The position numbers and the translations under genes are program-made. Below are positions 1 through 64,000 of a DNA stretch of 64,000 nt, in pieces (the stretch's first letter is position 1; each line of letters starts with the position of its first letter). Source of the DNA: Bifidobacterium sp. (lineage in GTDB: Bacteria; Actinomycetota; Actinomycetes; Actinomycetales; Bifidobacteriaceae); contig JALCNP010000004.1 in NCBI GenBank assembly GCA_022649135.1, positions 119,019 to 183,018 on the forward strand, in the 5' to 3' direction. The notes under the pieces were generated by a model. The model saw only the letters and a list, made by a program, of their open reading frames with translations, did no database searches and was not told the DNA's origin.

Positions 1-1086
1 GGCCGTGTAGATGAAGGCCTCGATGCGAGCGGTGTAACGCTCGAATACGGCGAGGAGCGGGGTCACCCCGATGCCTCCCGCAATCATCACAATGGGCGTG
101 CCGGCGGCATGCTCCTCGATGAAACGCTGATAGCGGCCATAGGGAGGCAGCACATCGACCGGTGTCGAGGGTGGAATCAACGAGATTTTTCTCGTGAAAT
201 CCCCATCCTCACGGATGGCGAAGACGAGCGTTTTCCCGGAGTGCGGACCCGCATGCCTTCCGGCGGACGCCTCCACGGGCCGTGAGGGCTCGGGTGCATT
301 CACCATCGAGAACGGGTGATACTCCCCGAGGCCGGGCACCCCGGGAAAGCGGATGAAGGCGAAATCTCCGGCCTCCCACGTGAAATCGGGGTTTCCCTCG
401 ATTCTCACGGAGAGCTCGTGCACCCGCGGCGCGATGGGCCTGTTCGACAACACCCTGCCCTTCAGCGTTGCGGCGTGTCCGCCGAATTTGGCGAAGGCAT
501 AGAGCGCGAAAACGGCTACCGTAAGCGTGTCGAAAACCGCCATGAACAGCTTCTGAGAGGCGATGTAGCTGATGAGCTGAACATGGATGAAGACCAGCGC
601 AACCGCCACGAGGTTGATGCGATGCAGCCACACCGATAGCTCGTGATGTGCGAATCGTTCGAGACCCTGCTTGATGCGCAGAAGCAGAGGGACCCGTGAT
701 GTGAGCCAGCCGGCCATGAATATCATCGACCAGCAGGCCAATCCGAGAAGGATGATGAAGGACCAGTCGCCGGTGAGCTTGATAAGACCCGTGGAATGGG
801 AAAGCTGCTTATGGGCGAAGGCCAGGATGATGGCAAGCAGGCCTATCGTTCCATGGATCACGTACAGATGCGGCAGGCCGACGCCCCTGTCAAGCCAGCG
901 CGGGCGGGTGCCCAGATAGACGGCCGCAAGCATCCATGAATACGCTATGACCCCCAGCTCGATGGCGGTCGCATTGACCAGATATATACTCGGCAGGGTC
1001 ATGACCAGGGTAAGGAGCATCGGCAGCGGCACGACGAACAGCATCGTCATCCAGGTGATGATGACGCGGGGACTGACGGATTTCAT
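1..1086 (-). CDS. Ferric reductase-like transmembrane flavocytochrome with FAD/NAD(P)-binding oxidoreductase domain (partial, runs off the window start)
   Basis: Own translation of the minus strand from ATG at 1086: MKSVSPRVIITWMTMLFVVPLPM...; paired TM histidines (HGTIGLLAIILAFAH, HRINLVAVALVFIH), flavin-domain YHPFSM and GGIGVTPLL nucleotide-binding motif. Start overlaps the ApbE stop (ATGA). Confidence 0.85.
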   Translation of the reverse strand, partial: MKSVSPRVIITWMTMLFVVPLPMLLTLVMTLPSIYLVNATAIELGVIAYSWMLAAVYLGTRPRWLDRGVGLPHLYVIHGTIGLLAIILAFAHKQLSHSTGLIKLTGDWSFIILLGLACWSMIFMAGWLTSRVPLLLRIKQGLERFAHHELSVWLHRINLVAVALVFIHVQLISYIASQKLFMAVFDTLTVAVFALYAFAKFGGHAATLKGRVLSNRPIAPRVHELSVRIEGNPDFTWEAGDFAFIRFPGVPGLGEYHPFSMVNAPEPSRPVEASAGRHAGPHSGKTLVFAIREDGDFTRKISLIPPSTPVDVLPPYGRYQRFIEEHAAGTPIVMIAGGIGVTPLLAVFERYTARIEAFIYTA

Positions 1087-1901
1087 TTCACGTTCTCTTT
1101 CATGGTCGGCGGGATTCCTGAGGGGTCGGACCGTTCCGATCGGCGCGGTCTGCTGCATGTCGCCGCAGGGCTCCCCTGCGAATAGAACAGCTGACGGCTG
1201 TTGCCCGTCACCAGGAAGGCGGTCAGCGAATAGGACTTGATGAGGCCTGCGACATCGGACAGGCGTGCCGCGAGCAGGGCCGTGGCCCACACGTCGGCGT
1301 CAACCAGCGAATCCGCGATGACGCTCGCCTGAACGATGTCGGTATGTTGTCGCATGACATGTTCTCCGCGTTTGCTGGTCCCCGAGGTCGCCATCGCCCC
1401 GCCGTCAAGCTTCATGGCGGCCGTATAGGCGTTGGTGTCGAAGGGGTTCTCGATCCCGATGGTCCAGCCGGAGGCCCCATCGCGGGCCGAGACGATGACG
1501 TCCCCTCCCGCGTTGATCGCCGCATCCGCGATTTCCCCGCTGGACAGAAGAGGACGGAGCACCTCGCGGAACGCGTGCTCGACGATCCATCCCTTCGTCA
1601 GTCCGGTCGGATCGTAGATTCCTCGGAAATAGGGATCGAACAGCCCGTCCGTCTCTCTCCTGGCGAGGAGGGCGCGCATGTAGACCTCGGAGAACTCCTC
1701 GTTGCACCAGACGGAGGCATCCCCGCGGTGGAGGCGGGACACCAGGGAATCGCTCCGGAAGGGGGAGAACAGACGGTCCCCCTCGACAAGAATCCTATGT
1801 ATGTCCTCCACCGCCCCAAGATAAACGTGGGCATCCGTCGGATCGTCGATCATGATCGTGAAGGGGAGGTTCATCACGTTCAGCGTGGTGATGTTCATCA
1901 T
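1083..1901 (-). CDS. apbE: FAD:protein FMN transferase (ApbE family)
   Basis: MMNITTLNVMNLPFTIMIDD...; ApbE-type motifs DPTGLTKGWIVEHA, INAGGDVIV, GAMATSGTSKRG. The 437-aa ORF is over-extended upstream; real start near 1901. Confidence 0.85.
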   Translation of the reverse strand: MMNITTLNVMNLPFTIMIDDPTDAHVYLGAVEDIHRILVEGDRLFSPFRSDSLVSRLHRGDASVWCNEEFSEVYMRALLARRETDGLFDPYFRGIYDPTGLTKGWIVEHAFREVLRPLLSSGEIADAAINAGGDVIVSARDGASGWTIGIENPFDTNAYTAAMKLDGGAMATSGTSKRGEHVMRQHTDIVQASVIADSLVDADVWATALLAARLSDVAGLIKSYSLTAFLVTGNSRQLFYSQGSPAATCSRPRRSERSDPSGIPPTMKENVK

Positions 1902-2446
1902 GCCCCCTTGGCCTGGTTGATGGCGTCCTGCAGCGATCCCGTGAAGCCCCTGTATGTTTCCGTAGCTCCGGACACCAGCGTTATCTGGGAGGACTGGGCC
2001 TTGAGGGCCTCGCTGACGTAGACGGGGATCGCCTGGGAGTTGATCGACTGGGAGGTCGGATCCTGTGGATAGGTCTCGACATTGACCGCCGTCAGCTTTC
2101 CTCCGGAGACCGTCGCCTTTATCTGGAAGTCTCCCCTGTTCGTGGATACGCTGGCCCCCGTATAGGTGCCGTCCTTGAACGTTCCGGTTGATGCCGAGGA
2201 GGCCCCTGACGAACTCGATCCGCCGGACGACTGCGCCCCGCTGGAGGAGGTGGAGCCCCCGGCTGTGGATTCGCCCGTGCCGGACTGCGACTGCGTGGTG
2301 GTTTTCGGCGTGGTGCCGGCGGCCTGCGCGAGCGTGGCCTGGCTTTGCTTTATGCGAAGCTCCGGGACGAGGAAGATAAGCGCCGCGTCCACGCACAGCG
2401 CCGTGAGGGATATGGCTGTCGCCGCCGCCTTGGTGAGCTTGTTCAT
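1898..2446 (-). CDS. Membrane-anchored FMN-binding domain protein
   Basis: N-terminal hydrophobic anchor, Ser/Gly-rich linker, FMN-binding domain ending with VSGATETYRGF (flavinylation-type SGAT motif). Confidence 0.8.
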   Translation of the reverse strand: MNKLTKAAATAISLTALCVDAALIFLVPELRIKQSQATLAQAAGTTPKTTTQSQSGTGESTAGGSTSSSGAQSSGGSSSSGASSASTGTFKDGTYTGASVSTNRGDFQIKATVSGGKLTAVNVETYPQDPTSQSINSQAIPVYVSEALKAQSSQITLVSGATETYRGFTGSLQDAINQAKGA

Positions 2447-2682
2447 GTCTGTGTGCCTTTTCTTTCGGCCGTGTGCGCGGCGGGTTCGTTGTGGTGGGGA
2501 AGTATGGACAGGCAGCCGCTGGCCGCCTGCAGCACCATCATGACCGTTGCCTATTCATGATAGATGGGAGTCCTCTTTGCGCTTGCGGGGTATTGTCTGT
2601 GTGTTTTCTGATTACTCAGGACCTGCGGGTAGTATGTGCGGCAGAAGGATTTCATGGACGGCGGCGAAAGAGGCGGGGAAGC

Positions 2683-3549
2683 ATGGACGACGAGCGGCGG
2701 CGCAACGCGATGGGCGGAGCAGGTGAGAGCGGAGCCGACGGGAACAGCGGTTCTGCGGGCGGCGACGTCTACAGGATTCCTTCCGTGGAAAGCGGAGGCT
2801 GGATGGGGCTGACAAAGAAGAAGCCCGTGGTGGCGGAGGTCACCCCCCATGCCGACGAGCAGCAGGATCCCGAAGGATCCGCGGGGAAGCTCAACTGGCT
2901 GAGAGCCGGGGTCCTCGGCGCCAATGATGGCATCGTCTCGGTGGCGGGCACGATTATCGGCGTGGCCGGAGCCGACAACAATCCCCGCTCACTGCTCATC
3001 GCAGGCGTGGCCGCGCTCGCCGCGGGCGCGTTCTCCATGGCCGGCGGGGAATATGTCTCCGTGAGCGCACAGCGTGACACCGAGAAGGCGCTGCTGAGCA
3101 AGGAGCGGTGGGAACTGAAGAATCTTCCCGAAGACGAGCTCAACGAGCTCAGCCAGATATACGAAACCAAGGGAATGACCGCCCAAACCGCGAAGAAGGC
3201 GGCCTATGAGGCGATGCAGCACGATGCTCTGCGCGCCCATGCCATCGATGAGCTGGGAATCAATCCCGACGAGCTCACCAATCCATGGCAGGCCGCGTTC
3301 TCCTCGTTCGTCTCCTTTCTTTCCGGAGGGATCATTCCCCTGCTGTTCTCGCAGATTCCGGTTCCGTTCGCGATTCGCATCTGCCTGATCGTGTTCTCCG
3401 TGGCATTGGCGCTGCTGATCACCGGAGCGGTGTCCGCTCAGATCGGTGGAGCGGCGCGCCGCAGGGCAGTGGCCCGCAATGTCCTGATGGGTCTGGGAAC
3501 CATGCTGTTCGCGTGGCTCGTCGGAATGCTGTTTGGCATCCGGGGGTGA
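2683..3549 (+). CDS. VIT1/CCC1-family Fe/Mn transporter-like membrane protein
   Basis: LRAGVLGANDGIVSVAGTIIGVAGA and AGAFSMAGGEYVSVSAQRDTEKA, hallmark VIT motifs; in-frame ATG at 2683 within the longer ORF. Confidence 0.85.
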   Translation: MDDERRRNAMGGAGESGADGNSGSAGGDVYRIPSVESGGWMGLTKKKPVVAEVTPHADEQQDPEGSAGKLNWLRAGVLGANDGIVSVAGTIIGVAGADNNPRSLLIAGVAALAAGAFSMAGGEYVSVSAQRDTEKALLSKERWELKNLPEDELNELSQIYETKGMTAQTAKKAAYEAMQHDALRAHAIDELGINPDELTNPWQAAFSSFVSFLSGGIIPLLFSQIPVPFAIRICLIVFSVALALLITGAVSAQIGGAARRRAVARNVLMGLGTMLFAWLVGMLFGIRG

Positions 3550-3585
3550 CGCGGAAGGGGCCGATCACCTCATTCCCTTCCCTCG

Positions 3586-6336
3586 TTAATACCTGTCGAT
3601 GCGCTCTCCCACAGTGAGGGATCGTAGGATTCCGGGTGAGGAGCGTGTGGGTTCGGCATACAGTATCACATCTCCCTCTTCCCTCGGGATGAGGAAAAGA
3701 TCGCCACGGCCCCCGGCGAATACAGTTCCAGGAATGCCTCCCAGCACCACTCTGCCCAGACAATAGTGTGCGGTGAATGCTGTCAGCTGTATGCCCTCGC
3801 CGTCCATTCGCACTGTGGTATTCATGGAGTCATTCGATTTCCATAGTCTTTCATGAGGGATGCGCATCCATATTCCGTCCGGTGAGTCAACCCGAAGCGG
3901 GAAAGGGATTTCTGCGAATGTTAGGGATTGTGACGTTTCCCGCAGTTCGGTAAGACTCTGCGTACGAAGATTCCAGTCATTGATTGGTTTGCCGATCAGG
4001 AGTGCGATGTTTCCCGGGTCCTCTCCCCAGGTCTTATTCACGATGATGCTGAGTCGGTCTCCTGAATGAATGGGCCCCAGCCAGACTGTTGGCCGCCATG
4101 GCGAGGAAAATCCGATGTGTTTTCCGTTGAGGATTATGTCGCAACGAGCCTGGGTGTGTTTCATGTGAACGGCTGCGTAGAAGCCGTCGAGGCATATGGT
4201 TTTCGTATAGATTACGCTATTCGGCCATGTGGTTGTCGACAGTGAACCAAGATTTGACCGCGGAACCGGATGAGATCCAATGTTGACATGATGGTTGAAA
4301 CGAGAGTCTGGGCGAACGAAGGATGAAGAAGAAGATTCCATTTTGACAAGCCATCCCGAATTGAGGTCGACAATGTGCTGCACGGCGATGCACCCGTCGA
4401 TGCCTCGGTGCGCGGATAGTTTCAAGGAGCCGACGCGAGAATCGTCAAAGTTGGAATGTCCCCAGATTCGTGCTGTCACTTCGAATGAAGTGACCTTCCC
4501 GTTCTGCGTATCCTCGGCGGGAAGCCAGATGTCACCGTTCGCGGCGTGCCATCCCGAGTGTTGAGTGCCGTATCGTGCCTCGACGATGTCGCATGCGTTG
4601 CGCAGGACGATTCCGCAAACGTGAGTGATCCCGCTGTGATGACCGGTATATCGTCCAGCCCCGCTGTATGTCTCTGCTGCTTCAAGGGATGGAGGCAGAA
4701 ACGATGTTCGGTGAAGGGGATCTCTCCACAGGGCCGTATGATGAGCGACATCAATTGCGTATAGGTTTTCGGCGTGTTCCTCGGGTCGGGTGTAGTCTAT
4801 CCGAGGTTGTTTTATCTCGATGATATACATGCATGAGTCTTGTTCGTCGAGGAATGTGAGTGACCCCGCATTCCCCCACAACAGAACCCGGGTGCCCGAT
4901 CTCTGGACGTGCACGTCTCCTGTCATATGAAGAACAGTCTTGGATAAGTCCTCCGAAAGGTTCAACGTTGCCCAGACCACTCCTGGTGCCGTTATGGGTG
5001 GGGACAGCACCGTTGTTGTACCGGACAGCTCCGTGGGCTCTGCGCTGCTGAGGTCCAGCGTTATCCCCTCGGCCAGTGGCACGTTGTGAAGTAGCATCGC
5101 CCCTGTTCCGGCGGGTATCCGGATGTCGCGATGGCTCGTGAGCAGGTGTGCGCCATCGGTTGGTGTGAGTCCCTTCGGACGCATGGACATGGTGTGGGTG
5201 GAAACGTTGGTGAGCGTGAGCAGCTTGCCCCCGCCCTCTAAGTCAAGGCAGCCATGGGCCATTCCCTGTGTCGGGTCGTCGATGTCGAATCCGTTGCCTG
5301 TGAGGATGTGGCTCAATGGCTCATGGCTTAGTTCGGCGAGAGCCAATCTGGTGCCCAAGGCGGAAATTATCAAGGACAGTCGTCTGGCTTCGTCGGCGTC
5401 CGGGCGCTCGTTGCCGCCGGGGTCGATTACCCCTCCGAAATCGTAATCGTGTGTCATGAAGGCTTCGAGGGAGCCCCAGTTGTTCACGGAAGTTCCGTAA
5501 TCGAAATCCCAGCCGGATACTTGCAGATAGGGGCCGACGAATTGAGCGCCGGAACCGATCAGGCGCCGAAGGGTACGGTGCAGCCGGTTCGTTTCTGTCA
5601 CGATCAGCGGGATATCGTATTTGTTGCATGCCTGTTTGTAGTAGCGTGTGGATGAATCCACATCGATGCTATCGTCATTCGGGTAGAGGTTGACAGTGGG
5701 TGTTACCCCCGCGACATCTCCACAGGCGCGGGACATATCGCCCTGACCGGCGCAAGCGATGATCGGGACCGTGATGTCATGTTTCGTCATCATTGCCGCC
5801 AGCTTTCCAATGTAGGCGGAAGGGTCATCGCAATCGAAGAAGTCGAGCTCGTTGTCAGCTTGGACCATGATGACTGATCCGCCCTCTGTGTACTGCTGGC
5901 GACGAATGATCGGCATGATGCGGTCGTACCATGCATCGACGGCTTCTATGAAACTGTTGTCGTTCTGCCGGATTTTCGTTGCGGGGTCGGTACTGATCCA
6001 TGCGGGGATTCCGCCCCCGTCCCATTCCGAGCAGATGTATGGGCCCGGTCGGACGAGTGCGTAAAGACCCGCTTCGCGGGTGAGTTTCAGGAATTCTTCG
6101 ATGTCGTGTTGGCCGGTAAAGTCCCATGTGCCAGGCGAAGTTTCGTGATAATTCCAAGGGACATAGACATCAATGGCGTGATATCCGATTTTTTTGACTG
6201 CAGAAAGGCGCTGCCTCCACTGGTTTCTGACGATGCGAAACGGGAACAGTGAGGCACACAGCAGCACCCGGGGCACACCGTCGATAACGAGATGTTTGGA
6301 TTTTAATTCAATGGTTCTAGACATGGTAAATGGCAT
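3586..6336 (-). CDS. Glycoside hydrolase family 35 beta-galactosidase-like protein, no signal peptide
   Basis: VPWNYHETSPGTWDFTGQHDIEEFLKLTREAGLYALVRPGPYICSEWDGGGIPAW is the GH35 N-terminal signature; 916 aa. Alternative start at 6324. Confidence 0.85.
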   Translation of the reverse strand: MPFTMSRTIELKSKHLVIDGVPRVLLCASLFPFRIVRNQWRQRLSAVKKIGYHAIDVYVPWNYHETSPGTWDFTGQHDIEEFLKLTREAGLYALVRPGPYICSEWDGGGIPAWISTDPATKIRQNDNSFIEAVDAWYDRIMPIIRRQQYTEGGSVIMVQADNELDFFDCDDPSAYIGKLAAMMTKHDITVPIIACAGQGDMSRACGDVAGVTPTVNLYPNDDSIDVDSSTRYYKQACNKYDIPLIVTETNRLHRTLRRLIGSGAQFVGPYLQVSGWDFDYGTSVNNWGSLEAFMTHDYDFGGVIDPGGNERPDADEARRLSLIISALGTRLALAELSHEPLSHILTGNGFDIDDPTQGMAHGCLDLEGGGKLLTLTNVSTHTMSMRPKGLTPTDGAHLLTSHRDIRIPAGTGAMLLHNVPLAEGITLDLSSAEPTELSGTTTVLSPPITAPGVVWATLNLSEDLSKTVLHMTGDVHVQRSGTRVLLWGNAGSLTFLDEQDSCMYIIEIKQPRIDYTRPEEHAENLYAIDVAHHTALWRDPLHRTSFLPPSLEAAETYSGAGRYTGHHSGITHVCGIVLRNACDIVEARYGTQHSGWHAANGDIWLPAEDTQNGKVTSFEVTARIWGHSNFDDSRVGSLKLSAHRGIDGCIAVQHIVDLNSGWLVKMESSSSSFVRPDSRFNHHVNIGSHPVPRSNLGSLSTTTWPNSVIYTKTICLDGFYAAVHMKHTQARCDIILNGKHIGFSSPWRPTVWLGPIHSGDRLSIIVNKTWGEDPGNIALLIGKPINDWNLRTQSLTELRETSQSLTFAEIPFPLRVDSPDGIWMRIPHERLWKSNDSMNTTVRMDGEGIQLTAFTAHYCLGRVVLGGIPGTVFAGGRGDLFLIPREEGDVILYAEPTRSSPGILRSLTVGERIDRY

Positions 6337-6378
6337 TCCTGTCGAAACGATTACGGTGTTCTTCCGGAGCGAGAAAAA

Positions 6379-7233
6379 CTATTTGATGCCTGCGCTGCCT
6401 GTCATCATGCCGCTCTCATAGAGGTATTTTTGGGAGAAGTAGTAAATGATGAGAACCGGTATGATCAGAATCAGGGACCCCGTCATGATCATGTTCCATG
6501 GCGGTGTCTGCGCTGCTGATCCTTGTGCCGAGAGAACCTGCAATCCCAATGCGAGCGGCATTTTGCTTTCATCATTGATATAGATCAGCGGGCCGAAGAA
6601 ATTTCCCCAGTTGGCGGAAAAGGTGAAGACACTAACTGCGGCGAGCACGGGTGTCATCATCGGAAGAATGATTCTTGCGAAGATTCCGAAATATCCTAGA
6701 CCGTCGATCTGGGCGGCCTCGTCCAATTCCGTGGGGATTCGGGTGATGTACTGTCTCATCAGGAATACGTTGTATGCATTCGCGAATAGATTGGGGATGA
6801 TCAGAGGTAGAAGTGTGTTCACCCAGCCGATTTCACGAAAGAGAATGAATTGAGGGATCATCAGAACCTGGCCGGGAACCATCATTGTGGAAAGGACGAT
6901 AATGAATAATATGTCCTTGCCGGGCGCTCGCAGCCGTGCAAACCCGTAGGAGACGAGGGCGCTCGACAATGTCATGAATACACATGACGGGATGACGATG
7001 AGCAGCGAGTTGATGATGAATCGTCCAATGGGCAGACCGGAGCTAAAAACTCGTGCGAAGTTGTCCCAGTGCCATTGCGTGGGCCAGAAGGTGAAGCTCA
7101 TCGCATTGCTGGTCTGATCGCTTGATAGGGCGATGGAAACGACGAACACCAGCGGAGCGAACAAAACCGCCGACACGATGGTAAGGACTGCGTATCTGCG
7201 GGCTTGGGAACCTGCAGTTGCATAAACGTTCAT
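6379..7233 (-). CDS. Sugar ABC transporter permease (MalG type)
   Basis: 284 aa; EAA-loop-like ELDEAAQIDGLGYFGIFARIILPMMTPV. Confidence 0.9.
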   Translation of the reverse strand: MNVYATAGSQARRYAVLTIVSAVLFAPLVFVVSIALSSDQTSNAMSFTFWPTQWHWDNFARVFSSGLPIGRFIINSLLIVIPSCVFMTLSSALVSYGFARLRAPGKDILFIIVLSTMMVPGQVLMIPQFILFREIGWVNTLLPLIIPNLFANAYNVFLMRQYITRIPTELDEAAQIDGLGYFGIFARIILPMMTPVLAAVSVFTFSANWGNFFGPLIYINDESKMPLALGLQVLSAQGSAAQTPPWNMIMTGSLILIIPVLIIYYFSQKYLYESGMMTGSAGIK

Positions 7234-8159
7234 TTTTTGACCTCCGACTCATAAAAGACCCATGCGCTCGAGGACCGCAGCACGATGGCTGACATGATCA
7301 TGATGATGACGAACAGTATCCATGCCACCGCAGAGGCATATCCCATCTGGAAGTTTTTGAATGCGGTTGTGTAGACGTAGGGAACCATCATCTGGCTTGC
7401 ATTGTCCGGACCGCCTCCGGTCAGGATATAGACCTGGTCGAAAACCTGAAATGCACCGATGATGCCAGTGATCAGGTTGAAGAACAGTATCGGCGTGACC
7501 ATTGGGAAGGTGATGTTCCAGAACATCCGGTAATGTGTTGCGCCATCGATCTCTGCGGCTTCATAGAGTTCTGCGGGAACGCCGTTGATGGCGGAGATGA
7601 GAAGAATGGTCCCTCCTCCAACCTGCCACAGCGACAGAAGAATGATGGCGGGTATGACGGTGTTGGAATCAAGAAGCCATGCCGGCCCCGTGACTCCAAA
7701 GATGCTGAGGAATGCGTTGATCGGGCCGCCTTCCGGTTTCAGCAGCCATTTGAAGATTAGGCCCGCTGCTACCAACGGAACAAGCGAAGGAAGATAGATT
7801 ATGGTTCTGAAGAAGCGTTTTCCGCGGAAATTGTTGGCAAGCAGGTTGGACAGATACAGAGCTATCAGTAGCGAAAGCGGAACCGAGACGAGTGCATAGT
7901 AAAAAGTGTGGAAAAGGACTTTCCAGAACAGCGGGTCTTTCGTAAAGGCTTTGATGTAATTGGTGATTCCTATGAAATGCGGAGACTGAAATGAATCCCA
8001 GTCGGTGAATGACAGGTATAGTGATGCGAACATGGGGATGGCCGTAAAAACAATGAATCCAATGATCCAGGGCGAGACACACGTATAGAACGCCAATGTC
8101 TCGCGTGTCCGTCTTTTCAGGCCCCTATGTGGCGTGGCGCTTCTTGCGCGGGTGCGCAT
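7230..8159 (-). CDS. Sugar ABC transporter permease (MalF type)
   Basis: 309 aa; EAA loop ELYEAAEIDGATHYRMFWNITFPMVTPIL; overlaps downstream permease. Confidence 0.9.
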   Translation of the reverse strand: MRTRARSATPHRGLKRRTRETLAFYTCVSPWIIGFIVFTAIPMFASLYLSFTDWDSFQSPHFIGITNYIKAFTKDPLFWKVLFHTFYYALVSVPLSLLIALYLSNLLANNFRGKRFFRTIIYLPSLVPLVAAGLIFKWLLKPEGGPINAFLSIFGVTGPAWLLDSNTVIPAIILLSLWQVGGGTILLISAINGVPAELYEAAEIDGATHYRMFWNITFPMVTPILFFNLITGIIGAFQVFDQVYILTGGGPDNASQMMVPYVYTTAFKNFQMGYASAVAWILFVIIMIMSAIVLRSSSAWVFYESEVKK

Positions 8160-8290
8160 GGCTTGACCTCGATTCCGGAATAGGTGATGAATGAATGTGG
8201 CGTGGCGGACGGGTGTCTACCGCGTATAGGGGGATGTTGGGGGGGTGGGGGTATACTGCATCCCCGACACCCCCGACAAGTAATGAGATG

Positions 8291-9550
8291 TTACTGGTTC
8301 ATTGCGTTTTCGATTGTTTTCTGTGATTTGTCCAATCCGGTCTGCACACTTTGCTTCCCGGCCCAGGTCTGGGACATGCCGTCCGACACTGCCTGTGTTA
8401 TCTGGCTCCACTTCGGATCAAATGGTGGGGCATAAGTGTTCTGGGAGGACTTCGCGAATACGCTCAGGTCGATGCCTGATTTGTTCCAGCTCGCCTGTGT
8501 GAAGGATTTGTCGGAGGCCGCTGCAAGATTGGCCGGAACATCAAGCGCGTTTTCCGCAATCGGCTTTTGCCCTTCCTTTGAGGTTAAGAACTTGACGATT
8601 TTCACCGCATCATCCTTATGCTTGCTCTGCGAGGAGATCGCTAAGGCATTCGAGAACATGGGTACCGCTCGATCCTTGCCGTGCCACATCTGCGCGATAC
8701 CCCAGTGAAACTTTGCGTTCTTCAGTGCGGCGACGTTCCAGAAACCGGTTACTTCCATGGCAAGCTTTCCCTGTGCGAACAGCGGATCGGCTCCGCTGTC
8801 TGTTAGATCTGCGGGCGTGGGGGCGACTTTGTACTTGTACATGAGGTCCTGATAGAACTGCATCGCTTCGACGTCGGCCTTAGAATTGATGACCGGCTTG
8901 CCTGAGCTGTTGATAACGCGTCCGCCGTTCTGATACATCCACGTCATGTACCATGCCCACCAGTCACCTTCGCAGTATGCCCATGTTTCAGTTTTATTGC
9001 CGTCTCGCTTGACCAGCTTTTTGGCGTTGGCAAGGAATGTGTCCCAGTTCCAATTTTCATTGGGGTATTCGACGCCTGCCGCGTCGAATATGTCCTTGTT
9101 GTAGTACACGACCGCGGGCGCAGAGCGATCGGGGGCGCCGTACATTTTTCCTTTATAAGAATATGCAGTTACGTTAGATTGTCCAAAGGTCGCCTTTGCC
9201 TCGGGGAAGTAGGGAGACAGGTTGGCGAGCTGTCCGCGGCTCGAATAGGCGTTGATGTTTTCGGCCATTTCCAATATGTCCGGTGCCGTTCCTCCTGCAA
9301 ACATGGTTTGGATTTTGGTGTCATAGTCCTTCGCAATGTACTGAAGCTTGACATTGATGTTAGGATACTTCTTTTTGGCGAGATCGAGCCTTTCCTGCAT
9401 GGTCGTCTTATCGATGCTGCCACCCCAGATAGTGAGCACGAGATCCTTGCTTGATGATGAGCTGCCGCAGGCGGCAAATGATGCAACCATTGCGCAGGCA
9501 GCCGCAATTGAGCATAGCCGCTTTATTTTTCGACCGATTCCAGTTTTCAT
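8291..9550 (-). CDS. Sugar ABC transporter substrate-binding lipoprotein
   Basis: Lipobox-like FAACGSSSSSK; family 1 SBP features (TIWGGSIDK..., KLAMEVTGFWN). Confidence 0.9.
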   Translation of the reverse strand: MKTGIGRKIKRLCSIAAACAMVASFAACGSSSSSKDLVLTIWGGSIDKTTMQERLDLAKKKYPNINVKLQYIAKDYDTKIQTMFAGGTAPDILEMAENINAYSSRGQLANLSPYFPEAKATFGQSNVTAYSYKGKMYGAPDRSAPAVVYYNKDIFDAAGVEYPNENWNWDTFLANAKKLVKRDGNKTETWAYCEGDWWAWYMTWMYQNGGRVINSSGKPVINSKADVEAMQFYQDLMYKYKVAPTPADLTDSGADPLFAQGKLAMEVTGFWNVAALKNAKFHWGIAQMWHGKDRAVPMFSNALAISSQSKHKDDAVKIVKFLTSKEGQKPIAENALDVPANLAAASDKSFTQASWNKSGIDLSVFAKSSQNTYAPPFDPKWSQITQAVSDGMSQTWAGKQSVQTGLDKSQKTIENAMNQ

Positions 9551-9636
9551 GGGAAGCTCCTTTTCTCCGTGTCCGCAGACTTGGCATCTTTATCAAATCT
9601 GCGGTGCGCCTTTGCGGCGAATAAGAATATCCGCTG

Positions 9637-9650
9637 TTGACACGTATAAG
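9637..9650. promoter_or_regulatory. LacI-type operator candidate 1
   Basis: TTGACACGTATAAG, imperfect copy of palindrome TTGAYACGTRTCAA. Confidence 0.5.
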
Positions 9651-9665
9651 TAAGTTGCAAGCTAT

Positions 9666-9694
9666 AATATACAATTACTGTTGATACGTGTCAA
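9666..9694 (-). promoter_or_regulatory. Promoter of the GH35-module SBP gene
   Basis: Minus strand TTGACA - 17 nt - TATATT; the -35 sits inside operator-like palindrome 9681-9694. Confidence 0.6.
9681..9694. promoter_or_regulatory. LacI-type operator candidate 2
   Basis: TTGATACGTGTCAA, near-perfect palindrome between SBP and lacI genes. Confidence 0.6.
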
Positions 9695-9818
9695 ATAGAG
9701 TATTGCGAACCTTCGCTCGCAATCGGGTTATTGTAGATTGGAATCGATGTCAGCTTGCCGGCCACGCTGTTTTGGCACGTTGGCGCCGACAACGATTTCG
9801 GGTGCGAAGGAGAGCGAT

Positions 9819-10847
9819 ATGGTCACGATGCGGGATGTAGCTGCAAGGGCGGGCGTTTCCCAGGCGACGGTTTCCTATGCTATGCACAACGATCCCAGCA
9901 TCTCAGGGAAAACCCGGGACAAGGTCCTTCGAGCGGCCAGAGAGCTCGATTACTCCGCGAACCTTTCCGCTCGTAGTCTGCGCTCTGGGAAAAGCGGAGC
10001 AATAGGTCTCGTTGTCCAGGAACTAAGCAATCCATATTCCTCTCATCTGGCCGACGCCATTTCGCGCTATGCTCTGAGCCGGGGGATGCAGACCATCACC
10101 CAACAAACCCTGTATCAGGGGGAAAACGAAACGTCGATTCTCGAACACGTAGTGAGCGCCTTCTGCGATGCCGTTATCTTCAGTCCCAGTGAGTTGAGCG
10201 GGGCGCAGATCAAGGCATTGCTCAACGGCAAGCCCGCGATGCTTCTCGCCCCCACCGACCAGCATCCGGGCTTTGACACTATAGATACGCCTTGCAAGGA
10301 GGGATTCTTTACTTCCACCTCATATTTGCTGTCCACGGGATGTACAAAGCCTGTCTTTTTGGGCACATCGTGTTTTCATAACACTCGGGATCGGTTTTCC
10401 AATGCATCTGCGGTTCAGCGCGCGACAGGCTTTGAGCTTGCGCTACGGCGTAATGGGCTTCCCGCCGGTGCGGATCGTTTCATTGAGACTAAAGGTTGGA
10501 ATATGGAAGATTCGAGGCAGGCCATGCTCCGTGTGCTTGATCATGGTCTGGAGTTCGATGCCGTCGTGTGTGTCAACGACCTGTCTGCGTTGGGGGCCAT
10601 GAGGGCGTTGCAGGAACGCGGTATCCGGATACCCGAGGATGTAAGCGTCATGGGTTTTGATGGGATCGAACAGGGGTGCTACACGACCCCCTCACTGAGC
10701 ACAATTAGTTTCGACTTCGACGACATGGCCCGTCAAATCGTGGACACCTTGGTCCTCAGAATCAACGGCAACAAGACCATGAGACCCCAAAGGCTTGTGG
10801 CAGGATACAGTCTCACGGTTCGTGAATCCACCCGTGCGCGCCGCTGA
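9819..10847 (+). CDS. LacI family transcriptional regulator (GH35 module)
   Basis: MVTMRDVAARAGVSQATVSYAMHNDPSISGKTRDKV HTH; divergent from the ABC/GH35 genes. Confidence 0.92.
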   Translation: MVTMRDVAARAGVSQATVSYAMHNDPSISGKTRDKVLRAARELDYSANLSARSLRSGKSGAIGLVVQELSNPYSSHLADAISRYALSRGMQTITQQTLYQGENETSILEHVVSAFCDAVIFSPSELSGAQIKALLNGKPAMLLAPTDQHPGFDTIDTPCKEGFFTSTSYLLSTGCTKPVFLGTSCFHNTRDRFSNASAVQRATGFELALRRNGLPAGADRFIETKGWNMEDSRQAMLRVLDHGLEFDAVVCVNDLSALGAMRALQERGIRIPEDVSVMGFDGIEQGCYTTPSLSTISFDFDDMARQIVDTLVLRINGNKTMRPQRLVAGYSLTVRESTRARR

Positions 10848-10941
10848 CTTCTCCCATGGCGCTGCGCGCAAAGCTTTGCACGTTATACTGGTGCGTAATC
10901 GTAATAAGGACAACGATGTCCTCAAGGAATAGGAGTGTGGT

Positions 10942-11811
10942 GTGATTATGGCTGGTACATATGTGGTGACGGGCTCGGCTTCGGGAATGGGCAGGGCGAT
11001 AGTGACAAGGTTGCAGTCCGAAGGGAAACGTGTGATAACCGTCGACCTGCATGATGCCGATGTCGTTGCCGATCTCTCCACCGTGCAGGGGCGAACCGAG
11101 GCGTCGCGAAAGGTGCTGGTGCTTTCAGGCGGGCTTCTGGAGGGCGCGGTCATGGCCGCTGGCCTGGGCCCGCGGCCGGGGAAAGAGTTTGTGCGCCTGA
11201 TTGCCCAGGTCAACTATTTCGGCGTCGTGGAACTGCTCAACGCCTGGCATGACGCGTTGGCGGCGGGCAAGGCGAAGGTGGTGGTTATCGGAAGCAATTC
11301 CACGACCGCCACCCCCCTGGTCCCCAGAACCGCGGTGCGGGCCTTCCTCCATGGCGATGCGAGGACCGCCATCGGGGCCGTGCGCATCTTCGGCAAGGCG
11401 GCGCCATCCATGATCTACGCGGCGTCCAAAATCGCAGTGACTCGGTGGGTGCGGCGCAGCGCCACAGCGGCGCGATGGGTGGATGAGGGAATCAGAATGA
11501 ACGTTCTGGCCCCGGGTGCCATCATGACGCCGCTGCTCGAAAAGCAGCTGTCCACTCCTGAGGAACGTCGCAACATCGAGGCGTTCCCACTGCCCGTGCG
11601 TCATTACGGCACCGCCGAGGGAATCGCTGCCTGGGTGACGATGATGCTCTCTCACGAGGCTGATTTCATGTGCGGGAGCGTCGTGTTCGTCGATGGCGGA
11701 AGCGATGCCTATCTGCGTCCCGACGCATGGCCCAAGCAGGTTCCGGGAATTCAGCTTCTTGGATATATGCGCAAAATGAAGGCATGGGGCGAGCGCGGCA
11801 AGCTTCGTTGA
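10942..11811 (+). CDS. Short-chain dehydrogenase/reductase family protein
   Basis: YVVTGSASGMGRAIV, YAASKIAVTRWVR, NVLAPGAIMTPL, FVDGG; GTG or ATG (10948) start. Confidence 0.85.
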   Translation: MIMAGTYVVTGSASGMGRAIVTRLQSEGKRVITVDLHDADVVADLSTVQGRTEASRKVLVLSGGLLEGAVMAAGLGPRPGKEFVRLIAQVNYFGVVELLNAWHDALAAGKAKVVVIGSNSTTATPLVPRTAVRAFLHGDARTAIGAVRIFGKAAPSMIYAASKIAVTRWVRRSATAARWVDEGIRMNVLAPGAIMTPLLEKQLSTPEERRNIEAFPLPVRHYGTAEGIAAWVTMMLSHEADFMCGSVVFVDGGSDAYLRPDAWPKQVPGIQLLGYMRKMKAWGERGKLR

Positions 11812-11986
11812 TGTTTCGCCGTTGACGTTTCGTCCGCTAACCCGGATCCTTGCATGGAGCGGGCTATTCGTTGAGATTCTCCGCGATGACGCCCATCAGC
11901 TGTTCGCGGCTGTTCGACCTTGTCGCCGCTCGTCCTGCGCACGTGAGCCATACATGATGGCGGGAGTAGGGATATGATTGCAAATT

Positions 11987-12016
11987 CCCGGATCGTTGAC
12001 GTTTCAACAATCCGGG
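11987..12016 (-). terminator. Hairpin downstream of tRNA-Leu
   Basis: Minus strand CCCGGATTGTTGA-aacg-TCAACGATCCGGG, 13-bp stem with one G.U pair. Confidence 0.55.
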
Positions 12017-12028
12017 GATTTGCATCTC

Positions 12029-12114
12029 TGGTGCGAGCGGGGGGAGTTGAACCCCCACGAGCATTCGCTCACTGCCACCTGAAGACAGCGCGTCTACCAT
12101 TCCGCCACGCTCGC
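12029..12114 (-). tRNA. tRNA-Leu(CAG), CCA encoded
   Basis: GCGAGCGTGGCGGAATGGTAGACGCGCTGTCTTCAGGTGGCAGTG...GGGGGTTCAACTCCCCCCGCTCGCACCA; acceptor GCGAGCG/CGCTCGC, anticodon loop TTCAGGT, variable arm. Confidence 0.95.
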
Positions 12115-12135
12115 AGACAAAAGTTCAAGTTACCA

Positions 12136-12909
12136 TCAACTTGGTCCGAGCGCAACTTCTCTGCTGCGTGTTGCGTGGTCGGCGTCCCGCCCCCTCCAAC
12201 GAACGTGATGCCCTCCGGCTCCGATCTCGAAATGGCATCGTGCGCACCCGGCGCCCACGTAGGCGAAAAGTCCTTCCGTGGGTCTGATGGACACCGAATC
12301 GTCTTCATGGAGCACGAAGACGAACGGCTGCTCGCTCAGCGATGTCGGAGCCAGGCTCGCCGCCCGCACCCCCTCGCGGAACCATCCGGGCACGGCTCTG
12401 TGAGAGGGGACCGCGCAGAGTCGATCGAGAGGTTTGCTATGGTGTCTGCCTCCTGCCCGCGCCCCATGGCCAAAGGAAAGAACGCAGACGAGTCGCTCAC
12501 CCGGGATCAGCGACCACCATCCGTCGCGGGGGTCGTCCAGCACGGCCCAGCATGTCTCCAGATTCATCTGCACGATGCCCAGGCAGATTCTTTCGCCGAA
12601 ATATCCGATGCGCGTCTGCAGGGAGGCCTGGGGCTCCCGCCCGGCATCGATGATTCCTGTGAGGGGGTCCGTTCCCTGATCGGGACCGATCAGTGCGACC
12701 GCGTTGTGTACACCCCTGAATCTGCCGTAGTGGGTCGCATGCCCGCAGAAGGCGTCATCCAGACCGTGGGCCATCTGGCAATGCAGACCGGATTCGGCGT
12801 TGCATCGACCGATCAGATTCTCCAGTTCGCGCAGATCCGCATCGTCCACGGCTTCGTCCGTGTACAGGCGCACCGCATGGCGTCGTTCCATCGCTTCGTG
12901 TAGATCCAT
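12136..12909 (-). CDS. Nitroreductase family protein
   Basis: MDLHEAMERRHAVRLYTDEAVDD N-terminus, GYFGERICLGIVQMNLETCW. Confidence 0.75.
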   Translation of the reverse strand: MDLHEAMERRHAVRLYTDEAVDDADLRELENLIGRCNAESGLHCQMAHGLDDAFCGHATHYGRFRGVHNAVALIGPDQGTDPLTGIIDAGREPQASLQTRIGYFGERICLGIVQMNLETCWAVLDDPRDGWWSLIPGERLVCVLSFGHGARAGGRHHSKPLDRLCAVPSHRAVPGWFREGVRAASLAPTSLSEQPFVFVLHEDDSVSIRPTEGLFAYVGAGCARCHFEIGAGGHHVRWRGRDADHATRSREVALGPS

Positions 12910-12964
12910 CCCGTGCCTCCCGGCCGCCGTGCCTTGCTGGTTCCTATGATATTCGCGGATTCGT

Positions 12965-14266
12965 CTAGCCTCGGCTCCCGTGGGCGTAGAACCGCGTCAG
13001 CGTCCTGTCCCGGAATCCGTCGAAATCACCCTCGTCTATCGATGCCCGTATGTCATCAAGCAGGGTCACGAAGAAATGCTCGTTGTGAATGGTGGCGAGT
13101 GTGAATCCGTTGAGTTCCCTGGCACGCAGCAGATGATCGACATATGCCCGAGAATAGTGCGTGCACGTGTAGCAGGTGCAGCCCTCCTCCAGCGGTGCGA
13201 AGTCGTGCTTGAACTCGGCCCGTTTGACGTTGTAGCGCCCGTCTCGTGTGAAGATCGCGCCGTTGCGCCCGCATCGTGCCGGGGCCACGCAGTCGAAGGT
13301 GTCCCCGCCGTTCTCCACGCAGGCGAAGATGTCGTCGACGGCGGCGATGCCCAGCACGTGCCGGGGCCTGTCCTGTGGCATCTCGTCGCATATCCAGGCA
13401 CAGGTGTTCCCGATGATCCGTTTCTCTATCGCCCCTCCGATGCCGACTCCGTCGAAGTCGAGCGAGGCTATCTGCCGCGCCGCATGCCGGCGGAGATCCT
13501 CGTAGTTCGCCCCCTGAACCACCCCGTACAGCGCCTGGTATGGTTTGCCCGTGCGCGATTCGGTGAGCCGTTTGTGCTCGACGACGCACCTCTGGGCCCA
13601 GCGGTAGGTGCGTTCCACCGAATTCTCCTGATACCGGCGCGTGTTCATCAGGGTGGTGAGCTCGTCGAAGGCGAACATGATGTCGGCGCCGATGTGGTGC
13701 TGTATTCCCATGGATATCTCCGCGCTGAAGCGGTGCCTTGCCCCGTTCAGAGGTGATTTGAAGGTCACGCCGTCCTCGTCGACGAAGGCGTGCCGCTCCT
13801 TTCCCTCGGCGATCACGTCATCGGACTTCATTCCGGTGACATCCATCGCGAGGGTTTTTTTGAAGCCCGCTCCGAGCGAGAGCACCTGGAAGCCTCCCGA
13901 ATCGGTGAATGTGGGGCGGTCCCAGTTCATGAAGCGGCCGAGCCCCCCGGCCTCGTCAAGCACGTCGGGCCCGGGCCTTTCGAAGAGATGGAAGGCGTTT
14001 GACAGAAGACATTGCGCGCCCAGATCCTTCATCGCCTCGGGCAGGACGGCCTTCATCGCGGACTGGGTCGCCACAGGCACGAAAGCAGGTGTTCGTATGT
14101 CCCCGTGGGGGGTGTGGATGATGCCCGTGCGTCCATAGCGGGCGCCGTTTCTGCCTTTGCCGCCGTCGCCGCGGGGAAGGCGGGTGATGGTTTCGAAACG
14201 GAATGCACTGCGTCTGCCCGGCTCGTCCGGCGCCGCGCCGTGCGGCTTTTCAAGAAGACTGGTCAT
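12965..14266 (-). CDS. tgt: tRNA-guanine transglycosylase
   Basis: GIIHTPHGDIRTPAFVPVATQ, FTDSGGFQVLSL, Zn-binding CTCYTCTHYSRAYVDHLL. Confidence 0.95.
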   Translation of the reverse strand: MTSLLEKPHGAAPDEPGRRSAFRFETITRLPRGDGGKGRNGARYGRTGIIHTPHGDIRTPAFVPVATQSAMKAVLPEAMKDLGAQCLLSNAFHLFERPGPDVLDEAGGLGRFMNWDRPTFTDSGGFQVLSLGAGFKKTLAMDVTGMKSDDVIAEGKERHAFVDEDGVTFKSPLNGARHRFSAEISMGIQHHIGADIMFAFDELTTLMNTRRYQENSVERTYRWAQRCVVEHKRLTESRTGKPYQALYGVVQGANYEDLRRHAARQIASLDFDGVGIGGAIEKRIIGNTCAWICDEMPQDRPRHVLGIAAVDDIFACVENGGDTFDCVAPARCGRNGAIFTRDGRYNVKRAEFKHDFAPLEEGCTCYTCTHYSRAYVDHLLRARELNGFTLATIHNEHFFVTLLDDIRASIDEGDFDGFRDRTLTRFYAHGSRG

Positions 14267-14551
14267 ACGTTCACTCTAGGCGAAGCCCTGAATGGGCCGT
14301 CGGTGGATGGGCGTGCGCGGGGAGGTCCCTGTAAAATCGTTTGTTTCTGCTATTATGTGGGCACCGTATGCGGTGATGTTGTGTGGATTGGACGCGGATT
14401 CGGGCAATGCGGTGCGGATTTGGGTATTTCTCACAACGAACGTTCAGGAAACTACCAGTGCGGGTATCTTTACTCATATATAGCGATTTGCAGGCGGTGA
14501 GACAGATTTATTGAGAATACGGAGCACCGCTCGATACACTAAGGAGCAGCA

Positions 14552-16549
14552 ATGGCTGAAGAACATAACGGCGAGTGGAGAGACCAGAGCGAACAGCCGC
14601 ATGACAACACCCAACCGGTTCCGCCTGTACCGGCATCGGACGATTCCGATCAGCCGACGTCCGTTTCTCCCTGCAACGATTCCCCCGAGGCGGACGGCTT
14701 TACTTGGCCCGGGCACGGCGATGATGCGGATTCCTCGCAGAGCCCGACGGCTCCCCTGGACATGAACGAGACGGGACCGGCTTCGGACGATGAGCCGACC
14801 GAGACGATTCCCGACGCCGCAGGGCGGAACGAAGCTCCGGGGGCCGGCTCCGATGCCGCTCCCGCCGCCGACGGCCAAGCCCCGACACAGTCCATTCCCT
14901 CGGCTGTGGAACCGTCGGGATATCGGCCCGCACCGGAGTATGGCGCCTATGGGCCGGTACCGACCCAGCAGCAGCCTTCCCAACAGCCCGCCGCCGCTCA
15001 GCCCACGCAGCAGATCCCTCCTGCAAGCGGTGCCGGAAGCGACACGAACCCGTATTTCACGGGCAACCCCTTTGTCAATCCCGACGGCCGCAATGCGAAC
15101 GGACAGGATCCGCGAGACGGGAACTCCTTCAGCAACCCCTTCGGAATGCCCCAGAATCCCCAGAATCCGCAGGACCCGCAGAACGGTGGCTCCCCGATTC
15201 CCGGCGGCGGGTCGCCCCAAGGGCCGGGCATGCCTCCCCAGAGCCCGATGATGGGGGGGTACCCCAACCGCAACAGGAGCGGCATGCCGGTGAGAACCGC
15301 GAACAATGTGGTGGTGGCGGTCGTCGCCGCGCTCGTCGCCGCCGCATTGTGCCTGGGTGTGGGGTATGCCGCGTTGACGAACGGCTGGGTCACGGTGCCC
15401 TCCACCAGTTCCCTGGCAAGCGTGAACTCGAACAAGTCGGGCTCCGGAAGCTCAACGACGAAGGGAGGGAGCACGGCGGACTGGACCACCGTTGCCAAGT
15501 CGGTGTCCGACTCCGTCGTCTCCATACAAACCCAGCTGTCGAACGCCACTGCGAAGGGTTCGGGGGCGATTCTTGACTCGAAGGGGTACATCGTCACGAA
15601 CAACCACGTGATTTCGGGAGCGAAGTCCATCGAGGTCACGCTGTCCAACGGGCAGATGTATTCGGCGCAGGTGGTCGGCACGGACACCACGACGGACCTG
15701 GCGGTGATCCGGTTGGACAACCCGCCCAGCAACCTCAAGGCCGTGGAGTTCGCCGATTCCGATAACCTTGCGGTCGGCGAGGGCGTCATGGCCATAGGCA
15801 ACCCCCTCGGCTATGATGACACCGCCACGACCGGCATCGTCTCCGCCCTCAACCGTCCCGTGACGGTTATGGACGACAACAATTCCGAGATCGTCACCAA
15901 TGCCGTGCAGATCGATGCCGCCATCAACCCCGGAAATTCCGGTGGGCCGACGTTCAACACCGCGGGACAGGTCATCGGCATCAATTCCTCGATCGCCTCC
16001 ACCACCACGTCAAGCAGCAGCTCCGAGGCGGGATCCATCGGCATCGGCTTCGCCATACCCGCCAACCTCGTCAAGAGGGTGGCCAACGAAATCATCAAGG
16101 ATGGATCCGTCAAGCATGTGATGCTCGGCGTCACGGTTACCAGCACCACGGTGAAGGCCGACGGCGTGACCCGCGGAGGAGCCCAGATCACAGCCGCATC
16201 CGGCGGATCGGCCGTCGTCTCGGGAAGCCCCGCCGACAAGGCCGGCCTCAAGGCCGGGGACACGATCGTCGCCTTCAACGGAAACGCGGTGAACAACAAC
16301 TATTCGCTGCTGGGATACGTACGGGCCGCGGCCCTTGGCGACAAGGTGACCCTGACCATCGTGCGCGACTCCAAGACCATGAACGTGGACGTGACGCTCA
16401 ACCAGCAGGAGTCCGCGGTGAGTGGAAGCAACCGTTCGGACAACAACAACAGCAACAAGAACAACAGCAACAACAACGGGAGCGGCAGCAGCGGCAACAG
16501 CGACAACGGGGACGACGGTGGCATCACCGACCCGTTCGGTCTGTGGTAA
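14552..16549 (+). CDS. HtrA/DegP-like S1C serine protease with PDZ domain and long N-terminal cytoplasmic region
   Basis: Catalytic triad contexts TNNHVIS, TDLAVIRLD, NPGNSGGP; PDZ GSPADKAGLKAGDTIVAFNG; Pro/Gln-rich N-terminus then one TM. Confidence 0.92.
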   Translation: MAEEHNGEWRDQSEQPHDNTQPVPPVPASDDSDQPTSVSPCNDSPEADGFTWPGHGDDADSSQSPTAPLDMNETGPASDDEPTETIPDAAGRNEAPGAGSDAAPAADGQAPTQSIPSAVEPSGYRPAPEYGAYGPVPTQQQPSQQPAAAQPTQQIPPASGAGSDTNPYFTGNPFVNPDGRNANGQDPRDGNSFSNPFGMPQNPQNPQDPQNGGSPIPGGGSPQGPGMPPQSPMMGGYPNRNRSGMPVRTANNVVVAVVAALVAAALCLGVGYAALTNGWVTVPSTSSLASVNSNKSGSGSSTTKGGSTADWTTVAKSVSDSVVSIQTQLSNATAKGSGAILDSKGYIVTNNHVISGAKSIEVTLSNGQMYSAQVVGTDTTTDLAVIRLDNPPSNLKAVEFADSDNLAVGEGVMAIGNPLGYDDTATTGIVSALNRPVTVMDDNNSEIVTNAVQIDAAINPGNSGGPTFNTAGQVIGINSSIASTTTSSSSSEAGSIGIGFAIPANLVKRVANEIIKDGSVKHVMLGVTVTSTTVKADGVTRGGAQITAASGGSAVVSGSPADKAGLKAGDTIVAFNGNAVNNNYSLLGYVRAAALGDKVTLTIVRDSKTMNVDVTLNQQESAVSGSNRSDNNNSNKNNSNNNGSGSSGNSDNGDDGGITDPFGLW

Positions 16550-16580
16550 GGGCCGGGCGGTAGTCCCGCAAGGATGCGAA

Positions 16581-16620
16581 TCATGAGCCCGTACCTGGGT
16601 GCCCCGGTACGGGCTCATGA
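16581..16620. terminator. Bidirectional terminator-like hairpin between convergent genes
   Basis: TCATGAGCCCGTACC / GGTACGGGCTCATGA, perfect 15-bp inverted repeat, 10-nt loop. Confidence 0.6.
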
Positions 16621-16656
16621 TTAGCGCATCCACCCGGTTGGGGTGCAACGTGTCCG

Positions 16657-18165
16657 CTACGTGCGGTCGCTGCACCCCGATTCCTGTACATCCTCGAGCG
16701 AGGCGACCAGACGCCTCACGCCCGGGTCTATCTCGGCGAGTTCGGGGCGTATGAAGTTAAGACGCACATGGCTGTCATCGTCTCCGTCGGCGTCGAATAT
16801 GCAGCCCGGCATGAAGCTGACCCCACGGCGTCGCGCCGCGTTCAGAACCGTCTCCCCGTGCATGCCGGGGGGCAGCGAGGCCCAGACGTAGTAGCCGCCT
16901 GCGGGTCTGGACCACAGGAGACGGTTCTTGGCATATCGCGCCATCGCCGTGCAGAAGGCCTCGAGCTTCTTCGCGTTGTCGTCGCGGAGCCGTTTCACAT
17001 GCTCGGAAACGAGGTTGGCGCGCAACAGCTGTATGCAGATGCGCTGGGAGGACGAACTCGTGTGCTGATCCACCAGGGTGCGCAGGGCGGCCAGACGCGA
17101 GACGACATGCGTGTCGGCGATGAGCCATCCGGTCCGCAGTCCCGGTGCCACGGTTTTGGAGAACGTCGACAGATAGACCACGTACCCGCTGTTTTCCATG
17201 CCCTTGAGCGGCGTAACGACGGGATTCGCAATGTCGCGGTTTCCCATGCCGCCCGTGGCGTAGGCGAGCTCTCCGTAGGGGTCGTCCTCCAGTATCAGGC
17301 ACTGGTTCCTCATCGCTGTCTCAAGCAGCGTGCATCGTCTGTCGGCGGGCATCGTCGTGCCCGTCGGATTGTGAAAGGTCGGGATGGTGTAGATGAGCTT
17401 CGGGTGGAATCGTGCGCAATAGGCGTCGAGCAGATCCGTGCGCATCCCGTTGCCATCCATCGGCACCGCGACGACGCGGGCCCCCGCCGACCGGAAGGCC
17501 TGGAGTGCGGGGAAGAACGTGTATTGCTCGACCAGTATGCAATCCCCGGGATTGATGAATGCCCTCACGCACAGATCGATGCCCTGCTCCGAGCCCGACA
17601 GGACCATGATATTGCCGGGCTCGCAGCGTATCGCGCGATCCCGCCGCATGTGCCGCGCCAGAAGCTCCCTGAGTTCGGGGAATCCCTCGATCGGGGATTC
17701 CGGCTGGCCGTCGAAATCATGGGAGGCGAAGGCCTTGAGACTTACCTGGCGCAGCAGCTCGTCCGGTATCGCCTGGGGGTTGGGAGATCCTGTGGCGAAA
17801 TCGATGACGCCCGTGAGGTTCTGCGCCTGGTTCGCCGAGGCGAGATCGTGATAGGTGAAGCGGTTGGAATAATCGCTGAACAGCAGGGGCCATGGGGGGT
17901 TGTGCGTGATCGGAGGCGCGGCCTGCGCTCGATCCTGGACGAAAGTGCCCTTGCCCACGTGCGAGGCGATGAAGCCTTCGTCCCGCAGCTGCCGGTACGC
18001 CTGCAGAACCGTGGTCCGGTTGATGCCCAGCTGGGCGGCGAGATTCCGTTCGGAGGGGAGCCTGTAGTGGGCTGCAAGCCTGCCTTCCGTGATCTGATCG
18101 CGCAGCTGCCTGACGAGCTGACGGTAGAGCGGAACTGCGCCGTTCTTATCCAGAACGATCTGCAT
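16657..18165 (-). CDS. pdxR: MocR/PdxR-type GntR-aminotransferase fusion regulator
   Basis: GntR HTH (PLYRQLVRQLRDQITEGRLAAHYRLPSERNLAAQLGINRTTVLQAYRQL) followed by fold-type I aminotransferase domain; next to pdxST; start at 18165. Confidence 0.88.
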   Translation of the reverse strand: MQIVLDKNGAVPLYRQLVRQLRDQITEGRLAAHYRLPSERNLAAQLGINRTTVLQAYRQLRDEGFIASHVGKGTFVQDRAQAAPPITHNPPWPLLFSDYSNRFTYHDLASANQAQNLTGVIDFATGSPNPQAIPDELLRQVSLKAFASHDFDGQPESPIEGFPELRELLARHMRRDRAIRCEPGNIMVLSGSEQGIDLCVRAFINPGDCILVEQYTFFPALQAFRSAGARVVAVPMDGNGMRTDLLDAYCARFHPKLIYTIPTFHNPTGTTMPADRRCTLLETAMRNQCLILEDDPYGELAYATGGMGNRDIANPVVTPLKGMENSGYVVYLSTFSKTVAPGLRTGWLIADTHVVSRLAALRTLVDQHTSSSSQRICIQLLRANLVSEHVKRLRDDNAKKLEAFCTAMARYAKNRLLWSRPAGGYYVWASLPPGMHGETVLNAARRRGVSFMPGCIFDADGDDDSHVRLNFIRPELAEIDPGVRRLVASLEDVQESGCSDRT

Positions 18166-18389
18166 CGCCTCCCTCCTTCCCGGGGCATGTGCGGTTCCTC
18201 CCATTGTGCACCACGGCCAGGTCCGGGGGTGGGGGCGTCGTGGCGGGGTTTCCCCTATCGCGTCAGGGCGCTCGGGCGCGGCGGGGCCTAGCGCCCTGCG
18301 CCCCCGAAGGGTGTGGGTTCCGCCGCGCTGGTGCATGCGGGTTCGTGCGGTCGGCATGCAGGGAGGAACCATGCCGGTGCGCACATCGT

Positions 18390-19043
18390 TCACAGGGACA
18401 GGAACAGCTCGTGTATCCGGGTATCGCCCGTCAGCTCCGGGTGGAACGCCGTCGCCAGAATAGCCCCCTGACGCAGACCGACCGGGTGCCCGTCGACTTC
18501 GGATTCGACCGTGGCTTTCGGGCCCGTGTCGACCACGAATGGTCCGCGTATGAAAACCCGGGGGAAGTCCGTGATGCTTGCGAACGAGCCGACGCTCCGG
18601 AAGCTCCCCAGCTGCCTGCCGTAGGCGTTCCGGCGAACGACCGCGTCCAGCGCCCCGAAATAGATGTTGTCATCGTTGTCGAGCCGTTTGGCGAGCAGAA
18701 TCATGCCGGCGCATGTTCCCAACACTGGCCTTCCTCGGGCGATGTGCCGCGAAATGGGCTCGAAAAGGCCCGTGAGCCGCAGCAGTTTCCCCTGGGTCGT
18801 GCTCTCTCCGCCGGGGAGGATCACCCGTGCGATCGAATCGTCCCAATCGTGCGCCGACCTCAGCAGGCGCCAGGGGGCTCCCAGCGAGTCGAGCATGGCG
18901 GCATGCTCGGCGAACGCCCCCTGGACTGCGAGAATTCCGGTGACGGACTGATCCCCGTGATCGGGTGTGGAGTGCTGTGCCGGCCGTCCCACAGGGATGG
19001 GCACGCCACGTTCCGTGATGGGGCGTATCTGCGCGTTGTTCAT
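18390..19043 (-). CDS. pdxT: Pyridoxal 5'-phosphate synthase glutaminase subunit
   Basis: GILAVQGAFAEHAAMLDSLG, ILPGGESTTQGKLL, VLGTCAGMILLA. Confidence 0.95.
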   Translation of the reverse strand: MNNAQIRPITERGVPIPVGRPAQHSTPDHGDQSVTGILAVQGAFAEHAAMLDSLGAPWRLLRSAHDWDDSIARVILPGGESTTQGKLLRLTGLFEPISRHIARGRPVLGTCAGMILLAKRLDNDDNIYFGALDAVVRRNAYGRQLGSFRSVGSFASITDFPRVFIRGPFVVDTGPKATVESEVDGHPVGLRQGAILATAFHPELTGDTRIHELFLSL

Positions 19044-19922
19044 CTATTCTCCCCGCGCGGCCATGATGGTGGTTATCTCGTCCTCGTTGATGCCGACCAT
19101 CGCCTCTCCCAGGTTTTCGGACAGGCGTGCGAGAAGGTCGGCGTCCTGCCAGTTCGCCGTAGCCTGGACGATCGCCGCCGCCCTTTTTGCCGGATTCCCC
19201 GATTTGAAGATGCCGGACCCCACGAATACGCCCTCGGCCCCGAGCTCCATCATGAGCGCCGCGTCGGCTGGGGTGGCCACGCCGCCCGCCGCGAAGTTCA
19301 CCACGGGCAGTCTTCCGTTGTCGTGCACGGATTTGGCCAGATCGTAAGGGACGGCCAGCGTTTTGGCTGCTTCGAACAGCTCGTCGTCCCGCAGCGAGCG
19401 CAACTGCCCGATCTGCTTGTTCATGGTGCGCATGTGTCTGACCGCCTGGATCACGTCGCCCGTTCCCGGCTCGCCCTTGGTCCGTATCATGGCGGCGCCC
19501 TCGCCGATCCTGCGCAGGGCCTCGCCCAGATTCTTCGCCCCGCACACGAATGGCACGTCGAACGCGTTCTTGTCGATGTGGTACACATCGTCGGCGGGGC
19601 TGAGTACCTCGGACTCGTCGATGTAGTCGATGTCGATGGCCTGCAGGATGCGCGCCTCGCTGATGTGCCCGATGCGCACCTTTGCCATGACCGGGATGGA
19701 GACGGCCTTCTGGATGCTGCGGATCATCGCCGGGTCGCTCATGCGCGAGACTCCCCCCGCCGCCCGGATGTCCGCCGGGATCCGCTCGAGGGCCATGACG
19801 GCGCAGGCCCCCGCCTCCTCGGCTATGGAGGCCTGCTCGGGGGTCGTCACATCCATGATCACCCCTCCTTTGAGCATCTGAGCCAGATTTCGGTTGAGTG
19901 TTGCGCGGTTGCCTTCAGCCAT
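19044..19922 (-). CDS. pdxS: Pyridoxal 5'-phosphate synthase lyase subunit
   Basis: [49 protein letters not shown], a near-invariant PdxS segment. Confidence 0.97.
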
Positions 19923-20472
19923 GATTCTCCATTCTCCTTGTTCGATGCATCAGTCGATGCATGCGTTTTTTCTGTCGCGATGATGGTCATGCGGGGTGCG
20001 CTGGGCCGTCCTGCGGGTTCACCTGGCGGATCCGCCCGCGCATCCGGCGCGCCTTCCGGTCGATCCCGGATGGTGCGGGTGGCGGAAGAGTCCGTCGGCG
20101 GGTATGCTCACGCCCCTCACTTCATGGAAGTCTATGTGCATCGCACGGGTGCCGATAGGGCCAATGCCCCACTTCCTGACCCGTCCATTTCCTCGATTTC
20201 GGCACGCATCTGTCGCCTGGGCGCGTGGACTTCCGGCTGGGCGTCGATCCCTCTCCTCCGGGTCTGCTTCCGATCCGCAGCCCGGTTATGTCCGGGGCAT
20301 GGCGCGCGGTCTGGTAGAATGAGCCCCTATAACTGAAAATGTTTATCTTTACGCCGTGTATCGCGGGGATTCCTGTTTGTCTCGGGGCCTTTCGGTGGGT
20401 TAACAAGGCGTGACTGCAGCGTCGGATTCGCTATGAGCGAACCTGGCCCGTATACCAGCGTAAGGAGAAACG

Positions 20473-22797
20473 ATGAGTAGGATCATCGATCTTTGCAAAC
20501 ATGTGCCTTTGCTGCCTGTCACCATAGTGTCGGCGGCCATAATAGCGATTCTGTGGAATTGGCGTCCGTGGGGATCCATTCCCGGGCCGTACAACCCTTC
20601 GGCGGGCCAGTGGGTGGCCATACTGCTGGTAGCCTATACCGTCGTTGATACGGTGCGCAGCATGGTCGAGGATTTCCGTCACGGGCACGCCGGCGTCGAC
20701 ATCCTCGCCGTCATCGCCATCCTTTCCACTCTCGCCGTTCAGGAGTATTGGGCGAGCTGGGCCGTCGTGCTGATGATCTGGTCGGGCGACGCCATAGAGG
20801 AATACGCGCAGGAGAAGGCGAAAAGCAATCTTACGGCACTGGTCAGCGCCGCTCCGCAGACCGCGCATGTGGTGAATCTTCCGGGTGTCGGTGCTGGTGT
20901 TGGTACCGGCGGCGGGCGGACGCCCGAAGGCGGCGGCAACGCCACGGTTTCCCGCGAGACCCAGGGGAACGAGGGCTTCCGCTCGGTGACCGGTCCGGCT
21001 TCCGCCGCGCAGTCTTCCGGACATGGGGCTGACGCGGGCGACGCGCATTTTCACACGGTCGCGGTCCAGGATGTGAAACTCGGTGACGTCCTGGTCGTGC
21101 TCCCGGGGGAGACCACGCCGGTCGATGGTGAGCTGCTGAGCGGATCGGCCACGCTGGATCTGAGCAACATCAACGGCGAGCCGGTTCCCCGGGAGATCTT
21201 CGCCGGGGCGCGCGTCATGTCCGGCGCGGTGAACGGTTCGACTACGCTGACCATGAGGGCCACGCAGCTTGCACAGGACTCGCAGTATCAGCACATCCTT
21301 GCGCTGGTCTCCTCGGCTCAGAACTCACGGGCCGCCGTGGTGAAGACCGCCGACGTGCTGGCCATCCCCTTCACGATTCTCTCCCTGTGCATCGCCTGCG
21401 CGGCATGGTTCGTCTCCGGGACCCCCACGCGGTTCGCGCAGGTGCTGGTGCTGGCCACGCCATGCCCGCTGCTGATAGCCGCCCCCGTCGCCTATATGGC
21501 GGGCACAGGGCGTCTCGCCAAGGCGGGGATTCTCATCAAGGTTCAGGAGGTCTTGGAGAATCTGGGCCGCGTCTCCCACATTTTCTTCGATAAAACCGGT
21601 ACGCTTACCGTGAAGCAGCCCCAGGTGGTTCGCGTTGATGTTCCCGATGGGGCCGGTGAGGTGCTGCGCGGCGCGGTCTGTGCGCCCGCCGTCCAGCCCG
21701 GTGTGCAAGGCGGTGCGCCCGCAGCGGTGCAGCCGTCTCCCGGGCGTGCGCGCACTGTTTCGTGGGACGGTCATGAGAAGGACCGCATCGTGATGCTTGC
21801 GGGCGTCGTGGAGACATACTCCGTGCATATCCTCGCCAAGGGCATAGCCCGCGCGGGAAACGAGGCGATGCGCCGTCTTCGCGCCCGTCCCTCGGACCCG
21901 GGCAAAGACTCGGGCGAGGTGGGCGGCCCTCAGGGGTATCCCGTGGTGAAGAACGTCAAGGAGGATGCCGGGAATGGTGTTTCCGGTGAGGTGGATGGGC
22001 TGACGGTCCGCGTGGGGCGCTTCGCCTACGTTATGCAAGGGGTCGTGCCGGTGTCGGCGCCTGACTCGCCGGCTCGCGCGGATGTCTCCGACTTTTTCCC
22101 GACACGCGATTTCACGGATCTGGCTGCGGATGAGATGGCGACGTATGTGGCCATCGAGGGGCGGCTGGCCGCGCGGCTTGTTCTGAAGGACGTGCCCCGA
22201 TCGAACTCGGCGTCCTCCATTAAGCGGCTTAGGGCGCTTGGCGTCCAGCGGCTGACGATGGTTACCGGCGACAAGATGGCATCCGCGCGCATCATCGCCG
22301 ACGAGGTCGGCATCGGTGATGTTCAGGCCGAGCTCTTCCCCGAGGACAAGGTGAAGGCCGTGGCTGACGCCGCCGCAAAAAGCGCGGGAAAGCTGCCCTG
22401 GTGGGATGCCGTTCTGGCCCGTTTCGCCGGCCAGCCGACGCAACGACCGATCACGATGATGGTCGGGGACGGTGTGAATGACGCCCCCGTCCTCGCCGCG
22501 GCGGACATCGGCATGGCGATTACCGACGGGACTTCGACCGCAGCCTCCGAATCGGCGCAGGTGGTGATCATGAACGATGACATCGGTGCCGTTCCCAGCG
22601 CGATCGCCATCGCCCGGCGAACGAAGCGGGTGATGCTTCAGGCGGTTGTAGCCGGTCTTGCCTTGGCTTTGGTGGGCATGGTCGCGGCGGCCTTCAATCT
22701 GATCCCCGTCGTCGTCGGCGCGTTTCTTCAGGAGGCCATAGACGTCATCTCCATTCTGTGGGCGTTGACGGCGCTGTTCGATCGCGACGAGGGGTGA
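20473..22797 (+). CDS. P1B-type heavy-metal P-type ATPase, intramembrane TPC motif
   Basis: DKTGTLTVKQ, GDGVNDAPVLAAADIGMA, LATPCPLLIAAPVAYMAGTGRLAKAGILIK; no N-terminal CxxC domain. Confidence 0.9.
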   Translation: MSRIIDLCKHVPLLPVTIVSAAIIAILWNWRPWGSIPGPYNPSAGQWVAILLVAYTVVDTVRSMVEDFRHGHAGVDILAVIAILSTLAVQEYWASWAVVLMIWSGDAIEEYAQEKAKSNLTALVSAAPQTAHVVNLPGVGAGVGTGGGRTPEGGGNATVSRETQGNEGFRSVTGPASAAQSSGHGADAGDAHFHTVAVQDVKLGDVLVVLPGETTPVDGELLSGSATLDLSNINGEPVPREIFAGARVMSGAVNGSTTLTMRATQLAQDSQYQHILALVSSAQNSRAAVVKTADVLAIPFTILSLCIACAAWFVSGTPTRFAQVLVLATPCPLLIAAPVAYMAGTGRLAKAGILIKVQEVLENLGRVSHIFFDKTGTLTVKQPQVVRVDVPDGAGEVLRGAVCAPAVQPGVQGGAPAAVQPSPGRARTVSWDGHEKDRIVMLAGVVETYSVHILAKGIARAGNEAMRRLRARPSDPGKDSGEVGGPQGYPVVKNVKEDAGNGVSGEVDGLTVRVGRFAYVMQGVVPVSAPDSPARADVSDFFPTRDFTDLAADEMATYVAIEGRLAARLVLKDVPRSNSASSIKRLRALGVQRLTMVTGDKMASARIIADEVGIGDVQAELFPEDKVKAVADAAAKSAGKLPWWDAVLARFAGQPTQRPITMMVGDGVNDAPVLAAADIGMAITDGTSTAASESAQVVIMNDDIGAVPSAIAIARRTKRVMLQAVVAGLALALVGMVAAAFNLIPVVVGAFLQEAIDVISILWALTALFDRDEG

Positions 22798-23081
22798 TTG
22801 ACGGCGGGTGATCGGCGAGAGACCGGGAGGCGTCTGGGTTGGCCGAACTGCGTGATGTCCGCCTGACGGGCTCGTTGTGCCGCCCGGATTCGTTTCCGCC
22901 CTCCCGGCCATCATGAATCGGGCGGGCGGGAGAGCGAACGGTGTCTGGCATGCCTGCGGGCGCCTGCTCATGGTGTCGGGGGTGGCGGCCGACCTCTCGG
23001 CATCGTGGAGTCAGATTCGGCAGACGGATCACCAGGCATAATACGTGCATATGAGGTGTAAAACACTGTTGCCGGGGCGGC

Positions 23082-24539
23082 ATGTGCGTTAGGCTTGAGC
23101 TTGTGACTGAGAACAATGAACTTCGCATTGCCGTAATCGGCGCCGGCCCGGCCGGCGTCTACTCCTCGGATATTTTCCTTCGCCAACTGGAAAAGACGGG
23201 CGAGGGACTGGGACTGGGAACAAAGGCCCGCATTGATCTGTTCGAAAAGCTCCCCGTGCCTTTCGGCCTGGTTCGCTACGGCGTTGCTCCCGACCATCCC
23301 AGCATCAAGTTCATAGCGGACGCCTTGGAGAAAACGTTGGACAATCCCGATATCCATTTGTACTGCGACGTGGAGTTCGGGAAGGACCTCACCGTGGAGG
23401 ATCTGCTGGACCGCTATGATGCCGTGCTGTTCGCCACGGGTGCCGTCGCCGACAGGCCGCTGACCATACCGGGGGCGGATCTGAACGGGGTTTTCGGCGC
23501 AGCGCGATTCGTGGAGTGGTACGACGGGTATCCCACCGGCGTACGCGAATGGCCGTTGGACGCGGAGCAGGTGGCCGTGATCGGCGGCGGAAACGTGGCC
23601 ATGGACGTCGCGCGTGAACTGATGCGCAACGCCGATGACCTGAAGGCGCGTACGGATATTCCCGACAATGTCTACGAGGGAATCAAACGCAACCGCATAC
23701 GTGACCTGCACCTATTCGTGCGCAGGGGTGTGGCGCAGGCGAAGTTCTCCGTTCAGGAGCTCAGGGAGATGGAGAAGCTGCCGGGGGTGCGGATCGTCGT
23801 TGACGAGGGTGACTTCGATCTTGACGAGGACACCGTCGACAAGGCGGGTGCGAACAAGCTCACCAGGCAGATGGTGGAGGAGCTTTTCGCCATTCGCGAT
23901 CTCGCCCAGGACATGGAGGACGACGGTGGGACCGATTATGCGGGCAACCCCGCCGACCGCACCTACCACCTGCATTTCAATGCCGCGCCCACGGAGATAC
24001 TGGGAGGCGAGGGCACCGTCCGCGCGATTCGCGTGGAGCGCACCGAAACAGGGGCCGATGGGGTGATGCACCATTCGGGAGCCTTTACGGACATACCGGT
24101 GCAGGCCGTTTACCACGCCATCGGGTACAAGCCGGCTTCGATTCCGGGGATTGCCTATGATGAGGGCCGCACGGTGTTGGCGAACGACGAGGGGCGCATC
24201 CTGCAATGCGTCGGCGGAGAGCGATGCGATCGTCTGTATGCGACCGGCTGGGCGAAGCGCGGGCCCGTTGGACTGATCGGCTCGACCAAATCCGATGCGC
24301 TGCTGATCGTGACCAACATGCTTGAGGATCTGGCGCAGGCGCCCGGTTCGGGGCGTCTCGCCGCCGATCGGGACCCCGAGTCGATTGATCGTCTGCTTGC
24401 CGAACGTGACGTGAAGCCGCTTGGTTTCGCCGAGTGGAAAAAAATCGATGCGTTTGAGCGCGCGCAGGGTGCGAAGGAGAACCGGGAGCATAAGAAGATC
24501 ATCGATCCGGAGCAGATGCGCCGTATCGCCCGCGCGTAG
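23082..24539 (+). CDS. fprA: Ferredoxin/flavodoxin-NADP+ reductase, adrenodoxin-reductase (FprA) family
   Basis: RIAVIGAGPAGVYSSDIFLRQ, FGLVRYGVAPDHPSIKF, IGGGNVAMDVARELMRN; real start may be GTG ~23103. Confidence 0.9.
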   Translation: MCVRLELVTENNELRIAVIGAGPAGVYSSDIFLRQLEKTGEGLGLGTKARIDLFEKLPVPFGLVRYGVAPDHPSIKFIADALEKTLDNPDIHLYCDVEFGKDLTVEDLLDRYDAVLFATGAVADRPLTIPGADLNGVFGAARFVEWYDGYPTGVREWPLDAEQVAVIGGGNVAMDVARELMRNADDLKARTDIPDNVYEGIKRNRIRDLHLFVRRGVAQAKFSVQELREMEKLPGVRIVVDEGDFDLDEDTVDKAGANKLTRQMVEELFAIRDLAQDMEDDGGTDYAGNPADRTYHLHFNAAPTEILGGEGTVRAIRVERTETGADGVMHHSGAFTDIPVQAVYHAIGYKPASIPGIAYDEGRTVLANDEGRILQCVGGERCDRLYATGWAKRGPVGLIGSTKSDALLIVTNMLEDLAQAPGSGRLAADRDPESIDRLLAERDVKPLGFAEWKKIDAFERAQGAKENREHKKIIDPEQMRRIARA

Positions 24540-24665
24540 CGGAGATTGCCGAGGGAGCCTGCCACCGGGATGCCGTTACCGCGGTTTCCGCATACCTGTT
24601 CGGCGGGTGCGCGCATACGGGTGACGTTCAGCAAAAATCCAGACCCTGTGATTAGGATTTTCACT

Positions 24666-25607
24666 ATGAATGGCAAGTTACGGGTGCACGGTCATTTCAA
24701 TGGCCTGAAAACGACGTTGTTGTTCGCCCTCATGTGGGCCGTGATCATGCTGATCTGGTGGCTCACCGGCGCCAGTAACGACACGTTGGTCATATACATC
24801 GTCATTGGCCTGGTCGTCTCCTTCGGCTCGTACTGGTTCTCCGACCGCCTCTCGATCGCCGCCATGCGTGCCCATGAGGTTTCCGAACAGGATCAGCCCG
24901 CACTGTACGCGATCGTGCGTGAGCTGTCCGCGAAGGCGGGAAAGCCGATGCCTCGGATCTACGTGGCCCCGACACTGAGCCCCAATGCATTCGCCACGGG
25001 AAGGAACGAGAGGCACGCGGCCGTGTGCTGCACGCAGGGGATCCTCCAGATTCTCAACGAGCGTGAGATTCGCGGCGTTCTGGGACACGAGCTGATGCAT
25101 GTGTATAACCATGACATCCTCACCTCGGCAATAGCGTCGGCCATGGCCACGGTCATCACCTATCTGGGCTATTCGCTGATGTACGTCGGTGGGGGCAGGG
25201 ACAGGTCGAGCCGCTCGGATTCCGGAGCTCTGGGTCTTATCGGCATGCTGCTCAGCATGATTCTGGCTCCGTTGGGGGCGTCGCTGATCCAGATGGCCAT
25301 TTCGAGGACTCGCGAATTCGACGCTGACGAGGACGGTAGCATGCTGACGGGGGATCCCGAGGCACTGGCTTCGGCTCTGAACAAGATATCCTATGGGGCT
25401 CAGACACATCAGATGCCGCACACTGCCGGAACTCAGAGCGTGTCCGCCATGATGATCACCAACCCGTTCTCCTCCCAGGGTTTTAGCCGCCTGTTCTCCA
25501 CGCATCCGCCGACCGATGAACGCATAGCCCGTCTGATGCAGATGGCCCAGGAGATGCATGCCTCGGGCGTTGAGGCCGGAGGGGATCGCGGCCAGGTCGG
25601 CTATTGA
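24666..25607 (+). CDS. htpX: M48 family protease HtpX
   Basis: HELMHVYNHD zinc motif, APTLSPNAFATGRN, N-terminal TM pair; ATG at 24666. Confidence 0.92.
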   Translation: MNGKLRVHGHFNGLKTTLLFALMWAVIMLIWWLTGASNDTLVIYIVIGLVVSFGSYWFSDRLSIAAMRAHEVSEQDQPALYAIVRELSAKAGKPMPRIYVAPTLSPNAFATGRNERHAAVCCTQGILQILNEREIRGVLGHELMHVYNHDILTSAIASAMATVITYLGYSLMYVGGGRDRSSRSDSGALGLIGMLLSMILAPLGASLIQMAISRTREFDADEDGSMLTGDPEALASALNKISYGAQTHQMPHTAGTQSVSAMMITNPFSSQGFSRLFSTHPPTDERIARLMQMAQEMHASGVEAGGDRGQVGY

Positions 25608-25672
25608 TCAGGCCGCCGTTGGTCAGGCCGGTCGGCACGCTGCGAAGGGTCGTCGCATGCCGGCGGCGGCTG

Positions 25673-26395
25673 CTACCGACGGCCCTTCCCGGCGGAAGGT
25701 GAAGGGGCGTCCTCATGCTGCATGGGGACGGGGAGTTTCCCATACAGATACCGGTCCAGCGTGGGGCCGATGACGGCTGCCACCTGAGGAATGGGTATGC
25801 TTGCCAGAGGTTCGGTTTTCATGATGTATCGGACCATCACCAATCCAAGGATCTGCGTTCCGATTGCGTTGATGCGCTGCCGTGCATGATCGATCGTGTG
25901 GTGCTCGAGAATCCGATCGATTATCTGCTCCTGAATGAAACGTTCGAAGATGTGCCGCACCTGTTCGCTGGTGCCGAGTTCCCGCACCAGCGCCAGATAG
26001 GAGTCCCCGAAATCGGGCGTTTCGATTTCACGAAGAAAAGCGTTGAGAAAGCGCTCTCCGGAGACGTCTCCTCCCTGCTTCCCGGATGCGAGGAGAAGGG
26101 CGAGCAGACCGCGCTGATTGTATGTTTCGGCGATCGCCGCGGAGAACAGCTCCTCCTTGCCGCCGAAATAGTAGTGGACGAGCCTTGCGTCGCAACCAGC
26201 GCGGCGTGCGATCCCCCGCATGGTCGTTCCGCGGAACCCGTTGGCCGCGAAATCCTTTTTCGCCGCAACCAGAATGTCATGCCGTGTCGTTGATTCGTTT
26301 CCCGCCCGTCTTCCCCGATGCTGCCCGCCTTCCTTATGGCTGTTTTGTGTGTCCATCCCGCGCCGGCTTTCCTGATCTGATATGAATGCCAGCAT
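25673..26395 (-). CDS. TetR family transcriptional regulator
   Basis: HDILVAAKKDFAANGFRGTTMRGIARRAGCDARLVHYYFGGKEELF HTH. Confidence 0.9.
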   Translation of the reverse strand: MLAFISDQESRRGMDTQNSHKEGGQHRGRRAGNESTTRHDILVAAKKDFAANGFRGTTMRGIARRAGCDARLVHYYFGGKEELFSAAIAETYNQRGLLALLLASGKQGGDVSGERFLNAFLREIETPDFGDSYLALVRELGTSEQVRHIFERFIQEQIIDRILEHHTIDHARQRINAIGTQILGLVMVRYIMKTEPLASIPIPQVAAVIGPTLDRYLYGKLPVPMQHEDAPSPSAGKGRR

Positions 26396-26555
26396 AACAA
26401 TGAGGCTATTGATTTTCCAGTTGGGGAATGTGTGGTATCTTTAATTCGTCACTTGGTGAATTACCGCGATTCCGGTAAGGTCAATGGCGGATGCCGATAC
26501 GGCAGCCGGGTTCGAACGCGGACGTCCCATCGTCCCGAGGACAAGGAGAGCTAGC

Positions 26556-27854
26556 ATGAGGGCTTTGATTATCAAGGAGTTCAGGGAGCTGCTGCGCGAT
26601 CGGCGCACGCTGGCCATGCTGATCGTCATGCCGGTGATCCTGCTTGTGGTCTTCGGATACGCGGCCAATTTCAACGTGGACAAGATATCCGTGACCGTCA
26701 TCGGGGGGCAGGCGCGGGAAGTCGCCGCGGACATCCGCTCCCTTGACGCGGGCAAGGACGACATCGACATCGTCAAGGTCGACGGGAACCCCTCACTGGG
26801 CAGGGGCGAGGCCGAAAGCATTCTGCGCAACCGTCGGAGCGACGCGGTTGTGGTCTCCCAGCGCAAAGCGGGAGCGGATGACACGCTCAACGCTCGAATG
26901 CGAGTGTACGTGGACGGAACCCAACTGTTCACCGCCCAGGCGTCGAACCGTGTATTTCTCGGTCTTGTCTCGCAGGATACCCAGAATCGAGTCGAACGAC
27001 TGCAGAAGACGATCGCGAAAACCAGCGACGACGCGGCCCGGACACAGGAGGCGCTGAAGAAGTACGTCGGACAGCTGCAGGAGTTCCGCAATCAGCTTGG
27101 CGCCGCGTTGGCGGCCGGGCGGACATTGCCGGCCGTTCCGACGCCTCCCGTCTTCGCGGCGCCCTCGGCGGTCGCCACGGTCTCCCTCCCTTCGATCCAG
27201 ACCACCAGCATTGTGCATGTTCTCTTCAATCCCGACCTTAAAACCTCGTGGGTCATGGTCCCGGGGCTCATCGGACTGATCCTGACTCTGATCGGAACCG
27301 TGGTGACCAGCATCGGGCTCGTCAGGGAGAGGGAAAGCGGTACGCTCGAGCAGCTGGCGGTGATGCCGCTGCGTCCGGCCTCGATCATCATGGGGAAAAT
27401 CGTGCCGTACTTCATCCTGGCCCTGATGGACATGCTGATTATCACCGTGCTCGGGATATGGCTGTTCAAGGTTCCCTTCGTCGGCAGCGTCCCGATCTTC
27501 GCCCTTGGAGTGGCCCTGTTTCTGTTCGTGGTTCTTGGTCTCGGGGTGATGATCTCGTCGTTGTCGCAGACCACCGGCCAGGCCATTCAGATGGCTCTGA
27601 TGATCACCATGCCGCAGATTCTTCTCAGCGGCCTGATCTTCCCCCTGTCGTCGATGGCGGTAGGGGTGCGCTGGATAGGGTACGTGCTGCCGCTCACGTG
27701 GTTCATCGTCGTGTCCCAGGGCGTGATGCTGCGGGGGGCCGAGCTCTCCTCGCTGTGGATTGCGCTGACCATTCTGGCGGCCCAGGCCGTGGTGATCTTC
27801 GGTGCGGCGACATTGCGCATGCGGCGGCTTCTCACCCATGGAGGCTCGCGATGA
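26556..27854 (+). CDS. ABC-2 type transporter permease
   Basis: MRALIIKEFRELLRDRRTLAMLIVMPVILLVVFGYAANF; later RERESGTLEQLAVMPLRPASIIMGKIVPYF. Confidence 0.9.
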   Translation: MRALIIKEFRELLRDRRTLAMLIVMPVILLVVFGYAANFNVDKISVTVIGGQAREVAADIRSLDAGKDDIDIVKVDGNPSLGRGEAESILRNRRSDAVVVSQRKAGADDTLNARMRVYVDGTQLFTAQASNRVFLGLVSQDTQNRVERLQKTIAKTSDDAARTQEALKKYVGQLQEFRNQLGAALAAGRTLPAVPTPPVFAAPSAVATVSLPSIQTTSIVHVLFNPDLKTSWVMVPGLIGLILTLIGTVVTSIGLVRERESGTLEQLAVMPLRPASIIMGKIVPYFILALMDMLIITVLGIWLFKVPFVGSVPIFALGVALFLFVVLGLGVMISSLSQTTGQAIQMALMITMPQILLSGLIFPLSSMAVGVRWIGYVLPLTWFIVVSQGVMLRGAELSSLWIALTILAAQAVVIFGAATLRMRRLLTHGGSR

Positions 27855-29662
27855 GCGTCGTCATGCACGCGGTCAGTGCTTCGTATGACGGGGTGAAGGC
27901 CCTCGATGGCATCGATGCGACTTTCGAGTCCGGATTGGTGACCGCGCTCGTAGGCGGGGACGGTGCCGGAAAGTCAACCCTGCTGAAAATTCTGGCAGGG
28001 CGTCTCGCATGTGACTCCGGTTCGATTGACGGACTGCCGTCGAAGGCTCATATCGGATACCAGCCCGCAGACGGGGGCGTATGGGACAATCTTTCCGTCA
28101 TCGACAACATGAGATTCGTTGCGCGTGTCTACGGGCTTGATTCCGCCTGTGCCCGGGAGCGGATACCGCAGCTTGTGGAACGGGCGGGGCTGTCCGCCGT
28201 CCTCGGCCGTGCGGCGGGAAATCTTTCCGGGGGAATGCGTCGCAAGCTGGGATTCATCATGGCCGCCGTCCATTCGCCCGACCTGCTGCTTCTTGACGAG
28301 CCGACAACGGGTGTCGATCCCCCCAGCCGCGAGGAGCTATGGTCGCTGATCGGCACGGAGGCGATGAGAGGAAGCACCGTCGTCATCTCCACGACCTATG
28401 TCGACGAGTCGGAGCGGGCAGGAGGGCTGTATCTGCTCAACAGGGGCCGAGTCCTGGCTCACGGGCGGGCGGCGACGATCTCGTCCGGCATCCCCGGACG
28501 GCTATACCAGGCGCCTTTCCGGCAGGTGTCGGTGCTGCCTGAGGGGGACGGTCTGCATAATTGGCGGCGTGCGGACACGGCGTTCGTCTGGAGCTCCGGC
28601 ATCGGTTCGGATGACGCTGCGCCGCAGGGCTTTACCCGATGCGATGCGGATATGGAGAATGCCAGCATCATACTGCTTCTCCGTGATGAGGACGCGCACG
28701 GCGGCAGTGCCGTTGCCGAAATGCCGGGGTCGGCACGGCGTCAGCCCCCGCAGGTGCCGCTGCCCCCGCAGACGCCGTCGACCCATGCCGTTGCAAAGGT
28801 CGTGGAGGTCGACCACGTCGTGAAACGCTTCGGGAAATTCACCGCGTTGGACGGCGTGTCCCTGGACGTTCGCCCCGGCGAGATCGTGGGGTTGATCGGA
28901 GGCAACGGCGCCGGCAAAACCACGCTGATGCGTATCCTTCTCGGGCTGGAGATGGCCACCAAGGGCAGCGTCAAGCTTTTCGGCGGTGCCCCGGGGCATG
29001 ATGCGCGCAGACGTGTGGGATACGTGCCGCAGGGGCTCGGCCTGTACCCTGCATTGAGCGCGCTGGAGAATCTGAGGTTTTCGGCGCAGGTCTTCCGATC
29101 CGAGATCGATGACCACACGTTGTCGTTCGCGCGAGAATGCGGGCCGAGGCCGGTGAGCAGCCTGCCTTGGGGAACCAGACGGCTGCTGGCGTATCTCGTG
29201 GCGGAGCAGCATGATCCGGATCTGTTCGTGCTTGACGAGCCCACGTCCGGAATGGATCCCGTCGCCCGTATGCGCTTGTGGAAGGAGATCCATCGCAAGG
29301 CCGACAGCGGCGCGGGCGCCCTGGTCACCACGCATTACATGGCGGAGGCGGCCCAGTGCGACCGGTGCGTCATCCTTTCGCAGGGCGTGATGCTCGCCAA
29401 CGGCACCGTGGACGAGATCATCGGGCGCCATCGCTCTCTTGTCGTTCGCGCGTCCCGCTGGCAGGAGGTCTTCGCCTGTCTGCGCACGGCCGGTCTGCCG
29501 GTCTCCTTCGAGGGCCGCGCGCTGCGGGTCGCCGACGGCAGGGAGGCCGAGGTCCGGACGCTTCTTGATTCGGCCGGCGAGCGATATGAGATCGAGCATG
29601 TGCCCGCATCGTTGGAGGATATGCTCGCCATACTGCCCCGACGGAATGCCTCTCATGCATGA
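27851..29662 (+). CDS. Tandem (two-domain) ABC transporter ATP-binding protein
   Basis: Walker A GGDGAGKSTL and GGNGAGKTTL; Walker B LLLDEPTTGVD and FVLDEPTSGMD; ATGA overlap with permease. Confidence 0.9.
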   Translation: MSVVMHAVSASYDGVKALDGIDATFESGLVTALVGGDGAGKSTLLKILAGRLACDSGSIDGLPSKAHIGYQPADGGVWDNLSVIDNMRFVARVYGLDSACARERIPQLVERAGLSAVLGRAAGNLSGGMRRKLGFIMAAVHSPDLLLLDEPTTGVDPPSREELWSLIGTEAMRGSTVVISTTYVDESERAGGLYLLNRGRVLAHGRAATISSGIPGRLYQAPFRQVSVLPEGDGLHNWRRADTAFVWSSGIGSDDAAPQGFTRCDADMENASIILLLRDEDAHGGSAVAEMPGSARRQPPQVPLPPQTPSTHAVAKVVEVDHVVKRFGKFTALDGVSLDVRPGEIVGLIGGNGAGKTTLMRILLGLEMATKGSVKLFGGAPGHDARRRVGYVPQGLGLYPALSALENLRFSAQVFRSEIDDHTLSFARECGPRPVSSLPWGTRRLLAYLVAEQHDPDLFVLDEPTSGMDPVARMRLWKEIHRKADSGAGALVTTHYMAEAAQCDRCVILSQGVMLANGTVDEIIGRHRSLVVRASRWQEVFACLRTAGLPVSFEGRALRVADGREAEVRTLLDSAGERYEIEHVPASLEDMLAILPRRNASHA

Positions 29663-29757
29663 GATTGCGCAAGGTCCGGACTGCCGCGGCACGAATGTGC
29701 GAGAAGGGGCGGTCTCGTGCTAGACTGTCTACTCGTGGCCCGGTGCATTGGGTTCGT

Positions 29758-29831
29758 GCGGATGTAGTTCATTGGTAGAATGGAAGCTTCCCAAGCTTCA
29801 GAGGCGGGTTCGATTCCCGTCATCCGCTCCA
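29758..29831 (+). tRNA. tRNA-Gly(CCC), CCA encoded
   Basis: GCGGATGTAGTTCATTGGTAGAATGGAAGCTTCCCAAGCTTCAGAGGCGGGTTCGATTCCCGTCATCCGCTCCA. Confidence 0.95.
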
Positions 29832-29835
29832 GAGG

Positions 29836-30300
29836 TCATCGGAATTCCAGATACCGTGCAGACATAAAGGTGCAGCGTCCGATGATCGAACCGCCTGCGA
29901 AGGCGATGAGAGCAAGGCTCAGCAAAGGGGCATATGCACCCGTTCCATAGCTTCGTATCAGCCATTTCGCGCCGATGATAGCGGCATAGAGAAGCAGGCT
30001 TTGATAGGATTCCTGATAGTAGATGTCACCGCTGCTCTGATCCCTGTGATATTTCAGCGTGCGGCCTCTCATTAGTCCCACGAGGAAGCCCAGGGCTGCG
30101 CATATCAGCGCGGACGCCACGCCGATGGCGGAAAGATCCGGGGCCGTGAGATAGTCCTGGATGACCATTGCGAGGAAAAGCACGGGCATCAGCCACAGGT
30201 CGGGGAATTTGATGCGCTTGCTTGCCCCGGACTGCAGGCGAAGGAATTTCAAGACGATGATGACGAGCGCGATTGCGCTGAAGTTGAGGTATTGATTCAT
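29836..30300 (-). CDS. Hypothetical integral membrane protein
   Basis: 154 aa, several hydrophobic helices; downstream of an XRE regulator on the same strand. Confidence 0.65.
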   Translation of the reverse strand: MNQYLNFSAIALVIIVLKFLRLQSGASKRIKFPDLWLMPVLFLAMVIQDYLTAPDLSAIGVASALICAALGFLVGLMRGRTLKYHRDQSSGDIYYQESYQSLLLYAAIIGAKWLIRSYGTGAYAPLLSLALIAFAGGSIIGRCTFMSARYLEFR

Positions 30301-30347
30301 GTGGATTCGTGTCCTGCCCGCCGAGGCCGGCGGTTGGCCGCACGGGG

Positions 30348-30857
30348 CTACCGCGGTGACTGTGCCACATCGGTTCCCGTGGTGAGCGGGTATTTTTTAT
30401 CGAGATAGGGTTCCACGAACGTGTTCCTGAGCGTTTTCAGCAGCGCCAGCCCGACCGGCCAGAGCAGCACCCACAGCATGGTCAATGCGGTGGGAAGCGG
30501 ATGGTCAAGGCTCAGGGTGAGCGTCAGACGGGATCCGAGAAGAACCATGGCGAGGATGAATATGAATACGGCGAGCTTTCTGTACCAGCTCGACCATGTG
30601 CTGCGCGCTCGCATCTGGCCTATGCGTCCCCTGTCGAAATCCGCGATGCGTTGTTTGTCGGCATCGTCGAGGGTGGAAAACAGATCCTGCACATCCACCT
30701 CGAGGGCCCCGGCAAGCAGACTGAGCGTCTGCAGGTTCGCTCCGCTTCCCGCTTCGATGCGCTGTATGGTTCGAGTCGTCACCCCGCTTTCGGAGGCCAG
30801 CCGTTCCTGGGTCCAGCCGCGCCGTTTGCGCAGATCCGCTACCGCTGTCGTGTTCAT
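30348..30857 (-). CDS. XRE-family HTH protein with C-terminal TM segments
   Basis: LRKRRGWTQERLASESGVTTRTIQRIEAGSGANLQTLSLLAGALEV, followed by two hydrophobic stretches. Confidence 0.85.
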   Translation of the reverse strand: MNTTAVADLRKRRGWTQERLASESGVTTRTIQRIEAGSGANLQTLSLLAGALEVDVQDLFSTLDDADKQRIADFDRGRIGQMRARSTWSSWYRKLAVFIFILAMVLLGSRLTLTLSLDHPLPTALTMLWVLLWPVGLALLKTLRNTFVEPYLDKKYPLTTGTDVAQSPR

Positions 30858-31006
30858 GATCCCTACGCTATACCGGGCGTCATGACAACGTCACGACGTC
30901 GGCGCGACAGGGACGCGACACTTTTTTCGTCGGTGTGTGCGCAACGTCACAGCCGCGTCGCCGGTGCCGATTAACACGGCAACGGGAGGTGGGCCATAAT
31001 AAGGGT

Positions 31007-33471
<2,465 letters not shown>

Positions 33472-33493
33472 TCGTCGGGGGCGTTCGGGGAAC

Positions 33494-35107
33494 ATGCACG
33501 TGGGAGGCAAAGGACGCAAAAGCAGGAGAGACACCGTGAGCCCTCCCGCACCGGGGTCTTCTCGGAACGCGCTCAGACGAATCGTCTCCCAGCTTATGCA
33601 GCGGCAGTGGATCATCGCCCTGCGCGCCATCCTCTGTGGTTTCCTCGCCGGTTTTCTCGTGGTGCTGTACCGGCAGGGAATCATCTATGCGACCGGCTTC
33701 GCCCGGTGGACGTATGCGAGCATCGCCGCCGACCCCTGGCTTCTGATTCCGTTCGTGCCTGCCGCCGCGGTGATCGGGCTCTTTGTCGGCTGGCTGATCA
33801 AACTCGAGCCGATGGCGGGCGGCAGTGGCATACCGCAGGTCGAGGGAATCGTCCGGTGGGGGTTGCGCATGCGCTGGGCGGCGGTGCTGCCGGTGCGCTT
33901 CGTCGGCGGCATCCTGTGCGGGATGTTCGGACTGTCGCTCGGTCGTGAGGGGCCTTCGATCCAGATCGGAGCGGCGGGGAGCCAGGCCCTGTCCCATGCC
34001 ATGAAGCGCAAGGGCATCGAAGCCAACTATCTTATGACCAGCGGAGCCGCCGCAGGCCTGTCCGCCGCCTTCAACGCCCCGCTTTCCGGCATGATGTTCG
34101 CCGTCGAGGAGGTGCACAAGAACCTGTCGCCCGTCATCCTGATCTCGGCCACGGCCGCCTCGCTCAGCGCCGACGTCGTCTCGAAATACTGGTTCGGTCT
34201 CACGCCAGTGCTTGATTTCACGAGACTGTCGCCCCTGTCGCTGCCGCAATACGTCTGGATGATTCCCCTTGGCGTCGTCGCCGGTCTGGTCGGCTCGCTG
34301 ATGAACCAGATGCTGCTCGGGCTACAGACCCTGTACAACAGGCTGCCCGTCATGGCCAGGCCCGTCATCGCCCTTCTTATGGCGCTGCCGTTCGGAATTT
34401 TCGCGCCGATGGTGCTCGGCGGCGGCGAGGTGCTCATCGACTACGCCGAGAGGGCCACCACCGGCATCCTTCTGCTGTTGGGGCTGCTGGTGGCCAAGAT
34501 GGTCTTCACCTCCACTAGTTTCGGCAGCGGCGTTCCCGGGGGAATTTTCATGCCCATCCTGGCGGTCGGCACACTCACCGGCAGTGTCTGCGGCATCGCC
34601 CTTTCGCACGTCGGGCTTCCGGTGCGGGCCATACCCGTCTTCGCCGTGTGCGCCATGGCAGGCGCGCTGGCCGCCTCCGTCAAGGCACCGGTCACATCGA
34701 TCCTTCTCACCGTCGAAATGTCCGGAACCTTGATCCATATGCTTCCGGTAACCGCGTGCGCCTTCACTGCGCTGTTCGTCTCCGACCTGCTCAGGGTCAA
34801 GCCCATCTACGAGGCGTTGCTGGAGCGCTATATGCAGGGTGATCGCCCCGTGTCGCATGACAGCTCCGGCAATGCGCTTCTCGAATTTCCCGTTGCGCTG
34901 GGCAGCCGGGCGGCGGGGAGGACCATCGGCGAGCTCGACTGGCCCGATTCGGCCGCCGTCGTGGATGTTCGCCGCGGTGAGGACGAGGTGATCCCCTGTC
35001 GGGAAACCGTTCTTGTGCCAGGCGACTACGTGCTGGTCCTGTTCCCCGCGCATCGGGTCGGCGAGGTCAGGCGCGCCCTCGTCGAGCTGTGCGAAACCCA
35101 CGTATAG
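33494..35107 (+). CDS. ClC-family chloride channel/antiporter with C-terminal TrkA-C-like domain
   Basis: GGSGIPQVEG, SLGREGPSIQIGA, GSGVPGGIFMPILAVG; real start may be ~33537. Confidence 0.9.
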   Translation: MHVGGKGRKSRRDTVSPPAPGSSRNALRRIVSQLMQRQWIIALRAILCGFLAGFLVVLYRQGIIYATGFARWTYASIAADPWLLIPFVPAAAVIGLFVGWLIKLEPMAGGSGIPQVEGIVRWGLRMRWAAVLPVRFVGGILCGMFGLSLGREGPSIQIGAAGSQALSHAMKRKGIEANYLMTSGAAAGLSAAFNAPLSGMMFAVEEVHKNLSPVILISATAASLSADVVSKYWFGLTPVLDFTRLSPLSLPQYVWMIPLGVVAGLVGSLMNQMLLGLQTLYNRLPVMARPVIALLMALPFGIFAPMVLGGGEVLIDYAERATTGILLLLGLLVAKMVFTSTSFGSGVPGGIFMPILAVGTLTGSVCGIALSHVGLPVRAIPVFAVCAMAGALAASVKAPVTSILLTVEMSGTLIHMLPVTACAFTALFVSDLLRVKPIYEALLERYMQGDRPVSHDSSGNALLEFPVALGSRAAGRTIGELDWPDSAAVVDVRRGEDEVIPCRETVLVPGDYVLVLFPAHRVGEVRRALVELCETHV

Positions 35108-35289
35108 TCGTGTATGCGGATCGCACCCGGCCGCTTCTTTTTGATTCGGTTCCTTTTCGTTCTCCTCCCTAGGAAAGGCGCGGTCCCGTTAACGTACACG
35201 TCTCGTAGGTTACGTGGATGAAACCTCGGCGCAACCAGCCTCACCCTTCCCGGCTCTACTTTGTAAAACTATCGAGGGAGGGCAGTTAT

Positions 35290-36693
35290 ATGACAATCGA
35301 ACATTCTCGTCCCCGGCGCCGATGGAAAGGGCTGTCGCTTGCCGTGGCGATTGCGGCTCTCATGGTGGCTGTCATAATCGTCTGGCCAGGCCGGGCGTAT
35401 GCGGCGCAATCGGTTGCCGTGTGCAATCCCACCGCCACAGCGGGTTGCGTCAACGGCATTCTTCAGGACGCGCAGCGCAAGCCGATCGCGGGGGCGACGG
35501 TGACGCTGAGCGGCAGGGAATCGGCGACCGCGACAACGGACCCCGAAGGAAAGTGGGCCTTCTCGGTTTCCTCGGACGGCTCCTACACCGTCGCCCTCGA
35601 TCCCTCCCTGGTGGCGAAATATCAGCTAAAATCCTCGAAGGCGACAGTGGAGATCAAAAAGGGTGATTTCACCGAGTCGCGACAGGTCGTGCGTTTCGAT
35701 GAGATTCAGGCCGATTCGACTCCGGCGCCGAAGTCCTCCGGCAGCACTTCGTCGTCTGCATCCTCATCGTCGTCTGCCGCACAGAGTTCGGCGGACTCAA
35801 GCTCACAGCACTTCGGAGCCAGGGTCTGGCAGCAGCTGTACAGCGGAATCATATTCGGGCTGATGCTGGGTCTGATGTCCGTGGGAATGAACCTGGTGTA
35901 TGGCACTACCGGGCTGAGCTCGTTCTCACATGGAGAGCAGGTGACGCTCGGCGGGCTCATGGCGTATGTGGGCACACAGCTCCTGCACTGGCCTCTGGCC
36001 GTCTCGGCCCTGTTCGCGGTGGCAGTCGGGGCTTTGTCGGGATGGGTGCAGAACGATCTGGTCTGGGCCCCGCTGCGCCGCAAGCACGTCGGACCCATGC
36101 AGCAGATGATCGTGACCATCGGCCTGTCGATGGCACTGCAGTATGTCTACCAGTTCTTCTTCGGCGGCAACGTCAACAGCGTCACCATATCCGTTCCGCC
36201 GAGCATCACCATCGGCCCCATCACAACCGACGCGCCCACTCTCGTCTCCGCTCTCATCGCGATTGTGGTCATCCTGGCGATCACGTTCTTCCTCTACCGC
36301 ACTCGATTGGGGAGAGCCACGCGGGCGGTGTCGGACAATTCCTCGCTCGCCGCGGCCTCCGGAATCAACGTCGAGCAGGTGGTCCGCGTGGTGTGGATCC
36401 TCTCCACCGGGCTCGCCGCCCTCTCCGGGGTCCTCATGGCTCTCTATCTCAACGGAGTCGCCTGGAACACGGGGGCGCTCATGCTGCTGCTCATGTTCTC
36501 CGCGGTCACGCTCGGCGGTCTGGGAACGGCAAACGGCGCCCTCGTCGGGTCTCTGATCATCGGCATCGTGGCGGACACCAGCTCGCTGTTCATTCCCAAC
36601 GACATGCGCTATGCGAGCGCGCTGGCCATCCTCATCATCGTTCTGCTCGTCAGACCTCAGGGGCTTTTCGGCAAGCAGCAGAGGGTGGGCTGA
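35290..36693 (+). CDS. Branched-chain amino acid (LivH-type) ABC permease with N-terminal exported beta-sandwich domain
   Basis: Signal/TM then GCVNGILQDAQRKPIAGATVTLSGRESATATTDPEGKWAFSVSSDGSYTVAL (CarboxypepD_reg-like), Ser-rich linker, LivH core. Confidence 0.85.
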   Translation: MTIEHSRPRRRWKGLSLAVAIAALMVAVIIVWPGRAYAAQSVAVCNPTATAGCVNGILQDAQRKPIAGATVTLSGRESATATTDPEGKWAFSVSSDGSYTVALDPSLVAKYQLKSSKATVEIKKGDFTESRQVVRFDEIQADSTPAPKSSGSTSSSASSSSSAAQSSADSSSQHFGARVWQQLYSGIIFGLMLGLMSVGMNLVYGTTGLSSFSHGEQVTLGGLMAYVGTQLLHWPLAVSALFAVAVGALSGWVQNDLVWAPLRRKHVGPMQQMIVTIGLSMALQYVYQFFFGGNVNSVTISVPPSITIGPITTDAPTLVSALIAIVVILAITFFLYRTRLGRATRAVSDNSSLAAASGINVEQVVRVVWILSTGLAALSGVLMALYLNGVAWNTGALMLLLMFSAVTLGGLGTANGALVGSLIIGIVADTSSLFIPNDMRYASALAILIIVLLVRPQGLFGKQQRVG

Positions 36694-36828
36694 CATGGCT
36701 GCGATATCCGGTGGTCCCCCGTATGCGGTTGCGGATGAGTTCTTTGTTCGGGCGACGCCGATCACTCCGCGCCCGGGCGTGACCCATGGACGATGTGAAC
36801 CACGCGAATCAATGGAAAAGAGTCGACA

Positions 36829-37812
36829 ATGGATGTAATGACGATCATCAGCAATTCCCTGGGCGAACTCATCGCCCCTACGACCGCGGCCTATGTCCTG
36901 GCGGCTATCGGACTGAACATTCATTTCGGGATGACCGGTCTGATGAACATGGGGCAGGCCGGTTTCATGCTTCTGGGCGCCTACGGCTTCGCCATCACCC
37001 AGAGCATGGGGTGGAATCTGGCAGCCTCCGTGGTCGCCGCCCTCGCACTCTCGGCGATATATGCGGTTCTGCTGGGGCTGCCGACCCTCAAGCTGGGTCC
37101 GGACTATCTGTCTATGGTTACCCTTGCCTCAGCGGAGATCATACGCATCGTGGGCAGATCCACGGCGATGCAGAGCATCACCGGCGGGTCCGGGGGCATC
37201 TCGCCCCAGAACTTCACGAGCCGATTCGAATCCTCCTCCCCCCTGCCCGACGGCAGAACGACGTTTCTTCTGTGGACGTATTCCAACAACGTCGCCAATT
37301 CTTGGTGGATACGCATCGTCGCCTGGATTCTGGTGGCGGTGGCTGCATTCCTCACGTGGCGTTGGTTCAGCTCTCCATGGGGGCGTGTTCTCAAGGGAAT
37401 TCGCGAGGACGAGAACGCGATCCGCTCCCTGGGCAAGCCTGTCACCACCTTCAAACTGCAGTCGCTGTTTCTGGGCGGGGCCTTCGGCGCGCTCGCCGGC
37501 ATCATCTTCGTGCTTCCGCGTTCGGTGCAACCGGATTCCCTGGGCAGGCAGGTGACGTTCTATGTATGGACGATTCTGCTGCTCGGCGGCGCGGCAACGA
37601 TACTAGGACCGATTCTGGGTTCGTGTCTTCTCTGGGTCCTGCTGACCTTCACCAAGGAGCTGATGCGCAGCGTGGTGCCCCAGACGATTATCTCCTCCAA
37701 CCAGGTCGAATCTCTGGGCTGGGTGATCGTTGGCGTTGCGCTGATGTGCCTGGTCATCTTCCGGCCGCAGGGACTGCTCGGCGATCGAAGGGAGCTTGCG
37801 TTCCATGCGTGA
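36829..37812 (+). CDS. Branched-chain amino acid ABC permease (LivM type)
   Basis: GLNIHFGMTGLMNMGQAGFMLLGAYGFA; RPQGLLGDRRELAF C-terminus. Confidence 0.9.
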   Translation: MDVMTIISNSLGELIAPTTAAYVLAAIGLNIHFGMTGLMNMGQAGFMLLGAYGFAITQSMGWNLAASVVAALALSAIYAVLLGLPTLKLGPDYLSMVTLASAEIIRIVGRSTAMQSITGGSGGISPQNFTSRFESSSPLPDGRTTFLLWTYSNNVANSWWIRIVAWILVAVAAFLTWRWFSSPWGRVLKGIREDENAIRSLGKPVTTFKLQSLFLGGAFGALAGIIFVLPRSVQPDSLGRQVTFYVWTILLLGGAATILGPILGSCLLWVLLTFTKELMRSVVPQTIISSNQVESLGWVIVGVALMCLVIFRPQGLLGDRRELAFHA

Positions 37813-38791
37813 TACACAGGATACACAGGGAAAGCCGACGCGCGGCGCGGCTATGCAGTGGCAGGATTGGGTCACCAAGGCCCCCGAGGGAGAGAAGCCT
37901 CTCTCGCATGTCTATGCGGACAGAACCAGTCACGATCTGCAGTTCGTCGAGAACGTCCCCGGCGTACACAAGCCCGACCCTATTCTCGTCGCCGACCATG
38001 TGACCCGTCGATTCGGCGGCATGACCGCGGTCGATGTGGATCACTTCGAGATCGAGCGTCACGCCATCACCGCGTTGATCGGTCCCAATGGAGCGGGTAA
38101 GACGACCTTCTTCAATCTCATGACAGGTTTCGACAAGCCGGATACGGGAACCTGGCAATTCGACGGGACAGGCCTCGAGCGAATGTCGCCCGAAGGCGTC
38201 GCGAGGATGGGCATGGTTCGCACGTTCCAGCTCACCAAGGTCATGAGCAGGTTGACGGTTCTTGACAATATGCTGCTCGGAGCCCCTCACCAGCCTGGGG
38301 AAGGCATGCTCACGGCCCTTGTCCCCCCGTTGTGGCGCACGAGGGAGAAGGAGATCACGGTGAAGGCGGAGGCCCTTCTGGAACGGTTCCTGCTGATCAA
38401 GAAGAAGGACGACTACGCCGGTTCTCTCTCCGGAGGACAGCGCAAGCTCTTGGAAATGGCCAGATCCCTGATGAGCGACCCGAAACTGGTCATGCTTGAC
38501 GAGCCGATGGCTGGGGTGAATCCTGCTCTCAAACAGTCTCTGCTTGACCACATCGTCTCCCTGAGGGAGGAGGGGACGACGGTGCTTTTCGTCGAGCACG
38601 ACATGAACATGGTGCGTCACATCGCCGACTGGGTCACCGTGATGGCCGAGGGAAAAATCGTGGCCGAGGGAGACCCGAAGACGGTGATGAATGACCAGTC
38701 CGTCGTCGATGCGTACCTTGGCGCCCATGCCGACATCGATCTTGGCGACGACAGCGTTCTTCAGGAAATCGAGCAGGTGAGTCAAGAATGA
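37805..38791 (+). CDS. Branched-chain amino acid ABC ATP-binding protein (LivG type)
   Basis: GPNGAGKTTFFNLMTGF, SGGQRKLLEMARSLMSDPKLVMLDEPMAGVNP. Confidence 0.92.
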   Translation: MRDTQDTQGKPTRGAAMQWQDWVTKAPEGEKPLSHVYADRTSHDLQFVENVPGVHKPDPILVADHVTRRFGGMTAVDVDHFEIERHAITALIGPNGAGKTTFFNLMTGFDKPDTGTWQFDGTGLERMSPEGVARMGMVRTFQLTKVMSRLTVLDNMLLGAPHQPGEGMLTALVPPLWRTREKEITVKAEALLERFLLIKKKDDYAGSLSGGQRKLLEMARSLMSDPKLVMLDEPMAGVNPALKQSLLDHIVSLREEGTTVLFVEHDMNMVRHIADWVTVMAEGKIVAEGDPKTVMNDQSVVDAYLGAHADIDLGDDSVLQEIEQVSQE

Positions 38792-39666
38792 GTGAATCAA
38801 CAGCAAAGCATCCCATGGAGAATCGAATGGCATCAGAGGCCCTGGCTGAGGGTGTGTCATCACCCATCGAAAGACCGGGATCCGCAGCCGCCTCGGCGGC
38901 GGGTGCGTCCTCCCCTGCGGACGCGGCCCAGCCGCTTGTGGAGGCGCGCGACCTGGTGGCGGGATACCTTCCCGGGGTGAACATTCTCAACGGCGCCTCC
39001 CTGACGCTGTATGACGGGGAGATCGTCGGCATCATCGGACCCAATGGCGCAGGCAAGTCGACGCTGCTCAAGGCGCTGTTCGGTCTGGTGCATATCTCCT
39101 CCGGCTCCCTGACGCTTCACGGCGAGGAGATCTCCAACATGCGGGCCGATAGACTCGTCTCCCGCGGCGTCGGCTTCGTCCCCCAGACGGAGAACGTGTT
39201 CCCGACGCTCAGCGTCGAGGAGAACATGCAGATGGGTGCCTACCAGGCGCCGAAGATGTTCACCGAGCGCTTTGACTATGTGACCGCGATCTTCCCCACG
39301 TTGGGGAAGCGCAGGAGTCAGTCCGCCGGCTCGCTGTCCGGCGGGGAGCGGCAGATGGTGGCGATGGGCAGGGCCCTGATGATGAAGCCCTCCGTCCTGC
39401 TGCTCGACGAGCCGTCCGCCGGATTGTCTCCCATGCTGCAGGACGAGACCTTCATCCGGGTTCGGCAGGTCAACAAGGCCGGGGTGAGCGTGGTCATCGT
39501 GGAACAGAACGCGAGGCGATGCCTGCAGATATGCGATCGCGGGTATGTGCTCGATCAGGGTCGCAACGCCTACTCGGGCAAAGGTCGGGAACTGCTCAAC
39601 GATCCCAAGGTCGTTTCGCTGTATCTGGGCAATCTGGAGGAGGAGGTCGAGAAGGAGGGACGTTAG
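38788..39666 (+). CDS. Branched-chain amino acid ABC ATP-binding protein (LivF type)
   Basis: GPNGAGKSTLLKALFGL, LSGGERQMVAMGRALMMKPSVLLLDEPSAGLSP. Confidence 0.92.
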   Translation: MSESTAKHPMENRMASEALAEGVSSPIERPGSAAASAAGASSPADAAQPLVEARDLVAGYLPGVNILNGASLTLYDGEIVGIIGPNGAGKSTLLKALFGLVHISSGSLTLHGEEISNMRADRLVSRGVGFVPQTENVFPTLSVEENMQMGAYQAPKMFTERFDYVTAIFPTLGKRRSQSAGSLSGGERQMVAMGRALMMKPSVLLLDEPSAGLSPMLQDETFIRVRQVNKAGVSVVIVEQNARRCLQICDRGYVLDQGRNAYSGKGRELLNDPKVVSLYLGNLEEEVEKEGR

Positions 39667-40006
39667 CTTTCCGGACATTCCGGAATCCGGCATCTCTTCT
39701 CCTGTTGCCACGCTGTGGATGCGTGGCAGGATCGCGATGGGGTGGACGTCGTCACCGGGACTGTTCGGGTTGGTTTCCGCGGGTCCGTGGCGAAGGTCCT
39801 GCCGAAGCCTGCCCCGGAGTGTGGTTTTCCTTGTGTTTCCAACGTTTTTCGGGATTAACCTGAGAGAAATGCCACGCACATATTGCCGTTGCTTCACTGC
39901 CATACAACTGGTGTTCAAGAACTTCGGATCGCACGGTGGATGCGAGACGGGATTCGGACAAAGGGCTCGCATTCTTCGGTGAGCCGCCAAGAGAGGAGCT
40001 TTGTTC

Positions 40007-41263
40007 ATGAGTAAGAGAAAATCAGTGTTCGTCACCATTACCGCAGGCGCTGCGGCCCTGCTGCTCGCGCTTTCCGGCTGCGGGGCGTCATCGTCGGGGT
40101 CGGGTGCGTCCTCGAAATCCGGGGCCTTCGTGTTAGGCGGGCTGTTCCCTGAAACCGGATCGCTTGCCTATCTGGGACCCGCGGAGGTCGCCGCATGGAA
40201 GCTGGCTGCGAAGGACATCAATGCCGCTGGCGGCGTTCTGGGGTCGAAGATCACCACGGTGAGCGCAGACGTCTCCGATGCCGACCACGCCGAACAAAAC
40301 ACGGCCGGCGCGCAATCGGTTCTGTCCAAGAATCCGTCCGTCATTCTCGGTGCGGCGTCCAGCTCGGTCACCAAGAACATCTATAAGGAGATATCCGAGG
40401 CCAAGGTCCCCGAGATATCCATGGGGGCGACCTCGCCCAGCCTTTCCGGAATCAGCCCGTATTTCTTCCGTACCGTTCCACCGGACTCCGTCCAGGGCGC
40501 GGTCCTGGGCAGCGTCATCGCGCAGGACGGGGTGCAGAAGCTCGCCGTCGCGGTGTTCAACGACGAATACGGAACGAATCTGCGTGATGTCGTCGTGAAG
40601 ACCGTGAAGGCGGCAGGTGTGAGCGTCGTCTATGGTGAGAAGGACACCTTCGATCCGACCGAAACCAACTTCTCGACCCTAGCGACCTCGATCAAGGCCG
40701 CGAAGCCGGATGCCGTGCTGCTGATCGCCTTCGACCAGTCCAAGGCCATCATCAAGGAGTTCGCCAGCCAGGGCATCGACACCAAGACGAAGCTGTACAT
40801 GACCGATGGGAACACGGCCGACTACTCCGCCGATTTCGATGCAGGCCTGCTTAAGGGGGCCACCGGAACCATCCCCGGCGCCCACCCCACGACAGCCTTC
40901 CAGGCGCGTCTCAAAACCGTCGATTCGAGCCTCAAGGACTTCACCTACTCGGCCGAAACCTATGACGGCGCGATACTCGCGGCGCTCGCAGCTCAGAAGG
41001 GTGGTGCCACGGACGGTGTCACGGTGCAGAAGAATCTGGCTGCCGTCTCCGGTGCGAAGGGCGGAGAGAAATGCGACTCCTACAAGGCATGCGTCGCTCT
41101 GCTCAAGGACAAGAAAGACATTCAATATGTCGGTCAGGCGGGAATCGGCCCGTTCAACAAGAACGGCGATCCCAGCTCGGCGAGCATAGGGGTCTACAAG
41201 TTCAACGAGAGCAACAAACCGATTTTCGATCATGCCCAGAAGGGTGAGGTTCCCAAGGCGTGA
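40007..41263 (+). CDS. Branched-chain amino acid ABC substrate-binding lipoprotein (LivJ type)
   Basis: Lipobox LLALSGCGASSS; LGGLFPETGSLAYLGPAEVAAWKLAAKDINAAGGVLG. Confidence 0.92.
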   Translation: MSKRKSVFVTITAGAAALLLALSGCGASSSGSGASSKSGAFVLGGLFPETGSLAYLGPAEVAAWKLAAKDINAAGGVLGSKITTVSADVSDADHAEQNTAGAQSVLSKNPSVILGAASSSVTKNIYKEISEAKVPEISMGATSPSLSGISPYFFRTVPPDSVQGAVLGSVIAQDGVQKLAVAVFNDEYGTNLRDVVVKTVKAAGVSVVYGEKDTFDPTETNFSTLATSIKAAKPDAVLLIAFDQSKAIIKEFASQGIDTKTKLYMTDGNTADYSADFDAGLLKGATGTIPGAHPTTAFQARLKTVDSSLKDFTYSAETYDGAILAALAAQKGGATDGVTVQKNLAAVSGAKGGEKCDSYKACVALLKDKKDIQYVGQAGIGPFNKNGDPSSASIGVYKFNESNKPIFDHAQKGEVPKA

Positions 41264-41308
41264 ATGAGACCGTAGGTGGCTGCGATCCTGTCCGTGGCCG
41301 CCGGTCCC

Positions 41309-41353
41309 CATGGGCGGGGCCGCGTCCCGATTCGGGGTGCGGCCCCGCCCATG
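41309..41353. terminator. GC-rich hairpin after the liv-like operon
   Basis: CATGGGCGGGGCCGC / GCGGCCCCGCCCATG perfect 15-bp inverted repeat. Confidence 0.6.
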
Positions 41354-41410
41354 GCGAAAGCGCCGTGTATCGGGGATTGGCTACGAGCATAATGGGTACG
41401 GGAGGTTGCA

Positions 41411-42184
41411 ATGGTTGATGACAAGCATGCGCGTCGGGTTGTGGTGACCGGCGCCTCGAGCGGCATCGGGGCCGAGACGGCCCGTGTTCTGGCCCGCGAC
41501 GGCTGGAGTGTGGTGGCGCTGGCGAGGCGCGAGGACCGGCTCGCGTCCCTGGCTCGGGAGATAGAGAAGTCCGGCGGGGAATGTGAATATCAGGTGTGCG
41601 ATGTGACGGACGAGAGATCGACGTCTTCCGCCGTGGAAAGCATCGTCTCCTGCGGCCCTGTCAAGGCGTTGGTGAATTGCGCTGGTGGCGCCGTGGGGAA
41701 GGACCCGGTAGCCACGGCGAATCTGGATGACTGGCGGACGATGTACGAGCTCAATGTTCTGGGAACGCTGCGTATCACGCAGAAGCTGCTTCCCGCATTG
41801 AAGAGATCGGCTGGAACGGTGCTCGTTGTGTCGTCCACGGCTGGGATCGAGCCGTATGAAGGTGGGGCCGGTTACTGCGCCTCGAAGTTTGCCGAGCGTG
41901 TCATGGCGCGCGTGCTTCGTCTGGAGCAGGTAGGGGAGCCCGTGCGTGTCATCGACATATCGCCGGGCATGGTGAAAACAGACGAATTCGCTCTTAAGCG
42001 TTTCGGTGGTGACGCCCGCAAGGCTGCAGGTGTGTACGCGGGAGTTCCGTATCCCCTGACCGCCGGCGATGTCGCCGAGTCCATCCGATGGGCGGTGGAT
42101 CTGCCCGATACTGTGGACGTCGATTCCCTGGTCATTCGCCCCCGTGCGGAGGGGTCGTATACGAAGGTTGACCGTCGTTCGTGA
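41411..42184 (+). CDS. Short-chain dehydrogenase/reductase family protein
   Basis: VVVTGASSGIGAETARVLARDGW, NCAGGAVGKDP, YCASKFAERVMAR. Confidence 0.9.
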   Translation: MVDDKHARRVVVTGASSGIGAETARVLARDGWSVVALARREDRLASLAREIEKSGGECEYQVCDVTDERSTSSAVESIVSCGPVKALVNCAGGAVGKDPVATANLDDWRTMYELNVLGTLRITQKLLPALKRSAGTVLVVSSTAGIEPYEGGAGYCASKFAERVMARVLRLEQVGEPVRVIDISPGMVKTDEFALKRFGGDARKAAGVYAGVPYPLTAGDVAESIRWAVDLPDTVDVDSLVIRPRAEGSYTKVDRRS

Positions 42185-42337
42185 GAGACTGGTGGACGGA
42201 CAGGTGTGCCCATGATTGTGCCGGGATGTGCGGAACGCTGACGGGCGTGCCGCGTCCTCGACGGATCGGTGACGTTGCCGTTGTGGTGCGGGAGCTTACG
42301 GAGGCTGATATGAGGCGGGGTGGCGACATTCGGTTTT

Positions 42338-42351
42338 TAAACCGGTTCGAT
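42338..42351. promoter_or_regulatory. LacI operator candidate (sucrose module, upstream of lacI)
   Basis: TAAACCGGTTCGAT; AACCGGTT core shared with 43632 and 44460-44490. Confidence 0.5.
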
Positions 42352-42447
42352 TTCCTGATGGTCGCGGTTCTGCCGTACCTATCGCGAAACGGTTCAATCG
42401 GTGTATGGGAGCGGGAAGAGACAGGGAAGGGGTTCTGATTGGTAGGA

Positions 42448-43551
42448 ATGCGTGATGTGGCCAAACGTGCGGGGGTGTCGCTCAGCACGGTGTCTCTGGT
42501 CGTCAACGGTGCCGGGTATGTGTCCGACCAGATGCATGACCGGGTTGAGGAGGCCATGCGTGATCTCGATTACATTCCCAATGAACTGGCCCGGAATCTT
42601 TATCGCGACCGGACGAATATCGTGGGGATCATCGTCCCGACCATTCGTCACCCGTTTTTCTCGACGCTGACGGCGGTTGTCCAGCATGAGCTCGCCCGAC
42701 ACGGTCTGCGGACCCTGCTGTGCTCCACCGCCGATGCCGATGCGGGCGAGGCCCAATACGTGGATATGCTCCGACGGCATATGATGGATGGTATCGTCAT
42801 GGCGGCTCATACATCTCATGCACCCGATTACTGGACGTCGATAGGCCGCCCCATCGTGGCATTTGACCGGTATCTGGGAGCGGGGATCCCCTCGGTGGGA
42901 TCGGATCATGAGGAGGGTGGCAGGCTTGTCGCCCATCATCTTATACGATCCGGCGCGCGCCATGTCGTGGCGATAGGAGGACCGCGCAACCAGTTCCATG
43001 ATCTGGCGGCCGTGACTCCGACCACGGCGGGAGACGCCGTCGTTTCCGATGACAACACCACATTCCCGACGGTTCGCTACCACATGACGCTTGAACACGA
43101 GCTTCACAGGAACGGTGTCAGGTTCGATTACGTCGAGGCGGGGGAGGTCTATGATCTGGCTGGTTACGCCCATGCAGTTGAGGGTGTGTTCGGCCGGTTC
43201 CCGGACGTCGATGCCATGGTCAGCTCCGATCTCGGGGCCGCCTACTGCGTGCAGGAGGCGTTGCGTCGAAGGATCGCGATTCCGCGTCGGTTGCAGGTCA
43301 TTGCCTACGACGGCACGTTTTTGGCCGATGCCGCGGGAATGAAGCTGACGGTGGTCCAGCAGGATTTCGCCACGTTGGCTTCCCATGTGGCGCGGAGGAT
43401 GATTAGGGCGATTGGTGGCAATGCACCCTGCTCCGGGACGTCCGGTGGCCCGGAGTCCGATCCCTCGTCGGCGGACGTTCCCGGAGACGAGCCCCAGGGA
43501 TTGACCGATTTGGTGCCGATGAGAATGGTGCGCGGCGAAACGACCCGGTGA
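42448..43551 (+). CDS. LacI family transcriptional regulator (sucrose module)
   Basis: MRDVAKRAGVSLSTVSLVVNGAGYVSDQMHDRV HTH; TTG start at 42439 also possible. Confidence 0.92.
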   Translation: MRDVAKRAGVSLSTVSLVVNGAGYVSDQMHDRVEEAMRDLDYIPNELARNLYRDRTNIVGIIVPTIRHPFFSTLTAVVQHELARHGLRTLLCSTADADAGEAQYVDMLRRHMMDGIVMAAHTSHAPDYWTSIGRPIVAFDRYLGAGIPSVGSDHEEGGRLVAHHLIRSGARHVVAIGGPRNQFHDLAAVTPTTAGDAVVSDDNTTFPTVRYHMTLEHELHRNGVRFDYVEAGEVYDLAGYAHAVEGVFGRFPDVDAMVSSDLGAAYCVQEALRRRIAIPRRLQVIAYDGTFLADAAGMKLTVVQQDFATLASHVARRMIRAIGGNAPCSGTSGGPESDPSSADVPGDEPQGLTDLVPMRMVRGETTR

Positions 43552-43631
43552 GGAGGTCGGCGTCGCGCTCATCAGGGGGGGGTAAGACCGGCCATTGCCG
43601 GTGGGGCGGAATGGTCGTGTAGGATGGTGTA

Positions 43632-43643
43632 AAACCGGTTCGA
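43632..43643. promoter_or_regulatory. LacI operator candidate upstream of the YesL-like gene
   Basis: AAACCGGTTCGA. Confidence 0.5.
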
Positions 43644-43768
43644 TTCTCGAAGATCTGCAGAGAGGGTGCATGCGTCTGCGATACGCGATTCGTCTGCATC
43701 TGCTCCGTCGGCATCGAATCGTGAGCGTCCGAGGGTTTCAATGGTGTATTCGGTGACGGGAGGTCGCG

Positions 43769-44392
43769 TTGTCTCGGTTCTTTAATCAGGGCAATCACTT
43801 TTTCACGATCATGGGGGTCGCCTTCGATCTTGCCCAGCTGAACGTCCTCACCCTTCTCTGCTGTCTGCCGATCGTCACCGCGGGGGCTTCGCTGACGGCG
43901 ATGCATACGGTGCTGTGGAAGATGGTGCACGGGGAGGAAACGCGGGTGTGTGCCGATTTCGTTGCCTCGCTGAGGAGAAATTTCCGCCAGGCCACCTATG
44001 GTTGGCTTGTCTTCGCCGGCGTGGCGGCGCTTCTGGGTGTGGATGCGCTTGCGGCCGGGGGCGCCGCTCGTCCGTGGCGCCTGGCCGCGCTCGCCGTTAT
44101 CGTGGCGGCGGCATGCGTGGTTCTTCTCCTCGCGCAGTATTTTTTTATGCTCGTGTCTCGGTACGAGAATCCCTTTCTCGTCCACCTGCGCAATGCGGCG
44201 CTGCTTTCGTTCGGCTTCCTTCCGCGCAGCGCGGCGATGCTTGCCATCGTTCTTGGCTGTGCCGCATTGTGTGTTCTCGGTGGTTTTACGGGCATCCCGC
44301 TGGTTGTGCTCTTCGGCATTGCGCTTCCCCAGTATTGCTGCGCCTGGGTGTATCGTCCGATTGCGGAGAGGCTTGATCGGGGGGTCTCCTAG
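43769..44392 (+). CDS. YesL/DUF624-type membrane protein
   Basis: SRFFNQGNHFFTIMGVAFDLAQLNVLTLLCCLPIVTAGASLTAMHTVLWKMV is the typical YesL N-terminus. Confidence 0.85.
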   Translation: MSRFFNQGNHFFTIMGVAFDLAQLNVLTLLCCLPIVTAGASLTAMHTVLWKMVHGEETRVCADFVASLRRNFRQATYGWLVFAGVAALLGVDALAAGGAARPWRLAALAVIVAAACVVLLLAQYFFMLVSRYENPFLVHLRNAALLSFGFLPRSAAMLAIVLGCAALCVLGGFTGIPLVVLFGIALPQYCCAWVYRPIAERLDRGVS

Positions 44393-44431
44393 GATTTCGC
44401 CCGGCCGCCGGGGTCCCGTGATTGGTGCTCG

Positions 44432-44460
44432 TTGACAGTGGGGGGCGATTCATGTAGTAT
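44432..44460 (+). promoter_or_regulatory. Promoter of the sucrose-module SBP operon
   Basis: TTGACA - 17 nt - TAGTAT immediately upstream of two operator palindromes. Confidence 0.6.
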
Positions 44461-44490
44461 CGAACCGGTTAGATAATCGAACCGGTTCGA
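44460..44490. promoter_or_regulatory. Tandem LacI operators
   Basis: TCGAACCGGTTAGA and TCGAACCGGTTCGA (perfect palindrome), start-to-start 17 bp. Confidence 0.65.
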
Positions 44491-44590
44491 GTAATCGGTT
44501 ATGATGTCTTTCCCCGAGCACGGGGAATGTGCTCGGCAATGGCGGTTTCGAGAGCGATGCGGCTCGATGAGATAGAGAAAGGCCAATACA

Positions 44591-45871
44591 ATGAACGGTG
44601 GCTCAGCACAGTGGTCATGGAAGAGAATTGGTGCGACGGCGATCTGCGGGATGCTGTCGGTTGCGATGCTCGCCGGATGCGGTTCCGGTTCCTCGGGGGC
44701 GTCGTCGAACGGTGTGAAGATCACCATTTTCAACTCCAAGCCGGAAATTCAGTCCCAGATGGTCTCCATGGCGAAGAAATACTCCCAGGAGAAGGGGGTC
44801 AATGTCCAGGTGTATTCGACGGTCGATTTTACGACGAAATACGCTTCGAAGGATCCCTACACCATCTCCATGGCGGATCCCAAGGACATATATCAGATGG
44901 CGAACGACGGCCATGCCACCGATCTCAGCGATCAGTCCTGGGTGAAGGACACCACGCATGCGATTTCGGTGAACGGCAAGGTCTATGGGTTCCCCGTGGC
45001 AGTCGAGGCCCGCGGCCTGATCTACAACGGCGCCGCCATCGAGAAGATCACGGGGAAGAAGTTCAATCCGACGAAGTACGAGACCCTGACATCCTTCAAG
45101 AAGCTGCTTGCGGAGCTGAAGAAGGGAGGGATGGCGTCGCCCACCGGAGTCCTCAAGGAGGACTGGTCGCTCGGCGCCCACTATCTCGCCCAGGTCTATG
45201 AGGAGCAGAAGGATCCCGGCGCCTTCGTCAAGGAGCTGAACGCGGGCAAGGTGAATCTGATGGACAACGAGAAGTTCAATCTGCTCATGAACACCTTCGA
45301 CGTGCTCAAGGACAACAACTACGCCGCGTCGAGCGCGATCTCCGCGGAGCGCGAGGTCACCGAGCAGAACCTCGCCGAGGGGAAGATCGCCTTCATGTTC
45401 GGCGGAAACTGGGACTGGACCGTCCTCAACCAGTACGACTACTCGAATGACATGGGAATCATGCCCGTCCCGCAGAACACGAGCGACGGCTCGAACACCA
45501 AGCTGGTGGGCGGCGCCTCGAAGTACTTCTTCATCGACTCCTCGAAATACACGTCCGGCGCCCAGCGCAAGGCGGCGAAGGCCTTCCTCACATGGCTGGT
45601 CTTCGACAAGGAGGGGCAGACGTTCATCGCCAAGGACTGTTCGCTTGTCTCCCCGTTCGGCAACAACAGGATCGCGGTCGCCGACCCCCTTGGGAAATCC
45701 GTGAAGACGTACGTGGACTCCGGCAAGCTCATCGCAAGCTACGACCATCTGCCCAACGACCACTATTCCGTTCTAGGGGCTGATTTCCAGAAGTATCTGG
45801 CCGGGCAGGAGAGCCGGTCCGCCCTCGCGACGGAAATCGAGACATATTGGAGGACCGCGAAGCTGTCCTGA
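44591..45871 (+). CDS. Sugar ABC transporter substrate-binding lipoprotein
   Basis: Lipobox AMLAGCGSGSSG; KIAFMFGGNWDWTVLNQ SBP motif. Confidence 0.92.
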   Translation: MNGGSAQWSWKRIGATAICGMLSVAMLAGCGSGSSGASSNGVKITIFNSKPEIQSQMVSMAKKYSQEKGVNVQVYSTVDFTTKYASKDPYTISMADPKDIYQMANDGHATDLSDQSWVKDTTHAISVNGKVYGFPVAVEARGLIYNGAAIEKITGKKFNPTKYETLTSFKKLLAELKKGGMASPTGVLKEDWSLGAHYLAQVYEEQKDPGAFVKELNAGKVNLMDNEKFNLLMNTFDVLKDNNYAASSAISAEREVTEQNLAEGKIAFMFGGNWDWTVLNQYDYSNDMGIMPVPQNTSDGSNTKLVGGASKYFFIDSSKYTSGAQRKAAKAFLTWLVFDKEGQTFIAKDCSLVSPFGNNRIAVADPLGKSVKTYVDSGKLIASYDHLPNDHYSVLGADFQKYLAGQESRSALATEIETYWRTAKLS

Positions 45872-45938
45872 GGCCGATGCCGCCGGTCGGGACCCGCGCG
45901 ATCCCATGGGCGGCACCGCTGATGGATGTGGCGGGTGA

Positions 45939-45970
45939 GCGTTCCGGAATGCCGTTTCGTTCCGGAACGC
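45939..45970. other. Intercistronic hairpin (SBP | permease)
   Basis: GCGTTCCGGAA / TTCCGGAACGC 11-bp perfect inverted repeat. Confidence 0.55.
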
Positions 45971-45997
45971 CCCGTCACCGACAGGTGGGAGGAATCA

Positions 45998-46876
45998 ATG
46001 AAATGGTCAAAATTTTCCTATAAAACGGGTCAGTTCTTCATGTTCGCCGGCCCTGCGGCCGTGCTGCTCGTACTGGTCATGGGCATACCGCTTGTCTATG
46101 GCGTCTATCTGACCTTCACGAGCTGGGACGGGGTTTCGAACGCCAGGCCTTTCGTCGGGCTCGCCAACTATTCGAAGGCCTTCGCGGATTCGGGATACTG
46201 GCAGTCGCTCAATCTGACGGTTGTGTATTCGGTGATCTCCGTCGTGCTGATCAACGTTCTGGCCTTTCTGCTGGCGTATCTGGTGACCAGCGGCATCAAG
46301 GGGCAGAACTTCTTCCGTGCCGGTTTCTTCATTCCGAACCTCATCGGCGGCATCGTGCTGGGGTATGTGTGGAAGTTCGTCTTCAACCGTGCGTTCGTCG
46401 CACTGGCAAGCGCCTCGAGTGCAACCTTTGCGGTGTCTCCCCTGTCCACTGCGCACGGGGCATTGTTCTGCCTGATAATCGTGTCCGTCTGGCAGTATGC
46501 CGGCTTCATGATGCTGATCTACATAGCCGGTTTCATGGGGGTGGACTCCAGCCTCAAGGAGGCGGCGCTGATCGATGGATGCTCCGGATCGCAGGCGATG
46601 TGGCATGTCACCATACCGCTTATGCGGGCCTCCTTCGTGCAGTGCATCTTTCTGAGCACGACCCGCTGCTTCATGGTCTATGACGTGAATCTTTCTCTGA
46701 CGAACGGCGAGCCGTTCAATTCCTCCGTCATGGCGGCCATGCACGTGTACAACGAAGCGTTCCTCTACAAGAACTATGGCGTCGGACAGGCGGAATCCCT
46801 TGTCCTGTTCATCATCTGCGCCGTCATAGGGATGTTGCAGGTCTATTTCGGCAAGAAAGGCGAGGTGGAGGCATGA
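45998..46876 (+). CDS. Sugar ABC transporter permease
   Basis: MKWSKFSYKTGQFFMFAGPAAVLLVLVMGIPLVYGVYLTFTSWDG; SSLKEAALIDGCSGSQAMWHVTIPLM. Confidence 0.9.
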   Translation: MKWSKFSYKTGQFFMFAGPAAVLLVLVMGIPLVYGVYLTFTSWDGVSNARPFVGLANYSKAFADSGYWQSLNLTVVYSVISVVLINVLAFLLAYLVTSGIKGQNFFRAGFFIPNLIGGIVLGYVWKFVFNRAFVALASASSATFAVSPLSTAHGALFCLIIVSVWQYAGFMMLIYIAGFMGVDSSLKEAALIDGCSGSQAMWHVTIPLMRASFVQCIFLSTTRCFMVYDVNLSLTNGEPFNSSVMAAMHVYNEAFLYKNYGVGQAESLVLFIICAVIGMLQVYFGKKGEVEA

Positions 46877-47778
46877 TGAGAGACGTCATCCAATCGGGGC
46901 CGCGTGGCTCCCGGGCTTCGGGCAAGCCCTCCGGCGGTCTGCGCTCGCGGATTTCGCATGCGCTGATGCTGATTCTTGTGGTGGTTCTTTTCATAGCGTT
47001 CGTCATACCCTTCGCTCTTGTGGTCATCAACGTCTTCAAGACCAAGGCCGATATAACCTCGAACCCCCTTTCCCTTGTCGGCAGGCACGGGTTCACTCTC
47101 CAGAACTTCCCCGATGCCATGGAGAAGATGAATTTCTGGATGGTTTTCGCGAATTCGACCATCGTGACCACCAGCGCCACGCTGCTGACGGTGGTGTTCT
47201 CCGCGACCGCGGCATATGTCATCGTCCGTAATCCCTCGTGGAAGGCGAACAGGATTCTCTTCGCGTCGATGGTGGCGTCGATGGTGGTTCCCTTCCAGGT
47301 TCTGATGATTCCCCTGGTGTCGGTATACGGTGGCATTTTCAACGTGATGAATCATCGGCCCACGCTGATCCTTATGCATGTGGGCTTCTCCGTGTCGATG
47401 GCGACCTTCATGTTCCATGGCGCCATCCGCACCAATGTCCCCGTGGAGCTCGAGGAGGCGGCCGAGATCGATGGCGCGGGCAAGTGGAAGACGTTCTGGC
47501 GCATCGTGTTCCCGCTGATCAAGCCCATGGTGGCCACAGTGACCATCATCGACGCCATGGCCTTCTGGAACGACTATCTGCTGCCGTCCCTGGTGCTGGG
47601 GCGTGAGGATCTGTATACGATCCCCGTCGCCACCCGGGTGTTCTACGGAACGTATTCCACCGATATCGGTCTGATTATGGCGGCTTTGCTGCTCGCCATG
47701 CTTCCGGTTCTGGTTCTCTATGTCTTTCTGCAGAAATTCGTGGTCTCCGGAGTCACCGCAGGGGCCGTCAAGGGCTGA
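46873..47778 (+). CDS. Sugar ABC transporter permease
   Basis: VELEEAAEIDGAGKWKTFWRIVFPLIKPM; ATGA overlap with upstream permease. Confidence 0.92.
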   Translation: MMRDVIQSGPRGSRASGKPSGGLRSRISHALMLILVVVLFIAFVIPFALVVINVFKTKADITSNPLSLVGRHGFTLQNFPDAMEKMNFWMVFANSTIVTTSATLLTVVFSATAAYVIVRNPSWKANRILFASMVASMVVPFQVLMIPLVSVYGGIFNVMNHRPTLILMHVGFSVSMATFMFHGAIRTNVPVELEEAAEIDGAGKWKTFWRIVFPLIKPMVATVTIIDAMAFWNDYLLPSLVLGREDLYTIPVATRVFYGTYSTDIGLIMAALLLAMLPVLVLYVFLQKFVVSGVTAGAVKG

Positions 47779-47913
47779 ACACCAACCATGCGGATGTCGT
47801 TTGCGCCGACGACATCCGCGATGTCCGGCTCGCAGACACGGCATGGATGGCCGGGGCGTTGCCATGCGGTGCCGTTCGTGAAAGCATCCGCACCAGGTCC
47901 GAAGGAGGGACGA

Positions 47914-49434
47914 ATGCGTAACAAAGTACAGATCATCACATATGCGGATCGTTTGGGGGAGGGCACGATCGCATCGCTGACGGATGTCCTGCGAACCCGC
48001 TTTTCCGGGGTCTACGAGGGCGTGCACATACTGCCGTTCTTCACCCCGTTCGACGGGGCCGACGCCGGGTTCGATCCCGTCGACCACACGAGCGTCGATC
48101 CGCGCCTGGGGTCATGGGATGACGTTACGGAGCTCAGCCGCACCCATGACATCATGGTCGACACCATCGTCAACCACATGTCGTGGAAGTCCCGTCAGTT
48201 CCAGGACGTCATGAGACAAGGTGAATCCAGCCCCTACGCCCCCATGTTCCTCACCATGTCGAGCGTTTTTCCCGAAGGCGCGACCGAGGCGGACCTGGCG
48301 GGAATATACAGGCCGCGACCCGGTCTGCCCTTCACCCATTACCAGTGGGGCGGGGTCACTCGTCTGGTGTGGACTACCTTCACGCCCCAGCAGGTCGATA
48401 TAGACACGGATTGCGAGAAGGGCTGGGCATATCTGGTGTCCATACTCGACAGGCTGTCCGCAAGTCATGTGAGATACATAAGGCTGGACGCGGTGGGTTA
48501 CGGTGCGAAGCAGGCGAAGACCAGCTGTTTCATGACGCCGAAGACGTTCGCTCTCATCTCACGCATAAAGCAGGAGGCTCGGCTGCGTGGACTGGAGACG
48601 CTGATCGAGGTGCATTCGTATTACAGAAAGCAGATGGAGATCGCCTCCAAGGTGGACCGCGTCTACGATTTCGCGCTTCCTCCGCTGATACTGCATGCAC
48701 TGTTCACGGGGCGCATCGACGCATTGGATCGCTGGGTGCGAATCCGACCCGTGAACGCCGTCACCGTGCTGGACACGCATGACGGCATCGGCGTCATCGA
48801 CATCGGTTCGGACCAGCTCGATCGCAGCATGCACGGGCTGATATCCGACGATGACGTCGACGCCTTGATCGAGGCCATCCACCGCAATACGCATGGCGAG
48901 TCGCTCGCCGCCACCGGCGGGGCGGCCAGCAATCTCGATCTCTACCAGATCAATTCCACCTATTATTCGGCCTTGGGGTGCGACGACCAGCGCTATCTGG
49001 CGGCTCGGGCGGTTCAGTTCTTCGTTCCGGGCGTTCCGCAGGTCTATTATGTGGGAGCGCTCGCCGGCGCGAATGACATGGAGCTGCTTCGTCGGACCAA
49101 CAATGGTCGTGACATCAACCGCCACTGCTACAGCACGGCCCAAATCGACGAGAACCTTTGTCGGCCGGTGGTGAGGTCCCTCAATGCGTTATGCCGCCTG
49201 CGCAATGCGCTCGACGCCTTCGACGGAGAGTTCTCGTTCTCCCGGGATGACGGATCCCTGATATTTCAATGGAAGGGGAAGACGAGCCGGGCCCGTCTTG
49301 CATTCAATCCACGCGCGGCCCTGGAGGATGTCGAGGGCGGCTCCCGCTCCATGGTCTCCCTGCACTGGAGGGATTCGGCGGGGGACCATCATACCGATGA
49401 TCTCCTGAACGATCCTCCGGTCGTGGCGGATTAG
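47914..49434 (+). CDS. Sucrose phosphorylase (GH13_18)
   Basis: MRNKVQIITYADRLGEGTIASLTDVLRTRFSGVYEGVHILPFFTPFDGADAGFDPVDH; catalytic contexts RLDAVGYGAK, LIEVHSYY, VLDTHDGIG; very similar to the bifidobacterial enzyme as recalled. Confidence 0.93.
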   Translation: MRNKVQIITYADRLGEGTIASLTDVLRTRFSGVYEGVHILPFFTPFDGADAGFDPVDHTSVDPRLGSWDDVTELSRTHDIMVDTIVNHMSWKSRQFQDVMRQGESSPYAPMFLTMSSVFPEGATEADLAGIYRPRPGLPFTHYQWGGVTRLVWTTFTPQQVDIDTDCEKGWAYLVSILDRLSASHVRYIRLDAVGYGAKQAKTSCFMTPKTFALISRIKQEARLRGLETLIEVHSYYRKQMEIASKVDRVYDFALPPLILHALFTGRIDALDRWVRIRPVNAVTVLDTHDGIGVIDIGSDQLDRSMHGLISDDDVDALIEAIHRNTHGESLAATGGAASNLDLYQINSTYYSALGCDDQRYLAARAVQFFVPGVPQVYYVGALAGANDMELLRRTNNGRDINRHCYSTAQIDENLCRPVVRSLNALCRLRNALDAFDGEFSFSRDDGSLIFQWKGKTSRARLAFNPRAALEDVEGGSRSMVSLHWRDSAGDHHTDDLLNDPPVVAD

Positions 49435-49689
49435 CGGCGGTGCTCGTCTGCTGCTTCCGAAGCATCAATCCCGACGCCTTGCCCGCGGACGGATGTGCGG
49501 TTGCTTGTGCCTCCTCATTCCTCTCTCGTCCGACCGCCGTGTGTTGCGTACCGGCGCTCATGCCGCATTGACTGACATGTCCACATCGTGAACCCCCGGT
49601 TGTCGGCTGCCGTGTCGCGTGCGTATCTTGACAACTAATCGGGCGCAACGCTCGATGGAATTCATATGATCGAGAGGAGGTTCGCCACG

Positions 49690-49776
49690 ATGAACGGATT
49701 CGCTTCCGGTGTTTCGCTGCAGATGCAGCGCTTCGAGACCGCACGAATTATTAGCCCGTCTTCGCTGGCGGACTGA
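49690..49776 (+). CDS. Putative 28-aa leader peptide MNGFASGVSLQMQRFETARIISPSSLAD
   Basis: Strong Shine-Dalgarno (GAGAGGAGG, 9 nt spacing), ends upstream of a U-tract terminator, upstream of the MFS gene. Confidence 0.55.
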   Translation: MNGFASGVSLQMQRFETARIISPSSLAD

Positions 49777-49794
49777 TTCGGCAATCAGGCTTGG

Positions 49795-49869
49795 ACCCCG
49801 CCAACGGAGGCAGGGTATGCAAGCGTGGACATAATCCTCCTTTATACCCTGCATTCGTGCGGGGTTTTT
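49795..49869 (+). terminator. Attenuator/terminator structure in the MFS leader
   Basis: Nested pairs ACCCCGC/GCGGGGT (49795-49801 / 49859-49865) and GCAGGGTAT/ATACCCTGC (49810-49818 / 49844-49852), followed by TTTTTG. Confidence 0.6.
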
Positions 49870-49959
49870 GTTTCGCCCCACAAGGTCACCGCAGCAAGGC
49901 AAGTGTGAAGTTCGACAGGATGTACAGGCGCGTAACGCGCAGAGCATGGGGAGCAGACA

Positions 49960-51360
49960 ATGTCAACAGTCGAAAGTGCGACTGGTGTGCCGCAGTCCGT
50001 AGTGGGCTCGACGGCAGCAGACACGGGTGCAGTGGGAACCGCGGTAAACAAATTGGCGACGATGGCCCGGGATTCCGTGAGAACGGTCATCGCCGCGTCC
50101 ATGGTCGGCACCGCCATTGAATTCTATGATTTCTATGCGTATGGCACGGCGGCGGCGAACTATTTCCCCACGGTCTTTTTTGGTCAGACGGGAACCGCCG
50201 CGCTGATCGGTTCGCTTCTGACCTTCGCCGTGGCGTTCGTCGCCCGTCCGGTGGGGTCCATGGTCTTCGGGCATTTCGGAGACAGCATGGGGCGCAAGAC
50301 GACGCTCGTCGTCTCGCTTCTCACCATGGGTGTCGCCACTTTCCTCATCGGCTGCCTGCCGACCTATCGGATGTGGGGCGGCGCCGCGGTCGCGCTTCTG
50401 GTCGCGTGCCGTTTCGTGCAGGGAATCGGATTGGGCGGGGAGTGGTCCGGGGCCGCGCTCGTCGCGACCGAGAACGCCCCCGAAAGCAGACGCGCCCTCT
50501 ACGGGTCGTTCCCCGAGCTCGGTGCGCCGATCGGCTTCTTCCTGTCGAACGGAACGTATTTCCTGCTGGAGATGTTCAACGGCTCCGATGCGATGCTGGC
50601 ATGGGGGTGGCGGGTGCCTTTCCTGCTGTCGTCGGTCCTGGTGATCGTCGGTCTCGTCGTGCGTGTGCGGATGGAGGAGACTCCTGTCTTCCGGCTGGCC
50701 CGGGTGCAGAACAAGGTCGTCAAATCACCTGTGAAGGTCGTGTTCGCCACGAGCTGGCGGCAGGTTCTGCAGGCGACCTTCGTGGTTGCGGTGACCTATA
50801 CGTTGTTCTATACCCTGGCGACATGGTCGCTGGCTTGGGGCACCAAGACGAAGGCTCAGGGTGGCGGCGCGTTGGGGTTCAGCAATGAGGAGTATCTGCT
50901 GATGCTGATGATCGCGGTCTGCGTGTTCGCCGCCTTCATCGTCGTGTCCTGCCTGCTCGCCGACAGACTCGGCCGCCGTCGCATTCTGGTGTTCTCCTCC
51001 TGCGCACTGGTCGTGTTCTCCCTGGTCTTCCCGTATCTGCTTATGGGCGAAGGCAAGCGGGATTTCGTCGCGGTCCTGGTTTTCCTGTGTGTGGGGTTTG
51101 CCCTCATGGGCATGGCGTTCGGTCCGATCGGAGCGTTCCTTCCGGAGCTGTTCTCGGCGAATGTGCGGTACTCGGGTTCGGGCATCGGATACAATCTCGC
51201 CGCCATCATCGGCGCCGCCTTCGTCCCCACGATCGCCACATGGCTGTCCCACAACTGGGGCGTTCGGTCCGTCGGCCTGTATCTTGGGGTGATGGCCGTG
51301 TGCTGCCTTGTTGCGGTGGCAACATGCAGGGAGACGCGGGACGCCGATTTCACCCGGTAG
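49960..51360 (+). CDS. MFS transporter, metabolite:H+ symporter (MHS)-like
   Basis: AASMVGTAIEFYDFYAYGTAAANYFPTVFF, RPVGSMVFGHFGDSMGRKTTLV, GEWSGAALVATENAP. Confidence 0.88.
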   Translation: MSTVESATGVPQSVVGSTAADTGAVGTAVNKLATMARDSVRTVIAASMVGTAIEFYDFYAYGTAAANYFPTVFFGQTGTAALIGSLLTFAVAFVARPVGSMVFGHFGDSMGRKTTLVVSLLTMGVATFLIGCLPTYRMWGGAAVALLVACRFVQGIGLGGEWSGAALVATENAPESRRALYGSFPELGAPIGFFLSNGTYFLLEMFNGSDAMLAWGWRVPFLLSSVLVIVGLVVRVRMEETPVFRLARVQNKVVKSPVKVVFATSWRQVLQATFVVAVTYTLFYTLATWSLAWGTKTKAQGGGALGFSNEEYLLMLMIAVCVFAAFIVVSCLLADRLGRRRILVFSSCALVVFSLVFPYLLMGEGKRDFVAVLVFLCVGFALMGMAFGPIGAFLPELFSANVRYSGSGIGYNLAAIIGAAFVPTIATWLSHNWGVRSVGLYLGVMAVCCLVAVATCRETRDADFTR

Positions 51361-51680
51361 ACTTCCTGTCCCACGGGTTTCACCCGCGTGCAGGTTCATC
51401 CCCGCGTCGATCCGTCCATCGGACATCAACCAATCCATTCATCACATACAGGAGAATCGGGAGGAAAATTCCGGAACCTGTGTCAATCTTCGAACATCGG
51501 CCCGGATGGGTCGTGGTTTCGGGTAAGATGGGCAACGGTTCAGGGACAAAATCCCTTCGATTCGTCAATGTCGGTCACTAGCGTAAGCCAACAACTGAAA
51601 ACGGTTCATCAGCGATTCCGGCAATTCTCAATGTCATCACACATATTCATATCCACATCCATATAAAAGGAGCACATAAC

Positions 51681-52736
51681 ATGGCAGCACAAATCTGGTA
51701 CGAGGGCGACGGCGATCTTTCCGTTCTGAACGGCAAGAAGGTTGCGATCATCGGTTACGGCTCGCAAGGGCATGCCCATGCGCTGAACCTGCGTGATTCC
51801 GGTGTCGACGTCGTCGTCGGTTTGCGCCCCACCTCGAAGTCGGTCGAATTCGCCAAGGAACAGGGGCTTGAAGTCAAGTCCGTGGCCGATGCCGTCAAGG
51901 AGGCCGACGTCATCATGATCCTGGCTCCCGATCAGTATCAGGCGCAGATCTACAAGAATGACATTGAGCCGAATATGAAGGAGGGCGCGGCCCTTGCCTT
52001 CGCCCACGGTTTCAACATCCATTACGGCTACATCAAGCCCACGGAGGACCACCCGGTGTTCATGGTCGCGCCCAAGGGGCCGGGCCATATCGTGCGCCGC
52101 GAATACGCGGCCGGCCGCGGGGTCCCCGTTGTGGTGGCGGTCGAGCAGGATCCCCGTGGCGATGGATGGGCCATCACCCTCGCCTACGCCAAGGCTTTGG
52201 GTGCGCTGCGTGCAGGGGCCATCAAGACGACCTTCACGGAGGAGACCGAAACCGATCTGTTCGGTGAGCAGGACGTGCTGATGGGCGGCGTGAACCATCT
52301 GGTCGAGTGCGGCTTCGAGGTCCTCACGGAGGCCGGCTACCAGCCGGAGATCGCCTATTTCGAGGTGTGCCACGAGCTGAAGATGCTCGTCGATCTGATG
52401 AATGAGGGCGGCCTGAACAAGGCCCGCTGGTCCTGCTCCGACACGGCCCAGTATGGCGATTTCGTGTCGAAGGTCGTGGACGAGTCCACGAAGGAGCGCA
52501 TGAAGTTCCAGCTCAAGCGTATCCAGGACGGGTCCTTCGCCAAGGAGTTCATGGATGATCAGGCTGCCGGCGCGCCGAGGTTCAAGGCTCTTCAGGAGAA
52601 GTACAGCCACGAGAAGATCGAGGAGGTCGGGCCGAAGCTTCGCGCCATGTTCTCCTGGAACAAGGGCGCTGCGGCCGACGCCGACGAGACGGATTCCTTC
52701 ACCGGAAAGATCGCGCGCGCCCAGGTCCAGGGCTGA
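51681..52736 (+). CDS. ilvC: Ketol-acid reductoisomerase
   Basis: [67 protein letters not shown]. Confidence 0.96.
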
Positions 52737-52782
52737 CGTCGGCGCGGTGGCCGGAGTTGAGACTGGTCGCCATGCGTCTTGA

Positions 52783-52830
52783 CGTGGAGGGGGTGTGCGA
52801 TGCAAGTACGCATCGCGCACCCCCTCCACG
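52783..52830. terminator. Long hairpin between convergent ilvC and SASA esterase
   Basis: CGTGGAGGGGGTGTGCGATGC / GCATCGCGCACCCCCTCCACG, 21-bp stem with one G.U pair. Confidence 0.65.
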
Positions 52831-52893
52831 CTGCCGTGGTCTTGCGTCGCCGCTTCGGCGACGTGAAGGCCACGACAGCCGAAGCGGCCTGAC

Positions 52894-54603
52894 TTACTTG
52901 AGTGCCGTGGCGAAGGGCGCCGCAGGAAGGTCCTGCTCGTTGAACATCGGGGCGGGCCCCCAGCTTCGCCAGGCGTAGCGGACGTGCGTGGGATTGGTGA
53001 CGTGGGGGGAGAAAAGCGTGACCATGCCGTCTCCGCCCTCCACCGATTCCTCCTGCGTCGTGCAATCGGAGCTGATTGCGGCCTGTGCGGGATGGTAGTG
53101 TCCGTCGGATCCTGCAAGTTCGAATCCCGAGGAGTCGGGAAGCCGGATGAAGGCGGGCTCCTGCTCCCCCTCGTCCGCTTTCGGAGCGCAGATGGCGTCG
53201 CTGAAGTGAAGACCGCAGGCGTGTCTGAACATCAGCACGGCTTTGTTTCCGGGGGCTCTGTGAGCCGTGACCAGGGAGGGGGAGCTCACGTCGGATTCGT
53301 CTATGCTGTAGATTTTGCTCAGAGCCACGTCCGCAAGGCGCTCCCCCGGGGTCTGTTTGTCCACCGGATGTATATTGTCGAACTCCCCGCAGTCCATGGT
53401 GATGATGATGTAGGTGTTCGGTGTCGACTCGGCGACGGTCCACTGGGCCTGTCGGATGACGGGCCACCGGAGCGTGTCCGCGTTGTCGCGGTCCTCCTGC
53501 GAGATCCATTGCGGAAGCTGCACGATGAGGAAGGGGAGGGTGTCGTCGCACCACACGCGCCTCCACAGCCCGATCAGCTGCCGGAGCATGACTTCATAGT
53601 CATTGCAGTAGGACTCGTCCTCCTCACCCTGATACCACAGGAATCCGGCGATGCTGTAGGGTGCCAGTCGCGCGAGCATGGCGTTAAACAGACCGGTGGG
53701 TCTGAAATGCGATGTGGTGTTCGCCGGGGGAGGCCAGGGGCATTCCCCGTATCGTGCGTGCAGATCCCTCCAGGTTATCTGAGGATCGTTTCTTCTCGCC
53801 GTGGCGACATCGGCGTTCCATGCGTCCGACGCGGCTTCCCAGAGGGCGGTACGCTCGTCGAGCTGCTGTTGCGTCCTTCCGGCGATCGCCTGGTGGAAGC
53901 GGTCAAGATAGCGTCTTCCCTGGTCGGTGCGTTCCAGAGTCTCCTGGTCGGTCCAGCAGGAGATCGATGTGCCACCGTGATAGCAGTCGACGATTCCGAT
54001 GGTCAGATCGTTGGGCATCTCCTTGCGCAGTTTGCGTGCAAAATAGAAGGCCACTGCGGACATGTCCCCGCTGTGGGCTCCGTCCGCAGGCCGCCATGCG
54101 CTTTCGGCCCCCGCCTTGTCGTCGATTACCCCGGTCTGTGGCGAATTGTAGAAGCGGATATGCGTGTCGTGCGCCGCCGCGGCGACGCTCCTGCCGTCGC
54201 GGCTGTCACGCAACGCCAGCTCCATATTGCTTTGTCCGCCGGCAAGCCACACCTCTCCGACCATCACGTCGGTGTAGAGCACGGTGTGCCTTCCGTCGTC
54301 CACTGTCAGAGTGTAGGGGCCGCCGGCTGGAAGTTTGGGCATCGAGATCATCCATCGCCCGTCGTCGCCCGCGCTCGATGCCGCTTCGCTGATCACCTCG
54401 TCGTCGGAAAGAATTCTTGCGGTTACCCCTCTGCCCGTCGGGGCGGAGCCGAAAACGGCGATTGGCTTGCGCTGCTGCAGCACCATGTGGTCGCTGAAAA
54501 CCGCCGAGACCCGAAGATCCCCCTGCACCGTCCGATCGGTGGTCGTCGATGCCTGCTGGACATCGGACGAGTCCGATGCGCCGGGAGTTGAATATGCATT
54601 CAT
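52894..54603 (-). CDS. SASA-type carbohydrate acetylesterase (sialate O-acetylesterase-like), no signal peptide
   Basis: VWLAGGQSNMELAL, FLWYQGEEDESYCNDY, NIHPVDKQTPGERLADVAL; start at 54603 or 54609. Confidence 0.85.
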   Translation of the reverse strand: MNAYSTPGASDSSDVQQASTTTDRTVQGDLRVSAVFSDHMVLQQRKPIAVFGSAPTGRGVTARILSDDEVISEAASSAGDDGRWMISMPKLPAGGPYTLTVDDGRHTVLYTDVMVGEVWLAGGQSNMELALRDSRDGRSVAAAAHDTHIRFYNSPQTGVIDDKAGAESAWRPADGAHSGDMSAVAFYFARKLRKEMPNDLTIGIVDCYHGGTSISCWTDQETLERTDQGRRYLDRFHQAIAGRTQQQLDERTALWEAASDAWNADVATARRNDPQITWRDLHARYGECPWPPPANTTSHFRPTGLFNAMLARLAPYSIAGFLWYQGEEDESYCNDYEVMLRQLIGLWRRVWCDDTLPFLIVQLPQWISQEDRDNADTLRWPVIRQAQWTVAESTPNTYIIITMDCGEFDNIHPVDKQTPGERLADVALSKIYSIDESDVSSPSLVTAHRAPGNKAVLMFRHACGLHFSDAICAPKADEGEQEPAFIRLPDSSGFELAGSDGHYHPAQAAISSDCTTQEESVEGGDGMVTLFSPHVTNPTHVRYAWRSWGPAPMFNEQDLPAAPFATALK

Positions 54604-54674
54604 CGTCATTCCTTGTCTGGGTTGCGTCTCTCTATGCAGTTGGGCCTCATCGCGACTGTAGAATGGAACGCTGC

Positions 54675-54686
54675 TTAACCGCTTCA
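54675..54686. promoter_or_regulatory. LacI operator candidate (SASA promoter)
   Basis: TTAACCGCTTCA, similar to 55014 and 61581 sites. Confidence 0.45.
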
Positions 54687-55013
54687 CTGCGAATGATACA
54701 GCCTTTTATGCCTAGTGTATAGACAGTGGCCTGCAATCCGGCATGGGCGGTTTTCTCGTCGTGGAGCTGCCGCGAACGGATCATTGGAAACGATTACGTT
54801 GCGCGGTGGGCGACACGCCGTGCTGGTTGGTGGCACATGGTTCTGTTTCCGCCTCCGCTTGTCGGCAAGAAAATGCGGCGGCAGGCGGGGTGTCGCTGCG
54901 ACTGTTGGAATTCGGTCGTTTTCGGCATGTCGGCCCGACCTCGGCTACGCCCCTGGTGGATCATTTACGCACATTCGCATGCGTAATGCGAGGAAATGTA
55001 TGAACGCCGTTAC

Positions 55014-55025
55014 TTAACCGGTTGA
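55014..55025. promoter_or_regulatory. LacI operator candidate (mannan SBP promoter)
   Basis: TTAACCGGTTGA; adjacent to TTGAGT-N17-TACTCT. Confidence 0.5.
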
Positions 55026-55199
55026 GTTTCGTCGGGAAATCATGTACTCTTAAGAACCACTTGGGCATGAACCCGTGCGTGGACCAGTGCCCCAGGGAAT
55101 CCAAGGTGACGGTTCAGGGCAGACTCGTTTCCAAGGTCCAGAGCGGAACCGACAAATCCGATTTGGGAAAGTTAGTCAACGAAGGATAGAAGGAACACG

Positions 55200-56600
55200 A
55201 TGAAAGCAGTCAAGAAGATCACCGCGGCCATTGCGGCGGGCGCCTGCCTGGTCGGCATGGCGGCCTGCGGCGGCTCGTCGAACGCCGGGTCCACGGATCT
55301 GACGTACAGCGGCATCAAGCTGGGCGAGACCGGCAAGGACATCAAGACGACCATCAGCCTGTACACGAACCGTACGGACATGCTCCAGTCCAATTATCCG
55401 GGCACTTCATGGAAGCAGTACCTGGCGGCGTTCAACAAGATGTACCCGAACATCACGGTGAAGATCACCGGGGGCACCAACTACGCGGACAGCGCGGCGA
55501 CGCGCCTGCAGGGCAACAGCTGGGGAGACATCATGATGATCCCCGACTCGATCGACAAATCCGATCTGGGGACCTATTTCCTCTCCTACGGCAAGACGGA
55601 CGAGGTCGGCAAGCTGGTGAACTTCGCCAGCAACAAGGCGTATGACGACAACGTCTACGGCATCGCCAGCGTCGGCAACGGCAAGGGCATCGTCTATAAC
55701 AAGAAGGTCTTCAAGGAGGCGGGAATCGACAAGCTGCCGACGACGCCGAAGCAGTTCATCGCTGACCTCAAGCTGGTCAAGGAGAAGACGAGCGCGATCC
55801 CGCTGTACACGAACTACGCGGCCGGCTGGACGATGGGCGCCTGGGATGATTACATGGGCTCCACCTCGACCGGTGACGCCAAGTACTGGAACCAGGAGCT
55901 TCCTCACACGAAGAACCCGTTCTCGGATCCCGGCGACGGCACGCACGCGTACAACGTGTACAAGATCCTCTACGACGCGGTGTCCGAGGGTCTGACCGAG
56001 TCCGACTACTCGACCACGGACTGGGAGAGCTCCAAGACGAAGATGAACAACGGCCAGATCGCCACCATGGCCCTGGGCTCCTGGGCTGTTTCTCAGATGC
56101 AGGCCGCCGGTTCCCACGCCAGCGACGTCGGCTACATGCCGTTCCCGATCAGCGTGAAGGGCAAGCAGTACAGCACCGAGGGCGCCGACTACTCCTTCGG
56201 CATCAACAAGAAGACCTCCAAGGACAACCAGAAGGCCTCCATGATCTTCGTCAAGTGGATGACCGAGAAGTCCGGGTTCTCCTACAACGAGGGGTGCCTG
56301 CCCGTCGCGAAGGACATCACCAAGCTTCCGGCCGTCTACAGCGACTTCACGAAGAACAACGTGAAGTTCGTCATTGATGAGCCTGCGTTGAAGGGCGAGG
56401 AGGATCTCTTCTCGGATCTGAACTCGGATTCGGAGCTGGCTCTTGCGTCGAACGGCAACTCCCGCGTGCAGGCGATCGTGGAGAACGCGTCGACCAAGAA
56501 GATGTCGTATGACGACATGGTCAAGCAGTGGAACTCCAAGTGGAACGCCGCTCTGAAGACCGAGAACGTCGACGTCAAGTACGACACGGTCGTCAAGTAG
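55200..56600 (+). CDS. Sugar ABC transporter substrate-binding lipoprotein
   Basis: Lipobox LVGMAACGGSS; 466 aa family 1 SBP. Confidence 0.92.
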   Translation: MKAVKKITAAIAAGACLVGMAACGGSSNAGSTDLTYSGIKLGETGKDIKTTISLYTNRTDMLQSNYPGTSWKQYLAAFNKMYPNITVKITGGTNYADSAATRLQGNSWGDIMMIPDSIDKSDLGTYFLSYGKTDEVGKLVNFASNKAYDDNVYGIASVGNGKGIVYNKKVFKEAGIDKLPTTPKQFIADLKLVKEKTSAIPLYTNYAAGWTMGAWDDYMGSTSTGDAKYWNQELPHTKNPFSDPGDGTHAYNVYKILYDAVSEGLTESDYSTTDWESSKTKMNNGQIATMALGSWAVSQMQAAGSHASDVGYMPFPISVKGKQYSTEGADYSFGINKKTSKDNQKASMIFVKWMTEKSGFSYNEGCLPVAKDITKLPAVYSDFTKNNVKFVIDEPALKGEEDLFSDLNSDSELALASNGNSRVQAIVENASTKKMSYDDMVKQWNSKWNAALKTENVDVKYDTVVK

Positions 56601-56630
56601 CAATCTCTTGTCACTTCTCATGTAACAACT

Positions 56631-56670
56631 CCAGTGTGGCCGCCAGACCTCCGTTCGGCGGCCACACTGG
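56631..56670. other. Intercistronic hairpin (SBP | permease)
   Basis: CCAGTGTGGCCGCC / GGCGGCCACACTGG 14-bp perfect inverted repeat. Confidence 0.65.
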
Positions 56671-56751
56671 CCATTCACTGTCTCGGGATTCTTCGTTTCG
56701 CTGCTCAGCGTCCGAATCATCACGGGTTCCTGCAAGTCAACTAAGGGAATT

Positions 56752-57798
56752 ATGTCAGCTGCGACTATGGGCACGGTATCAACGACCGATGTCCCTTTTA
56801 ACAAAAAACATACGGATTGGCACAAGGGTCTGATCATCGTTGCGTTTTCTGCCATTCCGGTTATTCTTCTGGTTGCATTCACCTATCTGCCGTTCGGCGA
56901 TATGATGAGCTACAGCCTTTATAAAATGAAATACATTGGCACCCCCCGTTGGGTCGGCCTCAACAACTATGAGCAGGTCTTCACCCGTACCGACACCCTC
57001 GGTGCCCTCAAGCTCAGCCTTTACTATATGGTCGGCGCCCTTATCCAGGTGGCGTTGGCGCTGTATCTGTCGACCGTCCTCGCGTTCAAGGTGAAGCTGG
57101 GCAACTTCTTCAAGGCCACCTACTTCTTCCCCTATCTGATCAACGGCATCGCGGTGGGTTTCATTTTCAAGTTCTTCTTCACCCGTGGATACGTCTTCGA
57201 CACCGTTCTTCAGTGGTGCGGATTCAATCTCAATGACCTCCCCTACTGGTTGAAGGATCAGTCGATCAACAACTGGTCCCTGGTCGGGTCATCGATCTGG
57301 CGCTATCTGGGGCAGAACGTCATCCTCTTCATCGGCGCCATCATGTCCATCGACAACTCGCTGTATGAAGCCGCGGAAATCGACGGGGCCAACAAGTGGC
57401 AGCAGTTCAAGCACATCATCCTTCCGGGAATCAAGACGATCCTCACACTGAACATCATCCTGTCCATCACCGGTTCGCTCAACGCATTCGAGGCGCCGTA
57501 CGTGATCACCACCGGTGCCAACGGCACGGCAACGTTCCTGGTGCTCACCGATCGTCTCGCCCACTCCAACCAGAAGGTCGGTCTTGCATCGGCAATGGCC
57601 GTCGTGCTGCTGGTCATCATCTTGATATGCACGCTGCTTCAGCAGATATTCTTTAAATTCGCCTTCCGTGATGCGGACGACGGTGTTGCGAAAGCCCAGA
57701 AGCAGGCGCGCAAGATAGAGCGCAGACGCAACAGGATGAGCATGAAGGCCGCGCCGGTCATCGGCAATAAGAAGACGGTCGGGGAGGCAACGAAATGA
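56752..57798 (+). CDS. Sugar ABC transporter permease
   Basis: SLYEAAEIDGANKWQQFKHIILPGIKTIL EAA loop. Confidence 0.92.
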   Translation: MSAATMGTVSTTDVPFNKKHTDWHKGLIIVAFSAIPVILLVAFTYLPFGDMMSYSLYKMKYIGTPRWVGLNNYEQVFTRTDTLGALKLSLYYMVGALIQVALALYLSTVLAFKVKLGNFFKATYFFPYLINGIAVGFIFKFFFTRGYVFDTVLQWCGFNLNDLPYWLKDQSINNWSLVGSSIWRYLGQNVILFIGAIMSIDNSLYEAAEIDGANKWQQFKHIILPGIKTILTLNIILSITGSLNAFEAPYVITTGANGTATFLVLTDRLAHSNQKVGLASAMAVVLLVIILICTLLQQIFFKFAFRDADDGVAKAQKQARKIERRRNRMSMKAAPVIGNKKTVGEATK

Positions 57799-58685
57799 GC
57801 AGCGCAACGCAGTCGGTCGGCCGGCACAATAACTCCGGCATCACCCCCTGGTACCGGATTCGTCGGGGATTCCTCGTATTCCTCAAGTATCTGAGCCTGG
57901 TGTTCTTCAGCTTCTGGTTCCTTCTTCCCGTGGCAAGCTGCTTCATCACCGCGGCGAAAACGAAGCAGGAGTACCAGACCACGAGCGTCATGCAGATGCC
58001 GAAGAACTGGCTGAACTTCCAGAACTATGCGGATGCGTTCAGCGCGGCGAGCATGGGAACTGCATTCAGGAACTCCGCCATCGTGCTTGTTGTGGTGCTG
58101 ATCTGCACCACGATCATCGGCACCATGCTCGCGTACGTGCTCAGCCGCTTCCAATTCCCCGGCAACGGGCTCATTCGCGGCATGTTCATGATCGCGGCGC
58201 TGCTTCCCGGCATCGCCATGCAAGTGGCTCTCTACAAGATCATGGTGAACCTCAACGCGGTCAACACGCTGTGGGGCTACATCGTGATGATGATGGGCAC
58301 CGATGTCATCTCGATCTACGTGTTCATTCAGTTCTTCGAGAATCTGCCCATCTCCCTGGATGAGGCGGCGATCGTCGACGGGGCCTCGTATCTGACCGTG
58401 TACTGGAAGATCCTGCTCCCCAACATCAAGCCCGCCATCGTCACCTGCCTGATCCTTAAGGGGGTGACGGTGTACAACGAATACTACGCCGCGAACCTCT
58501 ATCTCCAGGACGTCAACCTACGAACGGTTGCCGTGGCGCTGTACACGTTTACCGGCCCTATGGGCAGCCAGTACAACCTTATCTGCGCGGGTGTCATTCT
58601 CACCCTTCTGCCAATGCTGATCCTCTTCCTTCTGTTCCAGAAGCAGATCTACAACGGCGTCGCTGCTGGCGCAGTCAAGGAATAA
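57795..58685 (+). CDS. Sugar ABC transporter permease
   Basis: SLDEAAIVDGASYLTVYWKILLPNIKPAIV; ATGA overlap with upstream permease. Confidence 0.92.
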   Translation: MSSATQSVGRHNNSGITPWYRIRRGFLVFLKYLSLVFFSFWFLLPVASCFITAAKTKQEYQTTSVMQMPKNWLNFQNYADAFSAASMGTAFRNSAIVLVVVLICTTIIGTMLAYVLSRFQFPGNGLIRGMFMIAALLPGIAMQVALYKIMVNLNAVNTLWGYIVMMMGTDVISIYVFIQFFENLPISLDEAAIVDGASYLTVYWKILLPNIKPAIVTCLILKGVTVYNEYYAANLYLQDVNLRTVAVALYTFTGPMGSQYNLICAGVILTLLPMLILFLLFQKQIYNGVAAGAVKE

Positions 58686-58715
58686 GCCCAACCGTTGCAT
58701 AGCTAAAACATCACA

Positions 58716-58751
58716 GGGTTGCGAAATCACCGTATGACGATTTCGCAACCC
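58716..58751. terminator. Hairpin between permease and GH2 gene
   Basis: GGGTTGCGAAATC / GATTTCGCAACCC 13-bp perfect inverted repeat followed by TTAT. Confidence 0.55.
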
Positions 58752-58783
58752 TTATATGACAGAGCGTAAAGGAATGAATCACG

Positions 58784-61453
58784 ATGTCTCATATTCCAAC
58801 GACCTTCCAATCCTTGAGCCAAGGATGGACCGTCACCGCAGCCAATCCGACTGCGGTTCCCCAAGAGCTAAGGGATGCCATCGCAGCTGGCGTCCCTGCC
58901 CGAGTTCCAGGTGAAGTGACCCTTGATCTGGAGCGTGCCGGCCTCGTCCCCGACCCATTCGATGGTGACAATGAGAAGCACCAGCAGTGGATCGGGGACG
59001 TGGATTGGCACTATACATGCACATTCGACTGGCCTGATGACGGCAATGACCGCCAGGATCTGGTGGCGTACGGACTGGACACGATCGCCGAGGTCAAGCT
59101 GAACGGCCAGAGCGTCGGCTCCGCCAGCAACTATCATCGCGCGTATCGCTGGGATATCCGCGAGCTTCTGCGCGACAAGGCCAACGTGCTTGACGTGTTC
59201 TTCACGTCCTCGGTGCGTGAGTCGGATCGTCTCGAACAGCAGCGCGGATACTATCCGCATACCGAGCATCACGCCTTCAATCAGATACGCAAGCCCTCTT
59301 ACCAGTTCGGCTGGGACTGGGGGGTGGATGTCGCCAACGCCGGAATCTGGCAACCCATCGGCATCGATTCCTGGAAGGGCGTGCGTGTCGATGCGGTGCG
59401 TCCGCTTGTGGACGTGCTGCCGGACGGCACCGGCGTGCTTACCGCCACCGTCGAGGTCGAAAGAGATCTCCAGGGCAGGATCACCGGCGTGGACAAGGCT
59501 CATTCCTCGCTTCCCGCGGTTTCGGTCACGGTGAGGCTTTCGGGCCACGGATTCGACAAAACCGTGCAGGCCGACGTCGCGCAAGGACGCAAAGCCGTCA
59601 CGGTATCCGTCAAGGTCCCGCACGCCGAACTGTGGTGGCCGCTGGGATACGGCGATCAGCCGCTGTACGACGTGTCGGTTGAAGCGGGGGAAACGGCGTC
59701 CTGGACTGGACGTGTCGGGTTCCGGACGACCCATGTCGACACTCGGGCGGACGAGATCGGCCGGCCGTTCCAGATCTACGTCAACAACGTTCCCGTGCAT
59801 GCTCGCGGATACAACTGGGTCCCGATCGATGCGTTCATCACCCGTGGCGACCGCGCCTTCTACGCGGCCCGGTTCCGCGATCTCGTCGAATCCAATTCGA
59901 ATATGGTCCGCGCCTGGGGCGGCAGCATCTATGAGACCGACGACTTCTACGATCTTGCGGATGAGCTCGGAGTCATGGTCTGGCAGGACTTCACCCTCGC
60001 CTGCGCCGCCTATCCCGAGGACGCCCGAACCAAAGCGGACATCGAGGAGGAGGCCCGATACCAGATAACCCGCCTGTCTCCCCATCCCAGCCTGATCGTG
60101 TGGAACGGCTCGAACGAGAACTACGTGGCCTACTCCGGCTGGCCGGGGTACAAGCAGGCCCTGCGTGACGACGACAGGAAACCGAACGCCTACGGCTACG
60201 GCGAGAAGGGGTGGGGTGACTACTACTATTCCGAGCTGTTCCCCGAGCTTCTTGCCGAGCTTGATCCCACTCACGTCTATCTGCCGAGCTCGCCCATGAG
60301 CTTCACGAAATTCGTGGATGCCAACAAGGACACCGACGGGACGATGCACATCTGGGACGTGTGGAACGGTTGGGACTACCGGCAGTACGCGCAATACACA
60401 CCACGCTTCGCCGACGAGTTCGGCTATCAGGCGCCGCCGGCGTGGAGCACGCTGAACAGGGTCGTGCACGACAAGCCCTTCGAGGCCTTCGGCCCGCAGA
60501 TGCTCGTGCACCAGAAGGCCATGGGCGGCAACTACAAGCTGGCCCGCGGCATGCGTTCCCACCTGACGCCGGGAAACATCGATGACGTCAGCTTCAACCA
60601 GGACGGTACGCGCAACTGGCTCATCCCCACCGATGACTGGGGAAACATGGAGGATTGGCATTGGGCGTGCCAGCTTCAGCAGGCCCAGGCGATCCGCTTC
60701 GGTGTCGAGCACATGCGCTCGTTGGAGCCGGTCAATGCGGGCGCTCTGATCTGGCAGCTCAACGACGACTGGCCCGTGGTGTCATGGGCGGCCGTTGACT
60801 ACTACGGGCATCGCAAGCCGTTGTGGTACGCCTCGCGCGACTTCTTCACCCCGCGGCTTGCCACCCTGCAGCCCAGAATCTCCGACAAGGCATGGAGGGA
60901 TCTGAGCTGGGAAGGCAAGCGCCCGGAGTGCGACACCACGGCTCTGGTTCTGCTCAACGACACTCGGCAGGCGTGGTCCGGCTCCTGGACGATCGAACGC
61001 ATCTCGCTGGACGGCACGGTTCTCGCCTCGCAGACCGCCGACGTTTCGCTGGACGCGATCTCCCACACCGCCGTCGTGCTCAACCCCGATGTGGCCGCCT
61101 TCGGCGACCCGAGCGACGAGCTGATCGTGGCCACCCCCGATCGTGCCGGATTCGCCAGAACCATACTGAACGGTGCCGAAGTCGTCGATCAGAAGCTTGA
61201 CAGCCGACCTCTGAGCGCCAGCGTCAGCAAGGTGGACGGTGGATATCGGATCGGCGTCAGGGCCAACGCCTACGTTCGCGACCTCTTCTGCATGGTTGAC
61301 AAAGTCGACCATCGGGCCACGATCGACGACGGCATGGCGACTCTGCTTCCGGGGGAGGAAATCTCCTGGACGGTCACTTCCGAGGACGTCGACGATCCGC
61401 AGGGGTTCGTCGCGCCGAATGTGCTGAGATCGGCAAACGATCTGAAGCGCTAG
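58784..61453 (+). CDS. GH2 beta-mannosidase, no signal peptide
   Basis: IRKPSYQFGWDWGVDVANAGIWQPIGI, MVRAWGGSIYETDDFYDLADELGVMVWQDF, VWNGSNENY. Confidence 0.9.
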   Translation: MSHIPTTFQSLSQGWTVTAANPTAVPQELRDAIAAGVPARVPGEVTLDLERAGLVPDPFDGDNEKHQQWIGDVDWHYTCTFDWPDDGNDRQDLVAYGLDTIAEVKLNGQSVGSASNYHRAYRWDIRELLRDKANVLDVFFTSSVRESDRLEQQRGYYPHTEHHAFNQIRKPSYQFGWDWGVDVANAGIWQPIGIDSWKGVRVDAVRPLVDVLPDGTGVLTATVEVERDLQGRITGVDKAHSSLPAVSVTVRLSGHGFDKTVQADVAQGRKAVTVSVKVPHAELWWPLGYGDQPLYDVSVEAGETASWTGRVGFRTTHVDTRADEIGRPFQIYVNNVPVHARGYNWVPIDAFITRGDRAFYAARFRDLVESNSNMVRAWGGSIYETDDFYDLADELGVMVWQDFTLACAAYPEDARTKADIEEEARYQITRLSPHPSLIVWNGSNENYVAYSGWPGYKQALRDDDRKPNAYGYGEKGWGDYYYSELFPELLAELDPTHVYLPSSPMSFTKFVDANKDTDGTMHIWDVWNGWDYRQYAQYTPRFADEFGYQAPPAWSTLNRVVHDKPFEAFGPQMLVHQKAMGGNYKLARGMRSHLTPGNIDDVSFNQDGTRNWLIPTDDWGNMEDWHWACQLQQAQAIRFGVEHMRSLEPVNAGALIWQLNDDWPVVSWAAVDYYGHRKPLWYASRDFFTPRLATLQPRISDKAWRDLSWEGKRPECDTTALVLLNDTRQAWSGSWTIERISLDGTVLASQTADVSLDAISHTAVVLNPDVAAFGDPSDELIVATPDRAGFARTILNGAEVVDQKLDSRPLSASVSKVDGGYRIGVRANAYVRDLFCMVDKVDHRATIDDGMATLLPGEEISWTVTSEDVDDPQGFVAPNVLRSANDLKR

Positions 61454-61457
61454 AGGT

Positions 61458-61542
61458 GCGGCATCCCCGCCGATCATGAATTATCGGTGACCGGCGGGGA
61501 TGCCGCGCGTTGCTGCCCGCAGGATTCGTCCCCTGCGGGCAG
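61458..61542. terminator. Two tandem hairpins between GH2 and lacI
   Basis: GCGGCATCCCCGCCG/CGGCGGGGATGCCGC (15 bp) then CTGCCCGCAGG/CCTGCGGGCAG (11 bp). Confidence 0.55.
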
Positions 61543-61580
61543 CGGGGTTGGAAGGGGGAGCCGCTATTGTTATTTCACAG

Positions 61581-61592
61581 TAAACCGCTTAA
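61581..61592. promoter_or_regulatory. LacI operator candidate (auto-regulation of the mannan lacI)
   Basis: TAAACCGCTTAA(CC) upstream of lacI at 61617. Confidence 0.45.
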
Positions 61593-61616
61593 CCAACTTT
61601 GTGGTAGGACAATAAC

Positions 61617-62669
61617 ATGGGCGTCTCCAAAATCAAGGTAACCATTTCCGACGTTGCCCGCTCGGCCGGGGTCTCCAACAGCGCGGTCTCCTATGCCCTC
61701 AATGGAAAGCCGGGGGTGTCCCAGAAAACCCGGGAGAAGATCCTTCGCGTCGCCGAGGCGAAGGGATGGAAACCGAACAGCGCGGCAAAGGCGCTGTCCG
61801 ATGCCAGCACACGCAGCATCGGCCTGGTTCTCAACATGAGCTCCCATGTGTTCGCGGTCGAATCGTACTTCATGGAGCTTCTTTCGGGGCTTGGGGACGA
61901 ACTTGAGAAATGCGACTACTCCATACTCCTGCGCATCGTGTCCAACACGGATGACGCCATGCGCATCCATCGCAATTGGATCGCCGCGGGATCCGTGGAT
62001 GCGGTGATCCTCACCAATGTCGAAATCGGGGATCCGCGTATAGACCTGTATCTGCAGCATCCCGAGGTTCCCGCACTGGCGTTCTCCGACGCCTCGGTCA
62101 CCAAGGGTCTGGCCTCGATAACCAACGACGACACGAACGGCGCCCGCATGATCGTCGACTATCTGCATGAGCTCGGCCACCGGCACATTGCGAGGGTTGC
62201 GGGACCGGAGACATACGCCCACACCTTCATTCGTGACCGTGAATTCATGAGGGAATCCGCCGAGCTCGGCATGGAATACGATTGCCTGCATACTGACTAC
62301 TCCCCGGAAGCGGGACGGGAGAGCACCGATCGGCTCCTCATGTTCCCCGAACCGCCCACGGCGATCGTGTACGACAACGGCGTGATGTCGGTGGAGGCGC
62401 TGCACGTGGCCAAGGAGCGTGGCCTGAGCGTTCCCGATGATTTCTCCGTCGTCTCCTGGGACGATTCCTTCACCTGCACGGCAACGACCCCCACCGTCAC
62501 GGCATTGTGGCGCGACACGCCCCAGATGGGAGCCAAGGCCGTTCCCCTGCTGATGAAACTGATCAAGGGCGACCATGTCGACAACGTGATGGAATCACCC
62601 TATGAGCTTGTGCAGAGAGATTCGACCGGGGCTCCGAGCGTTCGGGGTGTCTATCCCGACCGCGACTAG
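61617..62669 (+). CDS. LacI family transcriptional regulator (mannan module)
   Basis: KVTISDVARSAGVSNSAVSYALNGKPGVSQKTREKIL HTH. Confidence 0.93.
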   Translation: MGVSKIKVTISDVARSAGVSNSAVSYALNGKPGVSQKTREKILRVAEAKGWKPNSAAKALSDASTRSIGLVLNMSSHVFAVESYFMELLSGLGDELEKCDYSILLRIVSNTDDAMRIHRNWIAAGSVDAVILTNVEIGDPRIDLYLQHPEVPALAFSDASVTKGLASITNDDTNGARMIVDYLHELGHRHIARVAGPETYAHTFIRDREFMRESAELGMEYDCLHTDYSPEAGRESTDRLLMFPEPPTAIVYDNGVMSVEALHVAKERGLSVPDDFSVVSWDDSFTCTATTPTVTALWRDTPQMGAKAVPLLMKLIKGDHVDNVMESPYELVQRDSTGAPSVRGVYPDRD

Positions 62670-62741
62670 TCGCCGGATTCGTGGGCGGCGCGCCGGGCTC
62701 GGCGGCGCGTCTCCTCATTCACACCAAGGAAAGGCGAGATC

Positions 62742-63953
62742 ATGACAGATATCAGCCACAAGGGCAGGAACGTCGAGGACCATGATGCGACGTTCCAGCC
62801 CATCGATCCCGATCTGTGCGCTGCGGGCAGGGAGCTTCTCGCGAAGCTGCAGCGTGCCGCGGGCCACTACGCCATGTTCGGCCATCAGGAGGATGAACGG
62901 ATCCGGCGTGATCGGGCAGCCGCCTCGGATGTCGTCGCGGCCACCGGGACCTTTCCGGCGGTGTTCGGCTTCGATCTGGGAGGGATGGAGCGGCACGGGC
63001 AGCCCGATTTCGACGGGCGCCACTTCGACGACATACGCGACTGGATACGCGAGGATCACCGTCGGGGCGGGATCGTCACCCTCACCTGGCACAGCGTCAA
63101 CCCCCTGACCCTCGGTGGCTACGGGCACAATCTTGCCGCCGGCTCGGTTGCGGCCGTGCTTCCCGGCGGATCGCGCAACGAGAGGTACCGCGGATGGCTT
63201 GACGCCCTTGCCGATTTCGCGGGATCGCTGCGTGACGATTCCGGGCGGGCCATCCCCGTTGTCTACCGTCCCTTCCACGAACACAACGGCGATTGGTTCT
63301 GGTGGTGCATCGGCGGAAGGAACCACCTCGAACACGCCGAGGTAGAGGAGCATGACGGGCATGACGGCCAGTTCGGACCCGAGGCCGACGCCACCGCGGA
63401 ACAGTTCGTGGAGCTGTGGAGATACACGGTCACCTATCTTCGCGACGAACGGCAGGTGCATAACTTCCTGTATGCGATCTCCCCGGATCGCAGCTGCATC
63501 CGGCTTGACCCCCGCACATTCGCCGACGATTGGCTGCAGGGATACCCGGGCGACGACTACGTCGACGTGTTCGGGTTGGACGACTACGTCGACATCGGAC
63601 GCAGGGACAACCAAGGGGCTTGCGAGACGATTCTGGCAGGTCTTACGATGTCTCTTGAACAGCTGTCCCTGCTGGCGGATCGGCATGGCAAACCCGCCGC
63701 GATGACGGAGATCGGGACGCCCAACGCCATGGCGGGCGTTCGCGAGAACCCCTGGACGGGATTCCTGGACAGGGCCGCCGATGCGAATGCCGCGACCCGC
63801 CGTGTGCTGTGGTATCTGACATGGACCAATTCATGGGATGGAGACACGAACGTCTACGGGACCCCGCTTCCGGGTGATGTCAGCGGCCCTGATTTCGCGC
63901 GTTTCTCCCGGTCGGGGTACATCCGCTTCCTGGATCGCGTGACGGAACGGTAA
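62742..63953 (+). CDS. GH26 beta-mannanase-like enzyme, no signal peptide
   Basis: HYAMFGHQEDE, VVYRPFHEHNGDWFWW (acid/base), AAMTEIGTPN (nucleophile). Confidence 0.9.
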   Translation: MTDISHKGRNVEDHDATFQPIDPDLCAAGRELLAKLQRAAGHYAMFGHQEDERIRRDRAAASDVVAATGTFPAVFGFDLGGMERHGQPDFDGRHFDDIRDWIREDHRRGGIVTLTWHSVNPLTLGGYGHNLAAGSVAAVLPGGSRNERYRGWLDALADFAGSLRDDSGRAIPVVYRPFHEHNGDWFWWCIGGRNHLEHAEVEEHDGHDGQFGPEADATAEQFVELWRYTVTYLRDERQVHNFLYAISPDRSCIRLDPRTFADDWLQGYPGDDYVDVFGLDDYVDIGRRDNQGACETILAGLTMSLEQLSLLADRHGKPAAMTEIGTPNAMAGVRENPWTGFLDRAADANAATRRVLWYLTWTNSWDGDTNVYGTPLPGDVSGPDFARFSRSGYIRFLDRVTER

Positions 63954-64000
63954 CCGCGATAGGCCTCGGCGCGAACCGTCGGGCGAGATCCCGCAAAGCC

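Follow-up and report, generated by a model that had tools for sequence, protein, structure and literature searches.

A conserved, apparently undescribed six-segment leader attenuator upstream of an ilvC-linked MHS transporter gene in Bifidobacterium, probably sensing isoleucine

The window analysed here is a 64,000-nucleotide stretch of a Bifidobacterium sp. assembly (GCA_022649135.1, contig JALCNP010000004.1, positions 119,019 to 183,018), in which an MHS-type MFS transporter gene is preceded by a leader with a short ORF and followed by ilvC (Table 1). The transporter protein matched TIGR00883 (metabolite/H+ symporter) best and over its full length, with 392 bits versus a cutoff of 443. By reading the window sequence directly, the AGGAGG Shine-Dalgarno (49675-49680), the ATG (49690-49692) and the 28 codons ending at TGA (49774-49776), as well as the segments CCGCACGAAT (49739-49748), ACCCCGC (49795-49801) and ATTCGTGCGG (49853-49862), were all found where a preliminary description of this DNA had placed them, with a T-tract at 49865-49869 on the 3′ side of ATTCGTGCGG. 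The intrinsic terminator that it had proposed 5′ of the MHS gene was independently called at 49846-49865 by a terminator scan, and the 231-nt leader was predicted to fold more stably than its dinucleotide shuffles (z = -4.05, 0/200). Further upstream, 75 of 98 leaders have a YYTANNNT motif, the putative -10 box of the leader promoter, at 38-62 nt 5′ of the Shine-Dalgarno, compared with 0-3 in shifted windows.

Table 1. Features of the leader and the genes downstream of it, in window coordinates
Feature	Coordinates	Strand	Basis
-10-like TATCTT, putative leader promoter	49624..49629	+	YYTANNNT motif across leaders
Shine-Dalgarno AGGAGG of leader ORF	49675..49680	+	sequence; in all leaders examined
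Leader ORF, 28 aa, MNGFASGVSLQMQRFETARIISPSSLAD*	49690..49776	+	98 homologous ORFs, common end (RII..), variable N-terminus
Control codons CGA ATT ATT (Arg-Ile-Ile)	49744..49752	+	near-invariance, local rarity, A-site folding
Protector hairpin P0, ORF end self-folded, hides segment A	49744..49780	+	predicted
Segment A, antiterminator 5′ arm, final ORF codons	49761..49771	+	A:B pairing, covariation
Segment B, partner of A (antiterminator), C, or E	49795..49808	+	pairing, covariation
Segment C, partner of B (OFF) or D (ON)	49809..49817	+	pairing
Small hairpin GGACATAATCC in C-D loop	49827..49837	+	GACAHAATC in 22/81 leaders
Segment D, terminator 5′ arm	49845..49852	+	D:E pairing, changes on both sides
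Segment E, terminator 3′ arm + T-tract	49859..49869	+	terminator scan, D:E pairing
MHS-type MFS transporter gene, proposed regulated gene	49960..51360	+	Pfam Sugar_tr/MFS_1
ilvC, ketol-acid reductoisomerase, next gene	51681..52736	+	TIGR00465 + NF004017 above cutoff; synteny

Leader matches were detected by BLAST in 79 of 112 Bifidobacterium genomes, and a covariance model, derived from 77 leaders out of the 81 BLAST-found loci that were read, identified the leader in 87 of the 112 and added seven genomes from another genus of Bifidobacteriaceae. Among 396 genomes of the order, the model yielded two matches outside Bifidobacteriaceae (E 0.004-0.006), the number expected by chance; the 55 stretches that exact-pattern matching across 84,980 species turned up were all in Bifidobacterium records, and the weak second matches in two Bifidobacterium genomes (G047 and G039) contained no leader. 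A Shine-Dalgarno and an ORF were present in all 98 leaders examined, and in all of the 97 that could be scored (97/97) the first ATG 3′ of the Shine-Dalgarno shares the reading frame of the core. The N-terminus of the ORF differs widely in sequence and length, the length changing by whole codons, while the peptide ends in RII(I/S)PSSLAD or a variant and the distance to the stop codon is fixed in most leaders. This genus-wide presence and the in-frame ORF, revealed by comparing the upstream regions of relatives, bear out the view that the leader is real and conserved; it is an apparently undescribed attenuator of an already known class.

Aligning the 77 leaders revealed four successive pairings with shared segments, A:B, B:C, C:D and D:E, having 96%, 85%, 91% and 98.4% of their cells paired, respectively; in the window, 49761-49771 and 49798-49808 are the two arms of the antiterminator A:B, and local pairing of 49846-49852 with 49859-49865 gives the terminator. 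Across 92 distinct leaders, A:B and D:E together had both sides changed in 82 cells, against 24.6 ± 5.5 after shuffling (0/500), and with divergent leaders included 96.7% of their cells were paired versus 35-56% in slid registers, both figures being biased towards the structure, to which the underlying alignment was fitted. The leaders of the L038 clade (L038, L040, L041, L043, L044, L050, L051, L055, L061, L063 and L074) retained the helices with an insertion of ∼40-50 nt in the C-D loop. The protector hairpin P0 was predicted for nearly all of the 56 distinct leader-end forms among 98 leaders, its arms being preserved through different base pairs in divergent clades (CUCGCC:GGCGAG, AGCCCG:CGGGCU and AGCUUGUC:GAUGAGCU); inside the close leader set, significant covariation was not found for P0. 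As an alternative protector, a helix between segment A and the stretch 3′ of the Shine-Dalgarno was considered and set aside; it was favoured in 48 of 77 no-ribosome folds and scored slightly better than cross-pairings (16.7 versus 15.9), but is less general than P0. The conserved architecture is that of a six-segment, his-like attenuator, comprising a protector hairpin, the antiterminator A:B + C:D and the terminator D:E, and alignment and folding agree with the early suggestion that the leader holds mutually exclusive structures, here A:B + C:D versus D:E.

Within the ORF, and always in frame, three successive codons were nearly invariant, namely CGA in 98, AUU in 97 and AUU in 95 of 98 leaders, and the base that follows them was A in 98/98. 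By comparison, CGA makes up only 5 of 107 Arg codons and AUU 12 of 120 Ile codons in the local genes, so that such near-invariance of locally rare codons indicates selection on nucleotides or codons and not on the residues alone. To relate these codons to structure, the RNA ahead of the ribosome was folded at each codon, with the RNA ending after D and the ribosome front edge set 15 nt past the first P-site base. A:B and C:D formed jointly in 77/77 leaders only with CGA, AUU or AUU (codons -10, -9 and -8) in the A site; they formed in 67/77 at codon -7, in 57-70/77 upstream of -10, in no leader at codon -6 or any later one as far as the stop, and in 9/77 without a ribosome. Thus, the invariant codons are those where a stall gives antitermination in every leader. 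Codon counts and folding hence speak for the Ile codons as control codons, a stall at AUU AUU favouring the antiterminator, and the dependence of A:B + C:D on the A-site codon in silico fits the control by ribosome position that the preliminary description had put forward.

Equilibrium folding of the full leader was discarded as a test of state, since the terminator won at every ribosome position; antitermination must therefore be kinetic, as in known attenuators, and was modelled solely by ending the RNA after D. For the window's own leader, C:D was predicted with the ribosome at any position, so the OFF state there would use B:E and not B:C.

The leader combines in silico the features of its class, i.e. 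an ORF with a Shine-Dalgarno, pathway-related control codons, an intrinsic terminator and an antiterminator freed by a stall, and most probably acts as a ribosome-mediated six-segment leader-peptide transcription attenuator sensing charged tRNA-Ile. Without a ribosome, the ORF end would fold on itself into P0 and hide A, B would pair with C, and D:E would terminate. With ample Ile, the ribosome would reach the stop codon and cover A, leaving B:C and D:E, and transcription would stop as well. Upon Ile shortage, we infer, the ribosome would stall once AUU (or CGA) enters its A site, opening P0 and leaving A free; A:B and C:D could then form, E would have no partner, and RNA polymerase would read through into the MHS transporter gene. 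The computed findings are the conservation, the helices, the invariant codons, the stall window and the associated genes; this direction of regulation, like the signal and the substrate of the transporter, is inferred. Each leader has just two or three Ile codons, with Val or Leu control codons absent, and Ile is the likely sensed amino acid; Arg might be a co-signal, CGA being as invariant as the Ile codons.

A response to slow decoding of CGA, by way of Arg-tRNA or a general slowing of translation, instead of to Ile would explain why this locally rare codon is invariant in 98/98 leaders and why stalling at an A-site CGA likewise yields A:B + C:D in 77/77. We consider it improbable, because AUU nearly always fills the next two positions, control falls on ilvC and neighbouring genes and not on Arg genes, and the CGA nucleotides are also paired in P0. 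Less probable still is a nascent-peptide arrest in which the RII peptide senses a ligand in the ribosome tunnel: although the RII residues are kept in all leaders, rare Met excepted, and the stop codon distance is mostly fixed, the residues flanking RII vary freely (RIIISPSAS, RIITKPSMAE, RIISLSSLMS), and it is the nucleotides that are conserved, down to the initial A of the next codon (98/98). We give equally little credence to a translation-independent element, i.e. a protein- or ligand-binding leader whose ORF is incidental. The strong nucleotide conservation and the recurrent small CAHAA-loop hairpins would suit it, but the starts are in frame in 97/97 leaders with the ORF retained while its N-terminus shifts by whole codons, the helices reach into the ORF at just the place where they would compete with a ribosome, and no Rfam family, T-box included, covers the leader at the gathering threshold.

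The antiterminator proposed here, formed by the last ORF codons with segment B, differs from the helix first envisaged, in which the Thr-Ala-Arg-Ile codons (17-20) pair with the terminator 3′ arm. CCGCACGAAT and ATTCGTGCGG are complementary at 10/10 positions in the window, and this 10-bp match is particular to this genome; among the 77 aligned leaders the outer CCGC:GCGG is kept, and three of the inner pairs, A-U, C-G and A-U, occur in 14/77, 15/77 and 36/76, respectively. With nothing conserved beyond CCGC:GCGG, the helix was ruled out as a conserved switch, the conserved antiterminator using the last ORF codons; strong covariation was seen for A:B and D:E. Furthermore, the Thr-Ala-Arg-Ile segment would lie within the ribosome during a stall at these Ile codons and so could not serve as antiterminator; that the helix is nonetheless a working switch in this species, as its full complementarity in the window would allow, is hardly credible given its lack of conservation and this position. 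The other pairing originally drawn for the terminator 3′ arm, ACCCCGC:GCGGGGT, stands as a possible one, with 93.5% of its cells paired across the 77 leaders; one of its pairs is nevertheless broken in 15/77, which makes it secondary to D:E (98.4%).

The order leader, MHS gene and ilvC was kept in nearly every locus long enough to judge, and the element was found in 85 of 85 genomes having the ilvC-linked MHS ortholog. Beyond those 85, it occurs in just two Bifidobacterium genomes, 5′ of a BASS transporter gene, ilvC or an MHS paralog, while 13 genomes without an ilvC match were also without the element. Three copies were identified in B. moraviense (G079), directly 5′ of ilvC, 5′ of a BASS gene and, more weakly, 5′ of an MHS paralog; in B. 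vespertilionis (G015) one copy lies 5′ of the MHS and one 5′ of a BASS gene, another genome (G017) has one 5′ of BASS, and a sister-genus genome (G296) has one 5′ of MHS and one 5′ of ilvC. Copies thus lie directly 5′ of ilvC in two genomes and 5′ of BASS in three. Synteny and these copies uphold the proposed link to ilvC and branched-chain metabolism, and the copies 5′ of ilvC, BASS and the MHS paralog support a role in branched-chain amino acids; the MHS transporter, a permease or exporter in the preliminary description, would most likely serve in the uptake of isoleucine or of some branched-chain precursor. In the genome of the window, a second MHS paralog (contig C9:64796-66118, 51% identity) carries no leader copy.

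BASS genes were detected in 58 of 112 genomes and the attenuator on only three of them (L084, L085 and L079), which encode closely related proteins, so that the leader of the BASS gene was likely acquired recently. Pantoate is derived from an intermediate of the valine pathway. The BASS protein scored 139 bits against Pfam SBF (cutoff 24.3) and below cutoff for the TIGR00841 and PanS models, and the solved structure most similar to it in sequence is that of a BASS transporter (3zux, 8oyf), which we take to be ASBT_NM. Pantoate binding has been reported for ASBT_NM (PMC10645422), and this link together with the likeness is at most a hint that the substrate is a branched-chain keto acid or something related. 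Tentatively, the specificity of the attenuator may lie in the invariant string of rare codons CGA-AUU-AUU, which would double as sensor codons and protector hairpin arm, and the attenuator may control in Bifidobacteriaceae a small branched-chain regulon made up of ilvC and mutually interchangeable transporters (MHS, BASS), possibly with a shared CAHAA-loop hairpin bound by some factor.

The his attenuator of enterobacteria is a six-segment leader-peptide type with control codons upstream of the antiterminator arm. The Bifidobacterium leader likewise forms protector, antiterminator and terminator from alternating neighbour pairings with its codons so placed, but it has Arg-Ile-Ile codons only, an unrelated sequence and a transporter gene as target. 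The E. coli ilvGMEDA leader (ilvL) is also a multi-state leader-peptide attenuator with Ile codons; sensing of Ile, Val and Leu by many codons and control of biosynthesis are features of ilvL. Closer in phylogeny, the Corynebacterium ilvBNC leader (ilvB-II motif), described there for Corynebacterium only, encodes an I/L/V-rich peptide of 15-17 aa 5′ of ilvB (PMC10272879, PMC11857589) and thereby offers a precedent. Both are actinobacterial leader ORFs with branched-chain codons, an antiterminator and a terminator 5′ of an ilv gene, whereas the Bifidobacterium leader apparently has another sequence and occurs only 5′ of MHS, BASS or ilvC in Bifidobacteriaceae. A comparative attenuator prediction in Actinobacteria by Seliverstov et al. 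(2005), which included B. longum and reported a cysteine leader 5′ of cbs there, does not contain the CGA-AUU-AUU leader (PMC1262725), and no published description of it was found in the openly searchable main texts of the literature. Bifidobacteria gain from it a specific, testable amino-acid attenuator. Regulation, and not homology, would place the ilvC-linked MHS and the BASS proteins, both orphan transporter groups, in branched-chain amino acid supply, and the uptake or exchange of these amino acids, or of the corresponding keto acids, by bifidobacteria of the gut would become open to direct testing.

Besides the attenuator, a hairpin with the loop CA[A/C/T]AA was observed ∼85-156 nt 5′ of ilvC in 49 of 61 loci, often shortly 3′ of a -10-like box and with compensated arms (GGGA/UCCC, AAGGA/UCCUU, UUGGAGA/UCUCCAA), and 22 of 81 attenuators have it again in their C-D loop. 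GGACAHAATCC was rejected as a genome-wide regulon motif, as the 20 matches checked beyond ilvC and the leaders had no common gene, many of them falling within unrelated coding regions or a single non-coding repeat; the genome of the window has it at two sites only, 51543-51555 and 49827-49837. Right after the terminator T-tract, CCCACAAGG (49877-49885) is conserved in most MHS leaders, where the site often forms a hairpin whose loop is CACAA or CAAAA and whose arms vary.
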